Part shown: piece by piece, positions 1 to 64,000 of the stretch | How the letters are laid out: each line of letters starts with the position of its first letter | Position numbering within the stretch: position 1 is the stretch's first letter | The notes under the pieces: generated by a model | Databases searched by the model: none | Told to the model about the DNA's origin: nothing | What the model saw: the letters and a program-made list of their open reading frames with translations, nothing else | Translations under genes and position numbers: made by a program | NCBI RefSeq assembly: GCF_025211055.1 | Contig: NZ_JAOARO010000086.1 | Location: forward strand, 1 to 64,000 | DNA from: Vallitalea sp. | GTDB lineage: Bacteria; Bacillota; Clostridia; Lachnospirales; Vallitaleaceae | Direction of reading: 5' to 3' | DNA: 64,000 nt

Positions 1-64
1 AAACTAATAAAACAGTAAGCAACAATATTAGTTTTTTGGCAATTAATACTTTATTTTCTATCAT
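1..64 (-). CDS. Start of an unrecognised gene, cut by the left edge
   Basis: Reading the minus strand, an AAGGAG ribosome binding site sits seven bases before an ATG at 64-62. The frame stays open to the window edge and encodes about 21 residues beginning MIENKVLIAKKLILLLTVLL. A lysine pair followed by a leucine-rich run looks like a signal peptide or membrane anchor. The product cannot be named from this fragment. A plausible promoter lies just upstream on the same strand. Confidence 0.55.
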   Translation of the reverse strand, partial: MIENKVLIAKKLILLLTVLLV

Positions 65-85
65 TCTAATTCTCCTTGTTAGTGT

Positions 86-114
86 TCTATATTTTTATAA
101 ATAATAGTTTACAA
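86..114 (-). promoter_or_regulatory. Probable sigma-A promoter of the left-edge gene
   Basis: On the minus strand, TTGTAA (114-109) and TATAGA (91-86) are separated by exactly 17 bases. The -10 lies about 20 bases before the start codon of the gene running off the left edge. Both hexamers are imperfect, so this is a likely but unproven promoter. Confidence 0.4.
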
Positions 115-189
115 CATTTTAAATGTTATGTAAATAATAAAATTATTTAACAATAATATAGTGTGTCAACTAATTAGCATTAACAATAG

Positions 190-735
190 AATGGGATTTC
201 TTCGGGACTGATTCTTCCTAATGAATATTGTTTCGATAAGGATTATTGCCTTTTGGCAACTCGAAGAAGTACGAATGAAATAAAAGCTCATCCAGAAAAA
301 TATAAATATATGCCCCAAAATCAAAAATTCGATTTCCTTCCAGTTGAGAAGTTAAAAGAACTGTATCATATGCGCTGGGGGATTGAAACCTCATTTAGGG
401 AACTAAAGTATGCCTTAGGATTAATAAACCTTCATTCAAAAAAAGTTCAGTTCATCATACAAGAAATTTTTGCTCGCCTAATTATGTACAACTTTTGTGA
501 GCTTATAACTCTTCATACTGTTATAAAACAAAAGAAAGGCACAAAACATTTATATCAGGTGAATTATACAATAGCCATAGCCATCTGCTTGCATTTTTTC
601 AAATGTAGGGGGCATGAGCCCCCTGATGTTGAAGCACTTATTAAAAAGAATATTTTACCTGTCAGGCCTGGACGCAAAGACCCTCGTAAAGTCAAATCCA
701 AGTCTGCAGTAAGCTTCATATATAGAGTAGCATAA
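190..735 (+). pseudogene. IS4-family transposase, C-terminal remnant
   Basis: The frame encodes the C-terminal third of an IS4-type DDE transposase. The family signature Y-(2)-R-(3)-E-(6)-K is complete in YHMRWGIETSFRELK, with its catalytic glutamate. The N-terminal domain and both catalytic aspartates are absent. The frame is open back to about 190, where stops precede it, and no ribosome binding site or convincing start precedes the coding part (the first NTG codon is TTG at 253). A full-length IS4 transposase is roughly 370-480 residues, so this is a decayed insertion that cannot move by itself. No matching terminal inverted repeats were seen. Confidence 0.8.
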
Positions 736-840
736 TTTAATTTAAAGTAAAACTGTTTTGCAGAGAAAAATCACTCTGCTTTATTCGCATGTCTAAAAAT
801 ACAATTTTTTATTTATTAATGTTAAATCGCAATAAGAAAA

Positions 841-875
841 AAGAGTCTTGCACTATTTCATAGTGTAAAACTCTT
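841..875 (-). terminator. Hairpin, terminator-like on the minus strand
   Basis: AAGAGTCTTGCACTAT pairs with ATAGTGTAAAACTCTT across a three-base loop, giving a 16-bp stem with one mismatch and one G-U pair. On the minus strand the hairpin is followed by a run of six T, as in an intrinsic terminator. No intact minus-strand gene ends here, so it may be left from a gene lost when the IS element decayed. Confidence 0.45.
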
Positions 876-1012
876 CCTATACATCTTAACTTAATGACAT
901 TGCCTTATAGGGGCTTGTTTTTACTTTGAGTTATTACAAACTTCTAAAATACTTTTGATATAATATGATATAATATAGAAATCCGAAATCAAAAAATGTG
1001 ATAAAATAGGTA

Positions 1013-1041
1013 TTTACAAGAGTGTTATGACATGATATAAT
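1013..1041 (+). promoter_or_regulatory. Sigma-A promoter of queT
   Basis: TTTACA (1013-1018) and TATAAT (1036-1041) are separated by 17 bases. The expected transcription start near 1048 coincides with the first base of the preQ1 aptamer, so the transcript would begin with the riboswitch. Confidence 0.7.
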
Positions 1042-1047
1042 AATTAG

Positions 1048-1091
1048 CTGTCAGTTCGAAACCATCCTGACACTAAACAAAACTAGGGAGG
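1048..1091 (+). promoter_or_regulatory. preQ1-I riboswitch controlling queT
   Basis: A short stem TGTCAG/CTGACA (1049-1054 with 1067-1072) encloses a 12-base loop that starts TTC. It is followed by the A-rich tail CTAAACAAAACTAGGGAGG (1073-1091). Stem, loop length and tail match the H-type pseudoknot of class I preQ1 aptamers, and the tail is close to that of the Thermoanaerobacter tengcongensis example. The GG-rich end of the tail is also the queT Shine-Dalgarno sequence. Ligand binding would therefore hide the ribosome binding site, and no terminator is needed. Family assignment is by motif; pseudoknot pairing was judged by eye. Confidence 0.78.
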
Positions 1092-1100
1092 AACATAAAA

Positions 1101-1577
1101 ATGAATAGAAGTACAAAGTTTTTGACGAAAGCAGGTTTGATTGCGGCTATTTATATTGTACTCACATTAGCTTTTAGACCAATAAGCTTTGGAGAAGTAC
1201 AAGTTAGGATTGCAGAGGCACTAACAATATTACCATTTTTTACTCCAGCTGCCATTCCTGGATTATTTATAGGATGTTTGCTTGGTAACTTTTTAGGTGG
1301 TGCAATATTATACGATATAATATTTGGAAGTTTGGCATCATTGATATCATCAGTACTAGTATATATGTTAAGACGATATAAATATCTAGTACCTATACCA
1401 CCAATAGTAATCAATGGTATAGTAGTAGGCTTAATCCTTAAGTATGCATATGCAGTACCATTACCATTAATATCACTAATGGTATTTGTTGCAATAGGAC
1501 AGACTATTGCTTGTTATGGTCTTGGATTACCGCTGTTGTTTTTCATACAAAAGAATAATATATTTAAAAATGATTAA
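1101..1577 (+). CDS. queT: QueT, queuosine-precursor ECF transporter S component
   Basis: A 158-residue hydrophobic protein with about five or six predicted membrane segments that fits the QueT family. These S components bind a queuosine precursor such as preQ1 at the membrane and need a shared EcfA/EcfA'/EcfT energy module encoded elsewhere. The start MNRSTKFLTKAG has the lysine-rich entry typical of S components, followed by the conserved segment FRPISFGEVQVRIAEAL. The preQ1 riboswitch directly upstream independently supports the substrate. The gene is monocistronic, with its own promoter and a strong terminator after the stop. The start ATG lies nine bases after GGGAGG, which is part of the riboswitch. 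Confidence 0.9.
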   Translation: MNRSTKFLTKAGLIAAIYIVLTLAFRPISFGEVQVRIAEALTILPFFTPAAIPGLFIGCLLGNFLGGAILYDIIFGSLASLISSVLVYMLRRYKYLVPIPPIVINGIVVGLILKYAYAVPLPLISLMVFVAIGQTIACYGLGLPLLFFIQKNNIFKND

Positions 1578-1654
1578 TGATTAATAAATAGTATTATTAT
1601 ATCTAAAGCTATAGATATAAATTATAATAAGGTATATTTAATTTTAGAAGTCAT

Positions 1655-1679
1655 AAAAAGCGCTATATAGCGCTTTTTT
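1655..1679. terminator. Bidirectional terminator between queT and the M29 peptidase
   Basis: AAAAAGCGCTA and TAGCGCTTTTT form a perfect stem with a two-base centre, A-rich on one side and T-rich on the other. It serves the plus-strand queT and the convergent minus-strand aminopeptidase. Confidence 0.85.
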
Positions 1680-1705
1680 AATGTATAGATCTTTAATTAA
1701 TACGT

Positions 1706-2821
1706 TTACTTAAGATTCTCAGGATTCAAACACTCAAGTTCAGGTAAAACAAACATACCATCTTTTCTAATAAGAACATCATCAAAATATATTTCTCCAC
1801 CACCATATTCTGGAGTTTGAATATATACAAGATCCCAGTGTACAGTAGAACGATTTCCGTTATCAGCATCATCATAAGCATTACCAGGGGTTAGGTGTAT
1901 ACTACCCATAATCTTTTCATCAAACAAAGTTTCTTTCATAGGATGAATCACATAAGGATTAACACCTATAGCGAATTCACCAATATATCTTGCACCTTCA
2001 TCAGTATCAAGAACAGCGTTAATTTTTTCATTATTATTTGCAGTTGCTTTTACAATCTTACCATTCTCAAATTCAAAAATAATATTTTCATATGTATAAC
2101 CAAGATAAACAGCAGGTGTATTATAGCTAATTTTTCCATTGATAGAATTTTTTACAGGTGCTGTGTAGACCTCACCATCAGGTATATTAACTTGACCATC
2201 ACACTTAATAGCTGGTATATCTTTGATAGAGAAAGATAAGTCTGTACCTTCACCAATAATTCTTACTTTGTCAGTACGATTCATAAGTTCAACTAAAGAA
2301 TCCATTGCCTTAGACATCTTAGCATAATCAAGATTACACACATTAAAATAAAAGTCTTCAAAATCTTCTAAGCTTGTATTAGCTCTCTGTGCCATTGCAT
2401 AACTTGGAAAACGTGTAACAACCCAACGAGTATCGGGTACACGAATTTGATGATGAACTGGTCTAAAATGAAACTCTTCATATATCCTTCTGTTTTCAGT
2501 AGGTACATCACTTAATTCATTATTATTATCATCTGAACGAATACCAATAAAACAATCCATTTCTTTCATTATTGTTGCGTCTCTTTTTGCCATAATATCA
2601 ACTTGTTCTTTAGTGCAATGAAGTAATAATTCTCTCTTAATAGATTCGTTTTCAAAATTAACAAATGGTACTCCACCAGCGGCATAAACCTCTTTAATAA
2701 GTTGTCTTGCAAGAGGGTCTGTATTATGACCTATTTGATTGATTAAAACTTTATCTCCTTCTTTAACTTTAACAGCATAATTAACTAGATTTTTAGCTAA
2801 TTTAACAATTCTTTCATCCAT
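1706..2821 (-). CDS. M29-family metallo-aminopeptidase (AmpS/PepS type)
   Basis: A 371-residue cytosolic aminopeptidase of family M29, enzymes that remove N-terminal residues from peptides using two metal ions. The expected ligands are all present with family spacing: E217 in DGEVYTAP, E282 in GEFAIGVNP, H309 and Y316 in SIHLTPGNAY, H328 and D330 in VHWDLV. The start was placed at ATG 2821 because GGAGGAATTATA lies just before it; the longer frame from 2845 would put the ribosome binding site inside the gene. The gene is monocistronic and convergent with queT. It probably has a general role in peptide turnover. Confidence 0.9.
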   Translation of the reverse strand: MDERIVKLAKNLVNYAVKVKEGDKVLINQIGHNTDPLARQLIKEVYAAGGVPFVNFENESIKRELLLHCTKEQVDIMAKRDATIMKEMDCFIGIRSDDNNNELSDVPTENRRIYEEFHFRPVHHQIRVPDTRWVVTRFPSYAMAQRANTSLEDFEDFYFNVCNLDYAKMSKAMDSLVELMNRTDKVRIIGEGTDLSFSIKDIPAIKCDGQVNIPDGEVYTAPVKNSINGKISYNTPAVYLGYTYENIIFEFENGKIVKATANNNEKINAVLDTDEGARYIGEFAIGVNPYVIHPMKETLFDEKIMGSIHLTPGNAYDDADNGNRSTVHWDLVYIQTPEYGGGEIYFDDVLIRKDGMFVLPELECLNPENLK

Positions 2822-3054
2822 TATAATTCCTCCTTTTATATACATGGAAAGTTCTTAGTTAGCATAATATACCAACTAGAACATTATACCTTAAAAAAAA
2901 TAAGACTAAACCTTGCTACGAAAGAAGCATAATAGCCTATTTATTATATATATTATATGTATTATTTTAAAGTATACCACAATCAGGAAAAAAAAATAAG
3001 GTCATATCAACTACAAAAAATTATTAATTTAATTATATAAAAATCTGTTGAATA

Positions 3055-3063
3055 TGGTATAAT
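3055..3063 (+). promoter_or_regulatory. Extended -10 promoter of asnS
   Basis: TGG-TATAAT forms an extended -10 element 37 bases before the asnS start, without a good -35. No T-box leader (stem I with specifier, AGGGTGGNACCGCG motif) is present between this promoter and the gene. Confidence 0.5.
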
Positions 3064-3099
3064 ACCAATTAGAAAAGTGAAAAAGGAAGGAGAACTGTT

Positions 3100-4491
3100 A
3101 TGGAATTTACAACAGTTAAAGAACTATTCAGAAATACTAGTCAGTATGTAGATAAAGAAATCACAGTAGCAGGCTGGATAAGAAGTGTTAGATCATCAAA
3201 AGCATTTGGATTCATTGTTCTTAATGATGGAACATTTTTTGAAAATTTACAAGTTGTTATTAATAGCGAACTAGAAAACTTTGCTGAGGTATCTAAATTA
3301 AATGTAGGATCGGCTATAATTGTAAAAGGTAAATTTATTGAAACTAAAGGCGCAAAACAACCTTTTGAAATACAAGCTATAAGCGTTGAAATAGAAGGAG
3401 CATCCTCACCAGATTATCCATTACAAAAGAAACGTCATACATTTGAATATCTAAGGACAATATCTCACCTTAGACCAAGAACTAACACTTTTTCAGCAGT
3501 ATTTAGAATACGTTCAGTTGTAGCTCAGGCAATACATCGATTCTTCTCAGATAAAGGATTTGTATACGTTCATACTCCAATCCTTACAGGTAGTGACTGT
3601 GAGGGAGCAGGGGAAATGTTCAGAGCTACTACACTTGATTTGAATAACGTTCCAAAGGACGAAGAAGGGCATATAGATATTAAGCAAGATTTCTTCGGAA
3701 AAGAAACTAATCTTACAGTTAGTGGTCAGCTTAATGTTGAGACTTATGCAATGGCATTTAGGAATGTATACACATTCGGTCCAACATTCAGAGCAGAAAA
3801 CTCTAACACTGTAAGACATGCAGCAGAATTTTGGATGATTGAACCAGAGATGGCATTTGCTGATTTGATTGATGATATGGATATAGCAGAAGAAATGATC
3901 AAATACATTATTACTTATGTAAAAGAAAATGCTCCAGAAGAAATGGAATTCTTTAATAAATTTATTGACAAAGGTTTATTAGAAAGACTTGATAATGTAC
4001 TAAACAATAAATTTGAGAGAATCACTTATACTAAAGCCGTTGAGCTTCTGGAAAAAAGCGGAGAGAAATTTGATTATCCTGTAAAATGGGGAGCCGATCT
4101 TCAAACAGAGCATGAAAGATATATAACTGAAAAAGTATTCAAAAAACCTGTATTCGTCATCGACTATCCAAAAGAAATAAAAGCTTTCTATATGAAGTTG
4201 AATGAAGATAATAAAACAGTTGCAGCTATGGATCTATTAGTTCCTGGTGTTGGTGAAATTATTGGTGGCAGTCAAAGAGAAGAAGACCACGATAAACTAA
4301 TATCCAAGATGAAAGAATCAGGATTAAAAGAAGAAGACTATTGGTGGTATCTTGATATAAGAAAATACGGCGGATGTAACCACGCTGGATTCGGATTAGG
4401 ATTTGAACGTATGATTATGTATATAACAGGCATGAGTAACATAAGAGACGTAATACCATTCCCTAGAACAGTAAATAATTGTGACATCTAA
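3100..4491 (+). CDS. asnS: Asparaginyl-tRNA synthetase
   Basis: A 463-residue class IIb aminoacyl-tRNA synthetase that charges tRNA-Asn with asparagine. An N-terminal OB-fold anticodon-binding domain (about residues 1-120, [19 protein letters not shown]) is followed by the class II core. Motif 2 ([22 protein letters not shown]) and motif 3 ([19 protein letters not shown]) are both complete. AsnS-like features such as [24 protein letters not shown] favour AsnRS over AspRS. Length is normal. The start follows AAGGAAGGAG. The gene is alone between its promoter and terminator. Confidence 0.96.
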
Positions 4492-4522
4492 AATAGTCTG
4501 CTAAGACTACCGTATATATAAT

Positions 4523-4557
4523 AAAACTCGTTTTTCTAATGGAATTACGGGTTTTTT
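4523..4557 (+). terminator. Terminator after asnS
   Basis: AAAACTCGT pairs with ACGGGTTTT (one G-U pair) around a 15-base loop and is followed by T residues, 30 bases after the asnS stop. Confidence 0.7.
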
Positions 4558-4624
4558 ATTGAAATTTTTTCATATAATTATTGTAAATTAAAGTAAATTT
4601 GGCGATAATTATAATGAAACTTAC

Positions 4625-4653
4625 TTGTTTTATAGAAAAACAAACTATATAAT
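4625..4653 (+). promoter_or_regulatory. Probable promoter of the 4.7-kb orphan gene
   Basis: TTGTTT (4625-4630) and TATAAT (4648-4653) are spaced by 17 bases, 45 bases before the AGGAGG ribosome binding site. Confidence 0.6.
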
Positions 4654-4709
4654 ATACTAGTATCCAAATAAGAGTATCTATAATACGAATAATTATTAGG
4701 AGGTTAACT

Positions 4710-4754
4710 TTGTTAGAAAAACAAAGTAATGATAACAATGGGAAAAAACACTAA
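4710..4754 (+). CDS. Possible 14-codon leader ORF
   Basis: The consensus ribosome binding site AGGAGG (4698-4703) is spaced six bases from TTG 4710. That codon opens a 14-codon frame, MLEKQSNDNNGKKH, ending TAA 4752-4754. It overlaps the start of the 611-residue gene, whose own ATG (4729) is 25 bases from that site. Either this is a coupled leader, or an indel in the A-rich stretch separates a true TTG start from the main frame. Confidence 0.25.
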   Translation: MLEKQSNDNNGKKH

Positions 4755-6564
4755 AGATTTGAAGGATACCAAGACTATAGATAAGAAAACAATATACAAA
4801 AGAGTTCTTAAGATTGGACTGGGGTTTCTAACACTTATCGTATTATTTATAGGATTTCTACTAATATATTTGCATAATTCGTCGTTTACAGTTGCTTTTA
4901 ATCAAATAGAATTCGGTGGATATTTCAATGATAAAGAATTAGGAAAGATTATTGAGATAAAAGAAAATAATGTATCTATAGAGATACCAATAGACGTTAT
5001 AACTACATCTTTTAATCATAAGATTGATGAGATGAAAATACAAAACGGTTACATTATTAATAATGGCTTCATTGATACTAATGAAAGTAAAGCATATATC
5101 AATACTACTATACATGGAGTAAACATACCAATATCCACGGATGTAACACTAGAGATCAATGATAGAGAGATACAAATTAATTTTACTAACATGAAACTAA
5201 GAAACAAGAACTTCTTATCATTACCTAAATCCATAGAAGAATCTATAAAGGATAAGTTGATTAAGAATAAAGAGATATTAAATATAAGCTTAGATGACTA
5301 TAATATACCAGACATAGCAACTATCCATAGTATCAATATGGAGTCAGACAAAGTAGTTATTGGTTTAGTCATTAATGAAGCTAGAACAAAACAAATACTA
5401 GTAGACATTGCTAAGTTTAAAAGTGAAGAACTCTATGGTATATATAAAAATAATGGTGACAATACTCTAGAAAAAGTTTTAGATATTATTGATAAAGAAA
5501 TAATATCCAACAAAGATATAGAAATGATACTGACAGATATACTCATAGGAAATGAAAAGCTAATAAAAAATATATTAATACTGACAGATGAGAGTAAAAT
5601 TGATTACGTTCTTAATGATTATGGAAAATATATTACTCATTATAGTAAAAAAGATATAACAAATGAGAAAAACAAGCTTATTCTAGGGAAAATTAAAAAT
5701 TATTGTACCTTATTACTTGAGCAAGTAGAAGAATTACCCCAAAAGAAGTACGTAGTATACCTAAATAATCCTTATGACATAGACAGAGATGTATCTGTTT
5801 TTATAAAAGATATAATCGTTAAATATAATCTTGATATACCAGAAGATGTATATGACAAGATGAATTTTTTATATAATTATATAGATAAAAATTATATGAT
5901 TGCATATAAAATAGATAATAAAAAATATGCAGTGGTTGATAAAATGAATTATGACTTTATTGATAAAAAAGATTATTTAGCTTATCAATTTGAGAAACCA
6001 CTAGAGACAAAAGTATTTTATGATGAAGATATTGAAAAGAGTATAAAGGAATATTTTGCTTCAGAGGTATTTATAAGATATATGAATACTGATGGTAGAT
6101 ATGCTTTTGCAATAGCCTCAGATTCTAATAATTATCAAAGCTATGAGAGATTTGCTCTAGAAAAGAACGATACATGGAAGATTATAGATACAGGTATTGA
6201 TGATTTATATACTTTTAGTATTAATCATCCTGGATTTAATATAAGAGCTATAACTGATGATTTTATTGAAGATAATATATATAGTCTATCAGAAAAAGAT
6301 ATAAATGCTGTATTGGACCAATTGGAATATAGAGATATAATACCTGACAGAAAAGAAATAGGTATAAAATATTGTTCTTATGATGGTAAATACATTTCTA
6401 TAAAATTGACTAATGATGAAGAATACGTATTTTCAATAAAATATTCTTATTTGGATAAGGTCTATAAAAAAGAAGTAGCAATAAATAAATGGAGAAATAT
6501 ATCTCCACTTATATTATTACAAGATAAAAATAATGACAAAAATGATGCAAAAACTAATCAATAG
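4729..6564 (+). CDS. Unrecognised membrane-anchored extracellular protein
   Basis: A protein of about 611 residues with a lysine-rich cytoplasmic start and one strong transmembrane helix at about residues 29-50 (LKIGLGFLTLIVLFIGFLLIYL). The remaining ~560 residues are hydrophilic, rich in Ile, Asn, Asp, Lys and Tyr, and presumably outside the cell. I recognise no catalytic motif or known domain. The residues after the helix (about 55-210), alternating hydrophobic and polar, suggest beta-rich folds. The start is uncertain: ATG 4729 and ATG 4738 both lack a close ribosome binding site, while AGGAGG is placed for an out-of-frame TTG. Next gene mscS follows after 42 bases and could be cotranscribed. 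Confidence 0.7.
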   Translation: MITMGKNTKDLKDTKTIDKKTIYKRVLKIGLGFLTLIVLFIGFLLIYLHNSSFTVAFNQIEFGGYFNDKELGKIIEIKENNVSIEIPIDVITTSFNHKIDEMKIQNGYIINNGFIDTNESKAYINTTIHGVNIPISTDVTLEINDREIQINFTNMKLRNKNFLSLPKSIEESIKDKLIKNKEILNISLDDYNIPDIATIHSINMESDKVVIGLVINEARTKQILVDIAKFKSEELYGIYKNNGDNTLEKVLDIIDKEIISNKDIEMILTDILIGNEKLIKNILILTDESKIDYVLNDYGKYITHYSKKDITNEKNKLILGKIKNYCTLLLEQVEELPQKKYVVYLNNPYDIDRDVSVFIKDIIVKYNLDIPEDVYDKMNFLYNYIDKNYMIAYKIDNKKYAVVDKMNYDFIDKKDYLAYQFEKPLETKVFYDEDIEKSIKEYFASEVFIRYMNTDGRYAFAIASDSNNYQSYERFALEKNDTWKIIDTGIDDLYTFSINHPGFNIRAITDDFIEDNIYSLSEKDINAVLDQLEYRDIIPDRKEIGIKYCSYDGKYISIKLTNDEEYVFSIKYSYLDKVYKKEVAINKWRNISPLILLQDKNNDKNDAKTNQ

Positions 6565-6606
6565 ATAATTTATGGATTAGTAAGTTACTAAAGAAAGGAA
6601 GACATT

Positions 6607-7458
6607 ATGGAAACAGTTATGAAGCAGTTAGACAATATCAAATTTAAAGCGCTGGAAATATTGACAGCATATGGTTTTAAAATCTTAATGAGTTTAGTTA
6701 TCTTAATCGTAGGATTAAAAGTTATTAAATATCTAGTTAAGCTAATTGAGAAGTTCTTGAACAAATCAAAAGTAGATATATCATTATCTAAATTCTTGTT
6801 ATCAGCAACAAGATTAATATTGAAGATATTACTTGGTATCATCATAATGGAAAATCTAGCTATTCCAACAACCTCGCTTATAGCAGTTATTGGAGCAACT
6901 GGTATTGGTGTTGGTATGGCTTTACAAGGAAGTCTTGCTAACCTTACAGGAGGAATCTTAATATTATTATTGAGACCATTCAAAGTAGGAGATTTCATTG
7001 AAGAAAAAGCATTTGGACATGAGGGTATAGTAGAAGATATTCAAGTGTTCTATACAACGCTTAGAACAAGAGACAATAAAGTGATAACTGTACCTAATGG
7101 AAGTTTATCCAACAGCAGTATTATAAATCATTCAACAATGGATATTAGAAGGGTTGATTTAACTTTTGGGGTAGCTTATGAAGAGGACACTTTTGCTGTT
7201 AAAAGGGCAATAAAAGAAGTTATTGAGAAACATGCTCTCATACTTAAGGATAGAGAACCATACATTAATATTAGTGAACATGGGGATAGCTCAGTTAATT
7301 TTGCTGTTTTGGTATGGTGTAAAACAAAAGATTATTTACAGGTGAAGTTTGACCTAATAGAACAGATTAAGATTAAGTTTGATGAAGAAAATATTTCAAT
7401 CCCTTATCCTCATATGGATGTAAACATTGTTAATAATGAAGGTAAGATTGCCAAGTAA
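6607..7458 (+). CDS. Small-conductance mechanosensitive channel, MscS family
   Basis: A 283-residue MscS-type channel, which opens on membrane tension to release solutes during osmotic downshock. Three membrane helices lie in the first ~125 residues. The pore helix is the typical glycine/alanine-rich GATGIGVGMALQGSLANLTGG, followed by the hinge and RPFKVGDFIE. The beta domain (GIVEDIQVFYTTLRTRDNKVITVPNG) and the C-terminal alpha/beta domain complete the small YkuT-like architecture. The start has AAAGGAAG upstream. A water-relation role for the neighbouring orphan protein cannot be inferred. Confidence 0.92.
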   Translation: METVMKQLDNIKFKALEILTAYGFKILMSLVILIVGLKVIKYLVKLIEKFLNKSKVDISLSKFLLSATRLILKILLGIIIMENLAIPTTSLIAVIGATGIGVGMALQGSLANLTGGILILLLRPFKVGDFIEEKAFGHEGIVEDIQVFYTTLRTRDNKVITVPNGSLSNSSIINHSTMDIRRVDLTFGVAYEEDTFAVKRAIKEVIEKHALILKDREPYINISEHGDSSVNFAVLVWCKTKDYLQVKFDLIEQIKIKFDEENISIPYPHMDVNIVNNEGKIAK

Positions 7459-7522
7459 AGAGAATTGTATTAAGAATATAGATTCACTAATATGAAATAT
7501 ATTTTCAAGAGGAGATGTTTAG

Positions 7523-8548
7523 ATGGAAAAGTACAAAGATTATATTCTTGATTTTCTAAAAAAAATACTAGAAACAGAAAGTCCCAGTGGATTTTGCCAA
7601 AACATCATGAAACTCATAAAAGAAGAAGCTAATGACATGGGCTATGACATGGAATTTACTAACAAAGGCTGTGGAGTCATAAGAATTGAAGGTAAAAATA
7701 AAGAGGTTCTAGGATTATCAGCTCACGTTGATACTTTAGGAGCTATGGTAAGATCCATTAAATCTAATGGAACAATTAGGTTCACTAGTATAGGCGGATA
7801 TCTTATGAACAGTATAGAAGGCGAATACTGTAAGATATTCACAAGAGACGATAAAGAATATGATGGTACCATACTAACTACAAAACCTTCAGTTCACGTA
7901 TTTTCTGACGCATCAGAGCATAAAAGAATAGAAGAAAATATGGAAGTAAGAATAGATGAGAGTGTATCATCTAAAGAAGATGTAGAAGAACTAGGAATAG
8001 AAGTAGGTAACTTCATTGCTTTTGACCCTAGAGTTAGGATAACAAAAAGTGGTTATATAAAATCTAGACATCTAGATGATAAAGCAGGGATAGCTACTAT
8101 TTTTGCTTTGATGAAATACATAAAAGATAATAATATAATACCTGATAACACAATAAAAATATTTATATCTACATATGAAGAAGTAGGACATGGTTCTTCT
8201 TATATTCCGCAAGATATAACAGAGATGATTGCAATAGATATGGGTGCTATGGGGGATGACCTTTGCTGTACTGAACATGATGTATCTATCTGTGTAAAAG
8301 ATTCATCAGGGCCTTATGACTATAATATGGTTAATGAATTAGTAAGCATTGCAAAAGATAAAGAGATTGGATATGCATTAGATGTTTACCCTAACTATGG
8401 TTCAGATGCATCTGCTGCACTGCGTGCAGGAAACAACATTAGAGGAGCACTTATTGGACCAGGGGTACATGCATCTCATGGTATGGAAAGAACTCATATA
8501 GAGGGCATTCTCAATACCTTAAAGCTATTATTGGGGTATATTAATTAA
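7523..8548 (+). CDS. M42-family metallopeptidase
   Basis: A 341-residue M42 peptidase (glutamyl aminopeptidase/FrvX group), a cytosolic enzyme with two metal ions that usually forms dodecameric tetrahedra. Visible ligands and catalytic residues are the histidine and aspartate of LSAHVDTLGAMV, the aspartate of SRHLDDKAGIA, the catalytic glutamate pair of STYEEVGHGSS, the aspartate of AIDMGAMG, and the final histidine in GPGVHASHGMERTH. Length is normal. AGAGGAG precedes the ATG. The gene is probably monocistronic and ends before a strong shared terminator. Confidence 0.9.
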   Translation: MEKYKDYILDFLKKILETESPSGFCQNIMKLIKEEANDMGYDMEFTNKGCGVIRIEGKNKEVLGLSAHVDTLGAMVRSIKSNGTIRFTSIGGYLMNSIEGEYCKIFTRDDKEYDGTILTTKPSVHVFSDASEHKRIEENMEVRIDESVSSKEDVEELGIEVGNFIAFDPRVRITKSGYIKSRHLDDKAGIATIFALMKYIKDNNIIPDNTIKIFISTYEEVGHGSSYIPQDITEMIAIDMGAMGDDLCCTEHDVSICVKDSSGPYDYNMVNELVSIAKDKEIGYALDVYPNYGSDASAALRAGNNIRGALIGPGVHASHGMERTHIEGILNTLKLLLGYIN

Positions 8549-8698
8549 ATATTATTATAAAGGTTAATTATGGAGTTTGGAATTTAAGTCAATATTGTTA
8601 TATGTAGTATATTTTGCAATAGTATAATTTGTATACTATTTAATTACAAAGTATTTGCTTTTTATTAATATTATGATTAGACGTTATATATACAGATA

Positions 8699-8738
8699 AA
8701 AGCAAAAACCTCAGGAATTAACCTGAGGTTTTTGCTTT
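8699..8738. terminator. Bidirectional terminator, M42 peptidase / GntR regulator
   Basis: A perfect 17-bp stem, AAAGCAAAAACCTCAGG with its complement, encloses a six-base loop AATTAA. It separates the convergent M42 peptidase and GntR genes. Confidence 0.9.
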
Positions 8739-8750
8739 ACCTACCGTTGA

Positions 8751-9509
8751 CTAAACAAACTGTTCTACAGAGAAAATATTCTTATCTCCTCTAAATCTAG
8801 AGACAGTGTACTCTACAGGTGTCTCAAATTTATTATAACCTTTTACATGAAATAATTGTATTGCAGTTGTCTTATTAATTTCAAGTAATTCACAATCTTC
8901 CTTAGTAGGAACAACAGCTTCCATTTCTTTAACTATTTTATAGACTTTAGTATTAATATTGCTAGATAGTATGCTATATAATGATTCTTCATTCATATTA
9001 TTATCGAGAATATGTTTACAAAATGAATAAGGTAAATAAGTTTGAGAAATTATTAGTGGTTCATTATTTACAAATCGGAGCCTCTTTAAATAGATAACGT
9101 CTGTATTCGGTGCGAGATTTAAAGCAGATGCAACTTCTGGGGTAGCGGAAACTACCTTAAAATCTAAAACCTTAGTACTAGGGGTATATCCATTTCGTAA
9201 CATTTCATTATCAAAGCCCTCTGCTTTCTGAGTAAAATCATGTTTGATTTTGGTTTGAGCAACAAAAGTACCTCTACCTTTTACACGATAAAACTTTCCT
9301 TCATTAACTAATTCAGTCAACGCTTGTCTGATGGTTGTTCTGCTTATACCATAAATATCACATAGCTCAAACTCAGTAGGTATCATATCACCTGGTTTTA
9401 AAACTTCATCCTTCATCATTTCAATCAAAATATTTTTGAATTGAAAATAAAGAGGAATAGGAGTTGACTTGTTAACGGTATACTTTTTAAAACTATCAAT
9501 ACTTGCCAT
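8751..9509 (-). CDS. GntR-family regulator, HutC/UTRA type
   Basis: A 252-residue repressor with an N-terminal GntR winged helix-turn-helix (about residues 15-85: IPLYFQFKNILIEMM, PTEFELCDIYGISRTTIRQAL, GKFYRVKGRGTFV). A C-terminal UTRA ligand-binding domain follows (NLAPNTDVIYLKRLRFVNNEPLIISQTYLP). UTRA regulators commonly sense sugar phosphates or amino-acid derivatives, for example NagR with glucosamine 6-phosphate. No sugar or amino-acid operon adjoins the gene, so the effector is unknown. No DasR/NagR-type operator (TGGTCTAGACCA) was seen upstream. The gene is monocistronic. Confidence 0.9.
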   Translation of the reverse strand: MASIDSFKKYTVNKSTPIPLYFQFKNILIEMMKDEVLKPGDMIPTEFELCDIYGISRTTIRQALTELVNEGKFYRVKGRGTFVAQTKIKHDFTQKAEGFDNEMLRNGYTPSTKVLDFKVVSATPEVASALNLAPNTDVIYLKRLRFVNNEPLIISQTYLPYSFCKHILDNNMNEESLYSILSSNINTKVYKIVKEMEAVVPTKEDCELLEINKTTAIQLFHVKGYNKFETPVEYTVSRFRGDKNIFSVEQFV

Positions 9510-10003
9510 AATTCATCACCCTACTTTATTATATTTTTAGTATAAGGTTTATCTGCTACAACACCTATTTTACAATAATTGGAGAAAAAAGCAAGGGCTA
9601 ATTTCATTAAATATTATAATAGTTAAAAATTGCTATATAAAAATGTTAGTATACTAGCGATTTTGCCCTAAAAATAAGCCAATCTTATTTTATAAAATAT
9701 ATTTTTAAATATTAAATGTGATTTTTACATAAAATGAAATTTCTTTTATACAAATTTGATATAGCATTTATATATTTATGTGCTTAATTTTAGAAACTTC
9801 CCTTGATAGGAGTACATAGAAATTGTACACAAAAAATTAATAATTGTAGTGTTGAGCTTTTATTACTTATGCTTTATACTAATAATATTAAGATTTTTAA
9901 TGTCATTTATGTATATAATATATCGGTATTATTTGGAAAAAACTTAATAGTTACCTTGATTTTGTGCTATACTGTTTTAATAAATTAGTAGAGAGGACTT
10001 AAA
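9510..10003. other. AT-rich intergenic region, no gene
   Basis: A 494-base gap between the divergent GntR and DUF5685 genes. A 61-codon frame at 9803-9988 has no ribosome binding site and a composition like non-coding DNA, so it was not accepted. A TATACT at 9968-9973, about 30 bases before the DUF5685 start, could be its -10, but the -35 is poor. No operator or strong hairpin was seen. Confidence 0.6.
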
Positions 10004-10855
10004 ATGTTTGGATATGTACAGATTGATAAACTTGAATTAAAAGTAAGAGAATATATGACATACAAAGGATATTATTGTGGATTGTGTATGGCGTTGAAAC
10101 ATAATTATGGAAATCTTAGCAGACTTACATTAAATTATGATATGACATACCTAGTTATCATTTTAACGTCTCTATATGAACCTATTAATAATTGCTCTAA
10201 TTGCAGATGTGTGGCTCATCCTCATAACAAACAGTTGATGATAGATAATGAGGTAAGTGAATATTGTGCAGCGTTAAATATTATGTTAGCATATAATAAT
10301 CTAAAAGATGACTGGAAAGATGAACGAAGTATAAAAAGTCTTCTTGCAATGATACTGTTTAATAGAGGGTATAGAAAAGCCAAGAAAAAATATCCTGAGA
10401 AAAATGAAGTAATAATTAAATTCATAAAAGAATTAGAAGAACTTGAAAAAGCTAATTGTAAGGATATTGAAAAGGTATCAAATGTTTTTGGACATCTAAT
10501 GGGACAATTAATGATTTATAAACAGGACCATTGGAAGCAATATTTAAATAATATTGGCTTATATTTGGGAAAATATATTTATATTTTAGATGCTTATGAT
10601 GATATAGAGAAAGATAAGAAAAATAAAAGTTATAATCCATTCTTATTATGTGAAGAAGAAAATTTAGAAGAGTATGCTAAGAACTTGTTAAACCTCAATT
10701 TATCTTTTTTGGATAGTGAACTGGATAAATTACCTTTGGTAAAAGAAAAACCTATTCTAGATAATATAATATACTCTGGAATTAAAAATAGAATGAGAAT
10801 TATTTTTGACAAAGATGATTGTAATAAATGCAACAGATTAGAAGAAACCAATTAA
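10004..10855 (+). CDS. DUF5685-like protein with cysteine pairs and an Asp-rich motif
   Basis: A 283-residue soluble, mainly helical protein resembling the DUF5685 family of Clostridia, whose function is unknown. Visible features are CGLC (residues 25-28), a CSNCRC cluster (64-69) and a C-terminal CNKC (273-276), which could bind metal. Residues 196-213 read DAYDDIEKDKKNKSYNPF. This resembles the second Asp-rich motif of squalene/phytoene synthases (RDxxEDxxxGRxYLP), so an isoprenoid-synthase-like helical fold is possible; that is inference only. It is first in a tight trio: the J-domain gene starts 23 bases after its stop and is coupled to a membrane protein gene. GAGAGGAC precedes the ATG. 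Confidence 0.8.
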   Translation: MFGYVQIDKLELKVREYMTYKGYYCGLCMALKHNYGNLSRLTLNYDMTYLVIILTSLYEPINNCSNCRCVAHPHNKQLMIDNEVSEYCAALNIMLAYNNLKDDWKDERSIKSLLAMILFNRGYRKAKKKYPEKNEVIIKFIKELEELEKANCKDIEKVSNVFGHLMGQLMIYKQDHWKQYLNNIGLYLGKYIYILDAYDDIEKDKKNKSYNPFLLCEEENLEEYAKNLLNLNLSFLDSELDKLPLVKEKPILDNIIYSGIKNRMRIIFDKDDCNKCNRLEETN

Positions 10856-10878
10856 ATTCTTACTAGGAGGAAAAGATA

Positions 10879-11484
10879 ATGAGAGACCCTTATGAAGTAT
10901 TAGGTATAGAAAGAGGAGCAAGTAAAGATGAGATAAAAAAGGCGTATAGGGAATTAGCAAAAAAATATCATCCAGATAGATATGCAGACAATCCATTAAA
11001 CGACCTTGCTGAAGAGAAATTCAGAGAAGTTCAAGAAGCGTATGAGTCACTAATGAACAATAATGACTATACAAGTTCAAGTTATAGCAGCAGTAATTCT
11101 AGTTCTGGGTATACATCATCAGAGTATATGAATGTAAGAAGTTATATTCAAGTTAGAAGATTCCAAGATGCAATGAATATGCTTAATGCTATGAGCGATA
11201 AAAATGCTGAATGGTATTATTTAATGAGCATCTGCCTTGTTGGTACAGGCTATACCAATCAAGGATTCGAATATGCTAGAACAGCTGTAAATATGGCTCC
11301 AAACAATATAGAGTATAGAAATCATCTAACAAGACTTCAAAATGTTCAGAATGGATATAATACTAGAGCATATCAATATAATAGAGGGAACAATAATTCA
11401 GATGCTTGTGGATGCTGTTCACAGCTCATATGTGCAGATTGTTTATGTGAATGTCTTGGAGGGGATTTAATTTCATGTTGTTAA
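10879..11484 (+). CDS. J-domain protein with C-terminal cysteine string
   Basis: A 201-residue protein with an N-terminal J domain (about residues 3-60) carrying the HPD triad at 31-33, which stimulates Hsp70/DnaK ATPase. It is not canonical DnaJ: there is no zinc-finger domain or substrate-binding beta domain. A Ser/Tyr-rich linker (65-82) and a TPR-like helical region (about 84-155) follow. The last 25 residues contain nine cysteines (177, 179, 180, 185, 188, 190, 192, 200, 201), ending [10 protein letters not shown]. Such a tail could bind metal, be lipid-modified, or anchor the protein. AGGAGGAAAAGATA precedes the ATG. The DNA of the tail contains the ribosome binding site of the next gene, which overlaps by 10 bases. 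Confidence 0.88.
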
Positions 11485-12002
11485 AAACAAAGAGATTAGC
11501 ATACTTAGGAATATTATTGGCGATTAATCAGATTATATTATTGTCAAGTACAATATTTGTTAGTAATACAATAATTATTTTTGCACTAGCAGCTATTTTA
11601 ATAGGTGTAGTAATCATTGAATTCAATTTAGCAAGTGGTGTGAGCTTTTATATAGCATCAAGTATACTTGCACTTATATTAGTACCTGATAAGATACAAA
11701 TCATAACATATATTGCGTTTTTTGGGCTATATAGTATAGTCAAATACTTAATTGAAATATTAATAAATCGTAAAAACTTATCAGTAATAATAGAGGTCGT
11801 ATTGAAGATAGTATATTTCAATATGATATTGGTAATTTATTACTTTATTATAAAGCAGTTTGTATCAGTTTTACCCTTTAATGTAACATGGTGGGTCATT
11901 ATGGCAGGAGAAGTATTCTTTATTGCATATGATTACTTCTTAGGTTATTTTCTACATATATATGCAAGTAAAATAAAACCAAGATTAAAAAAATATCTTT
12001 GA
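11475..12002 (+). CDS. Unrecognised integral membrane protein coupled to the J-domain gene
   Basis: A 175-residue very hydrophobic protein with about five predicted membrane segments and a basic C terminus ([11 protein letters not shown]). The entry [16 protein letters not shown] resembles the start of ECF S components, but no family-specific motif was recognised. The start was set at ATG 11475 because GGAGGGG (11458-11464) is spaced ten bases from it; ATG 11451 has no such site. The gene overlaps the end of the J-domain gene by 10 bases, which implies translational coupling and a shared role. Confidence 0.75.
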
Positions 12003-12108
12003 GAGAAATATTTCCACATAGTATGTAGAGAATAATACGATCTAGTCAGTTTTCTTGAATGTAAATATATATTTTAGGTGATAATATATATTACATTAAG
12101 TATATAAG

Positions 12109-12129
12109 TTGTATTAATTTTTAATACAA
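12109..12129. promoter_or_regulatory. Inverted repeat before phosphofructokinase, possible operator
   Basis: TTGTATTAA and TTAATACAA form a perfect 9-bp inverted repeat around TTT, ending 11 bases before the GGAG ribosome binding site of the pfk gene. It could be an operator or an mRNA hairpin near the start site. It is too AT-rich to be a terminator. Confidence 0.35.
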
Positions 12130-12152
12130 AATAAAATAACGGAGTGGTTTTG

Positions 12153-13226
12153 ATGAAACAAAGGATTGGAATTGTAACAAGTGGGGGAGACTGTCCAGGC
12201 TTGAATGCAGCAATTAGAGGTGTAGCAAGAGCTTCTTATGGTATGATCGATTGTGAGATAATTGGTATAAAAGATGGTTTCAAAGGCTTAATACATTGTA
12301 ATTATCAAGTGTTGACTCCAAGGGACTTCTCTGGAATACTTGTTAGAGGAGGAACAATACTTGGTACATCCAGAACTCCATTCAAGAAAATGAGAAAAAT
12401 TGAAGAAGATAATATTGATAAAGTAAAAAATATGGTAAATAATTATGAGAAAATGAAATTAGACTGCTTAGTGACGCTTGGAGGTAATGGAACACATAAA
12501 AACGCTAATCTCCTTAGGGAAGAAGGACTTAATGTGATAGCTCTTCCAAAGACTATTGATAACGATATATGGGGTACAGATATAACTTTTGGATTCCATA
12601 GTGCAGTAGATATCGCAACTGAAGTAATCGACCGTATTCATACAACAGCGGATTCTCATGATAGAGTCATGTTGGTTGAGTTAATGGGTCATAAGGCAGG
12701 TTGGTTGACATTACACGCAGGGGTTGCTGGTGGAGCAGATGTAATTTTGATTCCTGAAATTCCTTATGATATAAATAAAGTTATAGATTCCTTGGATAAA
12801 AGACATTCTTCAGGTAAAGACTTCTCTATATTAGCTGTATCAGAAGGAGCACTTTCAACCCAAGAATCCAATATGAAGAAAAAAGAGTTGAAAAAATCAA
12901 GAGAAAAAATGAAGTATCCATCAGTATCCTATAGATTAGCTAAACAGATTAATGAAGCCTTAGGTCTAGAAACAAGAGTAACTATACCAGGACATCAGCA
13001 AAGAGGAGGTTCACCTTCACCATATGATAGAATATTGGCAACAAAGCTTGGTGCATATGCAGCCGAGATGATAGCTAACAAAGACTATGGAAAAACAGTT
13101 TCAGTTGTCAATAATAAATTATGGGCAACACCTTTAAAAGAAATAGCAGGTAAGTTGAAACTAGTTGAGAAAGATAATCTGCTAATAAGTACTGGTAAAT
13201 TGGTTGGGGCGAGTTTTGGAGATTAA
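12153..13226 (+). CDS. pfkA: 6-phosphofructokinase, group III-like
   Basis: A 357-residue phosphofructokinase that phosphorylates fructose 6-phosphate in glycolysis. Motifs are TSGGDCPGLNAAIRG at the phosphoryl-donor site, GGNGT at 110-114 and PKTIDND at 132-138 (catalytic TIDND). The residue equivalent to E. coli Gly104 is glycine, favouring ATP, while Lys replaces Gly124, a mark of PPi-type and group III enzymes. The usual GGDG/GGDD aspartate is asparagine, which is uncommon. Start ATG 12153 was chosen over GTG 12144 because GGAG lies eight bases before it. A terminator follows the stop. Confidence 0.9.
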   Translation: MKQRIGIVTSGGDCPGLNAAIRGVARASYGMIDCEIIGIKDGFKGLIHCNYQVLTPRDFSGILVRGGTILGTSRTPFKKMRKIEEDNIDKVKNMVNNYEKMKLDCLVTLGGNGTHKNANLLREEGLNVIALPKTIDNDIWGTDITFGFHSAVDIATEVIDRIHTTADSHDRVMLVELMGHKAGWLTLHAGVAGGADVILIPEIPYDINKVIDSLDKRHSSGKDFSILAVSEGALSTQESNMKKKELKKSREKMKYPSVSYRLAKQINEALGLETRVTIPGHQQRGGSPSPYDRILATKLGAYAAEMIANKDYGKTVSVVNNKLWATPLKEIAGKLKLVEKDNLLISTGKLVGASFGD

Positions 13227-13227
13227 G

Positions 13228-13252
13228 GGAGTGAGTGAACTCTCTTTTTTTA
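13228..13252 (+). terminator. Terminator after phosphofructokinase
   Basis: GGGAGT pairs with ACTCTC around GAGTGA and is followed by seven T residues, directly after the pfk stop. Confidence 0.8.
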
Positions 13253-13357
13253 TAGAAAATAATAGAGCATAATTACTTTTCTTATATTCTACGGAAAGTT
13301 TTACGTGACGAAGTGATTAATATAAAGTAAAATAATGTTAGAAAGGGGAACGGGTAT

Positions 13358-14449
13358 ATGATAAAGTTTATTCATACAGGTGATGTACATATTGGTATGG
13401 AATTCAAAAGTGCTAGCTTCTCTAGTGAATTTGCTAAAAAGCGTAGAAACGAAATAAAAGAGACTTTTATGAATATAGTGTCAAGAGCAGGAGAAATGAA
13501 AGCGGATCTATTACTTATAAGTGGAGATTTATTCGAAGACGAATACATTACCATAGGAGAACTAAAAGAAATCAATAATAGCTTTAGTAAAATTAGTTCT
13601 ACAAAAGTAATAATGATTGCTGGTAATCACGACCCCATAATAAATAACAAGTCATATTATAACCTAATAGATTGGTCAAACAATGTTTATATAATGAATA
13701 CAAATACTGATAAAATTACATTTGAAGAATTAAATGTTGATATATACGGATTAAGTTGGAATAAGAAAGAGATAAAAGATAATCTGTTTAATGAATTAGA
13801 AGTTGAGAACAAAGACCGTGTTAATATATTATTAGCACATGGAGATATATATCAAAGATCCAATTATCTGCCTATAGACAAGGATAACCTAAAAAGTAAA
13901 AACTTTGACTATGTGGCTCTTGGACATATACATAAACACGATTTTATAGAATCTAATATAGCTTATTGTGGAAGTCCTGAACCTCTTGATTTTGGAGAAA
14001 CAGGAGTTCATGGAATTATAGAAGGTATCATTAGAAAAGATAGATTAGATGTTGACTTCCTGCCTTTTTCTAAAAGACAATTTATTGGAATAGAAGTTAT
14101 AGTAGAAGATTATATGACAATTGAGGATATAATAGATAATATCAAGCATATAGTTAGTGATTATGATTTCAAGAACCTATATAGATTCAATTTGAAGGGT
14201 ATAAGGGACAAGGATATATTGTTTGATAAACAGTATATAAAAGAAAGAGTAGAAGAATACGTAATATATGCTGAGATTATTGATAATACTACCCCAGATT
14301 ATGACCTTAATAAATTAAAACAAGAAAACGAAAATAATGTTATAGGTAAATACATTGAATATATGGAAAGACAGAATATCCAAGATGAAATATCAAAATT
14401 GGCTTTATATGAAGGTATTGAAGCGTTACTAAGTGAGAAGGTGAACTGA
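13358..14449 (+). CDS. yhaO: YhaO-like metallophosphoesterase (SbcD/Mre11 family)
   Basis: A 363-residue DNA-repair-type nuclease subunit. The calcineurin-like phosphoesterase motifs are complete: FIHTGDVHIG (D and H), LISGDLFED, IAGNHDP, LLAHGDIY and ALGHIHKHD, with the GSPEPLDFGE strand typical of SbcD/YhaO. In Mre11-type complexes this subunit pairs with a Rad50/SbcC-like ATPase, and the partner follows immediately. The C-terminal ~130 residues are helical and probably bind the ATPase coiled coil. AGAAAGGGG precedes the ATG. The pair resembles B. subtilis yhaO-yhaN more than sbcDC. Confidence 0.9.
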   Translation: MIKFIHTGDVHIGMEFKSASFSSEFAKKRRNEIKETFMNIVSRAGEMKADLLLISGDLFEDEYITIGELKEINNSFSKISSTKVIMIAGNHDPIINNKSYYNLIDWSNNVYIMNTNTDKITFEELNVDIYGLSWNKKEIKDNLFNELEVENKDRVNILLAHGDIYQRSNYLPIDKDNLKSKNFDYVALGHIHKHDFIESNIAYCGSPEPLDFGETGVHGIIEGIIRKDRLDVDFLPFSKRQFIGIEVIVEDYMTIEDIIDNIKHIVSDYDFKNLYRFNLKGIRDKDILFDKQYIKERVEEYVIYAEIIDNTTPDYDLNKLKQENENNVIGKYIEYMERQNIQDEISKLALYEGIEALLSEKVN

Positions 14450-14450
14450 T

Positions 14451-17177
14451 TTGTACATAAATAAAATGGATATAATAAGTTTTGGGAAATACCAAGATAA
14501 GGAGATTAAATTAACCAATGGTATAAATGTTATATATGGGGATAATGAAGCAGGAAAATCTACTATACATAAATTCATTGAAGGTATGTTATATGGTTTT
14601 TATAAGCCTTATAGAAAGAATAAGCAGTTCACACCTGATTATGATCGTTTCCTACCATGGAATAATAGTAATAAGTATAAAGGAATATTGGTCTATAAAC
14701 ATCAAGGCAAAGAATACCGTATTGAGAGAAACTTCATGAAACGTAACGATAAGGTGGAGATCTTTGATAATGGTACTGGAGAAAATATTACTGAAAGATT
14801 TGAGTATGATAGTGCTACCAAATTATATCAGCCAGCTTCTAGACACATAGGTATCAACAAATCAACCTTCAATAATACAATCAGTATCGGTCAGCTTAGT
14901 AGCAAAACTTCTGATGAACTGGTGAAAGAAGTAAAAGACAGCCTTATCAATCTAGGCGAAAGCAAGGACGAAGAAATATCAGTAAGGAATGTTATTGATA
15001 AATTAAAAAAGAAATTAGACGATATAGGTACCGCTGGTAGAAAAAAGACAACCCCTTATGGTAAACTCACCGAAGAAATAAAAAATCTGAAAAAAGAAAA
15101 GGTTGAAGCTGAAAAGATATGGCAGAAAGTTTTAGAAAGACAAGAAGAATTGAATAACATCAATAATAAATTAAAGGAAATGGAAAACAGAAAAAAGGAT
15201 AATGAAGAATTACTTGATTATCTTAGTAAAGAGGAAGTTAAAAAAGCCTATGAAGAAGGATTAAGGCTTAAAGAATATATAGATAATAAAACTTCTGAAT
15301 TAAAAGATATTGAACAGTTCAAAGATGCTGATATAGAACTTATAGATGATGCTATTAAGAAACTTAATAATCTAGAATTATGCAGAAGGCAGTATAATGA
15401 ATTAAAATCAGAGCTAACCCAGATAGAGAACTATCTAAAAAAACAATATGAGATATATAATCAAGTTAAGGTATTGGAAGATGAAGATATAAATGATATT
15501 GACAGTATAGCTTCCCAGTATAATATCTATAATGATATGGTAATAAGATCTAATGAATTAAAAGACTTAATAAAGGAACTTAAGACAAGTTTAAATTATG
15601 ATAATGATAACAATAGTGTTATTGAAGATGACTATGAGTATACTAGACTGGAAGAAGAAAGAAAAGAGATCAAATACAGCAAATCAGTAGAAACTGAATT
15701 AAAAGAACAAAAATATCAAGATATGCTAGCAAATCAAAAACATGGTAAATTAATATCTTCATTATCATTTCTGATTTTTGTTGGTCTTTTGGTAAGTGGT
15801 ATCATATCTTCTCAAATAATAGTTATAGCTGTATCGGTAGTGTTTGCTTGTGTAGCTATATACACTACAATTGGTTATAGAAAAAATAAGGGTAAATTAG
15901 ATATTCTGCTTAATGAAATCAATAGGGTCAAATCAGCAGAAGGAAAAAAACAAAATAAATTAGATGAAATTGTACAAAAGCAAAATGAAATATTGAAGAA
16001 ACATAGGTGTACAGAACTTATTGAGTTAAGGAAACTAAAAGATAAAGTAATTCATATGAATGTAATTCATGAAGATAATAAGAAAAGATACACAAAGGCT
16101 ATGTATGACCTAGAAAAATTAGAACTTGAAAAGAAGCAAAAAGAAGAAAGGTTAACATATTATGTAAACTTATTATTGGATTCTAAGAGCCTAGATATCA
16201 ATAATATTAACTTAGTTAAAGAAAAATATGAGATTTTTAAAGATACTAGGAAAAACATTAATCATAAAAATGAAGATAAAAAGAATAGATTAGCAAAATA
16301 TAATAGCATCAATGAGCAAATATCTAAGTTGAATAAAGAGATCAAAGAGATAGCTGATAGGTATAATGTTCAAGATGAAAAAGGATTTCAACAAGTAAAA
16401 GATAAGAAATATCTATATCATAACATGATAAGTAACATCAACAATAAAAAAGAATTGTTAAGCAGATTGCTTGGGGATAATACTTTAATAGAGTTGGAAC
16501 AAAAGTTGACAAAGTATAATCAGGTACAAATGACTACTGATAAATCTAAAGAAGAACTATTATTAGAGCAAGATAATATTGTAAATGATATTATACATAT
16601 TAGCAAAGATATAACTTCTTATGAGACTAAAATAGCTAATTTACAAAAAGATGTTAGACCTATAGTAGATATTGAAGAAGATATATCAAATAAATTGAAT
16701 ATAAAATCTGATTACGATAAGAAGATTAAGGCTCTCACAATGGCAAGAGATGCTATTGAAAATATTTCAAGAGATATACAGAATAACTTTGCACCAAAAC
16801 TCAACAAAAAAGTTTCTAATATAATTAGTAATATCACCAATAAAAAGTATACTGATATCAAGATAAATCCTAATATGGAGATTCTTACATATGAACCTGA
16901 AAATCATGAATTAATCTCTATAGATTCTTTAAGCAAAGGAACTATTGATCAGATGTATTTTGGATTGAGACTTGGACTTATTGATATTATAAAAGAGGAT
17001 AAGTCATTACCACTGATATTAGATGATTGCTTTGTCCAGTACGATAATGATAGATTAAAGATGGTTATGGAAACCCTTGAGAATCTAGATAGGCAGATAG
17101 TTCTATTATCATGTCATAGGAGAGAGGAAGAAATATTGAAGAGGCTTAATGTGGAGTTTAACTATATAGCTTTGTAA
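14451..17177 (+). CDS. yhaN: YhaN-like Rad50-type ATPase with internal membrane hairpin
   Basis: A 908-residue SMC/Rad50-like ATPase. The N-terminal ATPase half has ISFGKYQDKEI and Walker A GDNEAGKST (residues 30-38). Two long coiled-coil regions (about 190-430 and 480-790) follow, then the C-terminal signature SLSKGTIDQMYFGLRLGL and Walker B LPLILDDCF. Where Rad50/SbcC carry a CxxC zinc hook, residues about 434-478 form two adjacent hydrophobic helices, predicted to insert in the membrane, as reported for YhaN-type proteins. It starts at TTG one base after the yhaO stop, with AAGGTG upstream. It likely works with YhaO in nucleic acid processing at the membrane. Confidence 0.88.
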   Translation: MYINKMDIISFGKYQDKEIKLTNGINVIYGDNEAGKSTIHKFIEGMLYGFYKPYRKNKQFTPDYDRFLPWNNSNKYKGILVYKHQGKEYRIERNFMKRNDKVEIFDNGTGENITERFEYDSATKLYQPASRHIGINKSTFNNTISIGQLSSKTSDELVKEVKDSLINLGESKDEEISVRNVIDKLKKKLDDIGTAGRKKTTPYGKLTEEIKNLKKEKVEAEKIWQKVLERQEELNNINNKLKEMENRKKDNEELLDYLSKEEVKKAYEEGLRLKEYIDNKTSELKDIEQFKDADIELIDDAIKKLNNLELCRRQYNELKSELTQIENYLKKQYEIYNQVKVLEDEDINDIDSIASQYNIYNDMVIRSNELKDLIKELKTSLNYDNDNNSVIEDDYEYTRLEEERKEIKYSKSVETELKEQKYQDMLANQKHGKLISSLSFLIFVGLLVSGIISSQIIVIAVSVVFACVAIYTTIGYRKNKGKLDILLNEINRVKSAEGKKQNKLDEIVQKQNEILKKHRCTELIELRKLKDKVIHMNVIHEDNKKRYTKAMYDLEKLELEKKQKEERLTYYVNLLLDSKSLDINNINLVKEKYEIFKDTRKNINHKNEDKKNRLAKYNSINEQISKLNKEIKEIADRYNVQDEKGFQQVKDKKYLYHNMISNINNKKELLSRLLGDNTLIELEQKLTKYNQVQMTTDKSKEELLLEQDNIVNDIIHISKDITSYETKIANLQKDVRPIVDIEEDISNKLNIKSDYDKKIKALTMARDAIENISRDIQNNFAPKLNKKVSNIISNITNKKYTDIKINPNMEILTYEPENHELISIDSLSKGTIDQMYFGLRLGLIDIIKEDKSLPLILDDCFVQYDNDRLKMVMETLENLDRQIVLLSCHRREEEILKRLNVEFNYIAL

Positions 17178-17278
17178 GTTATGATTTATCCAAGAAAAAC
17201 TTCTAAATACAAAAAAATAATAGGTAACTAGATGCAATATATAATAGGAAACTATAGCAAAAAAATATTGAAATGTCC

Positions 17279-17307
17279 TTGAAATGTCAAGATAAATTAT
17301 ATATACT
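17279..17307 (+). promoter_or_regulatory. Promoter of the ATPase/TOPRIM-like module
   Basis: TTGAAA (17279-17284) and TATACT (17302-17307) are separated by 17 bases. The -35 overlaps the second of two tandem TTGAAATGTC decamers (17268-17277 and 17279-17288), a possible regulator site. This gives the module its own transcription, apart from yhaON. Confidence 0.55.
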
Positions 17308-17434
17308 TAAACCAATAAAAAATTTAAGCGCTAATTATAGGAATATTTTTTTAGAATTTGTTATAATTTTTAACAAAAAAGGATAAAATATTATGTAAGA
17401 TAAAAAATTTATATAATTAATTGGAGGTGTTTTA

Positions 17435-18763
17435 ATGTTTACCAATATTGAATTGAAGAACTATAAATCTTTAGTAGATATTAATGTTAATTTTACTGAC
17501 TCAAAAAAACAACCTAAAAAATTAGTTCTTTTATATGGTGAAAATGGTGGGGGTAAGTCAAATTTAGTCTCTGCATTTAGCACCTTGATTGATATGATAA
17601 AAACATTAGAAGTAAGAGAGTTTATAGCTAGTGTAGTTGAAGAAATGAATGAGGAAGTTAATATTGAAAGGATAAAACTTCTTCAAAAGCTTAGAAATAA
17701 TTATAGAGATTTAGAAACAATTATACAACAAACACATACATGTAATTCTGAGGAGAACATGGTATTGAAGTATAGTTTTAATATTGATGGAAAAGAAGGG
17801 TATTATTATATTGAAACGGATAATGATTCAATAGTTAAGGAAGAGTTATATTATGTTATAAATAAGAATAAAGGATATCATTTTCAAATAACTAAAGATA
17901 AATCTATACTTAATCCTAATATCTTCAAAAATAAGATATATAATGAAGAACTCTATGATAAAATAGAAAAATTTTGGGGAAAGCATACTTTTCTATCAAT
18001 TATTAATTATGAGTTAGTAGAGAAAAATAAGAGTTATGTCCATGAAAGATTATCACCAAGATTTCTAGAGGTATTCAAATTTTTTAGTAACTTTTGTTTT
18101 AGAGTTAATGAGGGTACTACTAATATAAGAATAAGAAGCGGTATCGAATATAATGTATTAGATGAGCTTCTTGAAGGACAAATATCTAGTACTAAAGAAT
18201 ATTTATTAAAGATATCTGAACGTTTTCTAAATCAATTTTTTACTCAATTATATGCTGATATTAAGAATGTATATTATGTGAAAAAGAAAGATGAAGAGAA
18301 TATTAAATATGATCTATGGTGTAAGAAATTAATTGGTAATAAAATACGAGATATTAAATTTAGAAATGAATCAACAGGAACATTGCAATTATTAGAATTA
18401 ATTCCGCTAATATTAGCTTCAATTGGTGGAAATGTAGCAATTATTGATGAGTTCGATACAGGTATTCATGATTTATTAGTTACTAATATTGTAACTGCTT
18501 TAAATGATTCTATTGATGGACAATTAATAATGACAACACATAATACTTTACTAATGGAAAATCAAATTCCGAAAGATTCATTATATTTTATTGTTACGGA
18601 TTCAGATGGAAATAAGGAAATTCCTTGTTTGACTGATTATGAGAGAAGAACTTATCCTAGAAATAATATTCGAGATTTATATCTAAAAGGTATGTATGAG
18701 GGGATACCTTCTATGATGGATATAGATTTTGAGGATATCTTAGAAACTATGAAAGATAATTAA
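17435..18763 (+). CDS. AAA ATPase, RloA/AbiLi-like (candidate defence gene)
   Basis: A 442-residue ABC/SMC-superfamily ATPase of the AAA_15/AAA_21 type. Walker A is GENGGGKS (35-42). The signature NESTGTLQLLELIPLIL (about 310-326), Walker B NVAIIDEFDTG and switch histidine MTTHNT follow in order. The short insertion between them lacks a coiled coil or zinc hook. The C-terminal stretch YPRNNIRDLYLKGMYEGIP resembles the ends of RloA-type defence ATPases that work with a small TOPRIM-like partner. Such a partner starts 18 bases after the stop. GGAGG is spaced eight bases from the ATG. Lower G+C than surrounding genes fits an acquired module. The role in phage defence is inference. Confidence 0.75.
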   Translation: MFTNIELKNYKSLVDINVNFTDSKKQPKKLVLLYGENGGGKSNLVSAFSTLIDMIKTLEVREFIASVVEEMNEEVNIERIKLLQKLRNNYRDLETIIQQTHTCNSEENMVLKYSFNIDGKEGYYYIETDNDSIVKEELYYVINKNKGYHFQITKDKSILNPNIFKNKIYNEELYDKIEKFWGKHTFLSIINYELVEKNKSYVHERLSPRFLEVFKFFSNFCFRVNEGTTNIRIRSGIEYNVLDELLEGQISSTKEYLLKISERFLNQFFTQLYADIKNVYYVKKKDEENIKYDLWCKKLIGNKIRDIKFRNESTGTLQLLELIPLILASIGGNVAIIDEFDTGIHDLLVTNIVTALNDSIDGQLIMTTHNTLLMENQIPKDSLYFIVTDSDGNKEIPCLTDYERRTYPRNNIRDLYLKGMYEGIPSMMDIDFEDILETMKDN

Positions 18764-18781
18764 TTTTTTGGGGGAATACTA

Positions 18782-19387
18782 ATGAGAAAGTTATCATATA
18801 CAAAAGCTGTAATAATCTGTCACGGAAAATCAGAAGTTCAAATATGTAAATATATTAAACAAAATTTACGATTAAGTATTGAAATTAGTGCTAGGAAAAA
18901 TGGTAGTTTACCAATTCAAATTAATAGTTTAAAAAGTTATCTTAATAATGATGTTTATAAAAATCTAGATTCGTTTATAAATAAGTTTTCTAAGGTTAAT
19001 ATTGTAGGAGAGGGTAAAAATCAAAAGATTGAGAATTTCAAATTTTTTATTATAATGGATACTGATGATTGTACCAAGGAACAAAGAGAAGCCTATAGTA
19101 GCAAAGAAATGTTTAAAGATCATTGGGCTTATGAATATATAGTTCCCATTTATAATATCACTAATTTAGAAGACGTACTTAAAAATTGCTCAATTAAGTG
19201 TACAAAAAATACTAAGAATAAGACCAGTACATATATTCGAGTTTTCCCAACTGATCCCAAATATACACATTCTAATGATAGAGTTCAATTAACCGATTTT
19301 AGGAATAAGATTGAAAAATGCAAGTATTCTAATATGGATATCTTAATTGATTATTGTTTAAAATGCAAACCTAATAACAAAAATTAA
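18782..19387 (+). CDS. Small TOPRIM-like partner protein (RloB/AbiLii-like)
   Basis: A 201-residue protein paired with the upstream ATPase. Near the N terminus KAVIICHGKSEVQICKYI resembles TOPRIM/RloB motif 1 (IVCEGKxTE), with His at the usual Glu and a Glu three residues later. FKFFIIMDTDDC (about residues 80-92) supplies the DxD motif. The rest (HWAYEYIVPIYNITNLEDVL and YIRVFPTD) looks family-specific and I cannot assign it further. TOPRIM domains in such pairs usually cut nucleic acid once the ATPase is triggered. No clear ribosome binding site beyond GGGGGAA. A terminator overlaps the stop. Confidence 0.7.
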   Translation: MRKLSYTKAVIICHGKSEVQICKYIKQNLRLSIEISARKNGSLPIQINSLKSYLNNDVYKNLDSFINKFSKVNIVGEGKNQKIENFKFFIIMDTDDCTKEQREAYSSKEMFKDHWAYEYIVPIYNITNLEDVLKNCSIKCTKNTKNKTSTYIRVFPTDPKYTHSNDRVQLTDFRNKIEKCKYSNMDILIDYCLKCKPNNKN

Positions 19388-19422
19388 AAGGCTAATAAAC
19401 ACAGAAGTTATCAGCCTTTTAA
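19384..19422. terminator. Bidirectional terminator, defence module / tRNA-Arg
   Basis: TTAAAAGGCT pairs with AGCCTTTTAA, with partial pairing of AATAA and TTAT inside. The hairpin starts at the stop of the TOPRIM-like gene and ends six bases from the tRNA 3' end. Confidence 0.8.
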
Positions 19423-19427
19423 TTGAA

Positions 19428-19501
19428 CGCACGTGGTAGGAATCGAACCCACAACCCTCTGATCCGAAGTCAGATGCTCTATCCAATTGAGCCACACGTG
19501 C
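19428..19501 (-). tRNA. tRNA-Arg, anticodon UCG
   Basis: On the minus strand the sequence folds as a full cloverleaf. The acceptor is GCACGTG/CACGTGC with G73, and the D-arm is GCTC/GAGC. The anticodon stem TCTGA/TCAGA has loop CTTCGGA (anticodon TCG, reading CGA), and the T-arm is GTGGG/CCTAC with loop TTCGATT. CCA is not encoded. A promoter (TTGACT-16-TATAAT) lies upstream. The neighbouring module on the other side makes this a possible island boundary, but no duplicated tRNA end was found. Confidence 0.96.
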
Positions 19502-19537
19502 GTATTGTAAACCACTATTAAGTTTTTTACCTAACCT

Positions 19538-19565
19538 ATTATATCACTAAAACCATAATAGTCAA
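19538..19565 (-). promoter_or_regulatory. Promoter of tRNA-Arg
   Basis: On the minus strand TTGACT (19565-19560) and TATAAT (19543-19538) are separated by 16 bases, about 37 bases before the mature tRNA. Confidence 0.75.
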
Positions 19566-19604
19566 TATGTTTATAGTATATAATAACACTATGTTTCATT
19601 AACA

Positions 19605-20594
19605 TTATTGATATTTTTTCATTCTTATATCTGAACCAAAGATTTTAAGTGGTTCATAGTTACCAAATATACGTGATACAATTCTATCGGAGTATTGTTT
19701 TGACCAATCAGTTGGTGATAAGTTGGTGGATATCAATGTTGATTTCTTATTCAATAATCTTGTATTAAGGCAATTGAATAACTCAACTCCAGTAAAACGA
19801 TTATTAAATTCAGTTCCTAGGTCATCGATTATTAACAAATCGCAATCAAAAATAGACTCAATCTGTTCTTCGGGAACTTTTTCATCACCATTATTGAACT
19901 TATAATCCTCAAATAACTTGAAAAGTCCAAATGATGTTAAATAAATTACTGTATGAGAACTATCCAATAAAGCTTTTGCTATACAATTACATAAAAAAGT
20001 CTTCCCAAGACCAGCTTGTCCAAACAAAATGATATTTGTAAATTCACTATCAAAGTGATTAACGAATTTCTTACATTTTCCATATATTTTACGTATATTT
20101 TCTAATGGTGATAAGTTGAATCTTGAATCAATCTTATCTGAATAATAGTTAAAAGAAAATGTACTGAAATTTTCTTCTTCAATAATATTTTTAATATTAG
20201 ATTGTTCATAAGCAATATTAATCATGGCTTGTTTTAGGCAGATACATTTTTCATTACCGATATAACCTGTATCTTTACACAGATTGCAATCATATTTTGG
20301 TTGAAGATAATCTTCTGGATATCCATGATCTAGCAATAAACGTATTTTCTTTGAGGATAGAATGAAATTACTTTCTTGAAGTTCTTCAATCTTTTTTTCT
20401 GACTCATCTGGATGCTCAATAATATAATATGTAGTATTAACACTATTAGAAGCTATCTCATCATCTAAAACTTTTATAAGAGGTATTCTATTGTAGATTT
20501 CTTCTTTTCTTTTAGTAATTTCATGCTTGATACTAAGCTGTTTCTTATCGTAATTTTGCATGATTAACTTATATTGAGAACGTTTTAGATTCAT
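19605..20594 (-). CDS. dnaI: DnaI/DnaC-like helicase loader ATPase
   Basis: A 329-residue AAA+ protein of the DnaC/DnaI/IstB type that loads the replicative helicase. Four cysteines (103, 106, 117, 119 in CNLCKDTG...CICL) form the zinc-binding element known from DnaI. The ATPase core has Walker A GQAGLGKT (192-199), Walker B LLIIDDLGTE, sensor STNLSP and the arginine finger in DRIVSRIFG. It is second in an operon after the DnaD-like gene, the normal pairing for Firmicute primosome loading. AAAGGAAG precedes the ATG. Confidence 0.92.
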   Translation of the reverse strand: MNLKRSQYKLIMQNYDKKQLSIKHEITKRKEEIYNRIPLIKVLDDEIASNSVNTTYYIIEHPDESEKKIEELQESNFILSSKKIRLLLDHGYPEDYLQPKYDCNLCKDTGYIGNEKCICLKQAMINIAYEQSNIKNIIEEENFSTFSFNYYSDKIDSRFNLSPLENIRKIYGKCKKFVNHFDSEFTNIILFGQAGLGKTFLCNCIAKALLDSSHTVIYLTSFGLFKLFEDYKFNNGDEKVPEEQIESIFDCDLLIIDDLGTEFNNRFTGVELFNCLNTRLLNKKSTLISTNLSPTDWSKQYSDRIVSRIFGNYEPLKIFGSDIRMKKYQ

Positions 20595-20641
20595 AATATT
20601 AGCTCTTCCTTTCTTTTAATAACACTTTATGAAATATTTTA

Positions 20642-21718
20642 TTAGTAGCTTCCGTCAGTTTCTTTAATGAGTAGTTCCATAGCTTTTTTCTCTAATTCAT
20701 CAAAATTATATGTACGTTGGTCATAATTAATGAACTTAGATTGATTTTTAGTACTGTCAGTTTTCTTAGTATTAGATTTTAAATGATGTTTTTCATCAAG
20801 CTCATTAACATTTTTAATGGTCTTTACGTTGTTCTTATGCCAGTTGTTAATTATAGCATCAATATAACTGAATTGAGGTTGATGGATTGTCTCCATTGTC
20901 CTATTACATGCTTCAATAATGATTTCTATAGAAAGATTATAATCATTTAACCATTTCTTCATATATGTAATTTGTTTTGGAGTAGGATTCCTATCACCAA
21001 TACCTAGGGATTTCATAATTTTAAAATAACTATTGTTAAAAGTCTCAATTCTATTTTCTGCTTTAGCAATTGTATTAATACCTTCATCTGCCCAGTTGAT
21101 GGCTACTTTTTCAATATAACTCATATTTCTATGGTTATTGGAAACACAGTACTCAATGAGAAGTTCAATAACTTCAAAAGGAAGTCCTAGCCAATCATTA
21201 AAACCGATTAGAGTGTTGATATCCTGTTGAGTCAACATTTTACCAAGATACTTTTGAGTTATGTAAATCAGTTGCTTATAATTTTGTCTACTCATAAAAG
21301 ATGTAATCTCATCAATTTTATATTGAGGTTTTGATGAGATATTGATTCTAGCATCTAACTGTTTTGTTGTAGCAGCAGTTTCTTTCTGTGTATCCACAAT
21401 GGCATCTACATTATCAATATTAGTAAGGTCATTTAATTTTATTGACCTAATAACTTTCTTATCATCATATTCAATTATCATGACATTAGTTGATTCCCAA
21501 TATCCTATAGCCCTCATGACATCTGTTTCAGTTAGATGAAGTTTATCAGCTACGTCTAACATTGATATTGATTGTATATTTTTTGATGCATATCTAATAA
21601 TCAATAAATACACTCTCACAAAATCTCCATTAGAGTTTGATAAGAATTTATCAATGAATTTATTTGGTATCAAGGTAAATTGATTAATATTTTGTGGATA
21701 AATAGTAATCATACTCAT
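20642..21718 (-). CDS. DnaD/DnaB-domain replication initiation protein
   Basis: A 358-residue protein with an N-terminal winged-helix region (about 1-100, TLIPNKFIDKF...VRVYLLIIRYA). Two DnaB_2/DnaD C-terminal-type domains follow (about 135-215 and 230-310), each with the characteristic Trp-centred end: VAINWADEGI and IINNWHKNNVKT. Proteins of this kind remodel DNA and recruit the DnaI-helicase complex. The loader gene follows after 47 bases. The upstream gap carries tandem DnaA boxes, so expression may respond to DnaA. Start ATG 21718 follows GGAAGGAAG. Confidence 0.88.
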   Translation of the reverse strand: MSMITIYPQNINQFTLIPNKFIDKFLSNSNGDFVRVYLLIIRYASKNIQSISMLDVADKLHLTETDVMRAIGYWESTNVMIIEYDDKKVIRSIKLNDLTNIDNVDAIVDTQKETAATTKQLDARINISSKPQYKIDEITSFMSRQNYKQLIYITQKYLGKMLTQQDINTLIGFNDWLGLPFEVIELLIEYCVSNNHRNMSYIEKVAINWADEGINTIAKAENRIETFNNSYFKIMKSLGIGDRNPTPKQITYMKKWLNDYNLSIEIIIEACNRTMETIHQPQFSYIDAIINNWHKNNVKTIKNVNELDEKHHLKSNTKKTDSTKNQSKFINYDQRTYNFDELEKKAMELLIKETDGSY

Positions 21719-21948
21719 AAAACAAATCTTCCTTCCGATAACATTTTATGTAAACTAAGCTATGGTTATTTAACTTAATTAGGCTCATTAATATATAAAT
21801 CGCTCTTAGTATAACATAAAAAATTATATTTGTGTGGTAAATAATGTTTTTAAAAAACTCTGAATAATATCAGAAAATTTACTGTTAAAATGTTGAAAGT
21901 GATAGTTTTTTAAACATTTGGAGTATATTGTTTAACAAAACATTAACA

Positions 21949-21984
21949 TTTACCTGTTGATAACTTTGTGGATAGTGTGGATAA
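21949..21984 (-). repeat. DnaA-box repeat, copy 1
   Basis: This 36-bp unit contains TGTGGATAG and TGTGGATAA head to tail (21967-21975 and 21976-21984). On the minus strand the second is the perfect DnaA box TTATCCACA; the first has one change. It matches copy 2 at 32 of 36 positions. Confidence 0.75.
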
Positions 21985-22112
21985 AGTTTTACATAACTTA
22001 TTAACATATGTTAAAATTCTATAACAATATCTAAAAATCAAGTGTTGAAAAAAATAATTTTCGAGTTACTAACAGATATTATGTAAACTATTTAGCCAGT
22101 AACTAACCACAG

Positions 22113-22148
22113 TTTCCCTGTTGACAACATTGTGGATAATGTGGATAA
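22113..22148 (-). repeat. DnaA-box repeat, copy 2
   Basis: The unit contains two perfect DnaA boxes head to tail (TGTGGATAA at 22131-22139 and 22140-22148, that is TTATCCACA on the minus strand). It ends at the base before the murC stop codon. With copy 1 it makes four boxes within 180 bases. Confidence 0.8.
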
Positions 22149-23528
22149 CTATCCCTTAATTAGTTCTTCCCCTATAATTCTCACGTCTCCTGCTCCCATA
22201 GTTATCAACAGGTCATTTGGATAACAATTCTGGAGTAAAAAAGTCTCTATTTCGTCAAAAGAAGAGAAATAAAAGGCTTGCTTTCCAAGTTTAGTAAGTT
22301 CAGACAATAAATCTTTGGAATGAATTTCGCCAGTATTTTTTTCTCTATCTGAATAAATATCTGTCAATATAATATTATCGGCGGAACTTAATGAATAGGC
22401 AAAGTTCTTCAAGAAAGCTTTTGTTCTTGAATAGGTATGTGGTTGAAAGACAACCCATAATTTGTTATGAGGGTATTTTGTTGCAGCTGAGAGTGTTGCT
22501 GATATCTCAGTTGGATGATGAGCGTAATCATCTATAACATTAACTCCCCTTATATTTCCTTTGTATTCAAATCTCCTGTTTGTTCCTGTGAAGTTCATTA
22601 GACCTTGTTTCATATCAATAATATCAACATCAAGGCAATTACTAGCAGCAATAGCAGCTAAGGAATTATAAACATTGTGTATACCGTTGACTTGTAAATT
22701 GATTTCTTCTATTTTTTTACCATTGTACATAAGGTCATATATTGGATAACCATACTCATTATATCGTATATTTTCAGCATAATAAGTATTATCATTACTT
22801 TTTCCGTAAGTAATGATATTACAATCTAGGTCAGATATTATTTCTTCATAATTATCAATATCTCCATTTATGATTAAATAACCATCATTTGGTAATTTAT
22901 CAGCAAAAGATTTGAAAGAATGTCTTATATGATTTATATCTTTAAAATAATCAAGGTGATCTTCTTCTATATTAAGTATAATAGAAATAAAAGGATTAAA
23001 CCTCAAAAAGCTATCACAGTATTCACAGGATTCGGTAACAAAATAGTCAGAATCACCTACACGAATATTTCCATCAATTACATTGAGTATACCACCTATT
23101 GATATAGTTGGATCTTTCTGTCCTTGAAGAAGGATATGGGATACCATTGATGTAGTTGTAGTTTTTCCATGAGTACCAGATACTGCAATTGGATACTTGT
23201 ATGTTTTCATAATCTGTCCAAGTAATTCAGCTCTACCTATTAATGGAATGCCTTTTTCCAGTGAAGTCATATATTCAATATTATCTTCTTTGACAGCTGC
23301 TGTATATATTACTAATTCAGTATCATCAGAAATATTGGAAGTTCTATGCCCTAAAAATACATTTATACCAAGGGCTTCTAGTTTTTTTGTTGTTTGAGTA
23401 GTTTTTATATCGGAACCAGTTATTTTAAAACCTTTTTGATGCAGAATTTCTGCTAAACCACTCATGCTTATGCCGCCAATTCCTATGAAATGAACATTTA
23501 ATGGCTTATTAAAATCAATTGTATACAT
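22149..23528 (-). CDS. murC: UDP-N-acetylmuramate--L-alanine ligase
   Basis: A 459-residue cytosolic Mur ligase that adds L-alanine to UDP-MurNAc, the first step of the peptidoglycan stem peptide. The Rossmann start HFIGIGGISMSGLAEIL, ATP loop GTHGKTTTT (118-126), NIEEDHLDYF and the C-terminal DDYAHHPTEI are all characteristic of MurC. Length is normal. GAGGAG lies before the ATG. It is first on the minus strand here; the DnaD-dnaI operon lies downstream in the same direction with a 430-base gap. Confidence 0.96.
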   Translation of the reverse strand: MYTIDFNKPLNVHFIGIGGISMSGLAEILHQKGFKITGSDIKTTQTTKKLEALGINVFLGHRTSNISDDTELVIYTAAVKEDNIEYMTSLEKGIPLIGRAELLGQIMKTYKYPIAVSGTHGKTTTTSMVSHILLQGQKDPTISIGGILNVIDGNIRVGDSDYFVTESCEYCDSFLRFNPFISIILNIEEDHLDYFKDINHIRHSFKSFADKLPNDGYLIINGDIDNYEEIISDLDCNIITYGKSNDNTYYAENIRYNEYGYPIYDLMYNGKKIEEINLQVNGIHNVYNSLAAIAASNCLDVDIIDMKQGLMNFTGTNRRFEYKGNIRGVNVIDDYAHHPTEISATLSAATKYPHNKLWVVFQPHTYSRTKAFLKNFAYSLSSADNIILTDIYSDREKNTGEIHSKDLLSELTKLGKQAFYFSSFDEIETFLLQNCYPNDLLITMGAGDVRIIGEELIKG

Positions 23529-23599
23529 TACTGAACACTCCTCATTTTTATTATTATATTTAGGGAATTTTTATTTTCTACAAATCTGCTATGGGAAAC

Positions 23600-23616
23600 G
23601 AGGCGTAGCCTCTTTT
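23600..23616 (+). repeat. GAGGC-RTA-GCCTC hairpin unit, copy 1
   Basis: GAGGC-GTA-GCCTC followed by TTTT, within the longer shared string ACGAGGCRTAGCCTCTTTT and a following TATGC/AATGC. The same unit recurs at 28070-28089. Here it lies between divergent genes, where no plus-strand transcript is expected to end. Confidence 0.5.
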
Positions 23617-23823
23617 GTTATGCTGTAGTGATAAAATCTTATCTAATATATAGTATATAGAATTAATTATATAATCGGCACAAAATAATAAGGATTTTAT
23701 ATGCCTGTATTAATCAAAGGGTAAGAAATTTAATTCACTTATTTAATATTATAACTATAAGAGTTAACTTTTAAAAGAGAAATATAAAAAAATGCTAAAA
23801 TGGATGGATTCTATGTTTTTTAA

Positions 23824-23832
23824 TGGTATAAT
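23824..23832 (+). promoter_or_regulatory. Extended -10 promoter of purR
   Basis: TGG-TATAAT lies 84 bases before the purR start, the same extended -10 string as before asnS and mazG. The -35 is weak. Confidence 0.45.
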
Positions 23833-23915
23833 AATAAATATGAGACGAGTGTTGAATAGCCAATTGAGTAAGTATTGCTTAAGCTAAAATATGAAGAGAT
23901 AAGGAGAATTTTTTT

Positions 23916-24740
23916 GTGGGCAAAAAAGTGAGTAGAACAGATAGAATTGCAGTGATTACAAAGATGTTGGTAGAAAATCCCAACAAGATTTTTACATTAA
24001 ATAATTTCGTGGAGATCCTTAGTTATGCCAAATCAACTTTAAGTGAAGATATTGATGTAATAGAAGAAGTATTTAAGAATTTTGAATTAGGTGAGATTAA
24101 ATCTATTTCTGGTGCTGCTGGAGGTATTTTCTACAATCCTAAGCTTACAGATGAACAAATAGAGAATATATGTAATGAATTATGTGAATTGATAGATGAT
24201 AAAAAGCGAATTATTCCTGGTGGGTATGTCTATATGAATGATATATTCTATAACCCTAATATCTTACAGAAAATTGCTAAATCATTAGCTGCACCATATT
24301 TAGATAAAAAGATAGATTATGTAGTAACTATAGAAACTAAAGGTATTCCCCTTGCAATTATGACTGCTAATATTCTTAATATACCAATGATTGTTGTTAG
24401 AAAATCAGCTAGGTTGACAGAAGGAACTACTATTCAGATGAATTACATAGCTGGTTCTTCAAGAAGGATTAATACTATGGCTTTGGCGAAGCGTTCTATA
24501 CCAAAAGGAGCTAAAGTATTGTTTGTAGATGATTTCATGAAAGCAGGTGGAACTGCTAAAGGTATAACGGATTTGATGAAAGAATTTGAGGCGGAAGTGA
24601 TGGGGATAGCAGTGGTTATGTCTACGAAAGAACCGGAAGATAAGTTAATCGATGATTATTATTCTTTATTGGAATTTGATGGTATTGATGAAAAAAATGA
24701 AAAGATTAATATATATAGGAAAAAGAATAATAATGTGTGA
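23916..24740 (+). CDS. purR: PurR-type purine operon repressor
   Basis: A 274-residue Gram-positive PurR. An N-terminal winged helix-turn-helix (about 1-75, SRTDRIAVITKMLVENPNKIFTL) is joined to a phosphoribosyltransferase-like domain. That domain has the PRPP loop VLFVDDFMKAGGTAKG and the flexible-loop region RKSARLTEGTTIQMNY. It represses purine synthesis genes and is released by PRPP. GTG start with AAGGAG upstream. Its place shortly before spoVG and glmU follows the Bacillus order purR-yabJ-spoVG-glmU, although yabJ is absent and glgC-glgD intervene. Confidence 0.93.
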   Translation: MGKKVSRTDRIAVITKMLVENPNKIFTLNNFVEILSYAKSTLSEDIDVIEEVFKNFELGEIKSISGAAGGIFYNPKLTDEQIENICNELCELIDDKKRIIPGGYVYMNDIFYNPNILQKIAKSLAAPYLDKKIDYVVTIETKGIPLAIMTANILNIPMIVVRKSARLTEGTTIQMNYIAGSSRRINTMALAKRSIPKGAKVLFVDDFMKAGGTAKGITDLMKEFEAEVMGIAVVMSTKEPEDKLIDDYYSLLEFDGIDEKNEKINIYRKKNNNV

Positions 24741-25075
24741 TTAATTTTATGGGGATTTGATAAAAGATTTGTGTGAAATTGGACAACGGTTGTATGTCGA
24801 AACCATATATAATGATAATACACTCTCGTTACGTTTGTTGTTTTTAGCTGTTTTTAAGGAATGACAACAAATCGTAAAAGTTGTGGATTATCACTATATA
24901 TGGTTTTTTCTATATATGGCCACATTTGAGTTGTTAGAAATAGTATTTCATAATCTAATGATGGTAATAAGATATGGAAGTAAAAATTATTATTTTCTTG
25001 TAATAAACTTGGAACAAAAGTGGTATTAATATAATAGTGAAAAAAATAGTGTATATCTAAGTTAGGAGGTAAGTA
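24741..25075. other. Intergenic region carrying palindromic repeat copy A
   Basis: A 335-base gap between purR and glgC. Most of it is the palindromic element at 24783-24915. The remaining bases to the AGGAGG ribosome binding site of glgC are AT-rich without a clear promoter. Confidence 0.6.
24783..24915. repeat. Palindromic structured repeat, copy A
   Basis: About 90 percent identical by eye to 40988-41118. Arms AACCATATATAATGATAAT (24801-24819) and ATTATCACTATATATGGTT (24887-24905) pair with one mismatch. An inner stem TTTGTTGT/ACAACAAA lies between them. Both copies begin with ACAACGGTTGT and end with TTCTATAT. No ORF spans the element. Confidence 0.8.
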
Positions 25076-26350
25076 GTGAAGAGAAAAAACATTATAGCTA
25101 TGCTTCTTGCTGGTGGTCAAGGTAGCAGGCTTGGAATATTAACAACACATGTGGCAAAACCAGCAATAGCATTTGGAGGCAAATATAGGATTATTGATTT
25201 TACGCTTAGTAATTGTATTAATTCAGGAATTGATACTGTTGGGGTTTTAACTCAATATCAACCATTAAGATTGAATAACCATATTGGGATTGGTATACCT
25301 TGGGACCTAGACAAAAATTATGGAGGGGTCAGTATTTTGCCACCCTTTGTCAAGAAACAAACAGGGGAGTGGTATTCGGGAACAGCTAATGCAGTTTTTC
25401 AGAATATAGATTTTATTAATAACTATTCGCCAGAATATGTACTTATTTTATCAGGTGATCATATCTATAAGATGGATTATGAGAAGATGTTGAATTATCA
25501 TATTAAGAAGAAAGCAGATGCTACTATAGCAGTATTTGAAGTACCTATAGAAGAGGCTCATAGATTCGGTATTATGAATACAGATGAAACCAATAAAATA
25601 ATAGAGTTTGATGAAAAGCCAAAAGTTCCTAAGAATAATTTAGCTTCTATGGGGATCTATATTTTTAATTGGAAAGTATTAAAAGAAGCTTTGGCAAGAA
25701 CTAATAGTATGTATCAAAAGAATGATTTTGGAAAACATGTTATTCCTTATATATTAGGTAATGAGGGTAAGCTGTTTGCATATAAATTTCAAGGATTTTG
25801 GAAGGATGTGGGGACACTTCAAGCTTATTGGGAAGCGAATATGGAACTGATTAAGCTTGTTCCTGACTTCAATTTATATGAAACTTATTGGAAAATCTAT
25901 ACTAAAAATGAGATACAGCCACCCCAGTATATTTCCAAAGATGCGTGCATTGAAACCTGTATAATTGGTGAAGGTACAGAGATAGAGGGTAAAATATATA
26001 ATTCTGTCATAGGGTCTAATGTAAGTATAGGTAAAGATACTATAATAAAGGATTCAATAATAATGAGTAATACAGCAATCGGTGATAATTGTAACATTTA
26101 TAAGAGCATCCTCTCAGAAGAATCAATCATAGGGGATAATGTAAGGATGGGTATAGGAGAAGATGTTAAGAGTATAGATTATCCAGAACTTTACAATTCA
26201 GGTATTTCTGTAGTGGGTGAAAGAACATATATACCTGATAATATAACTATAGGAAAAAATTGCGCAGTATATGGAAATTTGGATATTAATGATTTTAAGG
26301 ATAAAGTTTTAATGAGCGGTAAGTCAATAATTAAGGAAGAGGTGGATTAA
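25076..26350 (+). CDS. glgC: Glucose-1-phosphate adenylyltransferase
   Basis: A 424-residue ADP-glucose pyrophosphorylase that makes ADP-glucose for glycogen. The nucleotide-binding start [44 protein letters not shown] and [16 protein letters not shown] are diagnostic, followed by a left-handed beta-helix of hexapeptides (about 290-400). GTG start eight bases after AGGAGG. It overlaps the glgD start by one base, so the GlgC/GlgD pair is translationally coupled. No other glycogen synthesis gene is in the window. Confidence 0.95.
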
Positions 26351-27471
26351 TGCGAGCTATTGGAATTATTCTTACAGGTGGAAAAAATGAAAAGCTCCAT
26401 GAGCTTACTGATAATAGAGTATTAGCTGCTATGCCTATTGCTGGTTGTTATAGGGCAATAGACTTTTCTTTAAGTAATATGACTAACTCTGGAATCAAAA
26501 AAGTAGCAGTTATAACTCAATATAATTCTCGTCCTCTAATAGAACATTTAAGTTCTTCCAAATGGTGGGACTTTGGGAGAAAACAAGGAGGACTATTTAT
26601 TTTTAGTCCAAATAGATCTCAGAAGAGTAATTTCTGGTATAGAGGAACAGCAGATGCAATCTATCAGAATCTAGATTATCTAAAAGATAGTCATGAACCT
26701 TATGCAATTATTTCATCTGGAAATGTAATATGTAAAGTAGATTATAATAAGATATTGGAGTACCATGTTGACAAAAGAGCAGATATAACCATAGTATGTA
26801 AAGATATGAAAAATACAAATGAAGATTTAAGAAGGTTCGGAATGGTTTTGAAAGATGATGAAAACAGAATAATTGATTTTGAAGAGAAACCTCTAGAACC
26901 ACAGGGAACAATCATATCTACAGGCATTTATGTAGTCAGAAGACGATTGTTGATTGAGTTGATTGAAGAGATATTATCTGGAGAAAGATATGATATAGTT
27001 AATGATATTATTATCAGGTATAGAAAGAAGAAAAAAATATATGCTTACATGCATAATGAATATTTTAATAGTATTGAAAATATTAAATCATATTATAATT
27101 GTAATATGGATTTTTTAAATAAATATAATAGAAAATATTTTTTTGGAAATTTTCCATATATTTCTTCCAAAGTGCAAGACGAACCACCAGCAAAATATAA
27201 TTCTGGTTCATTGATAAGCAATAGTCTGATATCAGGGGGATGTATAATAAATGGTAGAGTAAATAATTCGATACTTTTTAGAAAAGTTTTTATTGGTAAA
27301 AATACTTATATTAATAACTCAATTATACTAGATGGAGCCTATATAGGTAATAATTGTTGCATCGAAAATTCTATAGTTAATACTGATACAGTTATAGGGG
27401 ATAATTGTAAGTATAAAGATAGAAAAGGAAATATCAAAATTGTTGTAAATAGAGAGTGCATATATATGTAG
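26350..27471 (+). CDS. glgD: GlgD, GlgC-like regulatory subunit
   Basis: A 373-residue GlgC paralogue. It begins GIILTGGKNEKLHELT, where GlgC has AGGxGxRL, and SSGNVICKVDY replaces [10 protein letters not shown]. The loss of the catalytic aspartate and arginine marks it as the non-catalytic GlgD of Firmicutes, which forms an active hetero-oligomer with GlgC. The beta-helix C terminus is kept. The ATG overlaps the glgC stop (TAATG). Confidence 0.92.
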   Translation: MRAIGIILTGGKNEKLHELTDNRVLAAMPIAGCYRAIDFSLSNMTNSGIKKVAVITQYNSRPLIEHLSSSKWWDFGRKQGGLFIFSPNRSQKSNFWYRGTADAIYQNLDYLKDSHEPYAIISSGNVICKVDYNKILEYHVDKRADITIVCKDMKNTNEDLRRFGMVLKDDENRIIDFEEKPLEPQGTIISTGIYVVRRRLLIELIEEILSGERYDIVNDIIIRYRKKKKIYAYMHNEYFNSIENIKSYYNCNMDFLNKYNRKYFFGNFPYISSKVQDEPPAKYNSGSLISNSLISGGCIINGRVNNSILFRKVFIGKNTYINNSIILDGAYIGNNCCIENSIVNTDTVIGDNCKYKDRKGNIKIVVNRECIYM

Positions 27472-27514
27472 TTCAGATAAATATTTAAAAAAGCTGAAAT
27501 TATACAAAAAAACA

Positions 27515-27543
27515 TTGAACTTTTCTGAAATATGTAATATAAT
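27515..27543 (+). promoter_or_regulatory. Sigma-A promoter of spoVG with hairpin leader
   Basis: TTGAAC (27515-27520) and TATAAT (27538-27543) are separated by 17 bases. The ~85-base leader that follows contains GAGGGGGATTCTTCCCCTT, a G/C hairpin well before the GGAAAGGGG ribosome binding site. B. subtilis spoVG uses sigma-H; no sigma-H site was seen here. Confidence 0.65.
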
Positions 27544-27633
27544 TATTGTGAGTTATCACTAAAGAAAAAATATGTGTGTAAGGTGGAGGGGGATTCTTCC
27601 CCTTAACAACAAGTTACGGAAAGGGGTTAACAC

Positions 27634-27936
27634 ATGCAAATCACAGATGTAAGAATACGTAAAGTTGCAAAAGATGGGAAAATGAAAGCAGTAGTATCAG
27701 TTACTTTTGATAATGAATTTGTAGTTCATGATATCAAAGTAATTGAAGGAGAAAAAGGATTATTTATTGCAATGCCTAGTAGAAAGGCGCTTGATGGTGA
27801 GTTTAGAGATATAGCTCATCCAATTAATTCTGAAACTAGAGAAAAAATTCAGAAATGCGTATTAGAAAAATATGAAACTCTAGTACTTACAAACGATGAT
27901 ACAGCTGATGAGATAGCAGTATCATTCGAGGAATGA
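27634..27936 (+). CDS. spoVG: SpoVG regulator
   Basis: A 100-residue SpoVG, a small nucleic-acid-binding protein that affects septation, sporulation and many other genes. The family core [33 protein letters not shown] and [10 protein letters not shown] is complete. The acidic C-terminal tail ([15 protein letters not shown]) is of ordinary length. GGAAAGGGG precedes the ATG. A strong terminator follows, so it is transcribed alone, upstream of glmU as in Bacillus. Confidence 0.96.
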
Positions 27937-27944
27937 TTCTTCAG

Positions 27945-27970
27945 GGCACTTCATTATGAAGTGCCTTTTT
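27945..27970 (+). terminator. Terminator after spoVG
   Basis: GGCACTTC and GAAGTGCC pair around ATTAT, followed by TTTTTGTT, nine bases after the spoVG stop. Confidence 0.9.
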
Positions 27971-28069
27971 GTTCTTATAAGAAAGTCCTGCTTTTTAAGC
28001 ATATGAAATAGAAACGTTTTCATGCTGTTAAGGAAACTTTACTAACTACTGAAACTTCTCTATGAAGAC

Positions 28070-28089
28070 GAGGCATAGCCTCTTTTTTT
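28070..28089 (+). terminator. GAGGC-RTA-GCCTC hairpin unit, copy 2
   Basis: GAGGC-ATA-GCCTC followed by seven T. It fits a second terminator after spoVG, but it shares its flanks with the hairpin at 23600 and may be a repeated element. Confidence 0.6.
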
Positions 28090-28258
28090 AATGCAGAAAT
28101 ATACTTTTCTGGTTGTAAATATTTTGCTTTTTTACTTGGCAAGAATATCAGAAAACTATGATGGTTTAATATTAATTTATAAGTTATTTAACTTGCATAT
28201 ATTTAGTAAGTGGTGTAAAATGATTAGGGTTAATTAAAAACCAAAGGTGGTGTATAAG

Positions 28259-29620
28259 ATGAGTAGATTAAAAGCAGTCATATTGGCAGCTGGTGCAGGT
28301 ACAAGAATGAATTCAGAATTACCAAAGGTTATACATAAAATACTTGGCAAAACAATGCTTGATTATGTTATCGAAGCAGCTATGGAAGCTGGTGCTGAGG
28401 ATATCCTAGTAGTAGTTGGACACGAAAGTGAAATTGTTAAAAAAGAAATCTCATATAATGTAGAATTTGTTTTGCAGGAAGAACAATTAGGAACTGGTCA
28501 TGCTGTAATGATGGCTAAAGATTTCATTGGTGATGAAGGAAATGTACTTATATTATTTGGAGATACACCATTAATTACTGGAGATACACTAGCTAAGATG
28601 GTAGATTATCATATTAGGCATAACAATGCGGCAACACTTTTATCTACTATAGTAGAAGATCCTACTGGTTATGGTCGAATTATCAGAGACGAATCTAATA
28701 CTTTTATAAAAAGTATAGAACATAAGGATGCATCAGAAAAAGAAAAAATGGTAAAAGAAATTAATTCAGGTATGTATTGTTTTGATGCAAAAGAACTTAA
28801 TAATGCTCTTGATTATTTGACTAATGATAATGCTCAAGGAGAATATTATCTACCTGATACACTTAAGACTATTATGGCTAAGCATTTGAATGTAAATGCT
28901 ATGATTAGTGATATTTCTGAAGATATCTTAGGAGTTAATTCCAGAGTTCAATTATATCAAGCAGGACAGATTATGCAGCAAAGAATTAACTATAAGCATA
29001 TGGATAATGGAGTAACCATAATTAATCCATCATGTACTTATATAAGTAAAGATGCTTGTATTAATTCTGATACTATAATATACCCTAATTCTTTTATAGA
29101 AGGAAAAACTATAATAGGAAATAATTGTATTATTGGATCTAATAGTAAAATTGTAAATTCGAATATTGGTAACAACATAAATGTTGAATCATCAACAATT
29201 CTCGATAGTAGTATAAGCGATAATACTAATGTTGGACCATATGCTTATATTAGGCCTAATTCCCATATTGGTTCTAATGTAAAAATAGGTGATTTTGTTG
29301 AAATTAAAAATTCGAGTGTTGGAGATAATACTAAAGTAGCTCATTTGACATATATTGGTGATGCAGACGTTGGAAAAAATGTTAATTTCGGATGTGGAAC
29401 TGTAGTAGTTAATTATGATGGTGTCAATAAACATAGAACAGTTATCGAAGATAATGCTTTTATTGGTTGTAATACTAATCTAGTATCGCCAGTCAAAGTT
29501 AATAATAACGCATATACAGCAGCGGGTTCTACAATAACGAAAGATGTACCAGAATACTCATTAGGAATAGGAAGAGCTAGACAAATTAACATAGAAGATT
29601 GGGTAAGAAAAAAACGGTAA
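28259..29620 (+). CDS. glmU: Bifunctional GlmU
   Basis: A 453-residue enzyme with two activities leading to UDP-N-acetylglucosamine. The N-terminal uridyltransferase has LAAGAGTRMNSELPKVIH. The C-terminal acetyltransferase is a left-handed beta-helix ending VKNSS...HLTYIGDADVGKNVNFGCGTVVVNYDG, with the catalytic histidine in AHLTYIGD. Start ATG 28259 was chosen because AAAGGTGG lies eight bases upstream; GTG 28247 has none. Together with glgC and glgD this gives three beta-helix nucleotidyltransferases within 5 kb, probably by chance. Confidence 0.95.
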   Translation: MSRLKAVILAAGAGTRMNSELPKVIHKILGKTMLDYVIEAAMEAGAEDILVVVGHESEIVKKEISYNVEFVLQEEQLGTGHAVMMAKDFIGDEGNVLILFGDTPLITGDTLAKMVDYHIRHNNAATLLSTIVEDPTGYGRIIRDESNTFIKSIEHKDASEKEKMVKEINSGMYCFDAKELNNALDYLTNDNAQGEYYLPDTLKTIMAKHLNVNAMISDISEDILGVNSRVQLYQAGQIMQQRINYKHMDNGVTIINPSCTYISKDACINSDTIIYPNSFIEGKTIIGNNCIIGSNSKIVNSNIGNNINVESSTILDSSISDNTNVGPYAYIRPNSHIGSNVKIGDFVEIKNSSVGDNTKVAHLTYIGDADVGKNVNFGCGTVVVNYDGVNKHRTVIEDNAFIGCNTNLVSPVKVNNNAYTAAGSTITKDVPEYSLGIGRARQINIEDWVRKKR

Positions 29621-29625
29621 TCTAT

Positions 29626-29671
29626 ATAAGGAAATTGTTTCTATCTAAAAATTTAGAAATGGTTTCCTTAT
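29626..29671 (+). terminator. Hairpin after glmU
   Basis: ATAAGGAAA/TTTCCTTAT and TTTCTA/TAGAAA form two stacked stems separated by a small internal loop, six bases after the glmU stop. The T run after it is short, so termination may be partial, with readthrough into prs. Confidence 0.55.
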
Positions 29672-29699
29672 GTTTTAAAAATATTATAGGAGGATTCAT

Positions 29700-30665
29700 A
29701 TGACAAGTACAATTAGGAACAATGACGGCATTAAGATTTTCTCATGTAATGCTAATCCCCAATTAGCAGAGGCGATTGCAGCTGATTTAGGATTAACTTT
29801 AGGAGCAGCTGATGTTGGGCAGTTTAGTGACGGTGAAACGTATGTGAAGATTGACGAAATTGTTCGTGGTGTAGATTGTTACATTGTTCAACCTACATCA
29901 AGCCCTGTAAATGACAATTTAATGGAACTATTAATTATGATTGATGCTCTAAGAAGAGCCTCAGCAGGTAGGATTACTGCAGTAATTCCTTATTATGGTT
30001 ATGCAAGACAAGATAGAAAAACAAGAGCCAGGGACCCAATTAGTGCAAGATTGATAGCTGATCTAATACAAGCAGCAGGTGCTGATAGAGTATTGGTTAT
30101 GGACTTACACTGTGCTCAGATTCAAGGATTCTTTACAATGCCAGTGGATCATATGTTAGGTGCTCCACTACTATTAAAATATTACAAAGAAAAATTTGCT
30201 GATGATATGGATAACATTGCAATGGTATCACCAGATATTGGAAGTGTTAAAAGAACTCGTTCTTTCGCAGAAAAATTAGATATTCCAATGGCTATTATTG
30301 ATAAGAGAAGACCAGAAGCAAATGTTTCAGAAGTTATGAATATAATTGGTAATATTAATGGTAAAAAAGTTATTCTAGTTGATGATATGATTGATACAGC
30401 TGGAACAATATGTAATGCAGCTAGTGCATTAAAAGAACAAGGTGCCCAAGAAGTGTATGCATGTTGTACTCACGCAGTATTATCAGGACCTGCAATAGAA
30501 AGAATTCAAAAATCAGATATAAAAGAATTAGTTGTACTTGACACAATTGCTCTTCCAGAAGAAAAGAAAATCGATAAGATTAAACAATTATCTGTTGCAC
30601 AGATTCTAGCAGAAGCTATACATAGAATCCATTGTAACAAATCTGTTTCAAAATTATTCGGTTAA
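29700..30665 (+). CDS. prs: Ribose-phosphate pyrophosphokinase
   Basis: A 321-residue PRPP synthase that supplies PRPP for nucleotides, histidine and tryptophan. Motifs are [36 protein letters not shown] (ATP/catalytic), [13 protein letters not shown] and the PRPP loop [14 protein letters not shown]. PurR upstream senses the product. TAGGAGG precedes the ATG. Usual position after glmU. Confidence 0.96.
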
Positions 30666-30707
30666 AAAATTGACTATTGTATGAAAATATGGTAATTTGA
30701 TTATGTT

Positions 30708-30736
30708 AAAGCCCTAGTAATATACTAGGGCTTTTA
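30708..30736 (+). terminator. Terminator after prs
   Basis: AAAGCCCTAG pairs with CTAGGGCTTT around TAATATA, ending in TTTT. Confidence 0.85.
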
Positions 30737-30763
30737 GTAAATAATATAGAAAGGTGAATACAA

Positions 30764-31348
30764 ATGTATATAATTGCTGGATTAGGTAACCCAGGCATGA
30801 GATTCACTGCAACAAGGCATAATGTCGGGTTTGAAGTCATAGAAAGATTGGCATATGAGAATAATATCAAATTGAATAAGAAAAAATTCAATGCTGTATT
30901 AGGAAGCGGTATTATTGGTGGAGAAAAGGTCGTTTTAGTTAAGCCACAAACATATATGAATCTAAGTGGGGAAAGCATAAGTCAGGTTATAGATTTTTAT
31001 AAATGTACTGAAAAAGATTTGATAGTTGTTTATGATGATATCTGCTTTGAAATAGGAACAATAAGGATACGGAAAAAAGGAAGTGCTGGTGGACATAATG
31101 GTATGAAAAACATTATTAGACACATAGGTACTAACGAATTTATAAGAGTAAGAGTTGGTGTTGGCGCTAAATGTCCCCAATGGGATCTGAAAGACCATGT
31201 ATTAAGTAGATTCAATGATGAAGAAATAAAGCACATTGTTGAAGAAATAAAAAGAGCCAGTGATGCTATAGAAGATATAGTAATAAAAGGTATAGATAAA
31301 GCTATGAATGTATATAATGTTAAGGTTAAACGAGAGGAATGTGATTAA
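30764..31348 (+). CDS. pth: Peptidyl-tRNA hydrolase
   Basis: A 194-residue Pth that releases tRNA from prematurely dropped peptidyl-tRNAs. GLGNPGMRFTATRHNVGFEVIE holds the catalytic histidine in TRHN, and VKPQTYMNLSG, VVYDDICFEIGTIRIRKKGSAGGHNGMKNI (catalytic Asp, conserved GGHNG) follow. GAAAGGTG precedes the ATG. The sortase gene begins on its last base, so the two are translated as a coupled pair. Confidence 0.95.
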   Translation: MYIIAGLGNPGMRFTATRHNVGFEVIERLAYENNIKLNKKKFNAVLGSGIIGGEKVVLVKPQTYMNLSGESISQVIDFYKCTEKDLIVVYDDICFEIGTIRIRKKGSAGGHNGMKNIIRHIGTNEFIRVRVGVGAKCPQWDLKDHVLSRFNDEEIKHIVEEIKRASDAIEDIVIKGIDKAMNVYNVKVKREECD

Positions 31349-32151
31349 TGAGAAGAGTAGTATCATTATTGTTAATTATTACAGGTGTTATACTTATAGC
31401 TTTACCGCTAATTGGTAAATATAGAACCCACAGATTGCAAGAAACTATGTTAGAAGAATTCTACAGTGATTTCCAGCCTCAGAATGAAGAAGAATTAGAT
31501 GTTTCAAAACACAACAATATGGTTTTGAACGATATATTCATTTGGGGAGACAAAAATGAAAATCAAGATAGTATAGACCCTATTGATGTAAATGAACAAT
31601 CTTTGAGTAATAGTGATGCGGATGCTAAACAAACTAACACAGAGGACACTGATAGTAAAACTAATGATGACTCTAATAATATCACACCAGAATCTGAAAT
31701 AAATGAAGCTCCAAAACCAGAGGAAAAAAAGGATAAACCTAAGCCTAAGCCAAAACCAAAAGCAATAGCCATAATTAAGATAGATAAAATAGGTATTCAT
31801 CTGCCAATAGCTAATGGTATTGACCTTGAAACATTGAAATATGCTATAGGCTATATGCCAGAAAGTGGTGGTTTCGGTCAAATTGGTAATGCAGTACTAG
31901 CCGGTCATAGAAGCCATACTTATGGAGTCTTCTTTAATAGGTTGAATGAATTAGAGCAGGGAGATAAAATAAATATAATCACTAAGGAAAAAGAATTTAT
32001 ATATACAGTTTACGATAAGAAAATAGTTGACCCAGATGATGTATCAGTTATGAGAGGGAGCACCAAATCAAAAGTCGTCACATTAATTACATGTGATCCA
32101 GTTATTGGTGCTACTCATAGATTGATTATACATGGAATGATTGATAACTAA
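31348..32151 (+). CDS. Class D sortase
   Basis: A 267-residue membrane-anchored transpeptidase. An N-terminal helix (about 5-23) is followed by an acidic linker and a KPKPKPKPK-type basic/proline run (about 130-138), then the sortase beta barrel. The catalytic triad is visible as H187 (AGHRSH), C249 (TLITC) and R258 (HRLIIHG). Class D enzymes in spore formers attach LPxTx proteins to the wall, but no substrate with a sorting signal is in this window. Its ATG overlaps the pth stop. Confidence 0.9.
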   Translation: MRRVVSLLLIITGVILIALPLIGKYRTHRLQETMLEEFYSDFQPQNEEELDVSKHNNMVLNDIFIWGDKNENQDSIDPIDVNEQSLSNSDADAKQTNTEDTDSKTNDDSNNITPESEINEAPKPEEKKDKPKPKPKPKAIAIIKIDKIGIHLPIANGIDLETLKYAIGYMPESGGFGQIGNAVLAGHRSHTYGVFFNRLNELEQGDKINIITKEKEFIYTVYDKKIVDPDDVSVMRGSTKSKVVTLITCDPVIGATHRLIIHGMIDN

Positions 32152-32280
32152 GCAAAATACTACTATAAAGAATATATAATTGTTTATAATTGCCTTGAAA
32201 TATTATATAATAATTGGTATATAATATAATATATTTACTTTTGTACATTCTTAATATAGGAAAAATCAGGATGTGATGAT

Positions 32281-35200
32281 TTGAAAACACTAGTACAACC
32301 TTTAAGAGATTTAGAGGCTTTTAATAATGCCCTTGAAAAAGTTAATAAAAAAGTATCTCCAATATATCTAACAGGAGCTATTGATTCAGAAAAATGTCAT
32401 CTAATACATGCACTAGGTGAAAATAGAAACAAACTTATTATTACGTATAACGAACTTAGAGCTAGAGAAATATACGAAGACATGAAGTTTTTTAGCAATG
32501 ATAACGTTTTTCTGTATCCTGCAAAAGATATAATATTTTATAGTGCTGACGTACATAGTAATGACATTATAGAGCAACGTATAAATATAATAAAGAAATT
32601 ATATGACAGCAGAGGATATACAGTTATACTATCAATAGAAGCATTGATGGATAAATTAATAAGTAAGTCTATTTTTGAATCAAGTATAATAAAAAGTAAA
32701 GTCGGGGATGTATGGAATCTTACTAAGATAAGTGAAAAATTTATGTTCATGGGATATGAAAGAGTGTCTCAAGTAGAAAGCAAAGGACAATTTGCTATTA
32801 GAGGGGGAATAATTGACATATTTCCTCCAACAGAAAAGAATGCCTATAGAGTTGAGTTATGGGATGAAGAAATTGACTCTATAAGGTCTATGAATATAGA
32901 GAGTCAAAGGTCAATTGATAAAGTTGATGAGATAGAGATATACCCTGCAAGAGAAGTTATTGTAGACAAAGAAAAGATAGCAAAAGCAATAGATAAGATA
33001 AAAAAAGATAGGGACCAGTTAATTAAGACATTTGAAGCAAATAACAAACAAGACGAAGTAGATAGAATAAAACAATCTACCTCTATTTTGCTGGACAAAA
33101 TCACCAGTCAAAAAACATTTAATGGTATTGAAGGATACATCGAATATTTTTATGATGAGACAGTATCCTTTGTAGACTATTTCCCTAATGAAACATTATT
33201 ATATATTGATGAACCAGCAAGAATAAATGAAAAATGGGAAAGCACCAAAAAAGAATTCAACGAAAGTATAATTAATAGATTCGAAAAAGGCTATTTATTG
33301 AAAGGTCAAACGGAAATACTTAGAACCATAGATGAATTAATATTAAAATTCGAAGACTATACATGTGTTTTATTAAGCACACTACAGCAGAAGATAGATA
33401 GATTCAATTATAAATTTAACGTTAATTTTTCCGTAAAATCAATTAATCCATATCACAAAAGTATGGAAATACTGGAAAAGGATCTAAAATATTGGAGTAA
33501 TAATAGATATAGGACATTATTGCTTACAGGCTCTAAGACCAGAGCGGAAAGACTATCTTATGAATTAAAAGAAAGAGGAATAGATGCCTTCTATTTGTCA
33601 AAATTGGATGCAGAGATTCCAAAAGGAAAAGTTGCAGTTAGTTATGGTAGTCTACATAAAGGGTTTGAATATCCGCTTATTAAGTTTGTTATAATATCAG
33701 AGACTGATCTAGTAGGTAAAAGCAAGAAGAGGAAAAAGACTAAAAAGAAAAAGTTTAAGGGTAGTAAAATAGAAAGCTTCACTGAGCTAAAAGTCGGAGA
33801 TTACATTGTTCATGAAAATTATGGAATAGGTATTTTCAGAGGAACTGAAAAAATAGAGATTGATGGGATCAGTAAAGACTATATTAAGATATCCTATAGA
33901 GACGAAGGAAACTTATATATATCAACTAGTCAATTGGATGTTATCCAAAAATATATTGGTTCAGAAGGTAAGAAACCAAAACTAAACAAATTAGGTACTA
34001 ATGAATGGAAGAAAACCAAAAACCGTGTTAAAGGTATAGTAGAAGACCTTGCAAAAGACTTGGTGGCTTTATACGCTAAAAGACAAGCAAAAGTTGGTTA
34101 TGAGTTCACAACGGATACTGTTTGGCAAAAAGAATTTGAAGAGATGTTTCCATATGAAGAAACAGATGACCAGTTAATAGCTATAGAAGAAACCAAAAAT
34201 GATATGGAAAGCAGAAAAATAATGGATAGACTAATCTGTGGTGATGTAGGATATGGAAAGACAGAAGTAGCTATAAGAGCTGCATTCAAGTCAGTTCAAG
34301 ATGATAAACAGGTAGCTTATCTAGTGCCTACTACCATATTAGCTCAGCAGCATTATAATAACTTTGTCCAAAGGATGAAAGATTTCCCTGTAAGAGTTGA
34401 GATGTTATCAAGATTCAAAAGTCAGAAAGAACAGAAAAAAATAATAGATGATACCAAAAAAGGCTTAGTTGACATACTTATAGGTACTCATAGGATAATA
34501 TCAAAAGATGTTGTATTCAAAGACCTGGGGTTACTTATTATAGACGAGGAACAGAGATTTGGAGTAGCACATAAAGAGAAAATCAAGAAAGTAAAACAAG
34601 ATATAGATGTATTAACTCTAACTGCAACCCCTATACCAAGAACACTTCATATGAGTCTCATAGGTATAAGGGATATGAGTGTGCTCGAAGAGCCACCAGA
34701 AGAGAGACATCCTATTCAGACTTATGTACTTGAGCATAACGAAGAATTGATTAAAGATGCTATATATAGAGAATTATCAAGAGGCGGACAGATATATTAT
34801 GTTTACAATAGAGTCAAAAAGATTGATGAAGTAGCTGACTGGATTAGCAAGATGGTACCAGAAGCTAATGTAGCATTTGCTCACGGACAGATGAATGAAC
34901 GGGAACTTGAAAATATCATGTTTGAGTATATTAATGGTGATATTGATATACTTGTCTGTACAACAATCATTGAAACAGGTCTTGATATTCAAAATACCAA
35001 TACAATAATTATTCAAGATGCAGATAGATTAGGTCTGTCTCAGCTTTATCAGTTAAGAGGTAGGGTTGGAAGATCTAACAGGGTTGCATATGCTTACTTA
35101 CTGTACAAAAAAGATAAAATATTACAAGAAACAGCTGAAAAAAGATTACAAGCCATAAAAGAATTTACTGAGTTTGGGTCAGGCTTCAAAATAGCAATGA

Positions 35201-35796
35201 GAGATCTTGAGATCAGAGGAGCAGGTAATCTTCTTGGAGCAAGACAACACGGTCATATGGAATCAGTTGGTTATGATTTATATTGTAAACTATTAGAAGA
35301 AGCAATCCATGAAGTCAGTGATGACAAAGTAGAGGAACGTTTTGAAACATCTGTAGAATTGAATGTTGATGCTTTCATTCCATCTACTTATATCAAAGAT
35401 GAAATAAGAAAACTTGGAGCCTATAAAAAAATTGCCAGCATTGAAGACGAAAAAGATTATTATGATGTGCAAGAAGAGCTTGAAGATAGATATGGTGACC
35501 TTCCAAAATCAGTTGTCAATTTACTTAATATAGCTATGATGAAAGCTATTGCCAATAAAGCTGATATAGTAAACATTGAGCAAAAAGGTGAAAACATCAA
35601 GTTTGAAGCTAGAAAAGATGCTAGAATTAATCCTGACAAAATACCTAAGCTGTTAAATAAATATAGAAATAGGTTGTTTTTTACCATTAATAAAGCGCCA
35701 TATTTTACGTATAAGATTAACAGAGTCGATAAAAAACAATTTTTCAGACATATTAAGAATGTGTTACAAGACATAAAAGATTTGAAGGATTCATAG
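32281..35796 (+). CDS. mfd: Transcription-repair coupling factor
   Basis: A 1171-residue Mfd, which removes RNA polymerase stalled at DNA damage and recruits UvrA. In order: the UvrB-like module (about 1-330), the CarD-like polymerase-interaction domain (around 490-560, [15 protein letters not shown]), and the RecG-like translocase with [10 protein letters not shown] (about 651-660), IDEEQRFG and [11 protein letters not shown]. The C-terminal regulatory TRCF domain completes the protein. TTG start after a weak GGATGTGATGA site. Follows pth as in Bacillus (fin absent). Confidence 0.95.
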
Positions 35797-35906
35797 GTTT
35801 AAACTATAATTAAGATAGACACATAATTAGGAAACAATGAGTAACTTAAATAATTTAAGTAAATGATATAAGTTGCTAACTGGTTTCTATGTTAGGAGAG
35901 ATAAAA

Positions 35907-37061
35907 ATGAAAAGCACTTATGAATGGATGAGTAAGTATATTCTGCTTTTCATGTGCATCTTCTGTTTAGTGGGTTGTAGTAGTAAAAAAGAAATAAAAG
36001 AAAAACTTGATTTCTATGAAGATAATGATGAGTTGATTACCATTGATGATGTAGATATTAAGGTTGATGAGGTAATGCCATATTTACTGCAGGTTAAAAT
36101 GGAGTTTGAAGAATTAGGTGGAGAAGATGTCTGGGATCATAATGATTTTAGTGGAGGGAAAAAGGCTGAAGATGTAGCCAAATTAGCAGTACTTGATAAT
36201 CTTATACGTACTAAGATTTTGGTAAAGAAATCAGATGAAATGGGGATAACTATTACTGAGAAGGAAGAAAAAGATATAAAAACCCAAGCACTAAAATACT
36301 ATAATGATTTAGAAAAAGCAGATATACAAAATTATCATTTAACCAAAGAAAGTATTTTTAATTCTTTTAAGGAATATAGACTAGTAAACAAGGTCATTAT
36401 TGAAATGACAAAGGAATATGTTCCAAAAGAAGAAGAATTAACCAACAAGTTGTTAGAAAATGAAAATTATGCAAAATTAAAATCAAGTAACCAAGCAGAT
36501 ATCCTGCTAAGCTTAAAAGTGATACACATATTTATTAAGACTCATGAGAAAAATGAGAACGACGAATATGTACTTATATCACCTGATATTGAAGATAAAG
36601 CAAAGAAAGAGATAAAAGATATATATAAGAAAGCTGTTGCTGGGGAAGAATTCGCTAGTCTAGTTAAGAAATATTCACAAGATGAATCTGCAGGAGATAA
36701 TAATGGTGAATATATACTTCCAGTTAGACTGTTAGACGATAATTTCCAGAGTCTCATAGAATTAGAACCCAGTGAAATAAGTGATATAAAGAAAAGCGAC
36801 TATGGATATCACATTTTTAAAGTACTGGAAAAAATTCCTCCTACAGATGAAGAAGTACAAGGATTTGAAGAAGAATTAAAGAAATATGAGAGTCAGTTAA
36901 AAGAGGAATATAAAGAACAACTTAAGAATAGTGCATTTGATAAAATATATGATGAATGGAAAAATAATACAATTGTAGACTTGAATGAAGAATTGTGGAC
37001 TAGAATAGATATTTTCGGTAATATTAATGAAAATCCAATAAGAGATAAAAACATTGAATGA
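35907..37061 (+). CDS. Parvulin-type peptidyl-prolyl isomerase lipoprotein (PrsA-like)
   Basis: A 384-residue secreted foldase. The signal peptide ends in a lipobox CLVG-C with lipidated Cys24. A SurA/PrsA-like helical region (about 35-180) precedes a rotamase domain (about 195-310). The rotamase domain has VIHIFIKT, EEFASLVKKYSQDESAGDNNGEY and LEPSEISDIKKSDYGYHIFKVLE. It probably helps proteins fold outside the membrane. ATG 35907 was chosen because TAGGAGAG lies eight bases before it. The position between mfd and spoVT corresponds to similar foldase genes in other Clostridia. Confidence 0.9.
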   Translation: MKSTYEWMSKYILLFMCIFCLVGCSSKKEIKEKLDFYEDNDELITIDDVDIKVDEVMPYLLQVKMEFEELGGEDVWDHNDFSGGKKAEDVAKLAVLDNLIRTKILVKKSDEMGITITEKEEKDIKTQALKYYNDLEKADIQNYHLTKESIFNSFKEYRLVNKVIIEMTKEYVPKEEELTNKLLENENYAKLKSSNQADILLSLKVIHIFIKTHEKNENDEYVLISPDIEDKAKKEIKDIYKKAVAGEEFASLVKKYSQDESAGDNNGEYILPVRLLDDNFQSLIELEPSEISDIKKSDYGYHIFKVLEKIPPTDEEVQGFEEELKKYESQLKEEYKEQLKNSAFDKIYDEWKNNTIVDLNEELWTRIDIFGNINENPIRDKNIE

Positions 37062-37085
37062 AATAAATAGTAATATCTAATAATA

Positions 37086-37117
37086 AGGACTAAGAGGTAA
37101 TCTTAGTTCTTTTTTTT
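37086..37117 (+). terminator. Terminator after the foldase gene
   Basis: AGGACTAAGA pairs with TCTTAGTTCT (one G-U) around GGTAA, followed by eight T. Confidence 0.9.
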
Positions 37118-37199
37118 ATTAACATCATTAAAGCTGATAAGAGTTAAATTTAATTTGAATAAATTGGTATTTGGTCTTAAGTTTAAAACTGTCAAATTA

Positions 37200-37229
37200 T
37201 GAATATTATAGTTAAATTGTTGCATACTA
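37200..37229 (+). promoter_or_regulatory. Sigma-G promoter of spoVT
   Basis: TGAATA (37200-37205) and CATACTA (37223-37229) are separated by 17 bases and match the forespore sigma-G consensus closely. spoVT is a known sigma-G gene in B. subtilis. The expected start is 36 bases before the TTG codon. Confidence 0.75.
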
Positions 37230-37271
37230 TTATTGACAGCTTTGTGATGACTATCTAAAGGAGGTAATAAT

Positions 37272-37823
37272 TTGAAAGCAACAGGTATTGTAAGAAGGAT
37301 AGATGATCTTGGTAGAGTAGTTATACCAAAAGAAATAAGAAGAACATTAAGGATAAGAGAAGGAGACCCCTTAGAGATATTTACTGATAAAGATGGAGAA
37401 ATAATACTTAAAAAATACTCACCTATCGGTGAACTTGGAACATTTGCTAAACAGTATGCAGAAGCTTTGGCACAAACTACAGGACATACTATCTGCATAT
37501 CTGATAAGGATCAAGTTATAGCTGTATCTGGTGGCTCCAAAAGAGAATTCTTAGAAAAACAAATAAGCAAGGAATTAGAAGAAGCAATAACTGAAAGAGA
37601 AACAATACTTGCTAACAAAGATGAAAAGAAATTTATAGATATTTTATATGATGGAGAAAACAATGAATATATTTCTGAAGTTATAACTCCTATAATATCA
37701 GAAGGTGACGCTATAGGAGCTGTCATATTCTTAAGCAAAGATAGCAAAATAAAAATGGGTGAAGTTGAAACCAAACTAGCTCATTCAGCAGCAGGATTTT
37801 TAGGAAAACAGATGGAACAATAA
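37272..37823 (+). CDS. spoVT: SpoVT, forespore transcription regulator
   Basis: A 183-residue regulator that tunes late forespore (sigma-G) genes. The N-terminal swapped-hairpin AbrB-like domain (MKATGIVRRIDDLGRVVIPKEIRRTLRIREGD) is followed by a GAF domain (about 55-178). TTG start eight bases after AAGGAGG. Its promoter has sigma-G hexamers, consistent with self-regulated late expression. Confidence 0.96.
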   Translation: MKATGIVRRIDDLGRVVIPKEIRRTLRIREGDPLEIFTDKDGEIILKKYSPIGELGTFAKQYAEALAQTTGHTICISDKDQVIAVSGGSKREFLEKQISKELEEAITERETILANKDEKKFIDILYDGENNEYISEVITPIISEGDAIGAVIFLSKDSKIKMGEVETKLAHSAAGFLGKQMEQ

Positions 37824-37829
37824 GAAAAA

Positions 37830-37856
37830 GGCTGGGTTAGATAACTCAGTCTTATT
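37830..37856 (+). terminator. Probable terminator after spoVT
   Basis: GGCTGGGTT pairs with AACTCAGTC (two G-U pairs) around AGAT, then TTATTTAAT. Confidence 0.65.
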
Positions 37857-38012
37857 TAATACACTTTATTATAATAGTAATAAAAGACTATCTGGAAGAG
37901 CATATATCCCTATACGACTTAATAAGACCTATAGAAAAATAAAAAAAATTGATAATATTAAACTAATTTACATAGACTACAAAAAATATTTATTTATTAG
38001 TAAATTATATTA

Positions 38013-38021
38013 TGGTATAAT
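38013..38021 (+). promoter_or_regulatory. Extended -10 promoter of mazG
   Basis: TGG-TATAAT lies 24 bases before the first possible mazG start. No convincing -35 is present. Confidence 0.45.
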
Positions 38022-38044
38022 TTGTTATATATTATCTGATTGGA

Positions 38045-38851
38045 ATGATTATGATGACAAAAATTAACAAAAATAATAAAAATTATTCATTTGAAGAACT
38101 CAAAAATATCATTAGAGTATTGAGAAGTGAAGATGGTTGTCCTTGGGACAAAGTTCAAACACATAAAAGCCTTAGAAGTGGTACCTTAGAAGAAGCATAT
38201 GAAGTATTAGAAGCAATTGATAATAATGATATGGAAAACCTACAAGAAGAACTTGGAGATATGTTATTGCACGTAGTATTTCATTCTCAAATAGCTACTG
38301 ATAATGAGAACTTTACTATTGATGAAGTAATTACAGGTATATGTGAGAAACTAATCAGAAGGCATCCACATGTATTCAAAGAAAAGCAAGATAAATCTCC
38401 TGAAGAAGTTACTATAAAGTGGAATGAGATTAAAAAAGTTGAAAAAAACAATATTTCCTATACTGAAGACATGAGAAAAGTGCCAAAAGCCCTTCCTGCA
38501 TTAATGAGAGCAGTAAAAGTTCAAAAAAAAGCAAGAGATGCAGGTTTTGATTTTACAGACATAAGCCAAGTTATTGCTAAGGTACATGAGGAATTGGAAG
38601 AATTAGAGGAAGCTATGAGAATTGGTGATGATTGTAATATTATGGAAGAATATGGGGATTTGCTATTTTCAATAGTTAATATTTCAAGGTTTTTGAAATT
38701 AAATACTGAATTTTCCTTGACAAATGCTACAGAAAAGTTTATAAATAGATTTGAGGGAATAGAGAACCTTGTAATACAAAAAGGTTTAAGCATGAAGGAC
38801 ATAACAATGACTGAACTGGACAAGTTATGGGAGCAGCTTAAAGAACATTAA
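38045..38851 (+). CDS. mazG: Nucleoside triphosphate pyrophosphohydrolase MazG
   Basis: A 268-residue MazG that hydrolyses nucleoside triphosphates to monophosphates and PPi. The first MazG domain has CPWDKVQTHKSLRSGTLEEAYEVLEAI...LQEELGDMLLHVVFH (metal-binding EExxE/ExxD). The second has VHEELEELEEAM...EEYGDLLFSIVNISR. The tetrapyrrole methylase domain fused to YabN in Bacillus is absent, as in many Clostridia. Starts at 38045, 38051 or 38054 are all possible; none has a strong ribosome binding site. It heads the mazG-hup-rqcP-yabPQ-divIC string. Confidence 0.92.
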   Translation: MIMMTKINKNNKNYSFEELKNIIRVLRSEDGCPWDKVQTHKSLRSGTLEEAYEVLEAIDNNDMENLQEELGDMLLHVVFHSQIATDNENFTIDEVITGICEKLIRRHPHVFKEKQDKSPEEVTIKWNEIKKVEKNNISYTEDMRKVPKALPALMRAVKVQKKARDAGFDFTDISQVIAKVHEELEELEEAMRIGDDCNIMEEYGDLLFSIVNISRFLKLNTEFSLTNATEKFINRFEGIENLVIQKGLSMKDITMTELDKLWEQLKEH

Positions 38852-38855
38852 GAAT

Positions 38856-38913
38856 AATCGTTTAAACGATTGTTTATAAAGCTAAGAATATTCTTAGCAG
38901 CGCATATATGCGC
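38856..38913. repeat. Three perfect palindromes between mazG and hup
   Basis: AATCGTTTAAACGATT (38856-38871), GCTAAGAATATTCTTAGC (38881-38898) and GCGCATATATGCGC (38900-38913) follow each other directly. They have no loops, and no long T run follows. They may act as terminators, operators or cruciform sites. Confidence 0.7.
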
Positions 38914-38957
38914 CTTTGTTCAAAATAATATAATATTAAAGTAGAGGAGGAGTTATT

Positions 38958-39236
38958 ATGAACAAAGCTGAATTAGTTACGGCTATGGCAGAACAAACTG
39001 AATTAAGTAAAAAAGATGCAGAAAAAGCGTTAAAATCATTTATTGATGTAGTTTCAAATGAGTTAAGTAATGGGGGCAAAATTCAATTAGTTGGATTTGG
39101 TACTTTTGATGTTACTGAAAGAGCAGCAAGAGAAGGTAGAAACCCACAAACTGGAGAACCAATGCAAATTGCAGCTTCAAAAGCTCCAAGATTCAAAGCT
39201 GGAAAAGCTTTAAAAGACGCTGTAAATGGTCGCTAG
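38958..39236 (+). CDS. hup: HU-family DNA-binding protein
   Basis: A 92-residue histone-like HU, which bends and packs DNA. The sequence MNKAELVTAMAEQTELSKKDAEKAL, the beta-arm RAAREGRNPQTGEPMQIAASKAPRFKAGKALKDAV and the length are standard. GAGGAGGAG precedes the ATG. A strong terminator follows. Confidence 0.97.
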   Translation: MNKAELVTAMAEQTELSKKDAEKALKSFIDVVSNELSNGGKIQLVGFGTFDVTERAAREGRNPQTGEPMQIAASKAPRFKAGKALKDAVNGR

Positions 39237-39255
39237 GTAAAACATTTAATTTATT

Positions 39256-39287
39256 AAAAATCTGCACTATATGGTGCAGATTTTTTT
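39256..39287 (+). terminator. Terminator after hup
   Basis: AAAAATCTGCAC pairs with GTGCAGATTTTT around TATATG, followed by T residues. Confidence 0.92.
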
Positions 39288-39331
39288 GCTTTATTATATA
39301 AATATTAATCTACAAAAAGGTAGGTGATAAC

Positions 39332-39571
39332 ATGAGATTAGATAAATATCTTAAGGTATCAAGACTAATTAAAAGAAGAACAATAGCTAATGAGGCATGT
39401 GATGCAGGTAGAATCAAAATCAATGAAAAAGTAGCTAAAGCAGGAGCGAAAGTAACTGTTGGGGATATAATAGAAATTCAATTTGGTAATAAAGCCGTTA
39501 AGGTAGAGGTATTAATGGTAAAGGAAACAGTCAAAAAAGATGAAGCTAAAGATATGTTCAAGTATCTATAG
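39332..39571 (+). CDS. rqcP: RqcP, S4-domain ribosome quality control factor
   Basis: A 79-residue S4 RNA-binding protein (YabO/Hsp15-like). RqcP binds stalled 50S-peptidyl-tRNA complexes with RqcH and helps add alanine tails. The S4 core MRLDKYLKVSRLIKRRTIANEACDAGRIKIN is intact. Position after mazG-hup and before yabP matches Bacillus yabO. GGTAGGTG precedes the ATG. Confidence 0.93.
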   Translation: MRLDKYLKVSRLIKRRTIANEACDAGRIKINEKVAKAGAKVTVGDIIEIQFGNKAVKVEVLMVKETVKKDEAKDMFKYL

Positions 39572-39575
39572 ATCA

Positions 39576-39619
39576 GGAGGTTGTCTCATAGATTTTTTTC
39601 CATGAGACAGCCTCTTTTT
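39576..39619 (+). terminator. Terminator after rqcP
   Basis: GAGGTTGTCTCAT pairs over 13 positions with ATGAGACAGCCTC around a T-rich loop, then six T. Confidence 0.9.
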
Positions 39620-39726
39620 TATATTTTTAATAAGTACGTCCCATAAAAACATATTAGATTAGAATAAATCCCTCGATAGGTTAATATAATGAATTATAGG
39701 TAATCCACATTAAGAGGAGGGTAAAC

Positions 39727-40008
39727 ATGGAAGAAAAGCATACTAATATAAACCATAGGTTAGTTATCAATGATAGAGAAAGAATTTCTATAACAGGAGT
39801 TTCTGATGTCATATCTTTTGATACAGATGTTGTCATGGTTGAGACTGAGATGGGAACACTTACCATCAAAGGGTTAGAACTACATGTTAATAGGTTGAAT
39901 CTAGAAAAAGAGGAATTAGAATTAGATGGGCAGATAGAAAGCTTAGAATACAGTGATGGTGCTAGATACGGGTCTAAAGGATCATTTATGTCAAAATTAT
40001 TTGGTTAG
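39727..40008 (+). CDS. yabP: Sporulation protein YabP
   Basis: A 93-residue YabP/YqfC-family protein required for sporulation. The core RISITGVSDVISFDTDVVMVETEMGTLTIKGLELHVNRLNLEKEELELDGQI is typical, and it lies directly before yabQ. YabP is a mother-cell sigma-E product in B. subtilis; no clear sigma-E promoter was recognised here. GAGGAGG precedes the ATG. Confidence 0.92.
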   Translation: MEEKHTNINHRLVINDRERISITGVSDVISFDTDVVMVETEMGTLTIKGLELHVNRLNLEKEELELDGQIESLEYSDGARYGSKGSFMSKLFG

Positions 40009-40015
40009 GTGATTT

Positions 40016-40504
40016 ATGAATAGTTTAGTAAGTTCTCAAGCAATCAGCTTCATTATGTCAATACTAAGTGGTCTTTTTCTAGGATTTGTGTATGATTTAG
40101 TTAGAGTTCTAAGAAGAATAATAAAACATCCTAAATGGCTTATCAACATACAAGACTTTATATTTTGGCTTTTTGGAAGCCTTATAATATTCCTGGATAT
40201 ATTCAAAAACAATAATGGTGTCCTTAGAGGATTCTTATACATAGGAGTATTCTTAGGCTTAATAATCTATTTCTTCTTAATAAGCAAACTAGTATTAAGG
40301 ATATTTATGAAAGTATATACTTTCATAGCTAATATAATAAAATTCCTATTCAAGATAATTATTAGACCAATAAAACTTTTATTTAGTCCCATCAATTTTG
40401 TGGTCAGAAAAATATATAAACTCTTGAAAAAATTCGGTAAATGGTTGATAATAAAATATAAGAAGACTATTAAGGACGTAAAAGTAATATTTAAAAAGAA
40501 ATAG
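40016..40504 (+). CDS. yabQ: Spore cortex protein YabQ
   Basis: A 162-residue membrane protein with about three or four helices in the first 105 residues (ISFIMSILSGLFLGFVYDLVRVLRRI is the conserved entry). A strongly basic cytoplasmic tail follows. YabQ is needed for spore cortex formation and localises to the outer forespore membrane in B. subtilis. It follows yabP after seven bases, in one transcript. The ribosome binding site TTAGGTG overlaps the yabP end. Confidence 0.9.
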   Translation: MNSLVSSQAISFIMSILSGLFLGFVYDLVRVLRRIIKHPKWLINIQDFIFWLFGSLIIFLDIFKNNNGVLRGFLYIGVFLGLIIYFFLISKLVLRIFMKVYTFIANIIKFLFKIIIRPIKLLFSPINFVVRKIYKLLKKFGKWLIIKYKKTIKDVKVIFKKK

Positions 40505-40567
40505 ATATATTAACTTAAAGAATGATAAAACAACTTGAAGCATATACAAATTTGTTACGTGAAAGGA

Positions 40568-40870
40568 ATGATAGTTTACTTGAGAAGAAAAAGAAAAAAA
40601 ACAAAAGCTATATTGTTTTCTACACTAGTATTAATACTACTAACTGTTGTCGTAAGTATTAGAGTATCAACACTGTATGTTAAGAATCTCCAACTAGAGA
40701 AAGATGAGATGAAACTAGAACAGGAAATAAAAGAAGAAGAACAAAAGTACATAGACTTATTAAAACAAAAAGAGTACATTAAATCAGATGAATACATAGA
40801 ACAATTAGGAAGAGAAAAATTTGGACTAGTTAAACCTGATGAAATAATATTTGTAAATGAAGAAGAATAA
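40568..40870 (+). CDS. divIC: Septum formation initiator DivIC/FtsB
   Basis: A 100-residue bitopic cell-division protein. It has a short basic cytoplasmic end (RRKRKKTK), one membrane helix (AILFSTLVLILLTVVVSI), a coiled coil (LQLEKDEMKLEQEIKEEEQKYIDLL) and the conserved end LGREKFGLVKPDEIIFV. It works with FtsL and DivIB at the septum. Starts ATG 40568 and TTG 40580 are both possible: AAAGGA abuts the ATG and lies 12 bases from the TTG. The usual DivIC position before spoIIE supports the call. Confidence 0.9.
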   Translation: MIVYLRRKRKKTKAILFSTLVLILLTVVVSIRVSTLYVKNLQLEKDEMKLEQEIKEEEQKYIDLLKQKEYIKSDEYIEQLGREKFGLVKPDEIIFVNEEE

Positions 40871-40904
40871 GAGGTTTCCTGTTTAAGGAAATACTCTTTT
40901 TTTT
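40870..40904 (+). terminator. Terminator after divIC
   Basis: AGAG-TTTCC pairs with GGAAA-CTCT around TGTTTAA, with small bulges, then eight T. Confidence 0.8.
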
Positions 40905-40987
40905 GTGAGCTTTTATATTTTTAGAGACTTAAGAATAAACATATTAATTGTTTTAGACTGTCGTGGAAAGGATTAAGATTGAAATAG

Positions 40988-41118
40988 ACAACGGTTGTAT
41001 GTTGAAACCATATATAGTGATAATCACTCTGGTTACGTTTGTTGCTTTTAGCTGTTTATAAGGTATGGCAACAAGCCGTAAAAGTTGTTATTATCACTAT
41101 ATATGGTTAGTTCTATAT
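40988..41118. repeat. Palindromic structured repeat, copy B
   Basis: Second copy of the element at 24783. Arms AACCATATATAGTGATAAT (41006-41024) and ATTATCACTATATATGGTT (41090-41108) are perfect 19-bp inverted repeats. The inner stem GTTGC/GCAAC replaces GTTGT/ACAAC of copy A, a compensating change that keeps pairing. Confidence 0.82.
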
Positions 41119-41159
41119 TTACCACTCTTAAGCCAGTAAAAAGAATATTTAAACACCGA

Positions 41160-41269
41160 GTGGAGATAGTATAGGGGAATATGAAGCAGTGAGCCATGGA
41201 CGGCGAACTCAGCCCTTTAAACACGGACGTTTAACGGGCTGACGTAATATTCCCCTATACTATCTCCAC
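41160..41269. repeat. 110-bp hairpin element with 23-bp perfect arms
   Basis: The arm at 41160-41182 (begins GTGGAGATAGTATAGGGG) is perfectly inverted at 41247-41269. Inside, TCAGCCC/GGGCTGA and TTAAAC/GTTTAA form a second hairpin (41209-41242). The inner part is richer in G+C than its surroundings. Single arms recur at 43988 and 48046. Confidence 0.82.
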
Positions 41270-41335
41270 GACCGTTACCCACCTATAAACATAATAACCC
41301 ACCTCTATTCGATAATTAACCTATTCATGAGAAAA

Positions 41336-41403
41336 TTTGTCTAAAACTTTTTTTATTTTGGATACAAGTTATGACAAACAATTCCATTTACATCATATAT
41401 AAT
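41336..41403 (+). promoter_or_regulatory. spoIIE promoter with 21-base spacer and Spo0A-like boxes
   Basis: ATGACA (41371-41376) and TATAAT (41398-41403) are 21 bases apart, like the unusual spacing of the Spo0A-activated spoIIE promoter of B. subtilis. TTTGTCTAA (41336-41344) and, on the minus strand, TTTGTCATA (41378-41370) each differ from the 0A box TTTGTCRAA at one position. The second overlaps the -35. Confidence 0.5.
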
Positions 41404-41486
41404 TAGTTCTCACCAAGAGATGATTGGATTAATCCACCAGCGATTAATCATAATTAAATAATTTTTTGAGAAGGGGAGGAGAGTAT

Positions 41487-43862
41487 ATGAGTAAAACTAA
41501 CATAACAGTAGGACAAACCAAGATGCTAATATCAAAAAAAGATAAAATACAAAAAGAAGGATTGAAAATACTAAAATTAATTTTTATGTATGTTGTAGGT
41601 TTAATGATGGGTAGAGCAGTAATATTTGGCAATATGAATCCTATGGCAATGGCATACTTTTCAGCTGTATATATTGATAAGAAAAATCGAATATGGATGT
41701 TCTTTTCAGTTTTGATAGGGTTACTTACTGCTATGCAGGTAATAGATGCATTAAAATATGCACTAATTATGATACTCATAGTAGCAGTAAATTCTATTTT
41801 AGATATAAAAGGCAAGAAACCCTTGCTGATCCACGAGGGGGTGATAGCTGCAACCAGCTGTTTGATTATTACAATCACTGCTGGAATCATACAAAACAAC
41901 TTATTCAATAATATATCTGTTTCATTATTAGAAAGTGCTTCTATATTTTCATTAGTATTAATATATGGGCGTGGACTCAAATATTTATTTGAACACGAAG
42001 AAGATAAAAAAGCAACTAATGAAATACTAATCAGTGAAGCCATAATAATGGGTACAGCAGTTGCTGGTATAGCTGACATAACTGTTATGGGATTAGGATT
42101 TATAGAAATCTGGATATTCTCAGTTATCTTGATTCTAGGATACAGGCATGGCATTGGTACAGGTGCCATTATAGGTGTGATATCTGGAATAGTATTAGTT
42201 CTGATGGGTAGATATCAACCAGAGATAATAGGTATATTCGGTATGGTTGGGATATTGTCAGCTCTATTTCGGGAATTAGGGAAAGTAGGTAGTATAATAG
42301 GATTTTCTCTAGGGACAATTGGTTTATGGTATTTCATATCTCCCCTTAACCTAGATTTCCAGATAGTAAAAGCCTTGATTGTAAGTGTAGGTATATTTGC
42401 TATATTACCCAACGAACAGGAGCAGATATACTCAATGAAAAAAACCTCAATAGAAGAGGATAAATATATAGATAAAGTACAGGGAATTATAAGTGAGAAG
42501 TTAAATAATTTTTCCGATTCTTTTCAAAATATCGCTAAGACTTTTGAACATATATCTGAAAGGAGAGTAAATCTAACAACTGAGGAGGTGAATAAGCTCT
42601 TAGATGATGTAGCGGAAAAAGTATGTAAAGACTGTAGCATGTGCAAAATGTGTTGGCAAAAAGAGTTTTACGATACATATAGAACGGTATTTAGTATTTT
42701 TTCCGCAGTAGAAAATAAAAATCAGATAACCGAAGATGATATTCCTGATGTCTTTATAAAAAAATGTATAAAGCCAAAGGAATTCGTAATAACAACAAAT
42801 AGATTATTTGAATTATATAAAATAAATCTAACTTGGGAAAATAAAATTGCTGAAAACAGACAACTAATATCCCAGCAGTTTTATTCCGTTGCAGATATCA
42901 TTGACAAGTTAGGGAATAATCTATATAAGAATATAGAGTTTAATACAGATTTGGAAAATAAAATATCTGAGGAATTAAAAAAGGATGATATTCTTGTTAA
43001 AGATGTGGTGGTATATAAAGCAAGGAATCAAAGGATGGAAGTAAGTCTCAAGATAAAACATAGTGGAGATAAAACAAAAAGCATGAAAGATATAACTCCT
43101 GTAATTAATAAATTCACCAAGAAAAAAATGAGATTAGAAGAAGGGTGTAAATATATTAATGGGAGTAAATATTGTCAAGTGAAATTTATTGAAAGTGAGG
43201 TTTACAGAATTGCAAAGGGGGTTGCTAGAGCCAGTAAGGACTATAAAGATATATCCGGTGATAGCTATACCTTTTTGAATCTACCAAAAGGACAAGATAT
43301 TGTTGCACTCTCAGATGGAATGGGTACAGGATTGAAAGCTTTCAAAGAAAGTAAAGCTGCTATTGAATTATTAGAACAATTACTAGAAGCAGGATTCGAT
43401 GGTGAAACAGCAATAAAAATGATAAATTCAATACTTGTATTAAAATCTAGTGAGCAAACATTTTCAACTCTGGATATGGGTTTAGTTGATAGATATACGG
43501 GTGTATGTGAATTTGTAAAAATTGGGGCTGCATCGTCATTCATAAAGAGAGGAAATAAAGTGGAGGTAGTAAAATCAACATCACTCCCTATGGGAATGTT
43601 GAATGAAATAGAAAGTGAATCAACTACTAAGAATCTAAGAAATGGCGATATGGTTATAATGGTTACAGATGGAATATTAGATTGTGAGGATGAGGAAATT
43701 GATAAAGAGAAGTGGGTAGAGGAGTCTCTACATAAATTGGATAGTAGAAATCCACAAGATATGGCTGATTACATATTAGAAGCAGCCAGAGAGAAGACAG
43801 GAGGTATGTTGAAAGATGATATGACTGTACTGGTTATGAGAATATGGGAAAAAGCGGGATAA
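41487..43862 (+). CDS. spoIIE: Stage II sporulation protein E
   Basis: A 791-residue membrane phosphatase that dephosphorylates SpoIIAA to activate sigma-F in the forespore and also binds FtsZ. About ten membrane helices lie in the first ~310 residues, followed by the FtsZ-linked regulatory region with the CKDCSMCKMCWQKEF cysteine cluster. The C-terminal PP2C phosphatase has VALSDGMGTGLKA and MVIMVTDGILDCEDE with the metal-binding aspartates. ATG 41487 was chosen because GGGGAGGAG lies before it. The gene is monocistronic with its own terminator, in the usual place before tilS. Confidence 0.95.
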   Translation: MSKTNITVGQTKMLISKKDKIQKEGLKILKLIFMYVVGLMMGRAVIFGNMNPMAMAYFSAVYIDKKNRIWMFFSVLIGLLTAMQVIDALKYALIMILIVAVNSILDIKGKKPLLIHEGVIAATSCLIITITAGIIQNNLFNNISVSLLESASIFSLVLIYGRGLKYLFEHEEDKKATNEILISEAIIMGTAVAGIADITVMGLGFIEIWIFSVILILGYRHGIGTGAIIGVISGIVLVLMGRYQPEIIGIFGMVGILSALFRELGKVGSIIGFSLGTIGLWYFISPLNLDFQIVKALIVSVGIFAILPNEQEQIYSMKKTSIEEDKYIDKVQGIISEKLNNFSDSFQNIAKTFEHISERRVNLTTEEVNKLLDDVAEKVCKDCSMCKMCWQKEFYDTYRTVFSIFSAVENKNQITEDDIPDVFIKKCIKPKEFVITTNRLFELYKINLTWENKIAENRQLISQQFYSVADIIDKLGNNLYKNIEFNTDLENKISEELKKDDILVKDVVVYKARNQRMEVSLKIKHSGDKTKSMKDITPVINKFTKKKMRLEEGCKYINGSKYCQVKFIESEVYRIAKGVARASKDYKDISGDSYTFLNLPKGQDIVALSDGMGTGLKAFKESKAAIELLEQLLEAGFDGETAIKMINSILVLKSSEQTFSTLDMGLVDRYTGVCEFVKIGAASSFIKRGNKVEVVKSTSLPMGMLNEIESESTTKNLRNGDMVIMVTDGILDCEDEEIDKEKWVEESLHKLDSRNPQDMADYILEAAREKTGGMLKDDMTVLVMRIWEKAG

Positions 43863-43882
43863 TAATTATTATAAGTACTAAT

Positions 43883-43918
43883 AGCGGAGAAATTATTAAA
43901 AGGTTTTCTCCGCTTTTG
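43883..43918 (+). terminator. Terminator after spoIIE
   Basis: AGCGGAGAAA pairs with TTTCTCCGCT around a 12-base loop, followed by TTTTGATCTTTT. Confidence 0.85.
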
Positions 43919-43987
43919 ATCTTTTAGCATATAAATTAAAAGCATTTTCATATATGCTAAGGAAACTTTCCTAACGGACAAATACGA

Positions 43988-44020
43988 AATATTCCCCTAT
44001 ACTATTGGAGCGACTGTTAG
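43988..44020 (+). repeat. Solo arm repeat, left of tilS
   Basis: These 33 bases begin AATATTCCCCTATACTAT and match the right arm of the 110-bp element at 41246-41278, except for TGGAG in place of CTCCA and two single changes. They match the minus strand of 48046-48078 at 31 of 33 positions. Confidence 0.75.
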
Positions 44021-44178
44021 ACAATCAATCAATAACTACAAGATATTAACAAACTGTTAATAATGAAGCATATATAACAAAGATTTAACTTGACTATTGA
44101 TTTATTTGAACAAGTCTAGTATATTAAAAGAGTCATTTATTTATGGCTAAACAGAAATTATAAAGGATGTAAAGATGT

Positions 44179-45546
44179 ATGGTAGATAAGGTGTTAAACA
44201 CTATCCAAAAGTTTAATATGATTGACAAAGGAGATAATATCATTATTGGTGTATCTGGTGGAGCCGACTCCATATGTTTATTACATATGTTATGTAGTTT
44301 GAAGAGTAAGTTAGATATAGATTTACATGTTGTACATGTTCAACATGGTATTAGAGGAAAAGATGCAGATGAAGATGCAAAGTTCGTAGAAAAATTCTGC
44401 GATGAAAGAGGTATTGTATGTCATGTGTATTATTTTAATGTTAAAAAGTTAGCAAAAGAAAAGAAAATGTCCGAAGAAGAAATGGGTAGGAAAGTAAGAT
44501 ATCAAGTTTTTTCAGATGCAAGTAAAGAATTGGGCGGAACTAAGATTGCATTGGCACATCATATTAATGATAATGCTGAAACAGTAATAATGAATTTACT
44601 AAGAGGAACAGGAATTAAGGGAATTGGTGGAATACGTCCCAAAAGAGATAATATAATTAGACCATTGATAGAGTGTACAAGAGAAGAAATTGAAAAATAC
44701 TGTGTAGATAATAATATAGAGTACAGAGACGATTATACTAATCAGATGGAAATATACACAAGAAATAAGATTCGTCATACTGTTATACCTTACATTGAAA
44801 ATAATTTTAATCAGAACTTCATTGCTAATCTAGTTAACACAGCTAATCTAGTAAGAAGCGAAGATGATTATATAGATAAAATTGTTTTAAGAGAAAAAGA
44901 AAAAATTGTAAAGATAAAAAATAAAGAATATTCCATAGATACGAATAAATTTTTACAATTAGATACAGTCATAAAAAGAAGGCTGATAAGAAACATAATC
45001 GGAGAGATTAGCTCATTAAAGGATATTGAATACAAACATATTAATGAGATAATTCAGTTAGCCGATAAACAAGTAAGTAAAAGAATAAATTTACCAAAAG
45101 GATTAATAGCAAAAAAGACGTATGACAGTATCATAATAACCAATTTGGGAGAAAATAAGATAAATGATTTTGAATATCAAGCAGAAAATTTATCAAGAAT
45201 CTATATAAAGGAATTAAATAAACATTTAGATTTTCGCATTATTGAGGAGAAAAAATATAATATTCCTAAAAATTTATATACGAAATGGTTTGATTATGAT
45301 AAAATAAAAGATAATTTGAAGGTTAGAAGTAGAAAGAGTGGAGATTTAATCGCCATAAAAGGAATTAATGGCACTAAAAAGTTAAAAAAATATTTTATTG
45401 ATTGTAAAATTCCGAAAGAACAACGAGATGCTATACCACTTTTGACTGATGGAAACAATATAATTTGGGTCATTGGTTATAGAATAAGTGAAGTATACAA
45501 GGTTACTGCTTCAACCAAAAAAATATTAGAAGTAAGATACTATTAG
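44179..45546 (+). CDS. tilS: tRNA(Ile)-lysidine synthetase
   Basis: A 455-residue TilS, which puts lysidine at C34 of tRNA-Ile(CAU) so that it reads AUA, an abundant codon in this genome. The PP-loop GVSGGADSICLLHML (about 23-37), HVQHGIRGKDADED and HHINDNAETVIMNLLRGTGIKGIGGI are characteristic. The C-terminal substrate domain (about 380-455, KVRSRKSGDLIAIKGINGTKKLKKYFID) is present. First gene of the tilS-hpt-ftsH operon; AAAGGATG lies before the ATG. Confidence 0.95.
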   Translation: MVDKVLNTIQKFNMIDKGDNIIIGVSGGADSICLLHMLCSLKSKLDIDLHVVHVQHGIRGKDADEDAKFVEKFCDERGIVCHVYYFNVKKLAKEKKMSEEEMGRKVRYQVFSDASKELGGTKIALAHHINDNAETVIMNLLRGTGIKGIGGIRPKRDNIIRPLIECTREEIEKYCVDNNIEYRDDYTNQMEIYTRNKIRHTVIPYIENNFNQNFIANLVNTANLVRSEDDYIDKIVLREKEKIVKIKNKEYSIDTNKFLQLDTVIKRRLIRNIIGEISSLKDIEYKHINEIIQLADKQVSKRINLPKGLIAKKTYDSIIITNLGENKINDFEYQAENLSRIYIKELNKHLDFRIIEEKKYNIPKNLYTKWFDYDKIKDNLKVRSRKSGDLIAIKGINGTKKLKKYFIDCKIPKEQRDAIPLLTDGNNIIWVIGYRISEVYKVTASTKKILEVRYY

Positions 45547-45557
45547 AGGAGGATATC

Positions 45558-46085
45558 ATGATGCATAATATACAAACATTAATATCTGCCCAAGAGCTAA
45601 ACGCAAGAATTGCAGAATTAGGTAAACAAATATCAGAAGACTATGAAGGTAAAGAAGTTCACTTAATTTGCGTACTCAAAGGCGGAGTAATGTTTATGGT
45701 TGACTTATCAAAACAGATTCAAGACATTCCTGTTACAATGGACTTTATGGCTGTTTCAAGCTATGGGAATGAAGTATCGAGTAGTGGTGTAGTTAAAATA
45801 GTAAAAGATCTTGATGAGTCAATTGAGGGTAAGGAAGTAATAATTGTTGAAGACATTATAGATTCAGGTAGAACACTTAGTTATTTGGTTAATATCTTAA
45901 AAGACAGGAAGCCAAATAGTATCAGAATATGTACATTATTAGATAAACCAGATAGAAGAGTTGTTGATGACGTACAAGTTGATTATACAGGATTTACTAT
46001 ACCTGATAAATTTGTTCTAGGTTATGGTCTTGATTATTTACAAAGATATCGTAACCTACCATATATTGGAACAATGGATAGTTAA
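45558..46085 (+). CDS. hpt: Hypoxanthine phosphoribosyltransferase
   Basis: A 175-residue purine salvage enzyme that joins hypoxanthine or guanine to PRPP. It has LICVLKGGVMFMVDL, the PRPP loop VIIVEDIIDSGRTLSYL and the C-terminal IPDKFVLGYGLDY. It begins 11 bases after tilS with GAGGAGG upstream. The tilS-hpt-ftsH order is conserved in Firmicutes. Confidence 0.96.
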   Translation: MMHNIQTLISAQELNARIAELGKQISEDYEGKEVHLICVLKGGVMFMVDLSKQIQDIPVTMDFMAVSSYGNEVSSSGVVKIVKDLDESIEGKEVIIVEDIIDSGRTLSYLVNILKDRKPNSIRICTLLDKPDRRVVDDVQVDYTGFTIPDKFVLGYGLDYLQRYRNLPYIGTMDS

Positions 46086-46136
46086 TATTTGATAGACAAT
46101 TGTAATTATTCTAAAGATAGGAAAGGAGGCAAGCAC

Positions 46137-48038
46137 ATGAAAAAAAATATTAAAGGATTTAGTTTTTATGCGCTTTTACTTTTAGTTTTACTTATCGTAG
46201 TTTATTTATCAAGTAACAGATTTGATACTATGAAAGGTGACTATGGATATCAAGATCTAATTAAAGAGATTGATGATGTTGTCAGAATTGAAGTTAAACA
46301 GAATGCAGAGATACCTACAGGTGTTGTAACAGTCTATTTTGAAAATACTGATTCTAGAAGTTTCCCAATTACTAATACATCAAAATTTGAAGACAAAATG
46401 GAAGAATACGGGAAGAAGATATATGTAAAAGATATTGTAAGACCAGGTTGGTTTATTCAGATACTTCCATCACTGATAGTTCTTATTCCAGTAATTTTCT
46501 TATTAATTTTTATAATGAATCAAGCCCAAGGAGGCGGCGGTGGAAACCGTGTTATGTCATTTGGTAAAAGCAAAGCTAAAATGGTAGTAGATGAAAATAA
46601 AAAGATTACATTCCAAAACGTAGCTGGACTTGAAGAAGAAAAAGAAGAATTAGAAGAGGTAGTAGAATTTCTTAAGAGTCCTCGTAAATTCGTAGAACTC
46701 GGTGCTAGAATACCAAAAGGTGTTTTATTGGTAGGACCTCCAGGAACAGGTAAAACATTACTTGCAAAAGCAGTAGCAGGAGAAGCAGGAGTACCTTTCT
46801 TTAGTATTTCTGGTTCAGATTTCGTTGAGATGTTTGTTGGTGTAGGTGCATCTAGAGTAAGAGATTTATTTGATCAAGCTAAAAAGAACGCTCCTTGTAT
46901 AGTTTTTATTGATGAAATTGATGCTGTTGGTAGAAAAAGAGGAGCAGGACTTGGTGGAGGTCATGATGAAAGAGAGCAGACTCTTAACCAATTACTTGTT
47001 GAGATGGATGGATTTGGAGTTAATGAAGGTGTTATTGTTATTGCTGCAACCAATAGAGCAGATATATTAGATCCTGCATTATTACGTCCAGGTAGATTCG
47101 ATAGAAAAGTTGTTGTGGGAAGACCTGACGTCAAAGGTCGTGAAGAAATATTAAAAGTTCATTCCAAAGGGAAGCCTCTATCAGATAATGTTGAGCTAAA
47201 AGTTATTGCAAAAACAACAGTAGGATTTACTGGTGCTGACCTTGAGAACTTATTGAATGAAGCATCAATATATGCTGCAAGGGCTAATAAAAAGGTTATT
47301 GAACAGGAAGATATTCAAAAAGCATTTATTAAGATAGGTGTAGGTACAGAGAAGAAGAGTAAAGTACTAACCCAAAGAGAGAAAAAGATAACTGCTTATC
47401 ATGAGGCTGGTCATGCAATACTATTCCATGTATTACCTCTTGTAAGCCCTGTACACAGTATTTCAATAATACCTACGGGTTATGCGGGTGGTTATACTAT
47501 GCCATTGCCAGATAGTGATGATGCTTATGGAAGTAAGAAAGAGATGGAGCAAGATATAATTGTTTCTCTAGGTGGTAGAGCTGCTGAACAGATTATCTTT
47601 GACGATATTACTACAGGTGCATATAGTGATCTCCAAAAGGTTACTCAAACTGCAAGAAATATGGTTGTTAAATTTGGTATGAGCGATGTTATAGGGCCTA
47701 TGCAGTTTGGAAATGATAGCGATGAAGTATTTATTGGAAGAGATTGGGGTCATACAAGAAATTATGGCGAAAACATAGCTGGATTAATTGATAGTGAGAT
47801 AAAACGTATTGTTGATAATGCATATAACGAAGCTTTAAGGATACTAAATGAGAATATAGATGTTATGCATAAAACAGTACAATTATTATTTGAGAAAGAA
47901 AAAATATCAGGAAAAGAATTTGCAGCTTTATTTGATAAAGAATATAAAAAGGTAGATAAAAGCGATGTAGATTCAGTTGTAGTAGCTCCTTTAGAGAAGC
48001 AAGTGAAATTAGATGTAGATAGTGGAGAAGATAAGTAA
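46137..48038 (+). CDS. ftsH: ATP-dependent membrane protease FtsH
   Basis: A 633-residue AAA protease of the membrane. Two helices (about 5-25 and 103-125) flank a short outside domain. The glycine-rich QAQGGGGGN linker follows, then the AAA core (GPPGTGKT at about 199-206, [14 protein letters not shown], second region of homology with RPGRFDRKV) and the zinc protease HEAGH near 420. The acidic tail follows. ATG 46137 was chosen since AAAGGAGG is close upstream; the frame from 46089 lacks a site. Last gene of its operon. Confidence 0.96.
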
Positions 48039-48045
48039 TAAATTG

Positions 48046-48078
48046 CTAACAGTCACTCCAATAGTATAGTGGAATATT
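48046..48078 (-). repeat. Solo arm repeat, right of ftsH, inverted
   Basis: The minus strand reads as the 43988-44020 repeat with two changes. It begins seven bases after the ftsH stop, so the tilS-hpt-ftsH operon lies between inverted 33-bp copies about 4 kb apart. Confidence 0.75.
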
Positions 48079-48113
48079 TATTATATGTATTACAATAAAA
48101 TTAGCTTTATAAG

Positions 48114-48139
48114 AAAAGGATGACTTTTGTCATCCTTTT
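48114..48139. terminator. Bidirectional terminator ftsH / UPF0178 gene
   Basis: AAAAGGATGAC pairs perfectly with GTCATCCTTTT around TTTT, between convergent genes. Confidence 0.92.
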
Positions 48140-48595
48140 TTATAGAGTAATATCATTACTTAATGTATTTACTATTAGTTTTCGAAAGTTATTTTCGAAT
48201 TTGGTGTCGTGGTCTATGCACCTTTTTTTTATTTTGGAATAACGTTTTTTTGCTCTTCTAGCTTGGCCGGATATATGTCTTTCCATAAGGAGTCTATTTA
48301 TATTGTCGTTGGAATATATAAAGCCGTTTGGGTGGATAGCAGAGGCTTTTTTGCTTAGAGCCATGGTTGCTACGCCGTAATCTCCAGTTATTATTATATC
48401 TTTTTCATCTGTTCTATTTATCAAAGCAAAATCAACAGCATCTTTTCCTTTCCCAATAACAAATATGTTACAGTAATCATTTTCATATATATGTGATGAA
48501 TCTATAAAAATGTCTACAGGGATGTTATATTCTTTTGCAATTCTAATAATAATATTTTTTACGGGACATGCGTCTCCATCAACAAGTATTTTGAT
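48140..48595 (-). CDS. UPF0178 (YaiI/YqxD) family protein without a standard start codon
   Basis: A 151-residue protein of the YaiI/YqxD family, a PIN-like fold of unknown function. The conserved N terminus KILVDGDACPVKNIII, the middle KGKDAVDFALINR...DIIITGDYGVATMAL and the end RLLMERHISGQARR are all present, so the gene is otherwise intact. The frame has no ATG, GTG or TTG between an upstream stop and the conserved start. The only start-region codons are ATT (48598-48596) and ATC (48595-48593), just after AAGGAGAGG. The gene may begin at a non-AUG codon or carry a start-codon mutation. Coordinates assume ATC, the position of Met in relatives. Confidence 0.8.
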   Translation of the reverse strand: MKILVDGDACPVKNIIIRIAKEYNIPVDIFIDSSHIYENDYCNIFVIGKGKDAVDFALINRTDEKDIIITGDYGVATMALSKKASAIHPNGFIYSNDNINRLLMERHISGQARRAKKRYSKIKKRCIDHDTKFENNFRKLIVNTLSNDITL

Positions 48596-48652
48596 AATAA
48601 ACCTCTCCTTAAAAACAATAAATTCATCTTTCCCACCTTTAATCTAATACAG

Positions 48653-48742
48653 GTAAATAAAAGGTTATAGGTTCGGTTTGCAGAATAAAAGATAGAAGAA
48701 ACACCTATATTTTTATTCTGCAAAGCCTTTTAATTAGATTAC
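48653..48742. repeat. Long imperfect hairpin
   Basis: TTGCAGAATAAAA (48678-48690) is perfectly inverted at 48711-48723. The stem continues with AAAAGG/CCTTTT and GGTAA/TTACC after a one-sided bulge of about 12 bases. No T run follows. It lies between divergent promoters and may be regulatory or a decayed mobile hairpin. Confidence 0.55.
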
Positions 48743-48808
48743 CTACATACAATATTGAAGTGGGAAAGTTGAGTTAATAATATTATTATACAATAATATT
48801 AGATTGTT

Positions 48809-48817
48809 TGCTATAAT
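48809..48817 (+). promoter_or_regulatory. Extended -10 promoter of the helicase gene
   Basis: TGC-TATAAT lies 110 bases before the helicase start; the -35 is not clear. Confidence 0.4.
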
Positions 48818-48926
48818 ATAGACAGGTCTATTTGAATAATTGCTATAGAGCTAGCAATTATTTAGTTCTATTAGGATTATAAAAGCAAGGAAAATATATT
48901 GAACTTATTGAAATGGGTGTATTGAA

Positions 48927-51281
48927 ATGTCTTCTAATAAATTAAGTATATCAGTAAGAGAGCTCATAGAATTTGTTCTACGTTCTGGTGATATTAAGTC
49001 AGTTTTCTTAAGCTCAAGCAGAGCAGTTGATGGTATAAAAGCACACCAGAAGATTCAGAAGAGATTTAGCAAAGAATATGATGCTTACGAATGGGAAGTA
49101 CCAATAAAAGATAAAGTATCAATAGATGATATAGAATTAGATATAAGTGGGCGTATTGACGGTATTATTTTTGGGGATACAATAATTATTGATGAAATAA
49201 AATCAGTAAACAAATCATTAGAAAATATTGATGAAAATTACAATAAGCTACATTTAGCTCAAGGTAAGATGTATGCATATATGTATGGAAAGCAAAAAAA
49301 TGTAGACAAGCTAATAGTTAGGTTAACATATGTTGAGCTTGGTAACTATGCTATAAAACAGTTTCAGAATGAATTTACTCTTAAGGAATTAGAAGAATTT
49401 TATTATAGTGTAATAAATCTATATATAGATTTTGCTAAGAAGATAATCAATTATAATAGCTTAAGAGATAAAAGTATAAAAGATCTACAATTTCCATTTG
49501 ATTCTTTTAGAAGAGGTCAAAGGAAATTTATGAATAGTGTATATAAAGTGATAATGGAAGATGAGAAATTATTTGCTAGAGCTCCAACAGGAATAGGAAA
49601 GACTATAGGGACTCTTTATCCTGCTATAAAATCTATGGAGAAGAAGAATTCCAAGATATTTTACCTTACAGCTAAGACCATTGGAAGAGATGTAGCTGAA
49701 AAAGCTATTAAGCTCCTTGAAGGCAATGGACTAAAGTTAAAAAGAGTTCTTATAACTGCGAAAGATAAGATATGCTTGAATGAAGAGAAAAAATGTGACA
49801 GTAAATATTGTAAATATGCAAAAGGACACTATGATAGAATAAACAGTGCTATTGGGGAGTTGTTAACAGCAACTGATAATTACAGTAGGGATACTATTTT
49901 GGAGTACTCCAAAAAATATCAATTATGTCCTTATGAGTTGACTCTTGATTTAGCGCTTTTTAGTGATTGTATCATATGTGATTATAATTATGCTTTTGAC
50001 CCTAGTGCAGTGCTCAAAAGATTTTTTGTGGAAGGTAACGGTAGCTATATATTTTTAATAGATGAAGCCCATAATCTGGTTGACAGGGCAAGGGAAATGT
50101 ATTCTGCTACTATGTACAAAAAGCCTATATTGAAATTAAGGAGAATAGTTAAAGATATTGATAAAATCCTTTATAAATACTTGGGAAAATTGAATAGTTT
50201 TATGATTGAAAAGAGACGTGAATGTGAAATTGTAGGAGATTTCATTGTAGAAGAGTATTATTCAGAGGATTTTGTAGATATACTTAGAGGAATCATACAC
50301 AGAACAGAAAAGATATTTGCCAATCTAGTTGAATGGGAACATATGGATGAATTACTTGACTTCTACTTTGACAGCTATGATTTTGTAAAAAAAGCAGAAC
50401 TCTATGATGACAGATATATAACGTATTATGAAAAGATACAAGATGATGTATTGATGAAGCTTTTTTGTTTAGATCCATCGGGGAATCTAAGGGATTATAT
50501 GGGAAATGCAAAATCTACGGTGCTTTTTTCGGCTACATTAACGCCTATGGATTATTTTGTTAAGATACTTGGAGGTAATGAAAAGAATTATGGATTGACC
50601 CTTGAATCACCTTTTGAACAAAAAAATCTATGTTTATTAATAAATAATAAGGTATCTACAAAATATAAGAACAGGCAGAAAACCTATATAAATGTTGTGG
50701 AGACTATATACAATACAATTAAGGGGAAAAAGGGGAATTATATTATATTCTTCCCTTCTTACAAGTATATGAATGATGTATATGACACTTTTATTAACAT
50801 AATAGAAGATGATGACATAAATATCATAAAACAAGAAAGAGGACTAAGTGAAAGTGAGAAAGATGATTTTCTAGGAGAGTTCCATAATGAGAGAGAAGGT
50901 TCATTTGTAGCTTTTGCAGTATTAGGAGGTATGTTTGGTGAAGGTATAGATTTAACAGGAGAAAAACTTAGTGGTGCAGTTATAGTAGGGGTTGGGTTAC
51001 CTTCTATATGCAACGAAAGAAATCTTATCAAGAATTACTTTGACAATACATCTGATAACGGTTTTGAATATGCTTATATGTATCCGGGGATGAATAAAGT
51101 TATGCAGGCAGCAGGAAGGGTCATAAGAACAATGAGTGACGTAGGCATAGTTGTTCTTATAGATGAAAGATTTGGTAGTAATTATTATAAAAGGATTTTT
51201 CCTTATGAATGGAATCATGCTGTCTATGCATCTAGTGATTTGCTGAAGGAAAAGGTTGATGATTTCTGGGAGAACATATAA
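48927..51281 (+). CDS. RecB/Cas4-like nuclease fused to XPD/DinG-type helicase
   Basis: A 784-residue DNA repair helicase. The first ~170 residues carry a PD-(D/E)xK nuclease core, GRIDGII and IIIDEIKSV (Asp, then Glu-x-Lys). The helicase part has Walker A APTGIGKTIG (about 215), four cysteines around CLNEEKKCDSKYC...CPYEL (about 288-340) expected to hold an iron-sulfur cluster, DEAH in FLIDEAHN, SATLTP, and motif VI QAAGRVIRTMSD. This matches superfamily 2 XPD-like 5'-3' helicases. The nuclease fusion resembles Dna2- or AddB-style coupling and suggests end processing. The ATG has a weak ribosome binding site. Confidence 0.88.
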   Translation: MSSNKLSISVRELIEFVLRSGDIKSVFLSSSRAVDGIKAHQKIQKRFSKEYDAYEWEVPIKDKVSIDDIELDISGRIDGIIFGDTIIIDEIKSVNKSLENIDENYNKLHLAQGKMYAYMYGKQKNVDKLIVRLTYVELGNYAIKQFQNEFTLKELEEFYYSVINLYIDFAKKIINYNSLRDKSIKDLQFPFDSFRRGQRKFMNSVYKVIMEDEKLFARAPTGIGKTIGTLYPAIKSMEKKNSKIFYLTAKTIGRDVAEKAIKLLEGNGLKLKRVLITAKDKICLNEEKKCDSKYCKYAKGHYDRINSAIGELLTATDNYSRDTILEYSKKYQLCPYELTLDLALFSDCIICDYNYAFDPSAVLKRFFVEGNGSYIFLIDEAHNLVDRAREMYSATMYKKPILKLRRIVKDIDKILYKYLGKLNSFMIEKRRECEIVGDFIVEEYYSEDFVDILRGIIHRTEKIFANLVEWEHMDELLDFYFDSYDFVKKAELYDDRYITYYEKIQDDVLMKLFCLDPSGNLRDYMGNAKSTVLFSATLTPMDYFVKILGGNEKNYGLTLESPFEQKNLCLLINNKVSTKYKNRQKTYINVVETIYNTIKGKKGNYIIFFPSYKYMNDVYDTFINIIEDDDINIIKQERGLSESEKDDFLGEFHNEREGSFVAFAVLGGMFGEGIDLTGEKLSGAVIVGVGLPSICNERNLIKNYFDNTSDNGFEYAYMYPGMNKVMQAAGRVIRTMSDVGIVVLIDERFGSNYYKRIFPYEWNHAVYASSDLLKEKVDDFWENI

Positions 51282-51295
51282 TCAAACAAAAATAT

Positions 51296-51350
51296 GGGTA
51301 AGACCAGCTAGTAAAACTCTTGACTATTACTAGCTAGTCTTACCCTTTTT
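51296..51350 (+). terminator. Strong terminator after the helicase gene
   Basis: A 19-bp stem with one mismatch (GGGTAAGAC-c-AGCTAGTAA and its complement) around a 12-base loop, followed by five T, 14 bases after the stop. Confidence 0.9.
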
Positions 51351-51480
51351 CTTCTTGAATTTTTTACTATTTAATTAAAATGCTTTGTCACTACTTGATT
51401 ATATACAATCACTGACTTAATAGAGTAGAGTATACAGCTAACATTGTACTGATAAATTTTTCGTATTCTTCATTTGCTAA

Positions 51481-53211
51481 TTATAATTTCCAACCTACTG
51501 CTTGTTCTCTTGTACAAATAAATCTGCTGTAAATACCATCTTCCTTTATCAAAGCATCGTGTGTTCCTTTTTGTACAATGCTTCCATCATTCACCACAAG
51601 AATTTGATTTGCGTTTCTAACGGTCTTTAATCTATGTGCAATCATAATAATCGTCTTGTTGTGTGTTAAGGCTTCAATGGCTATTTGCAGTTTATCTTCA
51701 TTTTCAGGGTCAACATTGGCGGTTGCCTCATCCAAGATAACAATAGGTGCATCTTTTAATAAAGCTCTGGCAATAGATAACCTCTGTTTTTCACCACCGG
51801 AAAGAGTATCTCCACCTTCTCCTATAACAGTATCATAACCACTTGGCAATGCCATAATAAAATCATGACAACAAGCTTTTTTTGCAGCTGCAACTACTTC
51901 CTCATGATTAGCTGAGGGTCTACCAAATTTAATATTATTTTCAATGGTATCAGCAAAAAGATATACTTTCTGAAATACCATACTGATTTGTTCCATAAGA
52001 GATTCCAAGCTGTACGCCTTGATGTTTTCACCACCAATGGATACACTACCGCTGTCTACATCCCAAAATCGTGCGATTAAATTGCACAGGGTGGTTTTCC
52101 CCGAACCAGATGGACCTACAATGGCTGTAGTTGTTTTTTCCGGAATAGTAAAACTAACATTATTGAGGATTTTTTTATTTTCGTAAGAAAAAAATACATT
52201 TTTGAACTGAATACCATAACCTTTCGGTGTAATAGGTCTTCCGTTTTCATCAATTTCAGGAATCTTGTCTGTTTGGTTTGCCTCGTCCATAGCACTGCTT
52301 ACAATTCTTAAAAGAGAAATGCTACTACCTGCTGATTGGATATGAGAGAACACTAAAAACGAGATAATGATCATCATCAATGCGTTTAATAACACCATTG
52401 TTCCGTTTAAGTAGAAATTAACACTGAAAAGAATGATAGCAACACTAAAAATTTGTAGTGATAAACCTTGTAGCATAATGTAGGGAGTAAATAGTTTCTC
52501 TATTTTCAAATTACTTTCACAGTTATACTCCAAAGCATCACGTAGCGTTTTATCACCTTTTCCCGTCAAATTAAAGGATTTTACAACACTCATACCCTGA
52601 AGATATTCCAATACAGCAGATACCATCACTGTTTGAGATTTCTGTCTTTCGGGTGCGAGGGTTGCAGATTTTTTTTCCATAGAGGAGGAAATCAATAAAT
52701 AAATTAGTGTACCCAAAACGACAAGAAGTCCTATTCTCCAATCAAATGCAATAATCACTATGGAAAAAATGATAGCATTGACTAAACCACCAAGAACATT
52801 TACTAGAACAACAGAAGCCTGAAATTCCAATAGCTCTAAAACAGTAGTTGCAACTCCTGTGATTTCACCTAAGCTATTATCATTAAAATAACCCATTGGA
52901 ACACGCTTCAGCTTGTCTGCAATTTGCATTCGCTTGTTTGCTGCCATAAAAAAGCCTGCGTGAGTTTGTTGGAGCTGTGAGAAATACTTCATACAAGCTT
53001 TCCCCAAAATACTTATCAGCAGTAAACCTAAAGAGTACCAAGCATTTTTAAGATTTTGGTTTCCTTCTAAAACCTTGGACAGAATGAGATAGATTGCGGC
53101 GATTTCCCCCATTGAAAAAATAGCGTATATAAAATTAAGGATTACCGATTTGTTTATATTTGATTTTTCTACTCCTGCAAAGCTCCATATTTTTTTTAAT
53201 GTCTCTATCAT
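51481..53211 (-). CDS. ABC half-transporter, second subunit
   Basis: A 576-residue type IV ABC exporter-fold protein: a six-helix membrane domain (about 15-305) and an ATPase (about 335-565). Walker A is GPSGSGKTT, with signature LSGGEKQRLS, Walker B VILDEATANVDPENE and switch AHRL. The start ATG 53211 overlaps the upstream gene stop (ATGA), so the two subunits are coupled and should form a heterodimer. Such pairs next to ECF modules and a TetR regulator occur in Firmicutes and resemble YbtPQ-like pumps or importers, but the substrate is unknown. Base composition is richer in G+C than the flanking genome. Confidence 0.9.
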   Translation of the reverse strand: MIETLKKIWSFAGVEKSNINKSVILNFIYAIFSMGEIAAIYLILSKVLEGNQNLKNAWYSLGLLLISILGKACMKYFSQLQQTHAGFFMAANKRMQIADKLKRVPMGYFNDNSLGEITGVATTVLELLEFQASVVLVNVLGGLVNAIIFSIVIIAFDWRIGLLVVLGTLIYLLISSSMEKKSATLAPERQKSQTVMVSAVLEYLQGMSVVKSFNLTGKGDKTLRDALEYNCESNLKIEKLFTPYIMLQGLSLQIFSVAIILFSVNFYLNGTMVLLNALMMIIISFLVFSHIQSAGSSISLLRIVSSAMDEANQTDKIPEIDENGRPITPKGYGIQFKNVFFSYENKKILNNVSFTIPEKTTTAIVGPSGSGKTTLCNLIARFWDVDSGSVSIGGENIKAYSLESLMEQISMVFQKVYLFADTIENNIKFGRPSANHEEVVAAAKKACCHDFIMALPSGYDTVIGEGGDTLSGGEKQRLSIARALLKDAPIVILDEATANVDPENEDKLQIAIEALTHNKTIIMIAHRLKTVRNANQILVVNDGSIVQKGTHDALIKEDGIYSRFICTREQAVGWKL

Positions 53212-54950
53212 GCAAGCTCCTCCTCTCTCGTACCCATGTGTGCTGTCCACATATCGTTGTACAGTTTACTTTTTTGAAGTAAGTCATGGTGAGAACCCTC
53301 ACACTCAATCATGCCATTATTAACAACTATAATTTTGTCTGCACCCACAATGGTAGATAGGCGATGTGCTATCAAGATAAGTGTTTTTCCTGCGACTAAT
53401 TTTGCAACAGCTTTTTGAATGATTATTTCATTTTCAGGGTCGATGTAAGCAGTCGCTTCATCAAGCACCACAATAGGAGCATTTTTCAACATGGCACGAG
53501 CAATGGAAATTCTTTGTTTTTCTCCACCCGATAAATGTGCACCACCACCGCCGACTTTTGTTTGATAGCCATTTTCTAATGCAGTAATAAATTCATCACA
53601 GCCTGCTTTTTTTGCTACATTCATTACTTCTTCATCGGTGGCTTTTGTATTACCCATTCTAATATTGTTCATTACGGTATCGTCAAAAAGAAAATTATCC
53701 TGTGAAACAAATGCCACTTCATCATAAAGCTGTGTTAAGGGAATGTTTTTTACATCTTGTCCACCAATTGAAATTTTGCCCGTATTTACATCCCAAAAAC
53801 CTGCAATCAGCTTTGCTACTGTGGATTTTCCACTGCCGGAGGGACCCACTAAAGCTGTTACCGTTTTGCTTGGAATAGAAAGGGTAATATTATGTAAAAT
53901 TTCTTTATCATCGCTATATCCAAAAGAAACATTGGATAATAAAATATCTCTGTTTTTTAAATTCACTTGGGATGTTCCGTGGTCTTGCTCCTTGGCATTC
54001 AAAAGCTCATCAACACAACCGACAGTAGTCCTCACTTTTGCTACATTATCTATAAATCCCATTGCAGCAAGTAAGGGAGCAACCATACTCATCGCCAATA
54101 TAATAATAGTAATAAAGCTATCCACTGATAAGCTACCGTTTACATAAAATAAAAAGCCAAAGGGTAAAATAGTGATAAGTGTGGTTGGTGCAATGGCATA
54201 AGCAAGTGAAGTTCCAAACTGGCTTCGTTTCATCCAATCATAATAATAGGAAGCGTTCGCCATTACTCTTTCCTTAAATTTTGCATAAGAGTTTTTGCCT
54301 TGGTTATAGGCTTTGATTACTTCAATACCGGCAATATACTCAACTATGGTTTCGTTCATATCCTGTGTGGTTTTAACCGATTGCTCATAGTCCTTTGCAT
54401 AATTACGCATAATCAGCATCATAAAAACCATACCAAGGGGGATAGATACCAGTGATAAAAGTGCTAGTCTCCAATCTAAAATAAGGAGATAAATAATTAC
54501 TAAAATAGGTGCGATGATGTTAGCGGTCATTTCAGGTATAAGGTGGGCGAGTGTAACCTCCATTCCTTCGATTTGGTCTACAATCACCTGTTTCATTTTA
54601 CCGCTAGAAACCTCCATAACAGATCCCAAAGGTAGCTTTGGCAGCTTTTCTAAAACCATTTGTCTAATATGCTTTAAAATTCTGAAGGTGCCTTTGTGTG
54701 AAAAAGCAAGAGCCATATTATAGAGTAAGGTTCGTAAAACATAACAGCCAAGGGCAATAAAGCACCATAAAACATAAAATCTAAAGTCTTTTTGATCATT
54801 TAATAAGGCGACTATCACTTTTGCAGCACAAAAAAAGGGAACAATTCCAAAAATTACACCCAAAATAGCCAGTACCATAGCTAATTTTAATTTTTTATGC
54901 TCATTTTTTCCTAACTCCCATAAGCGGAGTAGGGGTTTTTTTGTTTCCAT
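53208..54950 (-). CDS. ABC half-transporter, first subunit
   Basis: A 580-residue ABC transporter with a fused membrane domain and ATPase. Six helices lie in about residues 18-300. Walker A GPSGSGKST (about 365-373), signature LSGGEKQRIS, Walker B VVLDEATAYIDPENE and switch AHRLS are complete, so both half-sites with its partner should be active. GGAGG precedes the ATG, which shares one base with the stop of the ECF ATPase gene. Part of the minus-strand island operon. Confidence 0.9.
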   Translation of the reverse strand: METKKPLLRLWELGKNEHKKLKLAMVLAILGVIFGIVPFFCAAKVIVALLNDQKDFRFYVLWCFIALGCYVLRTLLYNMALAFSHKGTFRILKHIRQMVLEKLPKLPLGSVMEVSSGKMKQVIVDQIEGMEVTLAHLIPEMTANIIAPILVIIYLLILDWRLALLSLVSIPLGMVFMMLIMRNYAKDYEQSVKTTQDMNETIVEYIAGIEVIKAYNQGKNSYAKFKERVMANASYYYDWMKRSQFGTSLAYAIAPTTLITILPFGFLFYVNGSLSVDSFITIIILAMSMVAPLLAAMGFIDNVAKVRTTVGCVDELLNAKEQDHGTSQVNLKNRDILLSNVSFGYSDDKEILHNITLSIPSKTVTALVGPSGSGKSTVAKLIAGFWDVNTGKISIGGQDVKNIPLTQLYDEVAFVSQDNFLFDDTVMNNIRMGNTKATDEEVMNVAKKAGCDEFITALENGYQTKVGGGGAHLSGGEKQRISIARAMLKNAPIVVLDEATAYIDPENEIIIQKAVAKLVAGKTLILIAHRLSTIVGADKIIVVNNGMIECEGSHHDLLQKSKLYNDMWTAHMGTREEELA

Positions 54951-56398
54951 TAAATTTCCTCCTTGTTTTTTATCAGTTGTCTTTTCACTCGTCCTTGATG
55001 GATTTCTAAAATATAGTCAGCGCATTGTTCAATTAATTCTATATCGTGGGTAATAACTATTAAGCAATCCACTTTTTCCTTTAAATCTTTCAAAATCAAG
55101 GATACATTCAGCATATTTTTATAATCTAATCCACTTGTGGGTTCATCAAATACCAATATTTTTTTGTCTAAAAATAATGCACAGGCAATTGCCAATCTTT
55201 GTTTTTGCCCGCCCGATAATGCCAAAGGATGACTTTCTACATAGTCAATAAGGTGAAGCTTGGTAAGTATTTCCTTTGCCTTTGCAATTTCCTCATCAGT
55301 TTCCTCTGTTAAATCAACTAATTCGTCCAATACAGATTCTGAATACAACTGACAATTTACATCCTGCATAACCATATAGCTTTGCTTCATGCAGTCCTTC
55401 TTTTTAGCTTTTTTGCCATTTAATATAAAGTGATTTGTCTTATCAATACCTACAAGAGCACGAACAAAACTTGATTTGCCTGCTCCGTTACCTCCGACAA
55501 TTGCCACTACCTTATGTTTGGGTAGTTTTAGATCTGTAATATCAACTGCTACTTTATTGGGATAGGTAACAAGCAATTCGTTGATACAAATGCTATCTTC
55601 TATTTTTCTTTCCACTTTTTCATAATAACTTTTGCAAAGCTTGTCAATAGAATTGGCATAAAAGCTCCTAAGCCCATGTGTTTTTTGATCACATTGATTC
55701 ATAAATTCTTCTTTTTCTTGATCAAATACTATGCGTCCCTGTTGCATGTAAATTACTCGGTCACATACCTCTAATGCATAATATAATCTGTGTTCTGCAA
55801 TTAAAATGGTATTTCCAAGTTTTCTTAATTCAAGTAAAATGTTTTTTAGTTTCTTTATACTTTTTGGATCTAAATTAGAACTGGGTTCGTCCAGTAAATA
55901 AATAGATGGTTGGCTCATAGTCACAGAAGCACATGCTATCTGTTGTTTTTCTCCACCAGATAGTTGTAAAATGTTTCGATTCATCAAATCTTCTATAGAG
56001 AATAGTGCTACTGTTTCATTAAATCTGTCTTTAATTTTTTCTATAGGAACTCTATGATTTGCAGCACCAAAACATATTTCATCCGAAGTATTCAGATGAA
56101 AAAATTGAGATTTTGGATTTTGGAAAACCGAACCAACAAACACTGACCTTTCAGCAATACTTAAGGTATCTGCTCTCTGATCTTGTAATAGGATTTCTCC
56201 CTCCACAGTTCCATGTGTAAATTCAGGGATAATACCATTGATTAACTGCAAAAGTGTTGACTTTCCGCACCCTGAAGCTCCTGTAAATAACACACATTCT
56301 CCTTTCTTAATAGAAATATTAATATCTTTTAAAATTAGTTCCTCAGGTTTTTCATCTGGGCTATGGTAAGAAAAATTTACATGTTTAAACTGTATCAT
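54950..56398 (-). CDS. Fused ECF transporter ATPase (EcfA-EcfA')
   Basis: A 482-residue protein with two complete CbiO-type ATPase domains. The first has GASGCGKST, LSGGEKQQIACA and LDEPSSNLDPKS. The second has GGNGAGKSS, LSGGQKQRLAIA and FDEPTSGLDYKN. Fusion of the two ECF ATPases is typical of the dedicated modules found with MptD/Trep_Strep S components. Start ATG 56398 overlaps the EcfT stop (ATGA); the frame from 56446 would lie inside EcfT. Supplies ATP hydrolysis to the adjacent EcfT and S component. Confidence 0.92.
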   Translation of the reverse strand: MIQFKHVNFSYHSPDEKPEELILKDINISIKKGECVLFTGASGCGKSTLLQLINGIIPEFTHGTVEGEILLQDQRADTLSIAERSVFVGSVFQNPKSQFFHLNTSDEICFGAANHRVPIEKIKDRFNETVALFSIEDLMNRNILQLSGGEKQQIACASVTMSQPSIYLLDEPSSNLDPKSIKKLKNILLELRKLGNTILIAEHRLYYALEVCDRVIYMQQGRIVFDQEKEEFMNQCDQKTHGLRSFYANSIDKLCKSYYEKVERKIEDSICINELLVTYPNKVAVDITDLKLPKHKVVAIVGGNGAGKSSFVRALVGIDKTNHFILNGKKAKKKDCMKQSYMVMQDVNCQLYSESVLDELVDLTEETDEEIAKAKEILTKLHLIDYVESHPLALSGGQKQRLAIACALFLDKKILVFDEPTSGLDYKNMLNVSLILKDLKEKVDCLIVITHDIELIEQCADYILEIHQGRVKRQLIKNKEEI

Positions 56399-57072
56399 AA
56401 AGCTATCAACCCCCTTCTCATACAAATAAGTGTTACTATCACACATAAGCTGATAATATCAAGTAAACCACATTTAGATTTTTTTAATGGAGTTGCCTGT
56501 GGATATAGACCCATTCCTCTTGTATAGGCAGATGCACTCAATTCATCTCCAATTTTAATGCAATTAAACAAAAGTGGTACATAGATATGTTCCACTAATT
56601 TTATGGGATTTTTACTTACTCCTTTAAGTTTCATGGCTGCTTTAATATTTCTCACCTCACTGTGTAGTGAGGGTAAAAAACGAAATATGACCAATAAAAT
56701 CAGTATGAATTTATTGGGGACTTTAAACTTTTGTAATGTCGCCTGTAAATCGCTAATCTGTGTAGTTGTAAATGTTAGTATTGCATAAATAAACAACGGC
56801 ATAAAAAGTAGTAGGGGGTATATTACAAGTCCCCAGGCAGATACCACTGCCTTAGGGGCAAAGCTTATAAGATAATTTACCAATGAATATGTAAGATATG
56901 CAATTCCTGTTTTATATGCTGTACCATGTTTTCCTAAGAGGAATATCAAAAAAATTGCATACCAAGTAGCAACAGTAAGATAGATTGGGTCCCCGTAACT
57001 AAATAGCAAAATATTAACTAAAAGTATTAAGATGATTTTTGTTATTGGATTCATGGAAAACATCAGTTTCAT
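56395..57072 (-). CDS. ECF transporter transmembrane protein EcfT
   Basis: A 225-residue membrane protein with about five helices and the EcfT coupling motifs of the Ala-Arg-Gly type, RNIKAAMKLKG and ELSASAYTRGMG. These couple helices bind the two ATPase domains next door. Start ATG 57072, two bases beyond the S-component stop, was chosen because the longer frame from 57129 lies inside that gene. Confidence 0.9.
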   Translation of the reverse strand: MKLMFSMNPITKIILILLVNILLFSYGDPIYLTVATWYAIFLIFLLGKHGTAYKTGIAYLTYSLVNYLISFAPKAVVSAWGLVIYPLLLFMPLFIYAILTFTTTQISDLQATLQKFKVPNKFILILLVIFRFLPSLHSEVRNIKAAMKLKGVSKNPIKLVEHIYVPLLFNCIKIGDELSASAYTRGMGLYPQATPLKKSKCGLLDIISLCVIVTLICMRRGLIAL

Positions 57073-57073
57073 A

Positions 57074-57679
57074 TTAGATAATCCCTGCCTTCTTGAAATG
57101 CTTTTTAAACATTCCCTTTGCAAATACAATGCTGATTATAGCAGCTACAGCGATAGCAGCTAATACAATTACAAACGATAATGGTGTTGATAATTTAGAG
57201 ACACCATCAACCCACTCTTGTGTATAACCACCATTTAAAGATAGCTCTGCTGCAAAATCTTTAAAGAACCAGAAAGAACCACTCTCACCCATAGTCCAAA
57301 AAGATACTACAAAATAGCTGATTGCATTCAGTTTGAAGTTCTTATAGCCACCTGCTTTTGCAATCAATTCTGCGGCAATAAAGATTATCATATTCACTAA
57401 GAAACAAAAAACATTACCATACACTAAGAGGCCAACAAATGCAGAGCAAATAACGCCTAAGATGGTAATTGCAAGAGGTTTACCTACCTTTGCCAAATAC
57501 AGCAAATAGACAGGTGCATATAGCAATGCACAAATTGGAGACACCATAATTTGAAGAATTGGTAAAAAGGCACATCCTGATACTATAACAGTAATTGCTA
57601 AAAATATTGCAGTAAAAATACCCACAAAAATGAAATCTTTTCCTTGAAGCTTATTGTTTTTTACACATTGGTTTATCAT
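57074..57679 (-). CDS. MptD/Trep_Strep-type ECF S component
   Basis: A 201-residue hydrophobic protein with about six helices, resembling the MptD (Trep_Strep, TIGR02185) group of ECF S components. These bind the substrate and are known next to EcfT, double EcfA and ABC pairs. Lines such as FIFVGIFTAIFLAITVIVSG and SPICALLYAPVYLLYLAKVGK fit this group. The substrate is unknown. AGGAGAAAATT precedes the ATG. First gene of the five-gene operon, downstream of the TetR regulator. Confidence 0.85.
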   Translation of the reverse strand: MINQCVKNNKLQGKDFIFVGIFTAIFLAITVIVSGCAFLPILQIMVSPICALLYAPVYLLYLAKVGKPLAITILGVICSAFVGLLVYGNVFCFLVNMIIFIAAELIAKAGGYKNFKLNAISYFVVSFWTMGESGSFWFFKDFAAELSLNGGYTQEWVDGVSKLSTPLSFVIVLAAIAVAAIISIVFAKGMFKKHFKKAGII

Positions 57680-57795
57680 AATTTTCTCCTAGTATAATAT
57701 AAAAGTAGTAGTTTTTAGAGTTCCTCTCCAAGAACTATGTTGTACTGTTAGGGTACTGCTGATTGGTGAAATCCTCCTTATAAATGTATATATAT

Positions 57796-57811
57796 GTTAG
57801 GTGTGTCTAAC
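57796..57811. promoter_or_regulatory. Possible TetR operator before the ECF operon
   Basis: GTTAG-6-CTAAC, with an outer ATG/CAT partial match, lies just after the tetR stop and upstream of the S-component gene. It differs from the palindrome at the tetR promoter, so it may or may not bind the same protein. Confidence 0.3.
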
Positions 57812-57833
57812 TCATATTTCTGAAAAAAGGGAT

Positions 57834-58454
57834 TTATTCAATCCCTAACAATCTAACCCATCCACCCCAATAAAATTGTTGTAAGGTGTGCATATGCTCC
57901 ATGGCAATATTACGTGGTAGATCATGCTTAACTGTTTCAAAAATTCCTGAAAAAAGAGTATTCGCTAAAATATGTGACATTAAAGGAGCGATATTACTTT
58001 TGAGCATTCCACTTTTTTTTAAAGTTGTAATAAAGCGATTAGTGGATTCTTCTTCAATTTCAATTAGAAGCTCAATATAAGTTTCATATTTTGTTCCCTC
58101 TGAAGCACTGCAAATCAATTGAAAGACATCATAATTGTCATAAATATAATCTACCATCCAATCAAATTCATTAGCAGACATCTCAGGAACACTTTTTACT
58201 TGAACATCTTCTGAATATGATGAAATGTTTAGTGAAGTTTCTTTAAACTGTTTTAATAGCATTTCAGTGGGTTCTTTTACCAGAGCATCAAATATTGCAG
58301 ATTTATCTTTGTAATAACGATAAATCGCTCCTGTAGTACAGCCTAAAGATGTAGCAATACTTCGTACAGTAGTTTTATTATATCCATGCTCTAAAAACTC
58401 TTTTTTACTAATATTTAATATTTCTGATTTCAGTTCTTCGTTGACTGGCCTCAA
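57834..58454 (-). CDS. TetR/AcrR-family regulator
   Basis: A 206-residue TetR-type repressor. The N-terminal helix-turn-helix (about 10-55) has FLEHGYNKTTVRSIATSLGCTTGAIYRYYKDKSAIFDALV. The helical C-terminal part is a ligand pocket of unknown specificity. TTG start after AGGAGGTGTATC. It reads in the same direction as the ECF/ABC operon and probably regulates it and itself. A palindrome overlaps its -10. Confidence 0.9.
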   Translation of the reverse strand: MRPVNEELKSEILNISKKEFLEHGYNKTTVRSIATSLGCTTGAIYRYYKDKSAIFDALVKEPTEMLLKQFKETSLNISSYSEDVQVKSVPEMSANEFDWMVDYIYDNYDVFQLICSASEGTKYETYIELLIEIEEESTNRFITTLKKSGMLKSNIAPLMSHILANTLFSGIFETVKHDLPRNIAMEHMHTLQQFYWGGWVRLLGIE

Positions 58455-58472
58455 GATACACCTCCTAATCGT

Positions 58473-58823
58473 TTAAGATAACAATGTTATTTTAAAACCT
58501 TTATTGTGTTTTGTCAAGTATTTGCTAATAAAATAGCTTAAAATTATTAATAGATGTTTAATTCCAGAAGTATCAAAAATAGTCATAGAAGTTTTATCAG
58601 AATCAAACTTTGGCAAATCTGTCAGTAATATCAATAAGGTTATCAAATATCCATTGTAAGTCCAATTCTCTAGGTTCATTTGAAAACTTAGGAAAGTTAT
58701 TAATAAAGAATCAGTAGGAATAGAAAAAATCCTTTGAATTATAAGAGCCCGTTTGTCACTATTAAAATAATCTTGGCAATCAGAAAAAATTTCTGCCAAA
58801 GAAAGCTGATTATATGTTATCAT
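58473..58823 (-). pseudogene. Degenerate IS1182-type transposase
   Basis: A frame beginning MITYNQLSLAEIFSDCQDYFNSDK matches the start of IS1182-type transposases of Clostridia. It jumps directly to ALIIQRIFSIPTDSLLITFLSF, which normally lies about 70 residues into the protein, then loses similarity until KTSMTIFDTSGI, where the family continues for another ~250 residues. Internal deletions, a frame change and loss of the catalytic part make it inactive. It lies at the border of the G+C-richer island. Confidence 0.7.
58478..58517 (-). promoter_or_regulatory. tetR promoter with palindromic operator
   Basis: On the minus strand TTGACA (58517-58512) and TAAAAT (58494-58489) are separated by 17 bases. 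The palindrome ATAACAATGTTAT (58478-58490) abuts and overlaps the -10, a position suited to self-repression by the TetR protein. The promoter lies within the transposase remnant. Confidence 0.65.
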
Positions 58824-58941
58824 AAGTATATGACTTCTTTCGGGTTTTGGTAGATTTGTTTCTTGACAATTCAATTTTACCATAAATTGGTGAGGAGTTA
58901 TATTATTTTAAGGGAAAATATCTCGTATTTGTGCGACTTAT

Positions 58942-58958
58942 GGCGTTTCACAAACGCC
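58942..58958 (+). other. Hairpin in the asparaginase leader
   Basis: GGCGTTT-CAC-AAACGCC is a perfect 7-bp hairpin 36 bases before the ansA start. An outer TATCTC/GAGATA pair (around 58919 and 58968) could enclose it. It may be a leader RNA structure. Confidence 0.4.
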
Positions 58959-58993
58959 TATTCAATAGAGATAAATGAAAGGATGAGTTTCAG

Positions 58994-59986
58994 ATGAAAA
59001 AAGTAGCATTAATCTTTACAGGGGGAACGATATCCATGATGGTTGACGAAAGGCTGAAGGCAGCTATACCAGCACTATCTGATAAGGATATAATTTCAAA
59101 AGTGTCAGGTATAGAGAAGATGGCACAGATTGAAGTTATACACTATGGTGCTTATCCTGGACCTCATATTGTTCCAAACATGATGTTGGACATTGCAAGA
59201 GTTACTAATGAACTTCTAAGCAGAGATGATATAGCAGGAGTAGTAATTACACATGGTACAGATACCTTAGAGGAAACAGCATATTTTCTTGATCTTGTTA
59301 TTGACTCGGGAAAACCAGTTGTTGTAACAGGTTCTATGCGTAATGGTTCAGAACTAGGCTATGATGGACCAGCTAATCTGGCTGCTTCAATATGTACAGT
59401 TTGCTCTGAAGAATCTAAGAACAAGGGTGTATTGGTAGTAATGAATAATCAAGTAAATGCAGCAGATGAAGTAACTAAAACTCATACATTAAGTCTTGAC
59501 ACATTTCAGAGTATGGACTTTGGTCCTCTAGGCATTGTAGATTCTGACCAAGTTATCTATTACAGAAACAGAAAAAACGCTTTTAAGATTGTTACAAAAA
59601 AAATTGAAAATAGGGTTGCTCTCATTAAAGCTGTAGCTGGTCTTGGTTCAGAATTTATTGATTATCTTGTCGATAATGATTATAAAGGTATCGTTATAGA
59701 AGCTCTAGGTAGAGGGAATCTACCGCCAACCATGTTGGAAGGTATAAGGAGAGCAATTCTCATGAATATCCCAGTGGTCATAGTATCAAGGTGCTCAAAA
59801 GGAAGGGTACTGGATTCATATGGATACCAAGGAGGAGGAAGACAGTTAAGGGATATGGGAGTAATACTCGGAGATAATCTATCAGGACAAAAGGCAAGAA
59901 TCAAACTAATGATAGTACTTGGAGTGACTAAAGATGTAGGTGAAGTAAGACAAATTTTTGAAAAGGATTTATACAAAAAAATATAA
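58994..59986 (+). CDS. ansA: L-asparaginase, type I-like
   Basis: A 330-residue asparaginase that hydrolyses asparagine to aspartate and ammonia. Both catalytic threonine motifs are present: FTGGTISM (about 9-16) and HGTDTLEET (about 88-96), with GSMRNGSELGYDGPANL between them. No signal peptide, so it is cytosolic. The start follows GAAAGGATGAG. Monocistronic, with a terminator after the stop. Confidence 0.93.
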   Translation: MKKVALIFTGGTISMMVDERLKAAIPALSDKDIISKVSGIEKMAQIEVIHYGAYPGPHIVPNMMLDIARVTNELLSRDDIAGVVITHGTDTLEETAYFLDLVIDSGKPVVVTGSMRNGSELGYDGPANLAASICTVCSEESKNKGVLVVMNNQVNAADEVTKTHTLSLDTFQSMDFGPLGIVDSDQVIYYRNRKNAFKIVTKKIENRVALIKAVAGLGSEFIDYLVDNDYKGIVIEALGRGNLPPTMLEGIRRAILMNIPVVIVSRCSKGRVLDSYGYQGGGRQLRDMGVILGDNLSGQKARIKLMIVLGVTKDVGEVRQIFEKDLYKKI

Positions 59987-60004
59987 TAAAAGTGTTAAAA
60001 AATG

Positions 60005-60043
60005 AGGCTGTGCAAAAACTAGCTTTATTAGTTTGGCCTTTTT
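60005..60043 (+). terminator. Terminator after ansA
   Basis: AGGC/GCCT and AAACTA/TAGTTT form a two-part stem, followed by TTTTTG, 19 bases after the ansA stop. Confidence 0.75.
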
Positions 60044-60150
60044 GTATATAATTAAAAGGGACATAAATTGATGAAAATATTAGTTGTATAATACTACTAA
60101 TAAAAATAGGCAAATTATTGAAAGTTTATGCACACTTATTTTTGGGTTAA

Positions 60151-60280
60151 TGCTATAATTATTATTGTAAAACCCCCCAATACAATATATATAAATAATA
60201 AAGTTTTTGCTACACCCCATAAGAACAAATACCTTCTCCTTAAAGAAAAAAGACAGCCGATCGGTAGGCTGTCTTTTTTG
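60151..60280 (+). ncRNA. Candidate small RNA with C-rich anti-Shine-Dalgarno segments
   Basis: TGC-TATAAT (60151-60159) could start an RNA near 60166 that ends at a strong intrinsic terminator (AGACAGCC/GGCTGTCT, loop GATCGGTA, then six T) near 60280. The ~115 bases have no ORF. They carry ACCCCCCAA, ACACCCCAT and ACCTTCTCCTT, single-stranded C-rich segments like those Gram-positive regulatory RNAs use to pair with ribosome binding sites. No gene ends at this terminator. Existence of the RNA is inference. Confidence 0.45.
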
Positions 60281-60464
60281 TTTTATTAGAAAGTTTCTAC
60301 AGCAAGACGTGACGTAGGAACTTTGCTTATATACTATGAAATCTTTACAGATATTTGGGAAGAATATAGTTAAGATAAGTTATTAAGATGACAATTATTA
60401 ATTAAACTATATTAACTTGTATAACTTATATTATTAACGAATATAGTGTATAGAGGTGATGTTA

Positions 60465-60689
60465 GTGAGAACTTATTATAAAAGCTGTTTTTTAAAAAGA
60501 AATAATTTTATAAAATTAATATTAAATGCTAATAATAAAAAAGTGATTGAAATAGGAAATGATGTAAGAAGTAATGTAATAGTTTATATAAATACAGATG
60601 TTTTTAATTCAAAAAAAGAAGCTATAACAAAATATAATAATAGAATTGATTACTTATATAATTGGGGATATGATATCGTTGAGGATTAG
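60465..60689 (+). CDS. Small hypothetical protein
   Basis: A 74-residue basic protein that I do not recognise. GAGGTGAT, an exact eight-base match to the 16S rRNA anti-Shine-Dalgarno, is spaced for the GTG at 60465, which I take as the start. The sequence (RTYYKSCFLKRNNFIKLIL, KKEAITKYNNRIDYLYNWGYDIVED) has alternating strands and one helix and no cysteine pairs. The amylase gene follows 38 bases after the stop, so it could be cotranscribed. Confidence 0.6.
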   Translation: MRTYYKSCFLKRNNFIKLILNANNKKVIEIGNDVRSNVIVYINTDVFNSKKEAITKYNNRIDYLYNWGYDIVED

Positions 60690-60727
60690 TTCTAGAAAGA
60701 TTAAATAAGGAGGTTTGGCTTAATCCT

Positions 60728-62830
60728 ATGTTACATAAGACTTTTAAAGAACTTTCATTAGCACAAAAGTTATTGCTATATATGAATAATAATAAACCAA
60801 TACTAGATGAAAGAGCAGTTTTTAGTGGTGGAACCAAGGAATATAGAATACCTTCTGAACCAGAAGCTAATAAACCGGTAAAAGTTAGGTTAAGAACCAA
60901 GAAGGACAATATAGATAAAGCTTTTGTAATCTATAATGGTAATAGACTTGAATTATATATTGATGAAACTGATGAACTATTTGATTATTATGCTGGAGAA
61001 ATCAAACTTGAAGAAAAGACTGTAGAATATTATTTTGAAATAAACATCGGTAATTTTAGATGTTATTATAATAAAAGAGGTATCAGCCGTGAACCTAATA
61101 CCCATTTCAATTATAGAATATCACCTGGATTCAAAACTCCTGACTGGGCAAAAGGAGCAGTGTTTTATCAAATTTTTGTTGATAGATTCTATAATGGTGA
61201 TGAAAGTAATGATGTTGTAGATAATGAATATTTGTATGTAGGTAATTTTACAAGAAAAATAAATGATTGGTATAAGTACCCAGATGCCGATAGTGTAAGA
61301 GATTTCTATGGTGGGGATATTAAGGGGATTATTGATAAACTTGATTATCTAAGTGATTTAGGTGTTGACGTATTATATCTTAACCCTATTTTTGTTTCAC
61401 CATCTAATCATAAATATGACACCCAAGATTATGACTATGTTGATCCTCATTTAGGTGTTATAGTAAATGATGGAGAGGAAGTTCTTAATAATGATAATCT
61501 ATATAATGAATATGCCACAAAATATATAATGAGAACTACTAATAAAGAGAATCTGGAAGCTAGTAATCAATTATTAGTAGAATTGATTGAACAAGTACAT
61601 TCAAGAGGTATGAAACTTATTCTTGATGGAGTTTTTAATCATTGTGGGTCATTCAATAAATGGCTAGATAGAGAGAATATATATAAGAATCAAACGGAAT
61701 ACGATATAGGGGCGTATGAATCAAAAAACAGTCCTTATACTAGGTTTTTTCATTTCCACTGTAGATGTGAATGGCCAAACAATACTAATTATGATGGCTG
61801 GTGGGGCTATGAAACTTTACCCAAACTTAATTATGAAGGTTCTAAAGTATTATATAACTATATAATGAACATAGCTAAAAAATGGGTTAGTCCACCGTAT
61901 AATGCTGATGGATGGAGATTGGATGTGGCAGCAGATCTTGGGTATTCCCAACAGTTTAATCATATGTTTTGGAGAGATTTTAGAAGAGCTGTAAAATCGG
62001 CTAAGGAAGATGCTATTATTCTAGCTGAGCATTATGATGATTCAAGGGATTGGCTTTTAGGAGACCAATGGGATACAATTATGAACTATGATGCATTTAT
62101 GGAACCTGTCACATGGTTTTTAACAGGTCTAGAAAAACATAGTGATGAATATAAAGGAGAATTGCTTAATAATCATATAGCTTTTTTTGATACCATGACT
62201 CATAATATGCAAAGCTTTTTAACTGGCTCGTTATTGACTGCCATGAATGAATTATCTAATCATGACCATTCAAGATTTATGACTAGAACTAATCATATGG
62301 TAGGTAGAACAAACAATCTTGGACCAGAGAAGGCTAATGAGAATATTAATAAAGGCATTATGAAAGAGGCAGTAGTAATTCAGATGACTTGGCAGGGAGC
62401 GCCGACTATATATTATGGAGATGAAGCAGGTCTATGTGGATGGACTGATCCTGATAATAGAAGAGCATTTCCATGGGGAAAAGAGGATGAAGAGTTACTT
62501 TCATTCCACAAAGAAATAATATCCATTCATAAGAGATATCAAGCCCTTAGGACGGGTTCATTGAAATATCTATATGGAGAATGGGGAATCATTAGTTATG
62601 GAAGATGGGATGACAATGATAAATTAGCAATTGCAGTTAATAATAATGATGAAGAAAGAAGCTTCAATATTCCTGTATGGGAATTAGGTATAACAGATTC
62701 TCAGACAATGGAAAGAGTTATACTTACGACTGGGGATAGCTTCAATACAGATAAAGAAAAATATGAAGTGAAAAGAGGAAAAATAAGATTAACTTTACCA
62801 AAATATAGTGCTATAATTATATATGGTTAG
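60728..62830 (+). CDS. GH13 alpha-amylase family enzyme (neopullulanase/cyclomaltodextrinase type)
   Basis: A 700-residue intracellular GH13 enzyme without a signal peptide. An N-terminal beta domain (about 20-130), as in neopullulanases and maltogenic amylases, precedes the barrel. Barrel motifs are VLYLNPIF, LDGVFNHCG, DGWRLDVAADL (nucleophile Asp near 398), ILAEHYDD (acid Glu near 433) and LSNHDHSRF (Asp near 511). It probably opens or shortens maltodextrins or cyclodextrins, or degrades glycogen made by GlgC/GlgD. AAGGAGG is 13 bases before ATG 60728. Confidence 0.9.
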   Translation: MLHKTFKELSLAQKLLLYMNNNKPILDERAVFSGGTKEYRIPSEPEANKPVKVRLRTKKDNIDKAFVIYNGNRLELYIDETDELFDYYAGEIKLEEKTVEYYFEINIGNFRCYYNKRGISREPNTHFNYRISPGFKTPDWAKGAVFYQIFVDRFYNGDESNDVVDNEYLYVGNFTRKINDWYKYPDADSVRDFYGGDIKGIIDKLDYLSDLGVDVLYLNPIFVSPSNHKYDTQDYDYVDPHLGVIVNDGEEVLNNDNLYNEYATKYIMRTTNKENLEASNQLLVELIEQVHSRGMKLILDGVFNHCGSFNKWLDRENIYKNQTEYDIGAYESKNSPYTRFFHFHCRCEWPNNTNYDGWWGYETLPKLNYEGSKVLYNYIMNIAKKWVSPPYNADGWRLDVAADLGYSQQFNHMFWRDFRRAVKSAKEDAIILAEHYDDSRDWLLGDQWDTIMNYDAFMEPVTWFLTGLEKHSDEYKGELLNNHIAFFDTMTHNMQSFLTGSLLTAMNELSNHDHSRFMTRTNHMVGRTNNLGPEKANENINKGIMKEAVVIQMTWQGAPTIYYGDEAGLCGWTDPDNRRAFPWGKEDEELLSFHKEIISIHKRYQALRTGSLKYLYGEWGIISYGRWDDNDKLAIAVNNNDEERSFNIPVWELGITDSQTMERVILTTGDSFNTDKEKYEVKRGKIRLTLPKYSAIIIYG

Positions 62831-62877
62831 TAAAATAGGAAGGACCAGTTAAGTAATACATATGGTTAATAACTTCC

Positions 62878-62965
62878 GTAAGATAGACTCTATTCAGTTA
62901 TTTGGATTCTGAAACATTATGTTTAATAAGAATCTGTAAATGCAGCTGAATAGAGTCTATCTTAC
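62878..62965. repeat. Nested hairpin with 20-bp perfect arms
   Basis: The arms at 62878-62897 (begins GTAAGATAGACTC) and 62946-62965 are perfectly inverted over 20 bases. The 48-base loop holds a second stem GATTCT/AGAATC and a third AAACAT/ATGTTT around one base. No T run follows, so it is not a typical terminator. It lies between the amylase and the two-component genes. Confidence 0.8.
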
Positions 62966-62990
62966 TAATATATTAAGGAGTGTATTATTA

Positions 62991-63011
62991 ATGGGTCTTT
63001 TTAATATATAG
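62991..63011 (+). CDS. Possible six-codon leader ORF
   Basis: AAGGAG (62975-62980) is ten bases before ATG 62991, which encodes MGLFNI and stops at TAG directly before the GGAGG of the response regulator gene. Such a short frame may be chance or a translational leader. Confidence 0.2.
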   Translation: MGLFNI

Positions 63012-63022
63012 GAGGACTATTC

Positions 63023-63709
63023 ATGAGTACAATATTAATGGTTGAAGATGATTTTTCACTTGGTATGGGAATCAAATTTGCTTTGGAAAAGGAAAATTAC
63101 AGAGTAATACACGCAAAAAGCAAGAAAGAAGCTGAAGCAGAAATATTGAAAAATAGTTTTGATCTAGCTTTATTGGATATAACATTACCAGATGGAAACG
63201 GATACGAGTTGTTCACTAATATACAGAAAGTACAGGATATACCTGTTATATTCCTTACAGCACTAGATGAAGAGGTCAACATAGTTACTGGTCTTGATAT
63301 GGGAGCGGATGATTATATAACAAAACCATTCAAGTTAAGAGAACTCATTTCAAGAATAAACGCAGTACTTAGAAGGACTTCAGTTAGAGAAAAAAAGAAT
63401 ACCCTTACTTCTGGTGATATGGTTTTATATCCAGATAAAATGAAAATATATAAAAATGCTGTAGAGATTGATGTAACAAAAACTGAATATAAAGTACTGA
63501 ATTATTTTATGAAGAATGGGCAACAGATATTAAGTAAAGAACAACTATTGGAACATCTATGGGATATAGAAGGTAATTATATAGACCAGAATACGTTAGC
63601 TGTATATATGAGAAGAATCAGAGAGAAAATAGAGGACAACCCCTCTAGACCTGATTACATACAAACAGTTAGAGGTGTAGGTTACATATGGAATAAGAAG
63701 GTATTATAA
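63023..63709 (+). CDS. OmpR/PhoB-family response regulator
   Basis: A 228-residue regulator. The receiver domain (about 1-118) has the acidic pair VEDD, phosphorylated D52 in LALLDITLPDGNG, and TKPFKLRELI with the conserved lysine. A winged-helix DNA-binding domain (about 130-226) follows, ending YIDQNTLAVYMRRIREKIEDNPSRPDYIQTVRGVGYIW. Similar regulators sit with intramembrane or bacitracin-type kinases, but the kinase here is incomplete. The cognate kinase gene starts 31 bases downstream. TAGGAGG precedes the ATG. Confidence 0.94.
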   Translation: MSTILMVEDDFSLGMGIKFALEKENYRVIHAKSKKEAEAEILKNSFDLALLDITLPDGNGYELFTNIQKVQDIPVIFLTALDEEVNIVTGLDMGADDYITKPFKLRELISRINAVLRRTSVREKKNTLTSGDMVLYPDKMKIYKNAVEIDVTKTEYKVLNYFMKNGQQILSKEQLLEHLWDIEGNYIDQNTLAVYMRRIREKIEDNPSRPDYIQTVRGVGYIWNKKVL

Positions 63710-63740
63710 TTTCTAATGGAGTTAATTACAGGAGGATAAA

Positions 63741-64000
63741 ATGATAAGATATTTCAAAAAAGAACCTTTCATATATAATATTTTCAAGATATCCTTGGGG
63801 CTAATGGCAGCTATAATGATAGTTTTCTATTTGATATCCAACAATATGGTTGAACAGTTACATAGACAGCAGATATTGGACGATTATAATATCATAGGTG
63901 GTTTAGCTACTTTGGTTCCTGAAAAGGATAAAGAAATCGCAAATATATTTTTAGAGGGAAAAAATAATCAATATATCATGGCAGGGAAAAAGGTTCTAAA
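63741..64000 (+). CDS. Sensor histidine kinase, N-terminal part, cut by the right edge
   Basis: The first 86 residues of a membrane protein. A cytoplasmic start MIRYFKKEPFIYNIFKI precedes one transmembrane helix (about 14-35, SLGLMAAIMIVFYLISNNMV). A predicted outside segment follows, QLHRQQILDDYNIIGGLATLVPEKDKEIAN. Position directly after a response regulator and AGGAGG before the ATG support a histidine kinase; its catalytic domains lie beyond the window. Confidence 0.85.
   Translation, partial: MIRYFKKEPFIYNIFKISLGLMAAIMIVFYLISNNMVEQLHRQQILDDYNIIGGLATLVPEKDKEIANIFLEGKNNQYIMAGKKVL

Follow-up and report, generated by a model that had tools for sequence, protein, structure and literature searches.

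Contiguous DnaA boxes upstream of the dnaD-dnaI genes: a putative regulatory module kept across Lachnospirales

Genes and DnaA boxes of the murC-dnaD interval

The window (the whole stretch of DNA that was analysed, 64,000 nucleotides) is contig C53 of a 3.78-Mb draft genome belonging to Lachnospirales, an order of gut and sediment bacteria. Its named relatives according to DnaD, found by an alignment search of contigs, are Vallitalea and Vallitaleaceae MAGs. The DnaA protein of this genome is ordinary (TIGR00362). The murC gene, the dnaD-like gene and the dnaI/dnaC-like gene are all encoded on the minus strand. The features below are given in the direction of dnaD transcription.

22149..23528, minus strand: murC, same-strand upstream neighbour of dnaD (TIGR01082 above cut-off)
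22140..22148, minus strand: unit 1, box 1, TTATCCACA, directly after the murC stop codon
22131..22139, minus strand: unit 1, box 2, TTATCCACA, zero spacer to box 1 (9-bp register)
22119..22127, minus strand: unit 1, box 3, TTGTCAACA, 3-bp spacer from box 2
22103..22111, plus strand: weak inverted box, reads TGTGGTTAG on the minus strand
22079..22088, minus strand: GTTTACATAA, copy 1, genus-conserved
21988..21996, minus strand: TTATGTAAA (reverse complement of TTTACATAA), resembling a weak box and placed 12 bp ahead of unit 2
21976..21984, minus strand: unit 2, box 1, TTATCCACA
21967..21975, minus strand: unit 2, box 2, CTATCCACA (TTATCCACA in most of the genus)
21955..21963, minus strand: unit 2, box 3, TTATCAACA, 3-bp spacer from box 2
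21808..21816, minus strand: predicted extended -10 of the dnaD promoter, TGTTATACT (comparative test, 58 of 71 loci)
21746..21755, minus strand: GTTTACATAA, copy 2, about 30 bp before the dnaD start codon
20642..21718, minus strand: dnaD-like primosomal gene, 358 aa, DnaB_2/DnaD domain (PF07261, E 2e-39; TIGR01446)
19605..20594, minus strand: dnaI/dnaC-like helicase-loader ATPase gene, 329 aa (PF01695; NF005304 above cut-off)

The initial annotation described two repeat units (21949-21984 and 22113-22148) that are 32/36 identical and offset by 164 bp, with four DnaA boxes, three of them perfect, in two head-to-tail pairs. Both figures are exact and the coordinates of the four boxes were confirmed. 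A third box per unit, 3 bp further on, had been overlooked, as had the weak box TTATGTAAA before unit 2 and the inverted weak box TGTGGTTAG. Read in the sense of dnaD, unit 1 (22119-22148) is TTATCCACA-TTATCCACA-atg-TTGTCAACA and unit 2 (21955-21984) is TTATCCACA-CTATCCACA-aag-TTATCAACA. In other genera, TTATACACC and TTATGTGCA are among the counterparts of TTATGTAAA. The DNA between the units, which had been called very AT-rich, is indeed richer in AT than the window (77.3% against 69.6%) but is only mildly unusual, because 8.6% of the segments of the same size are equally AT-rich. An Rfam scan of the box region gave no match and no intrinsic terminator was found in the murC-dnaD gap of the window.

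The GTTTACATAA-type sequence occurs three times upstream of dnaD (21746-21755, 22079-22088 and, inverted, 21988-21997) and is genus-conserved; it may represent a weak DnaA box or a site for another factor. Within the end of murC, AGTTATCAACAGG (22200-22212) is an exact inverted copy of CCTGTTGATAACT of unit 2; it codes for the DLLIT stretch of MurC, and an inverted TTATCAACA at this position is kept in many relatives. A perfect DnaA box is also found within the start of the dnaD coding sequence (21693-21701), where it encodes YPQ; most members of the genus retain it.

Conservation, linkage to dnaD and promoter-like element

The comparison includes 93 non-redundant dnaD loci of the order, obtained from relatives of the genome and by alignment search of contigs; these loci are not independent. 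Tandem: contiguous-box 18-mer with at most 3 mismatches of 18, within 900 bp upstream of dnaD. Such a tandem is found on the dnaD-sense strand in 71/93 loci and on the antisense strand in 0/93; shuffled sequences give 0.05 loci on average. Conservation of the repeat in relatives is a check that had been named in the initial annotation. With at most 1 mismatch, the count among the 93 loci is 52 sense versus 0 antisense. Two units are present in 52 of the 93. The tandem was found at none of 46 dnaD loci from other orders of the class (26 + 20; own-order genomes excluded). Searched genome-wide at ≤1 mismatch, it occurs in 97/146 genomes of the order, the reversed control pattern being nearly absent.

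Positions of the boxes are given as offsets from the start of each unit. In unit 1 (66 sequences), boxes are found at offset 0 in 62, at 9 in 65 and at 21 in 36, the last being counted at ≤2 mismatches; an inverted box is found at offset 48 in 32/66 and at offset 37 in 3/66. At offset 48, the inverted box of the relatives matches better than the weak inverted box of the window. In unit 2 (49 sequences), boxes are found at offset 0 in 47, at 9 in 48 and at 21 in 28, and 14 have a contiguous third box at 18. A regular triple box with an all-12-bp register was considered as an order-wide feature and rejected (2/56 genomes). From unit to unit, most loci have a spacing of 161-167 bp and the rest one of 87-156 bp; no mutual helical phase of the two units is obvious in these spacings. 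In six loci of the genus Vallitalea, no part of the murC-dnaD gap is more strongly conserved than the units.

The presence of the module varies with the distance between murC and dnaD: 65/68 loci with a gap of 130-900 bp carry it and 0/7 with a smaller gap. It stays at dnaD where murC is more than 1 kb away (L054, L110; 1.3 kb) or was undetected (L143, L147). Compared across these loci, the module is conserved together with the dnaD gene and not with a chromosomal place. In 51 loci of the order, unit 1 starts no more than about 15 nt from the murC stop codon. Two units are found in 46/51 of these versus 5/17 of the others, in which murC is distant or undetected (Fisher p 3e-6, phylogeny uncorrected).

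The region downstream of the last unit was searched for an extended -10 element (TGnTATAAT, ≤1 mismatch). Of 71 loci, 58 have it on the dnaD strand; shuffles give 11.4 ± 2.9 (at most 19), and the opposite strand gives 17. A simple sigma-70 scan gave no more sites than in shuffles, so that the prediction of a promoter rests on the comparative extended -10 test. Distances from unit 2 to the extended -10 that are below 100 bp cluster at about 46, 54-56, 65-66, 76, 86 and 95 bp; a test for a periodicity of about 10.5 bp gives p 0.0002-0.018, varying with the redundancy filter. Helical phasing of these distances is suggestive, the test being post hoc and made on a small sample from few independent lineages. 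The extended -10 of Vallitalea, about 150 bp from unit 2, lies beyond the phased range.

Box clusters elsewhere in the genome and upstream of hpf

The window contains 6 TTATNCACA where 5.1 are expected, which is an ordinary number; their clustering is not ordinary. A genome-wide box count, also called for in the initial annotation, gave 79 perfect DnaA boxes in 3.78 Mb. The largest cluster is oriC, with seven perfect boxes upstream of dnaA (C37:45671-45947) that use TTATCCACA. The dnaD array comes next, and the cluster after it has 3 boxes. The remaining clusters are near tdk, rplM or an ABC transporter gene, or lie within coding sequence; the two-unit layout is absent from all of them. The third-largest cluster, upstream of the thymidine kinase gene (L027:5025-5260, G000:C80), includes three perfect boxes plus TTATCCCCA and TTATCAACA. 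An inverted pair of perfect boxes is found upstream of the ribosomal protein L13 gene (L031:4662-4704, G000:C86).

At ≤1 mismatch, the tandem 18-mer has three sites in the genome: both dnaD units and one upstream of hpf, which encodes a ribosome hibernation factor.

L024:2408-2437 (G000:C61, about 126919): hpf-upstream box module of the window genome; hpf at L024:2637-3173

The hpf product is of the long form (TIGR00741, PF16321). The upstream site reads TTATTCACA-gag-TTATGCACA-TTATCCACA and has a 12/9 register, as has dnaD unit 2; this shared register argues that the module is a signature of a DnaA regulon. A tandem is found upstream of hpf in 14/30 loci of relatives (L249-L278), in the sense orientation only (antisense 0; shuffles 0). 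Twenty other tandem sites of the order were examined; among them, three are dnaD loci, six are upstream of hpf in the hpf sense and three adjoin dnaA.

Proposed role of the array and alternative readings

The array is retained throughout Lachnospirales and probably serves, when bound by DnaA, as a cis-regulatory module of the dnaD-dnaI promoter. This assignment is drawn from sequence comparison: the geometry and strand of the array, its conservation, its linkage to dnaD and to a promoter-like element, and the related hpf module. High-affinity-type DnaA boxes lie upstream of dnaD and a candidate promoter lies downstream of them on the gene strand, as expected of a DnaA-controlled promoter. Among the roles put forward in the initial annotation, regulation of primosome genes by DnaA is the one supported, by a conservation that is strand-fixed, dnaD-linked, promoter-linked and order-wide. 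DnaA is an established transcription factor (PMC8203912; PMC11317965).

DnaA occupancy, promoter use, the sign of regulation and its nucleotide dependence are predicted as follows. DnaA protomers would lie head to tail on each unit. The two strong contiguous boxes of a unit could be held by DnaA in either nucleotide state, and the weaker flanking boxes, in a 12-bp register, would be filled cooperatively at high levels of ATP-DnaA. Lying upstream of the extended -10 promoter, unit 2 would set the transcription of dnaD-dnaI; in this way, the loader genes would track initiator activity. Activation is the preferred sign, with a contact to RNA polymerase on one helix face. Unit 1 starts at the stop codon of murC; it would work together with unit 2 and might also stop read-through from murC. 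The retention of two units where unit 1 lies at the murC stop suggests that unit 1 additionally limits this read-through.

The closest known arrangement is that of the double boxes of the Escherichia coli DnaA regulon: nearly all targets need two close boxes, pairs are head to tail upstream of genes, and replication and nucleotide genes are among the targets (PMC11317965). The spacing of 3 bp between boxes 2 and 3, found (as offset 21) in about half of the loci, falls within the E. coli preference of 2-3 bp; the zero-spacer core pair departs from it, which counts against regulation by DnaA. In the Lachnospirales, moreover, most loci have two units about 163 bp apart, and the targets are dnaD-dnaI and hpf. 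In Caulobacter, the dnaB helicase gene is listed with predicted boxes, and dnaQ as well, in the DnaA regulon as given in PMC8203912; DnaA is likewise tied there to the transcription of a primosome gene, although gene, phylum and architecture differ.

A directional roadblock or insulator, in which DnaA at unit 1 stops transcription from murC and dnaD-dnaI is read only from its own promoter, is a somewhat unlikely full account; it may be part of the regulatory module and not an alternative to it. It would fit the start of unit 1 next to the murC stop, the excess of two units in such loci, the gap of the window without a detected intrinsic terminator and the fixed orientation, which suits a directional block; DnaA roadblocks in transcribed regions are cited in PMC11317965. 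However, it explains neither unit 2 nor the linkage to a promoter, and L143 and L147, in which murC was undetected, still have two units. Phylogeny also confounds the comparison: 6 of 12 single-unit, distant-murC loci (L155-L163) are from five Oribacterium and one Lachnospiraceae.

A site for DnaA titration or reactivation, of the B. subtilis DnaA-box-cluster, datA or DARS type, to which the neighbouring gene would be incidental, is improbable. The array is second only to oriC in cluster size, and six B. subtilis clusters outside oriC affect the timing of initiation according to PMC13220808; such clusters being also tied to titration, they count against a regulator. Like these Firmicute clusters (Okumura 2012, as summarized in the reviews PMC5295017 and PMC13220808), the array lies outside oriC; here, one operon is followed order-wide, with fixed orientation and varying distance to dnaA. 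Like E. coli datA and DARS, it is a dense non-origin cluster, but its chromosomal position varies and it is linked to a promoter. No conserved position of the datA or DARS kind was found, since dnaA and dnaD are as little as 45 kb apart in G011 and as much as 1.26 Mb apart in G046. This variation weakens a fixed-position form of the titration or DARS role proposed in the initial annotation, as does the orientation, which is fixed to dnaD. The module is, in addition, lost once the murC-dnaD gap closes and remains with dnaD when murC moves off. Titration may be a side effect of the module.

Recognition by another protein, the likeness to DnaA boxes being due to chance, is very improbable. The contiguous 9-bp register is unusual and the nearby conserved GTTTACATAA matches no nameable known site. 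Yet oriC of the same genome uses the same perfect consensus boxes, tandem 18-mers adjoin dnaA in other genomes of the order (L229, L230, L245), and the flanking boxes differ as DnaA-box variants do (TTATTAACA, TTATACACA, TTATGCACA).

A second unwinding site, also put forward in the initial annotation, or a replication origin at dnaD was rejected on GC skew and the lack of a DnaA-trio run, and can hardly be credited. The tandem pair beside AT-rich DNA does resemble half of the basal unwinding system of oriC (PMC8287927), here without a DnaA-trio run. In a complete genome of the genus (G004), however, the skew passes from -0.23 to +0.17 at dnaA; at dnaD, 270 kb away, it keeps a positive sign on either side. 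No DnaA-trio run was found after the dnaD boxes (best scores 2.5-6.5), against scores of 9 on the dnaA-dnaN side of several relatives, e.g. TACTACTATCATTACTATAAAAAA 13 nt after a box; these relatives are the positive control, oriC of Vallitalea itself having scored low. DnaA-trio runs on this side have been described for C. difficile oriC2 (PMC7561715). A canonical oriC is, besides, already present at dnaA.

Gene control by DnaA is known as such; what looks new is the double-unit module with its zero-spacer pairs, the linkage of this module to the loader operon throughout the order, and the counterpart at hpf. In the literature searched, DnaA boxes at dnaD-dnaI or hpf are not described for Lachnospirales; earlier reports of DnaA control of primosome genes in B. 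subtilis may exist. With its fixed geometry, the regulatory module offers a directly testable DnaA-dnaD circuit, and it bears on how Firmicutes without clear Hda/SeqA-type control tie the supply of helicase loader to the initiator. B. subtilis DnaD inhibits the cooperative binding of DnaA (Bonilla and Grossman 2012, cited in PMC4447404), so that a feedback loop would be closed by a circuit of this kind. The module at hpf hints that ribosome hibernation is connected with the control of replication, which was unexpected. A wider proposal, quite possible if tentative, is that DnaA of Lachnospirales is a dedicated transcription factor: contiguous arrays in a 9-bp register would control both the helicase-loader operon and hpf, and one protein would couple replication licensing to loader supply and translation shut-down. 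The 9-bp register poses the structural question of how adjacent DnaA domains IV fit on contiguous boxes.

On the other side of the operon, adjoining the dnaI gene, 17435-19387 holds two genes, one for an AAA_21 ATPase of 442 aa and, after it, one for a protein of 201 aa that has no Pfam match; this cassette looks like an OLD/Abi-type defence pair.
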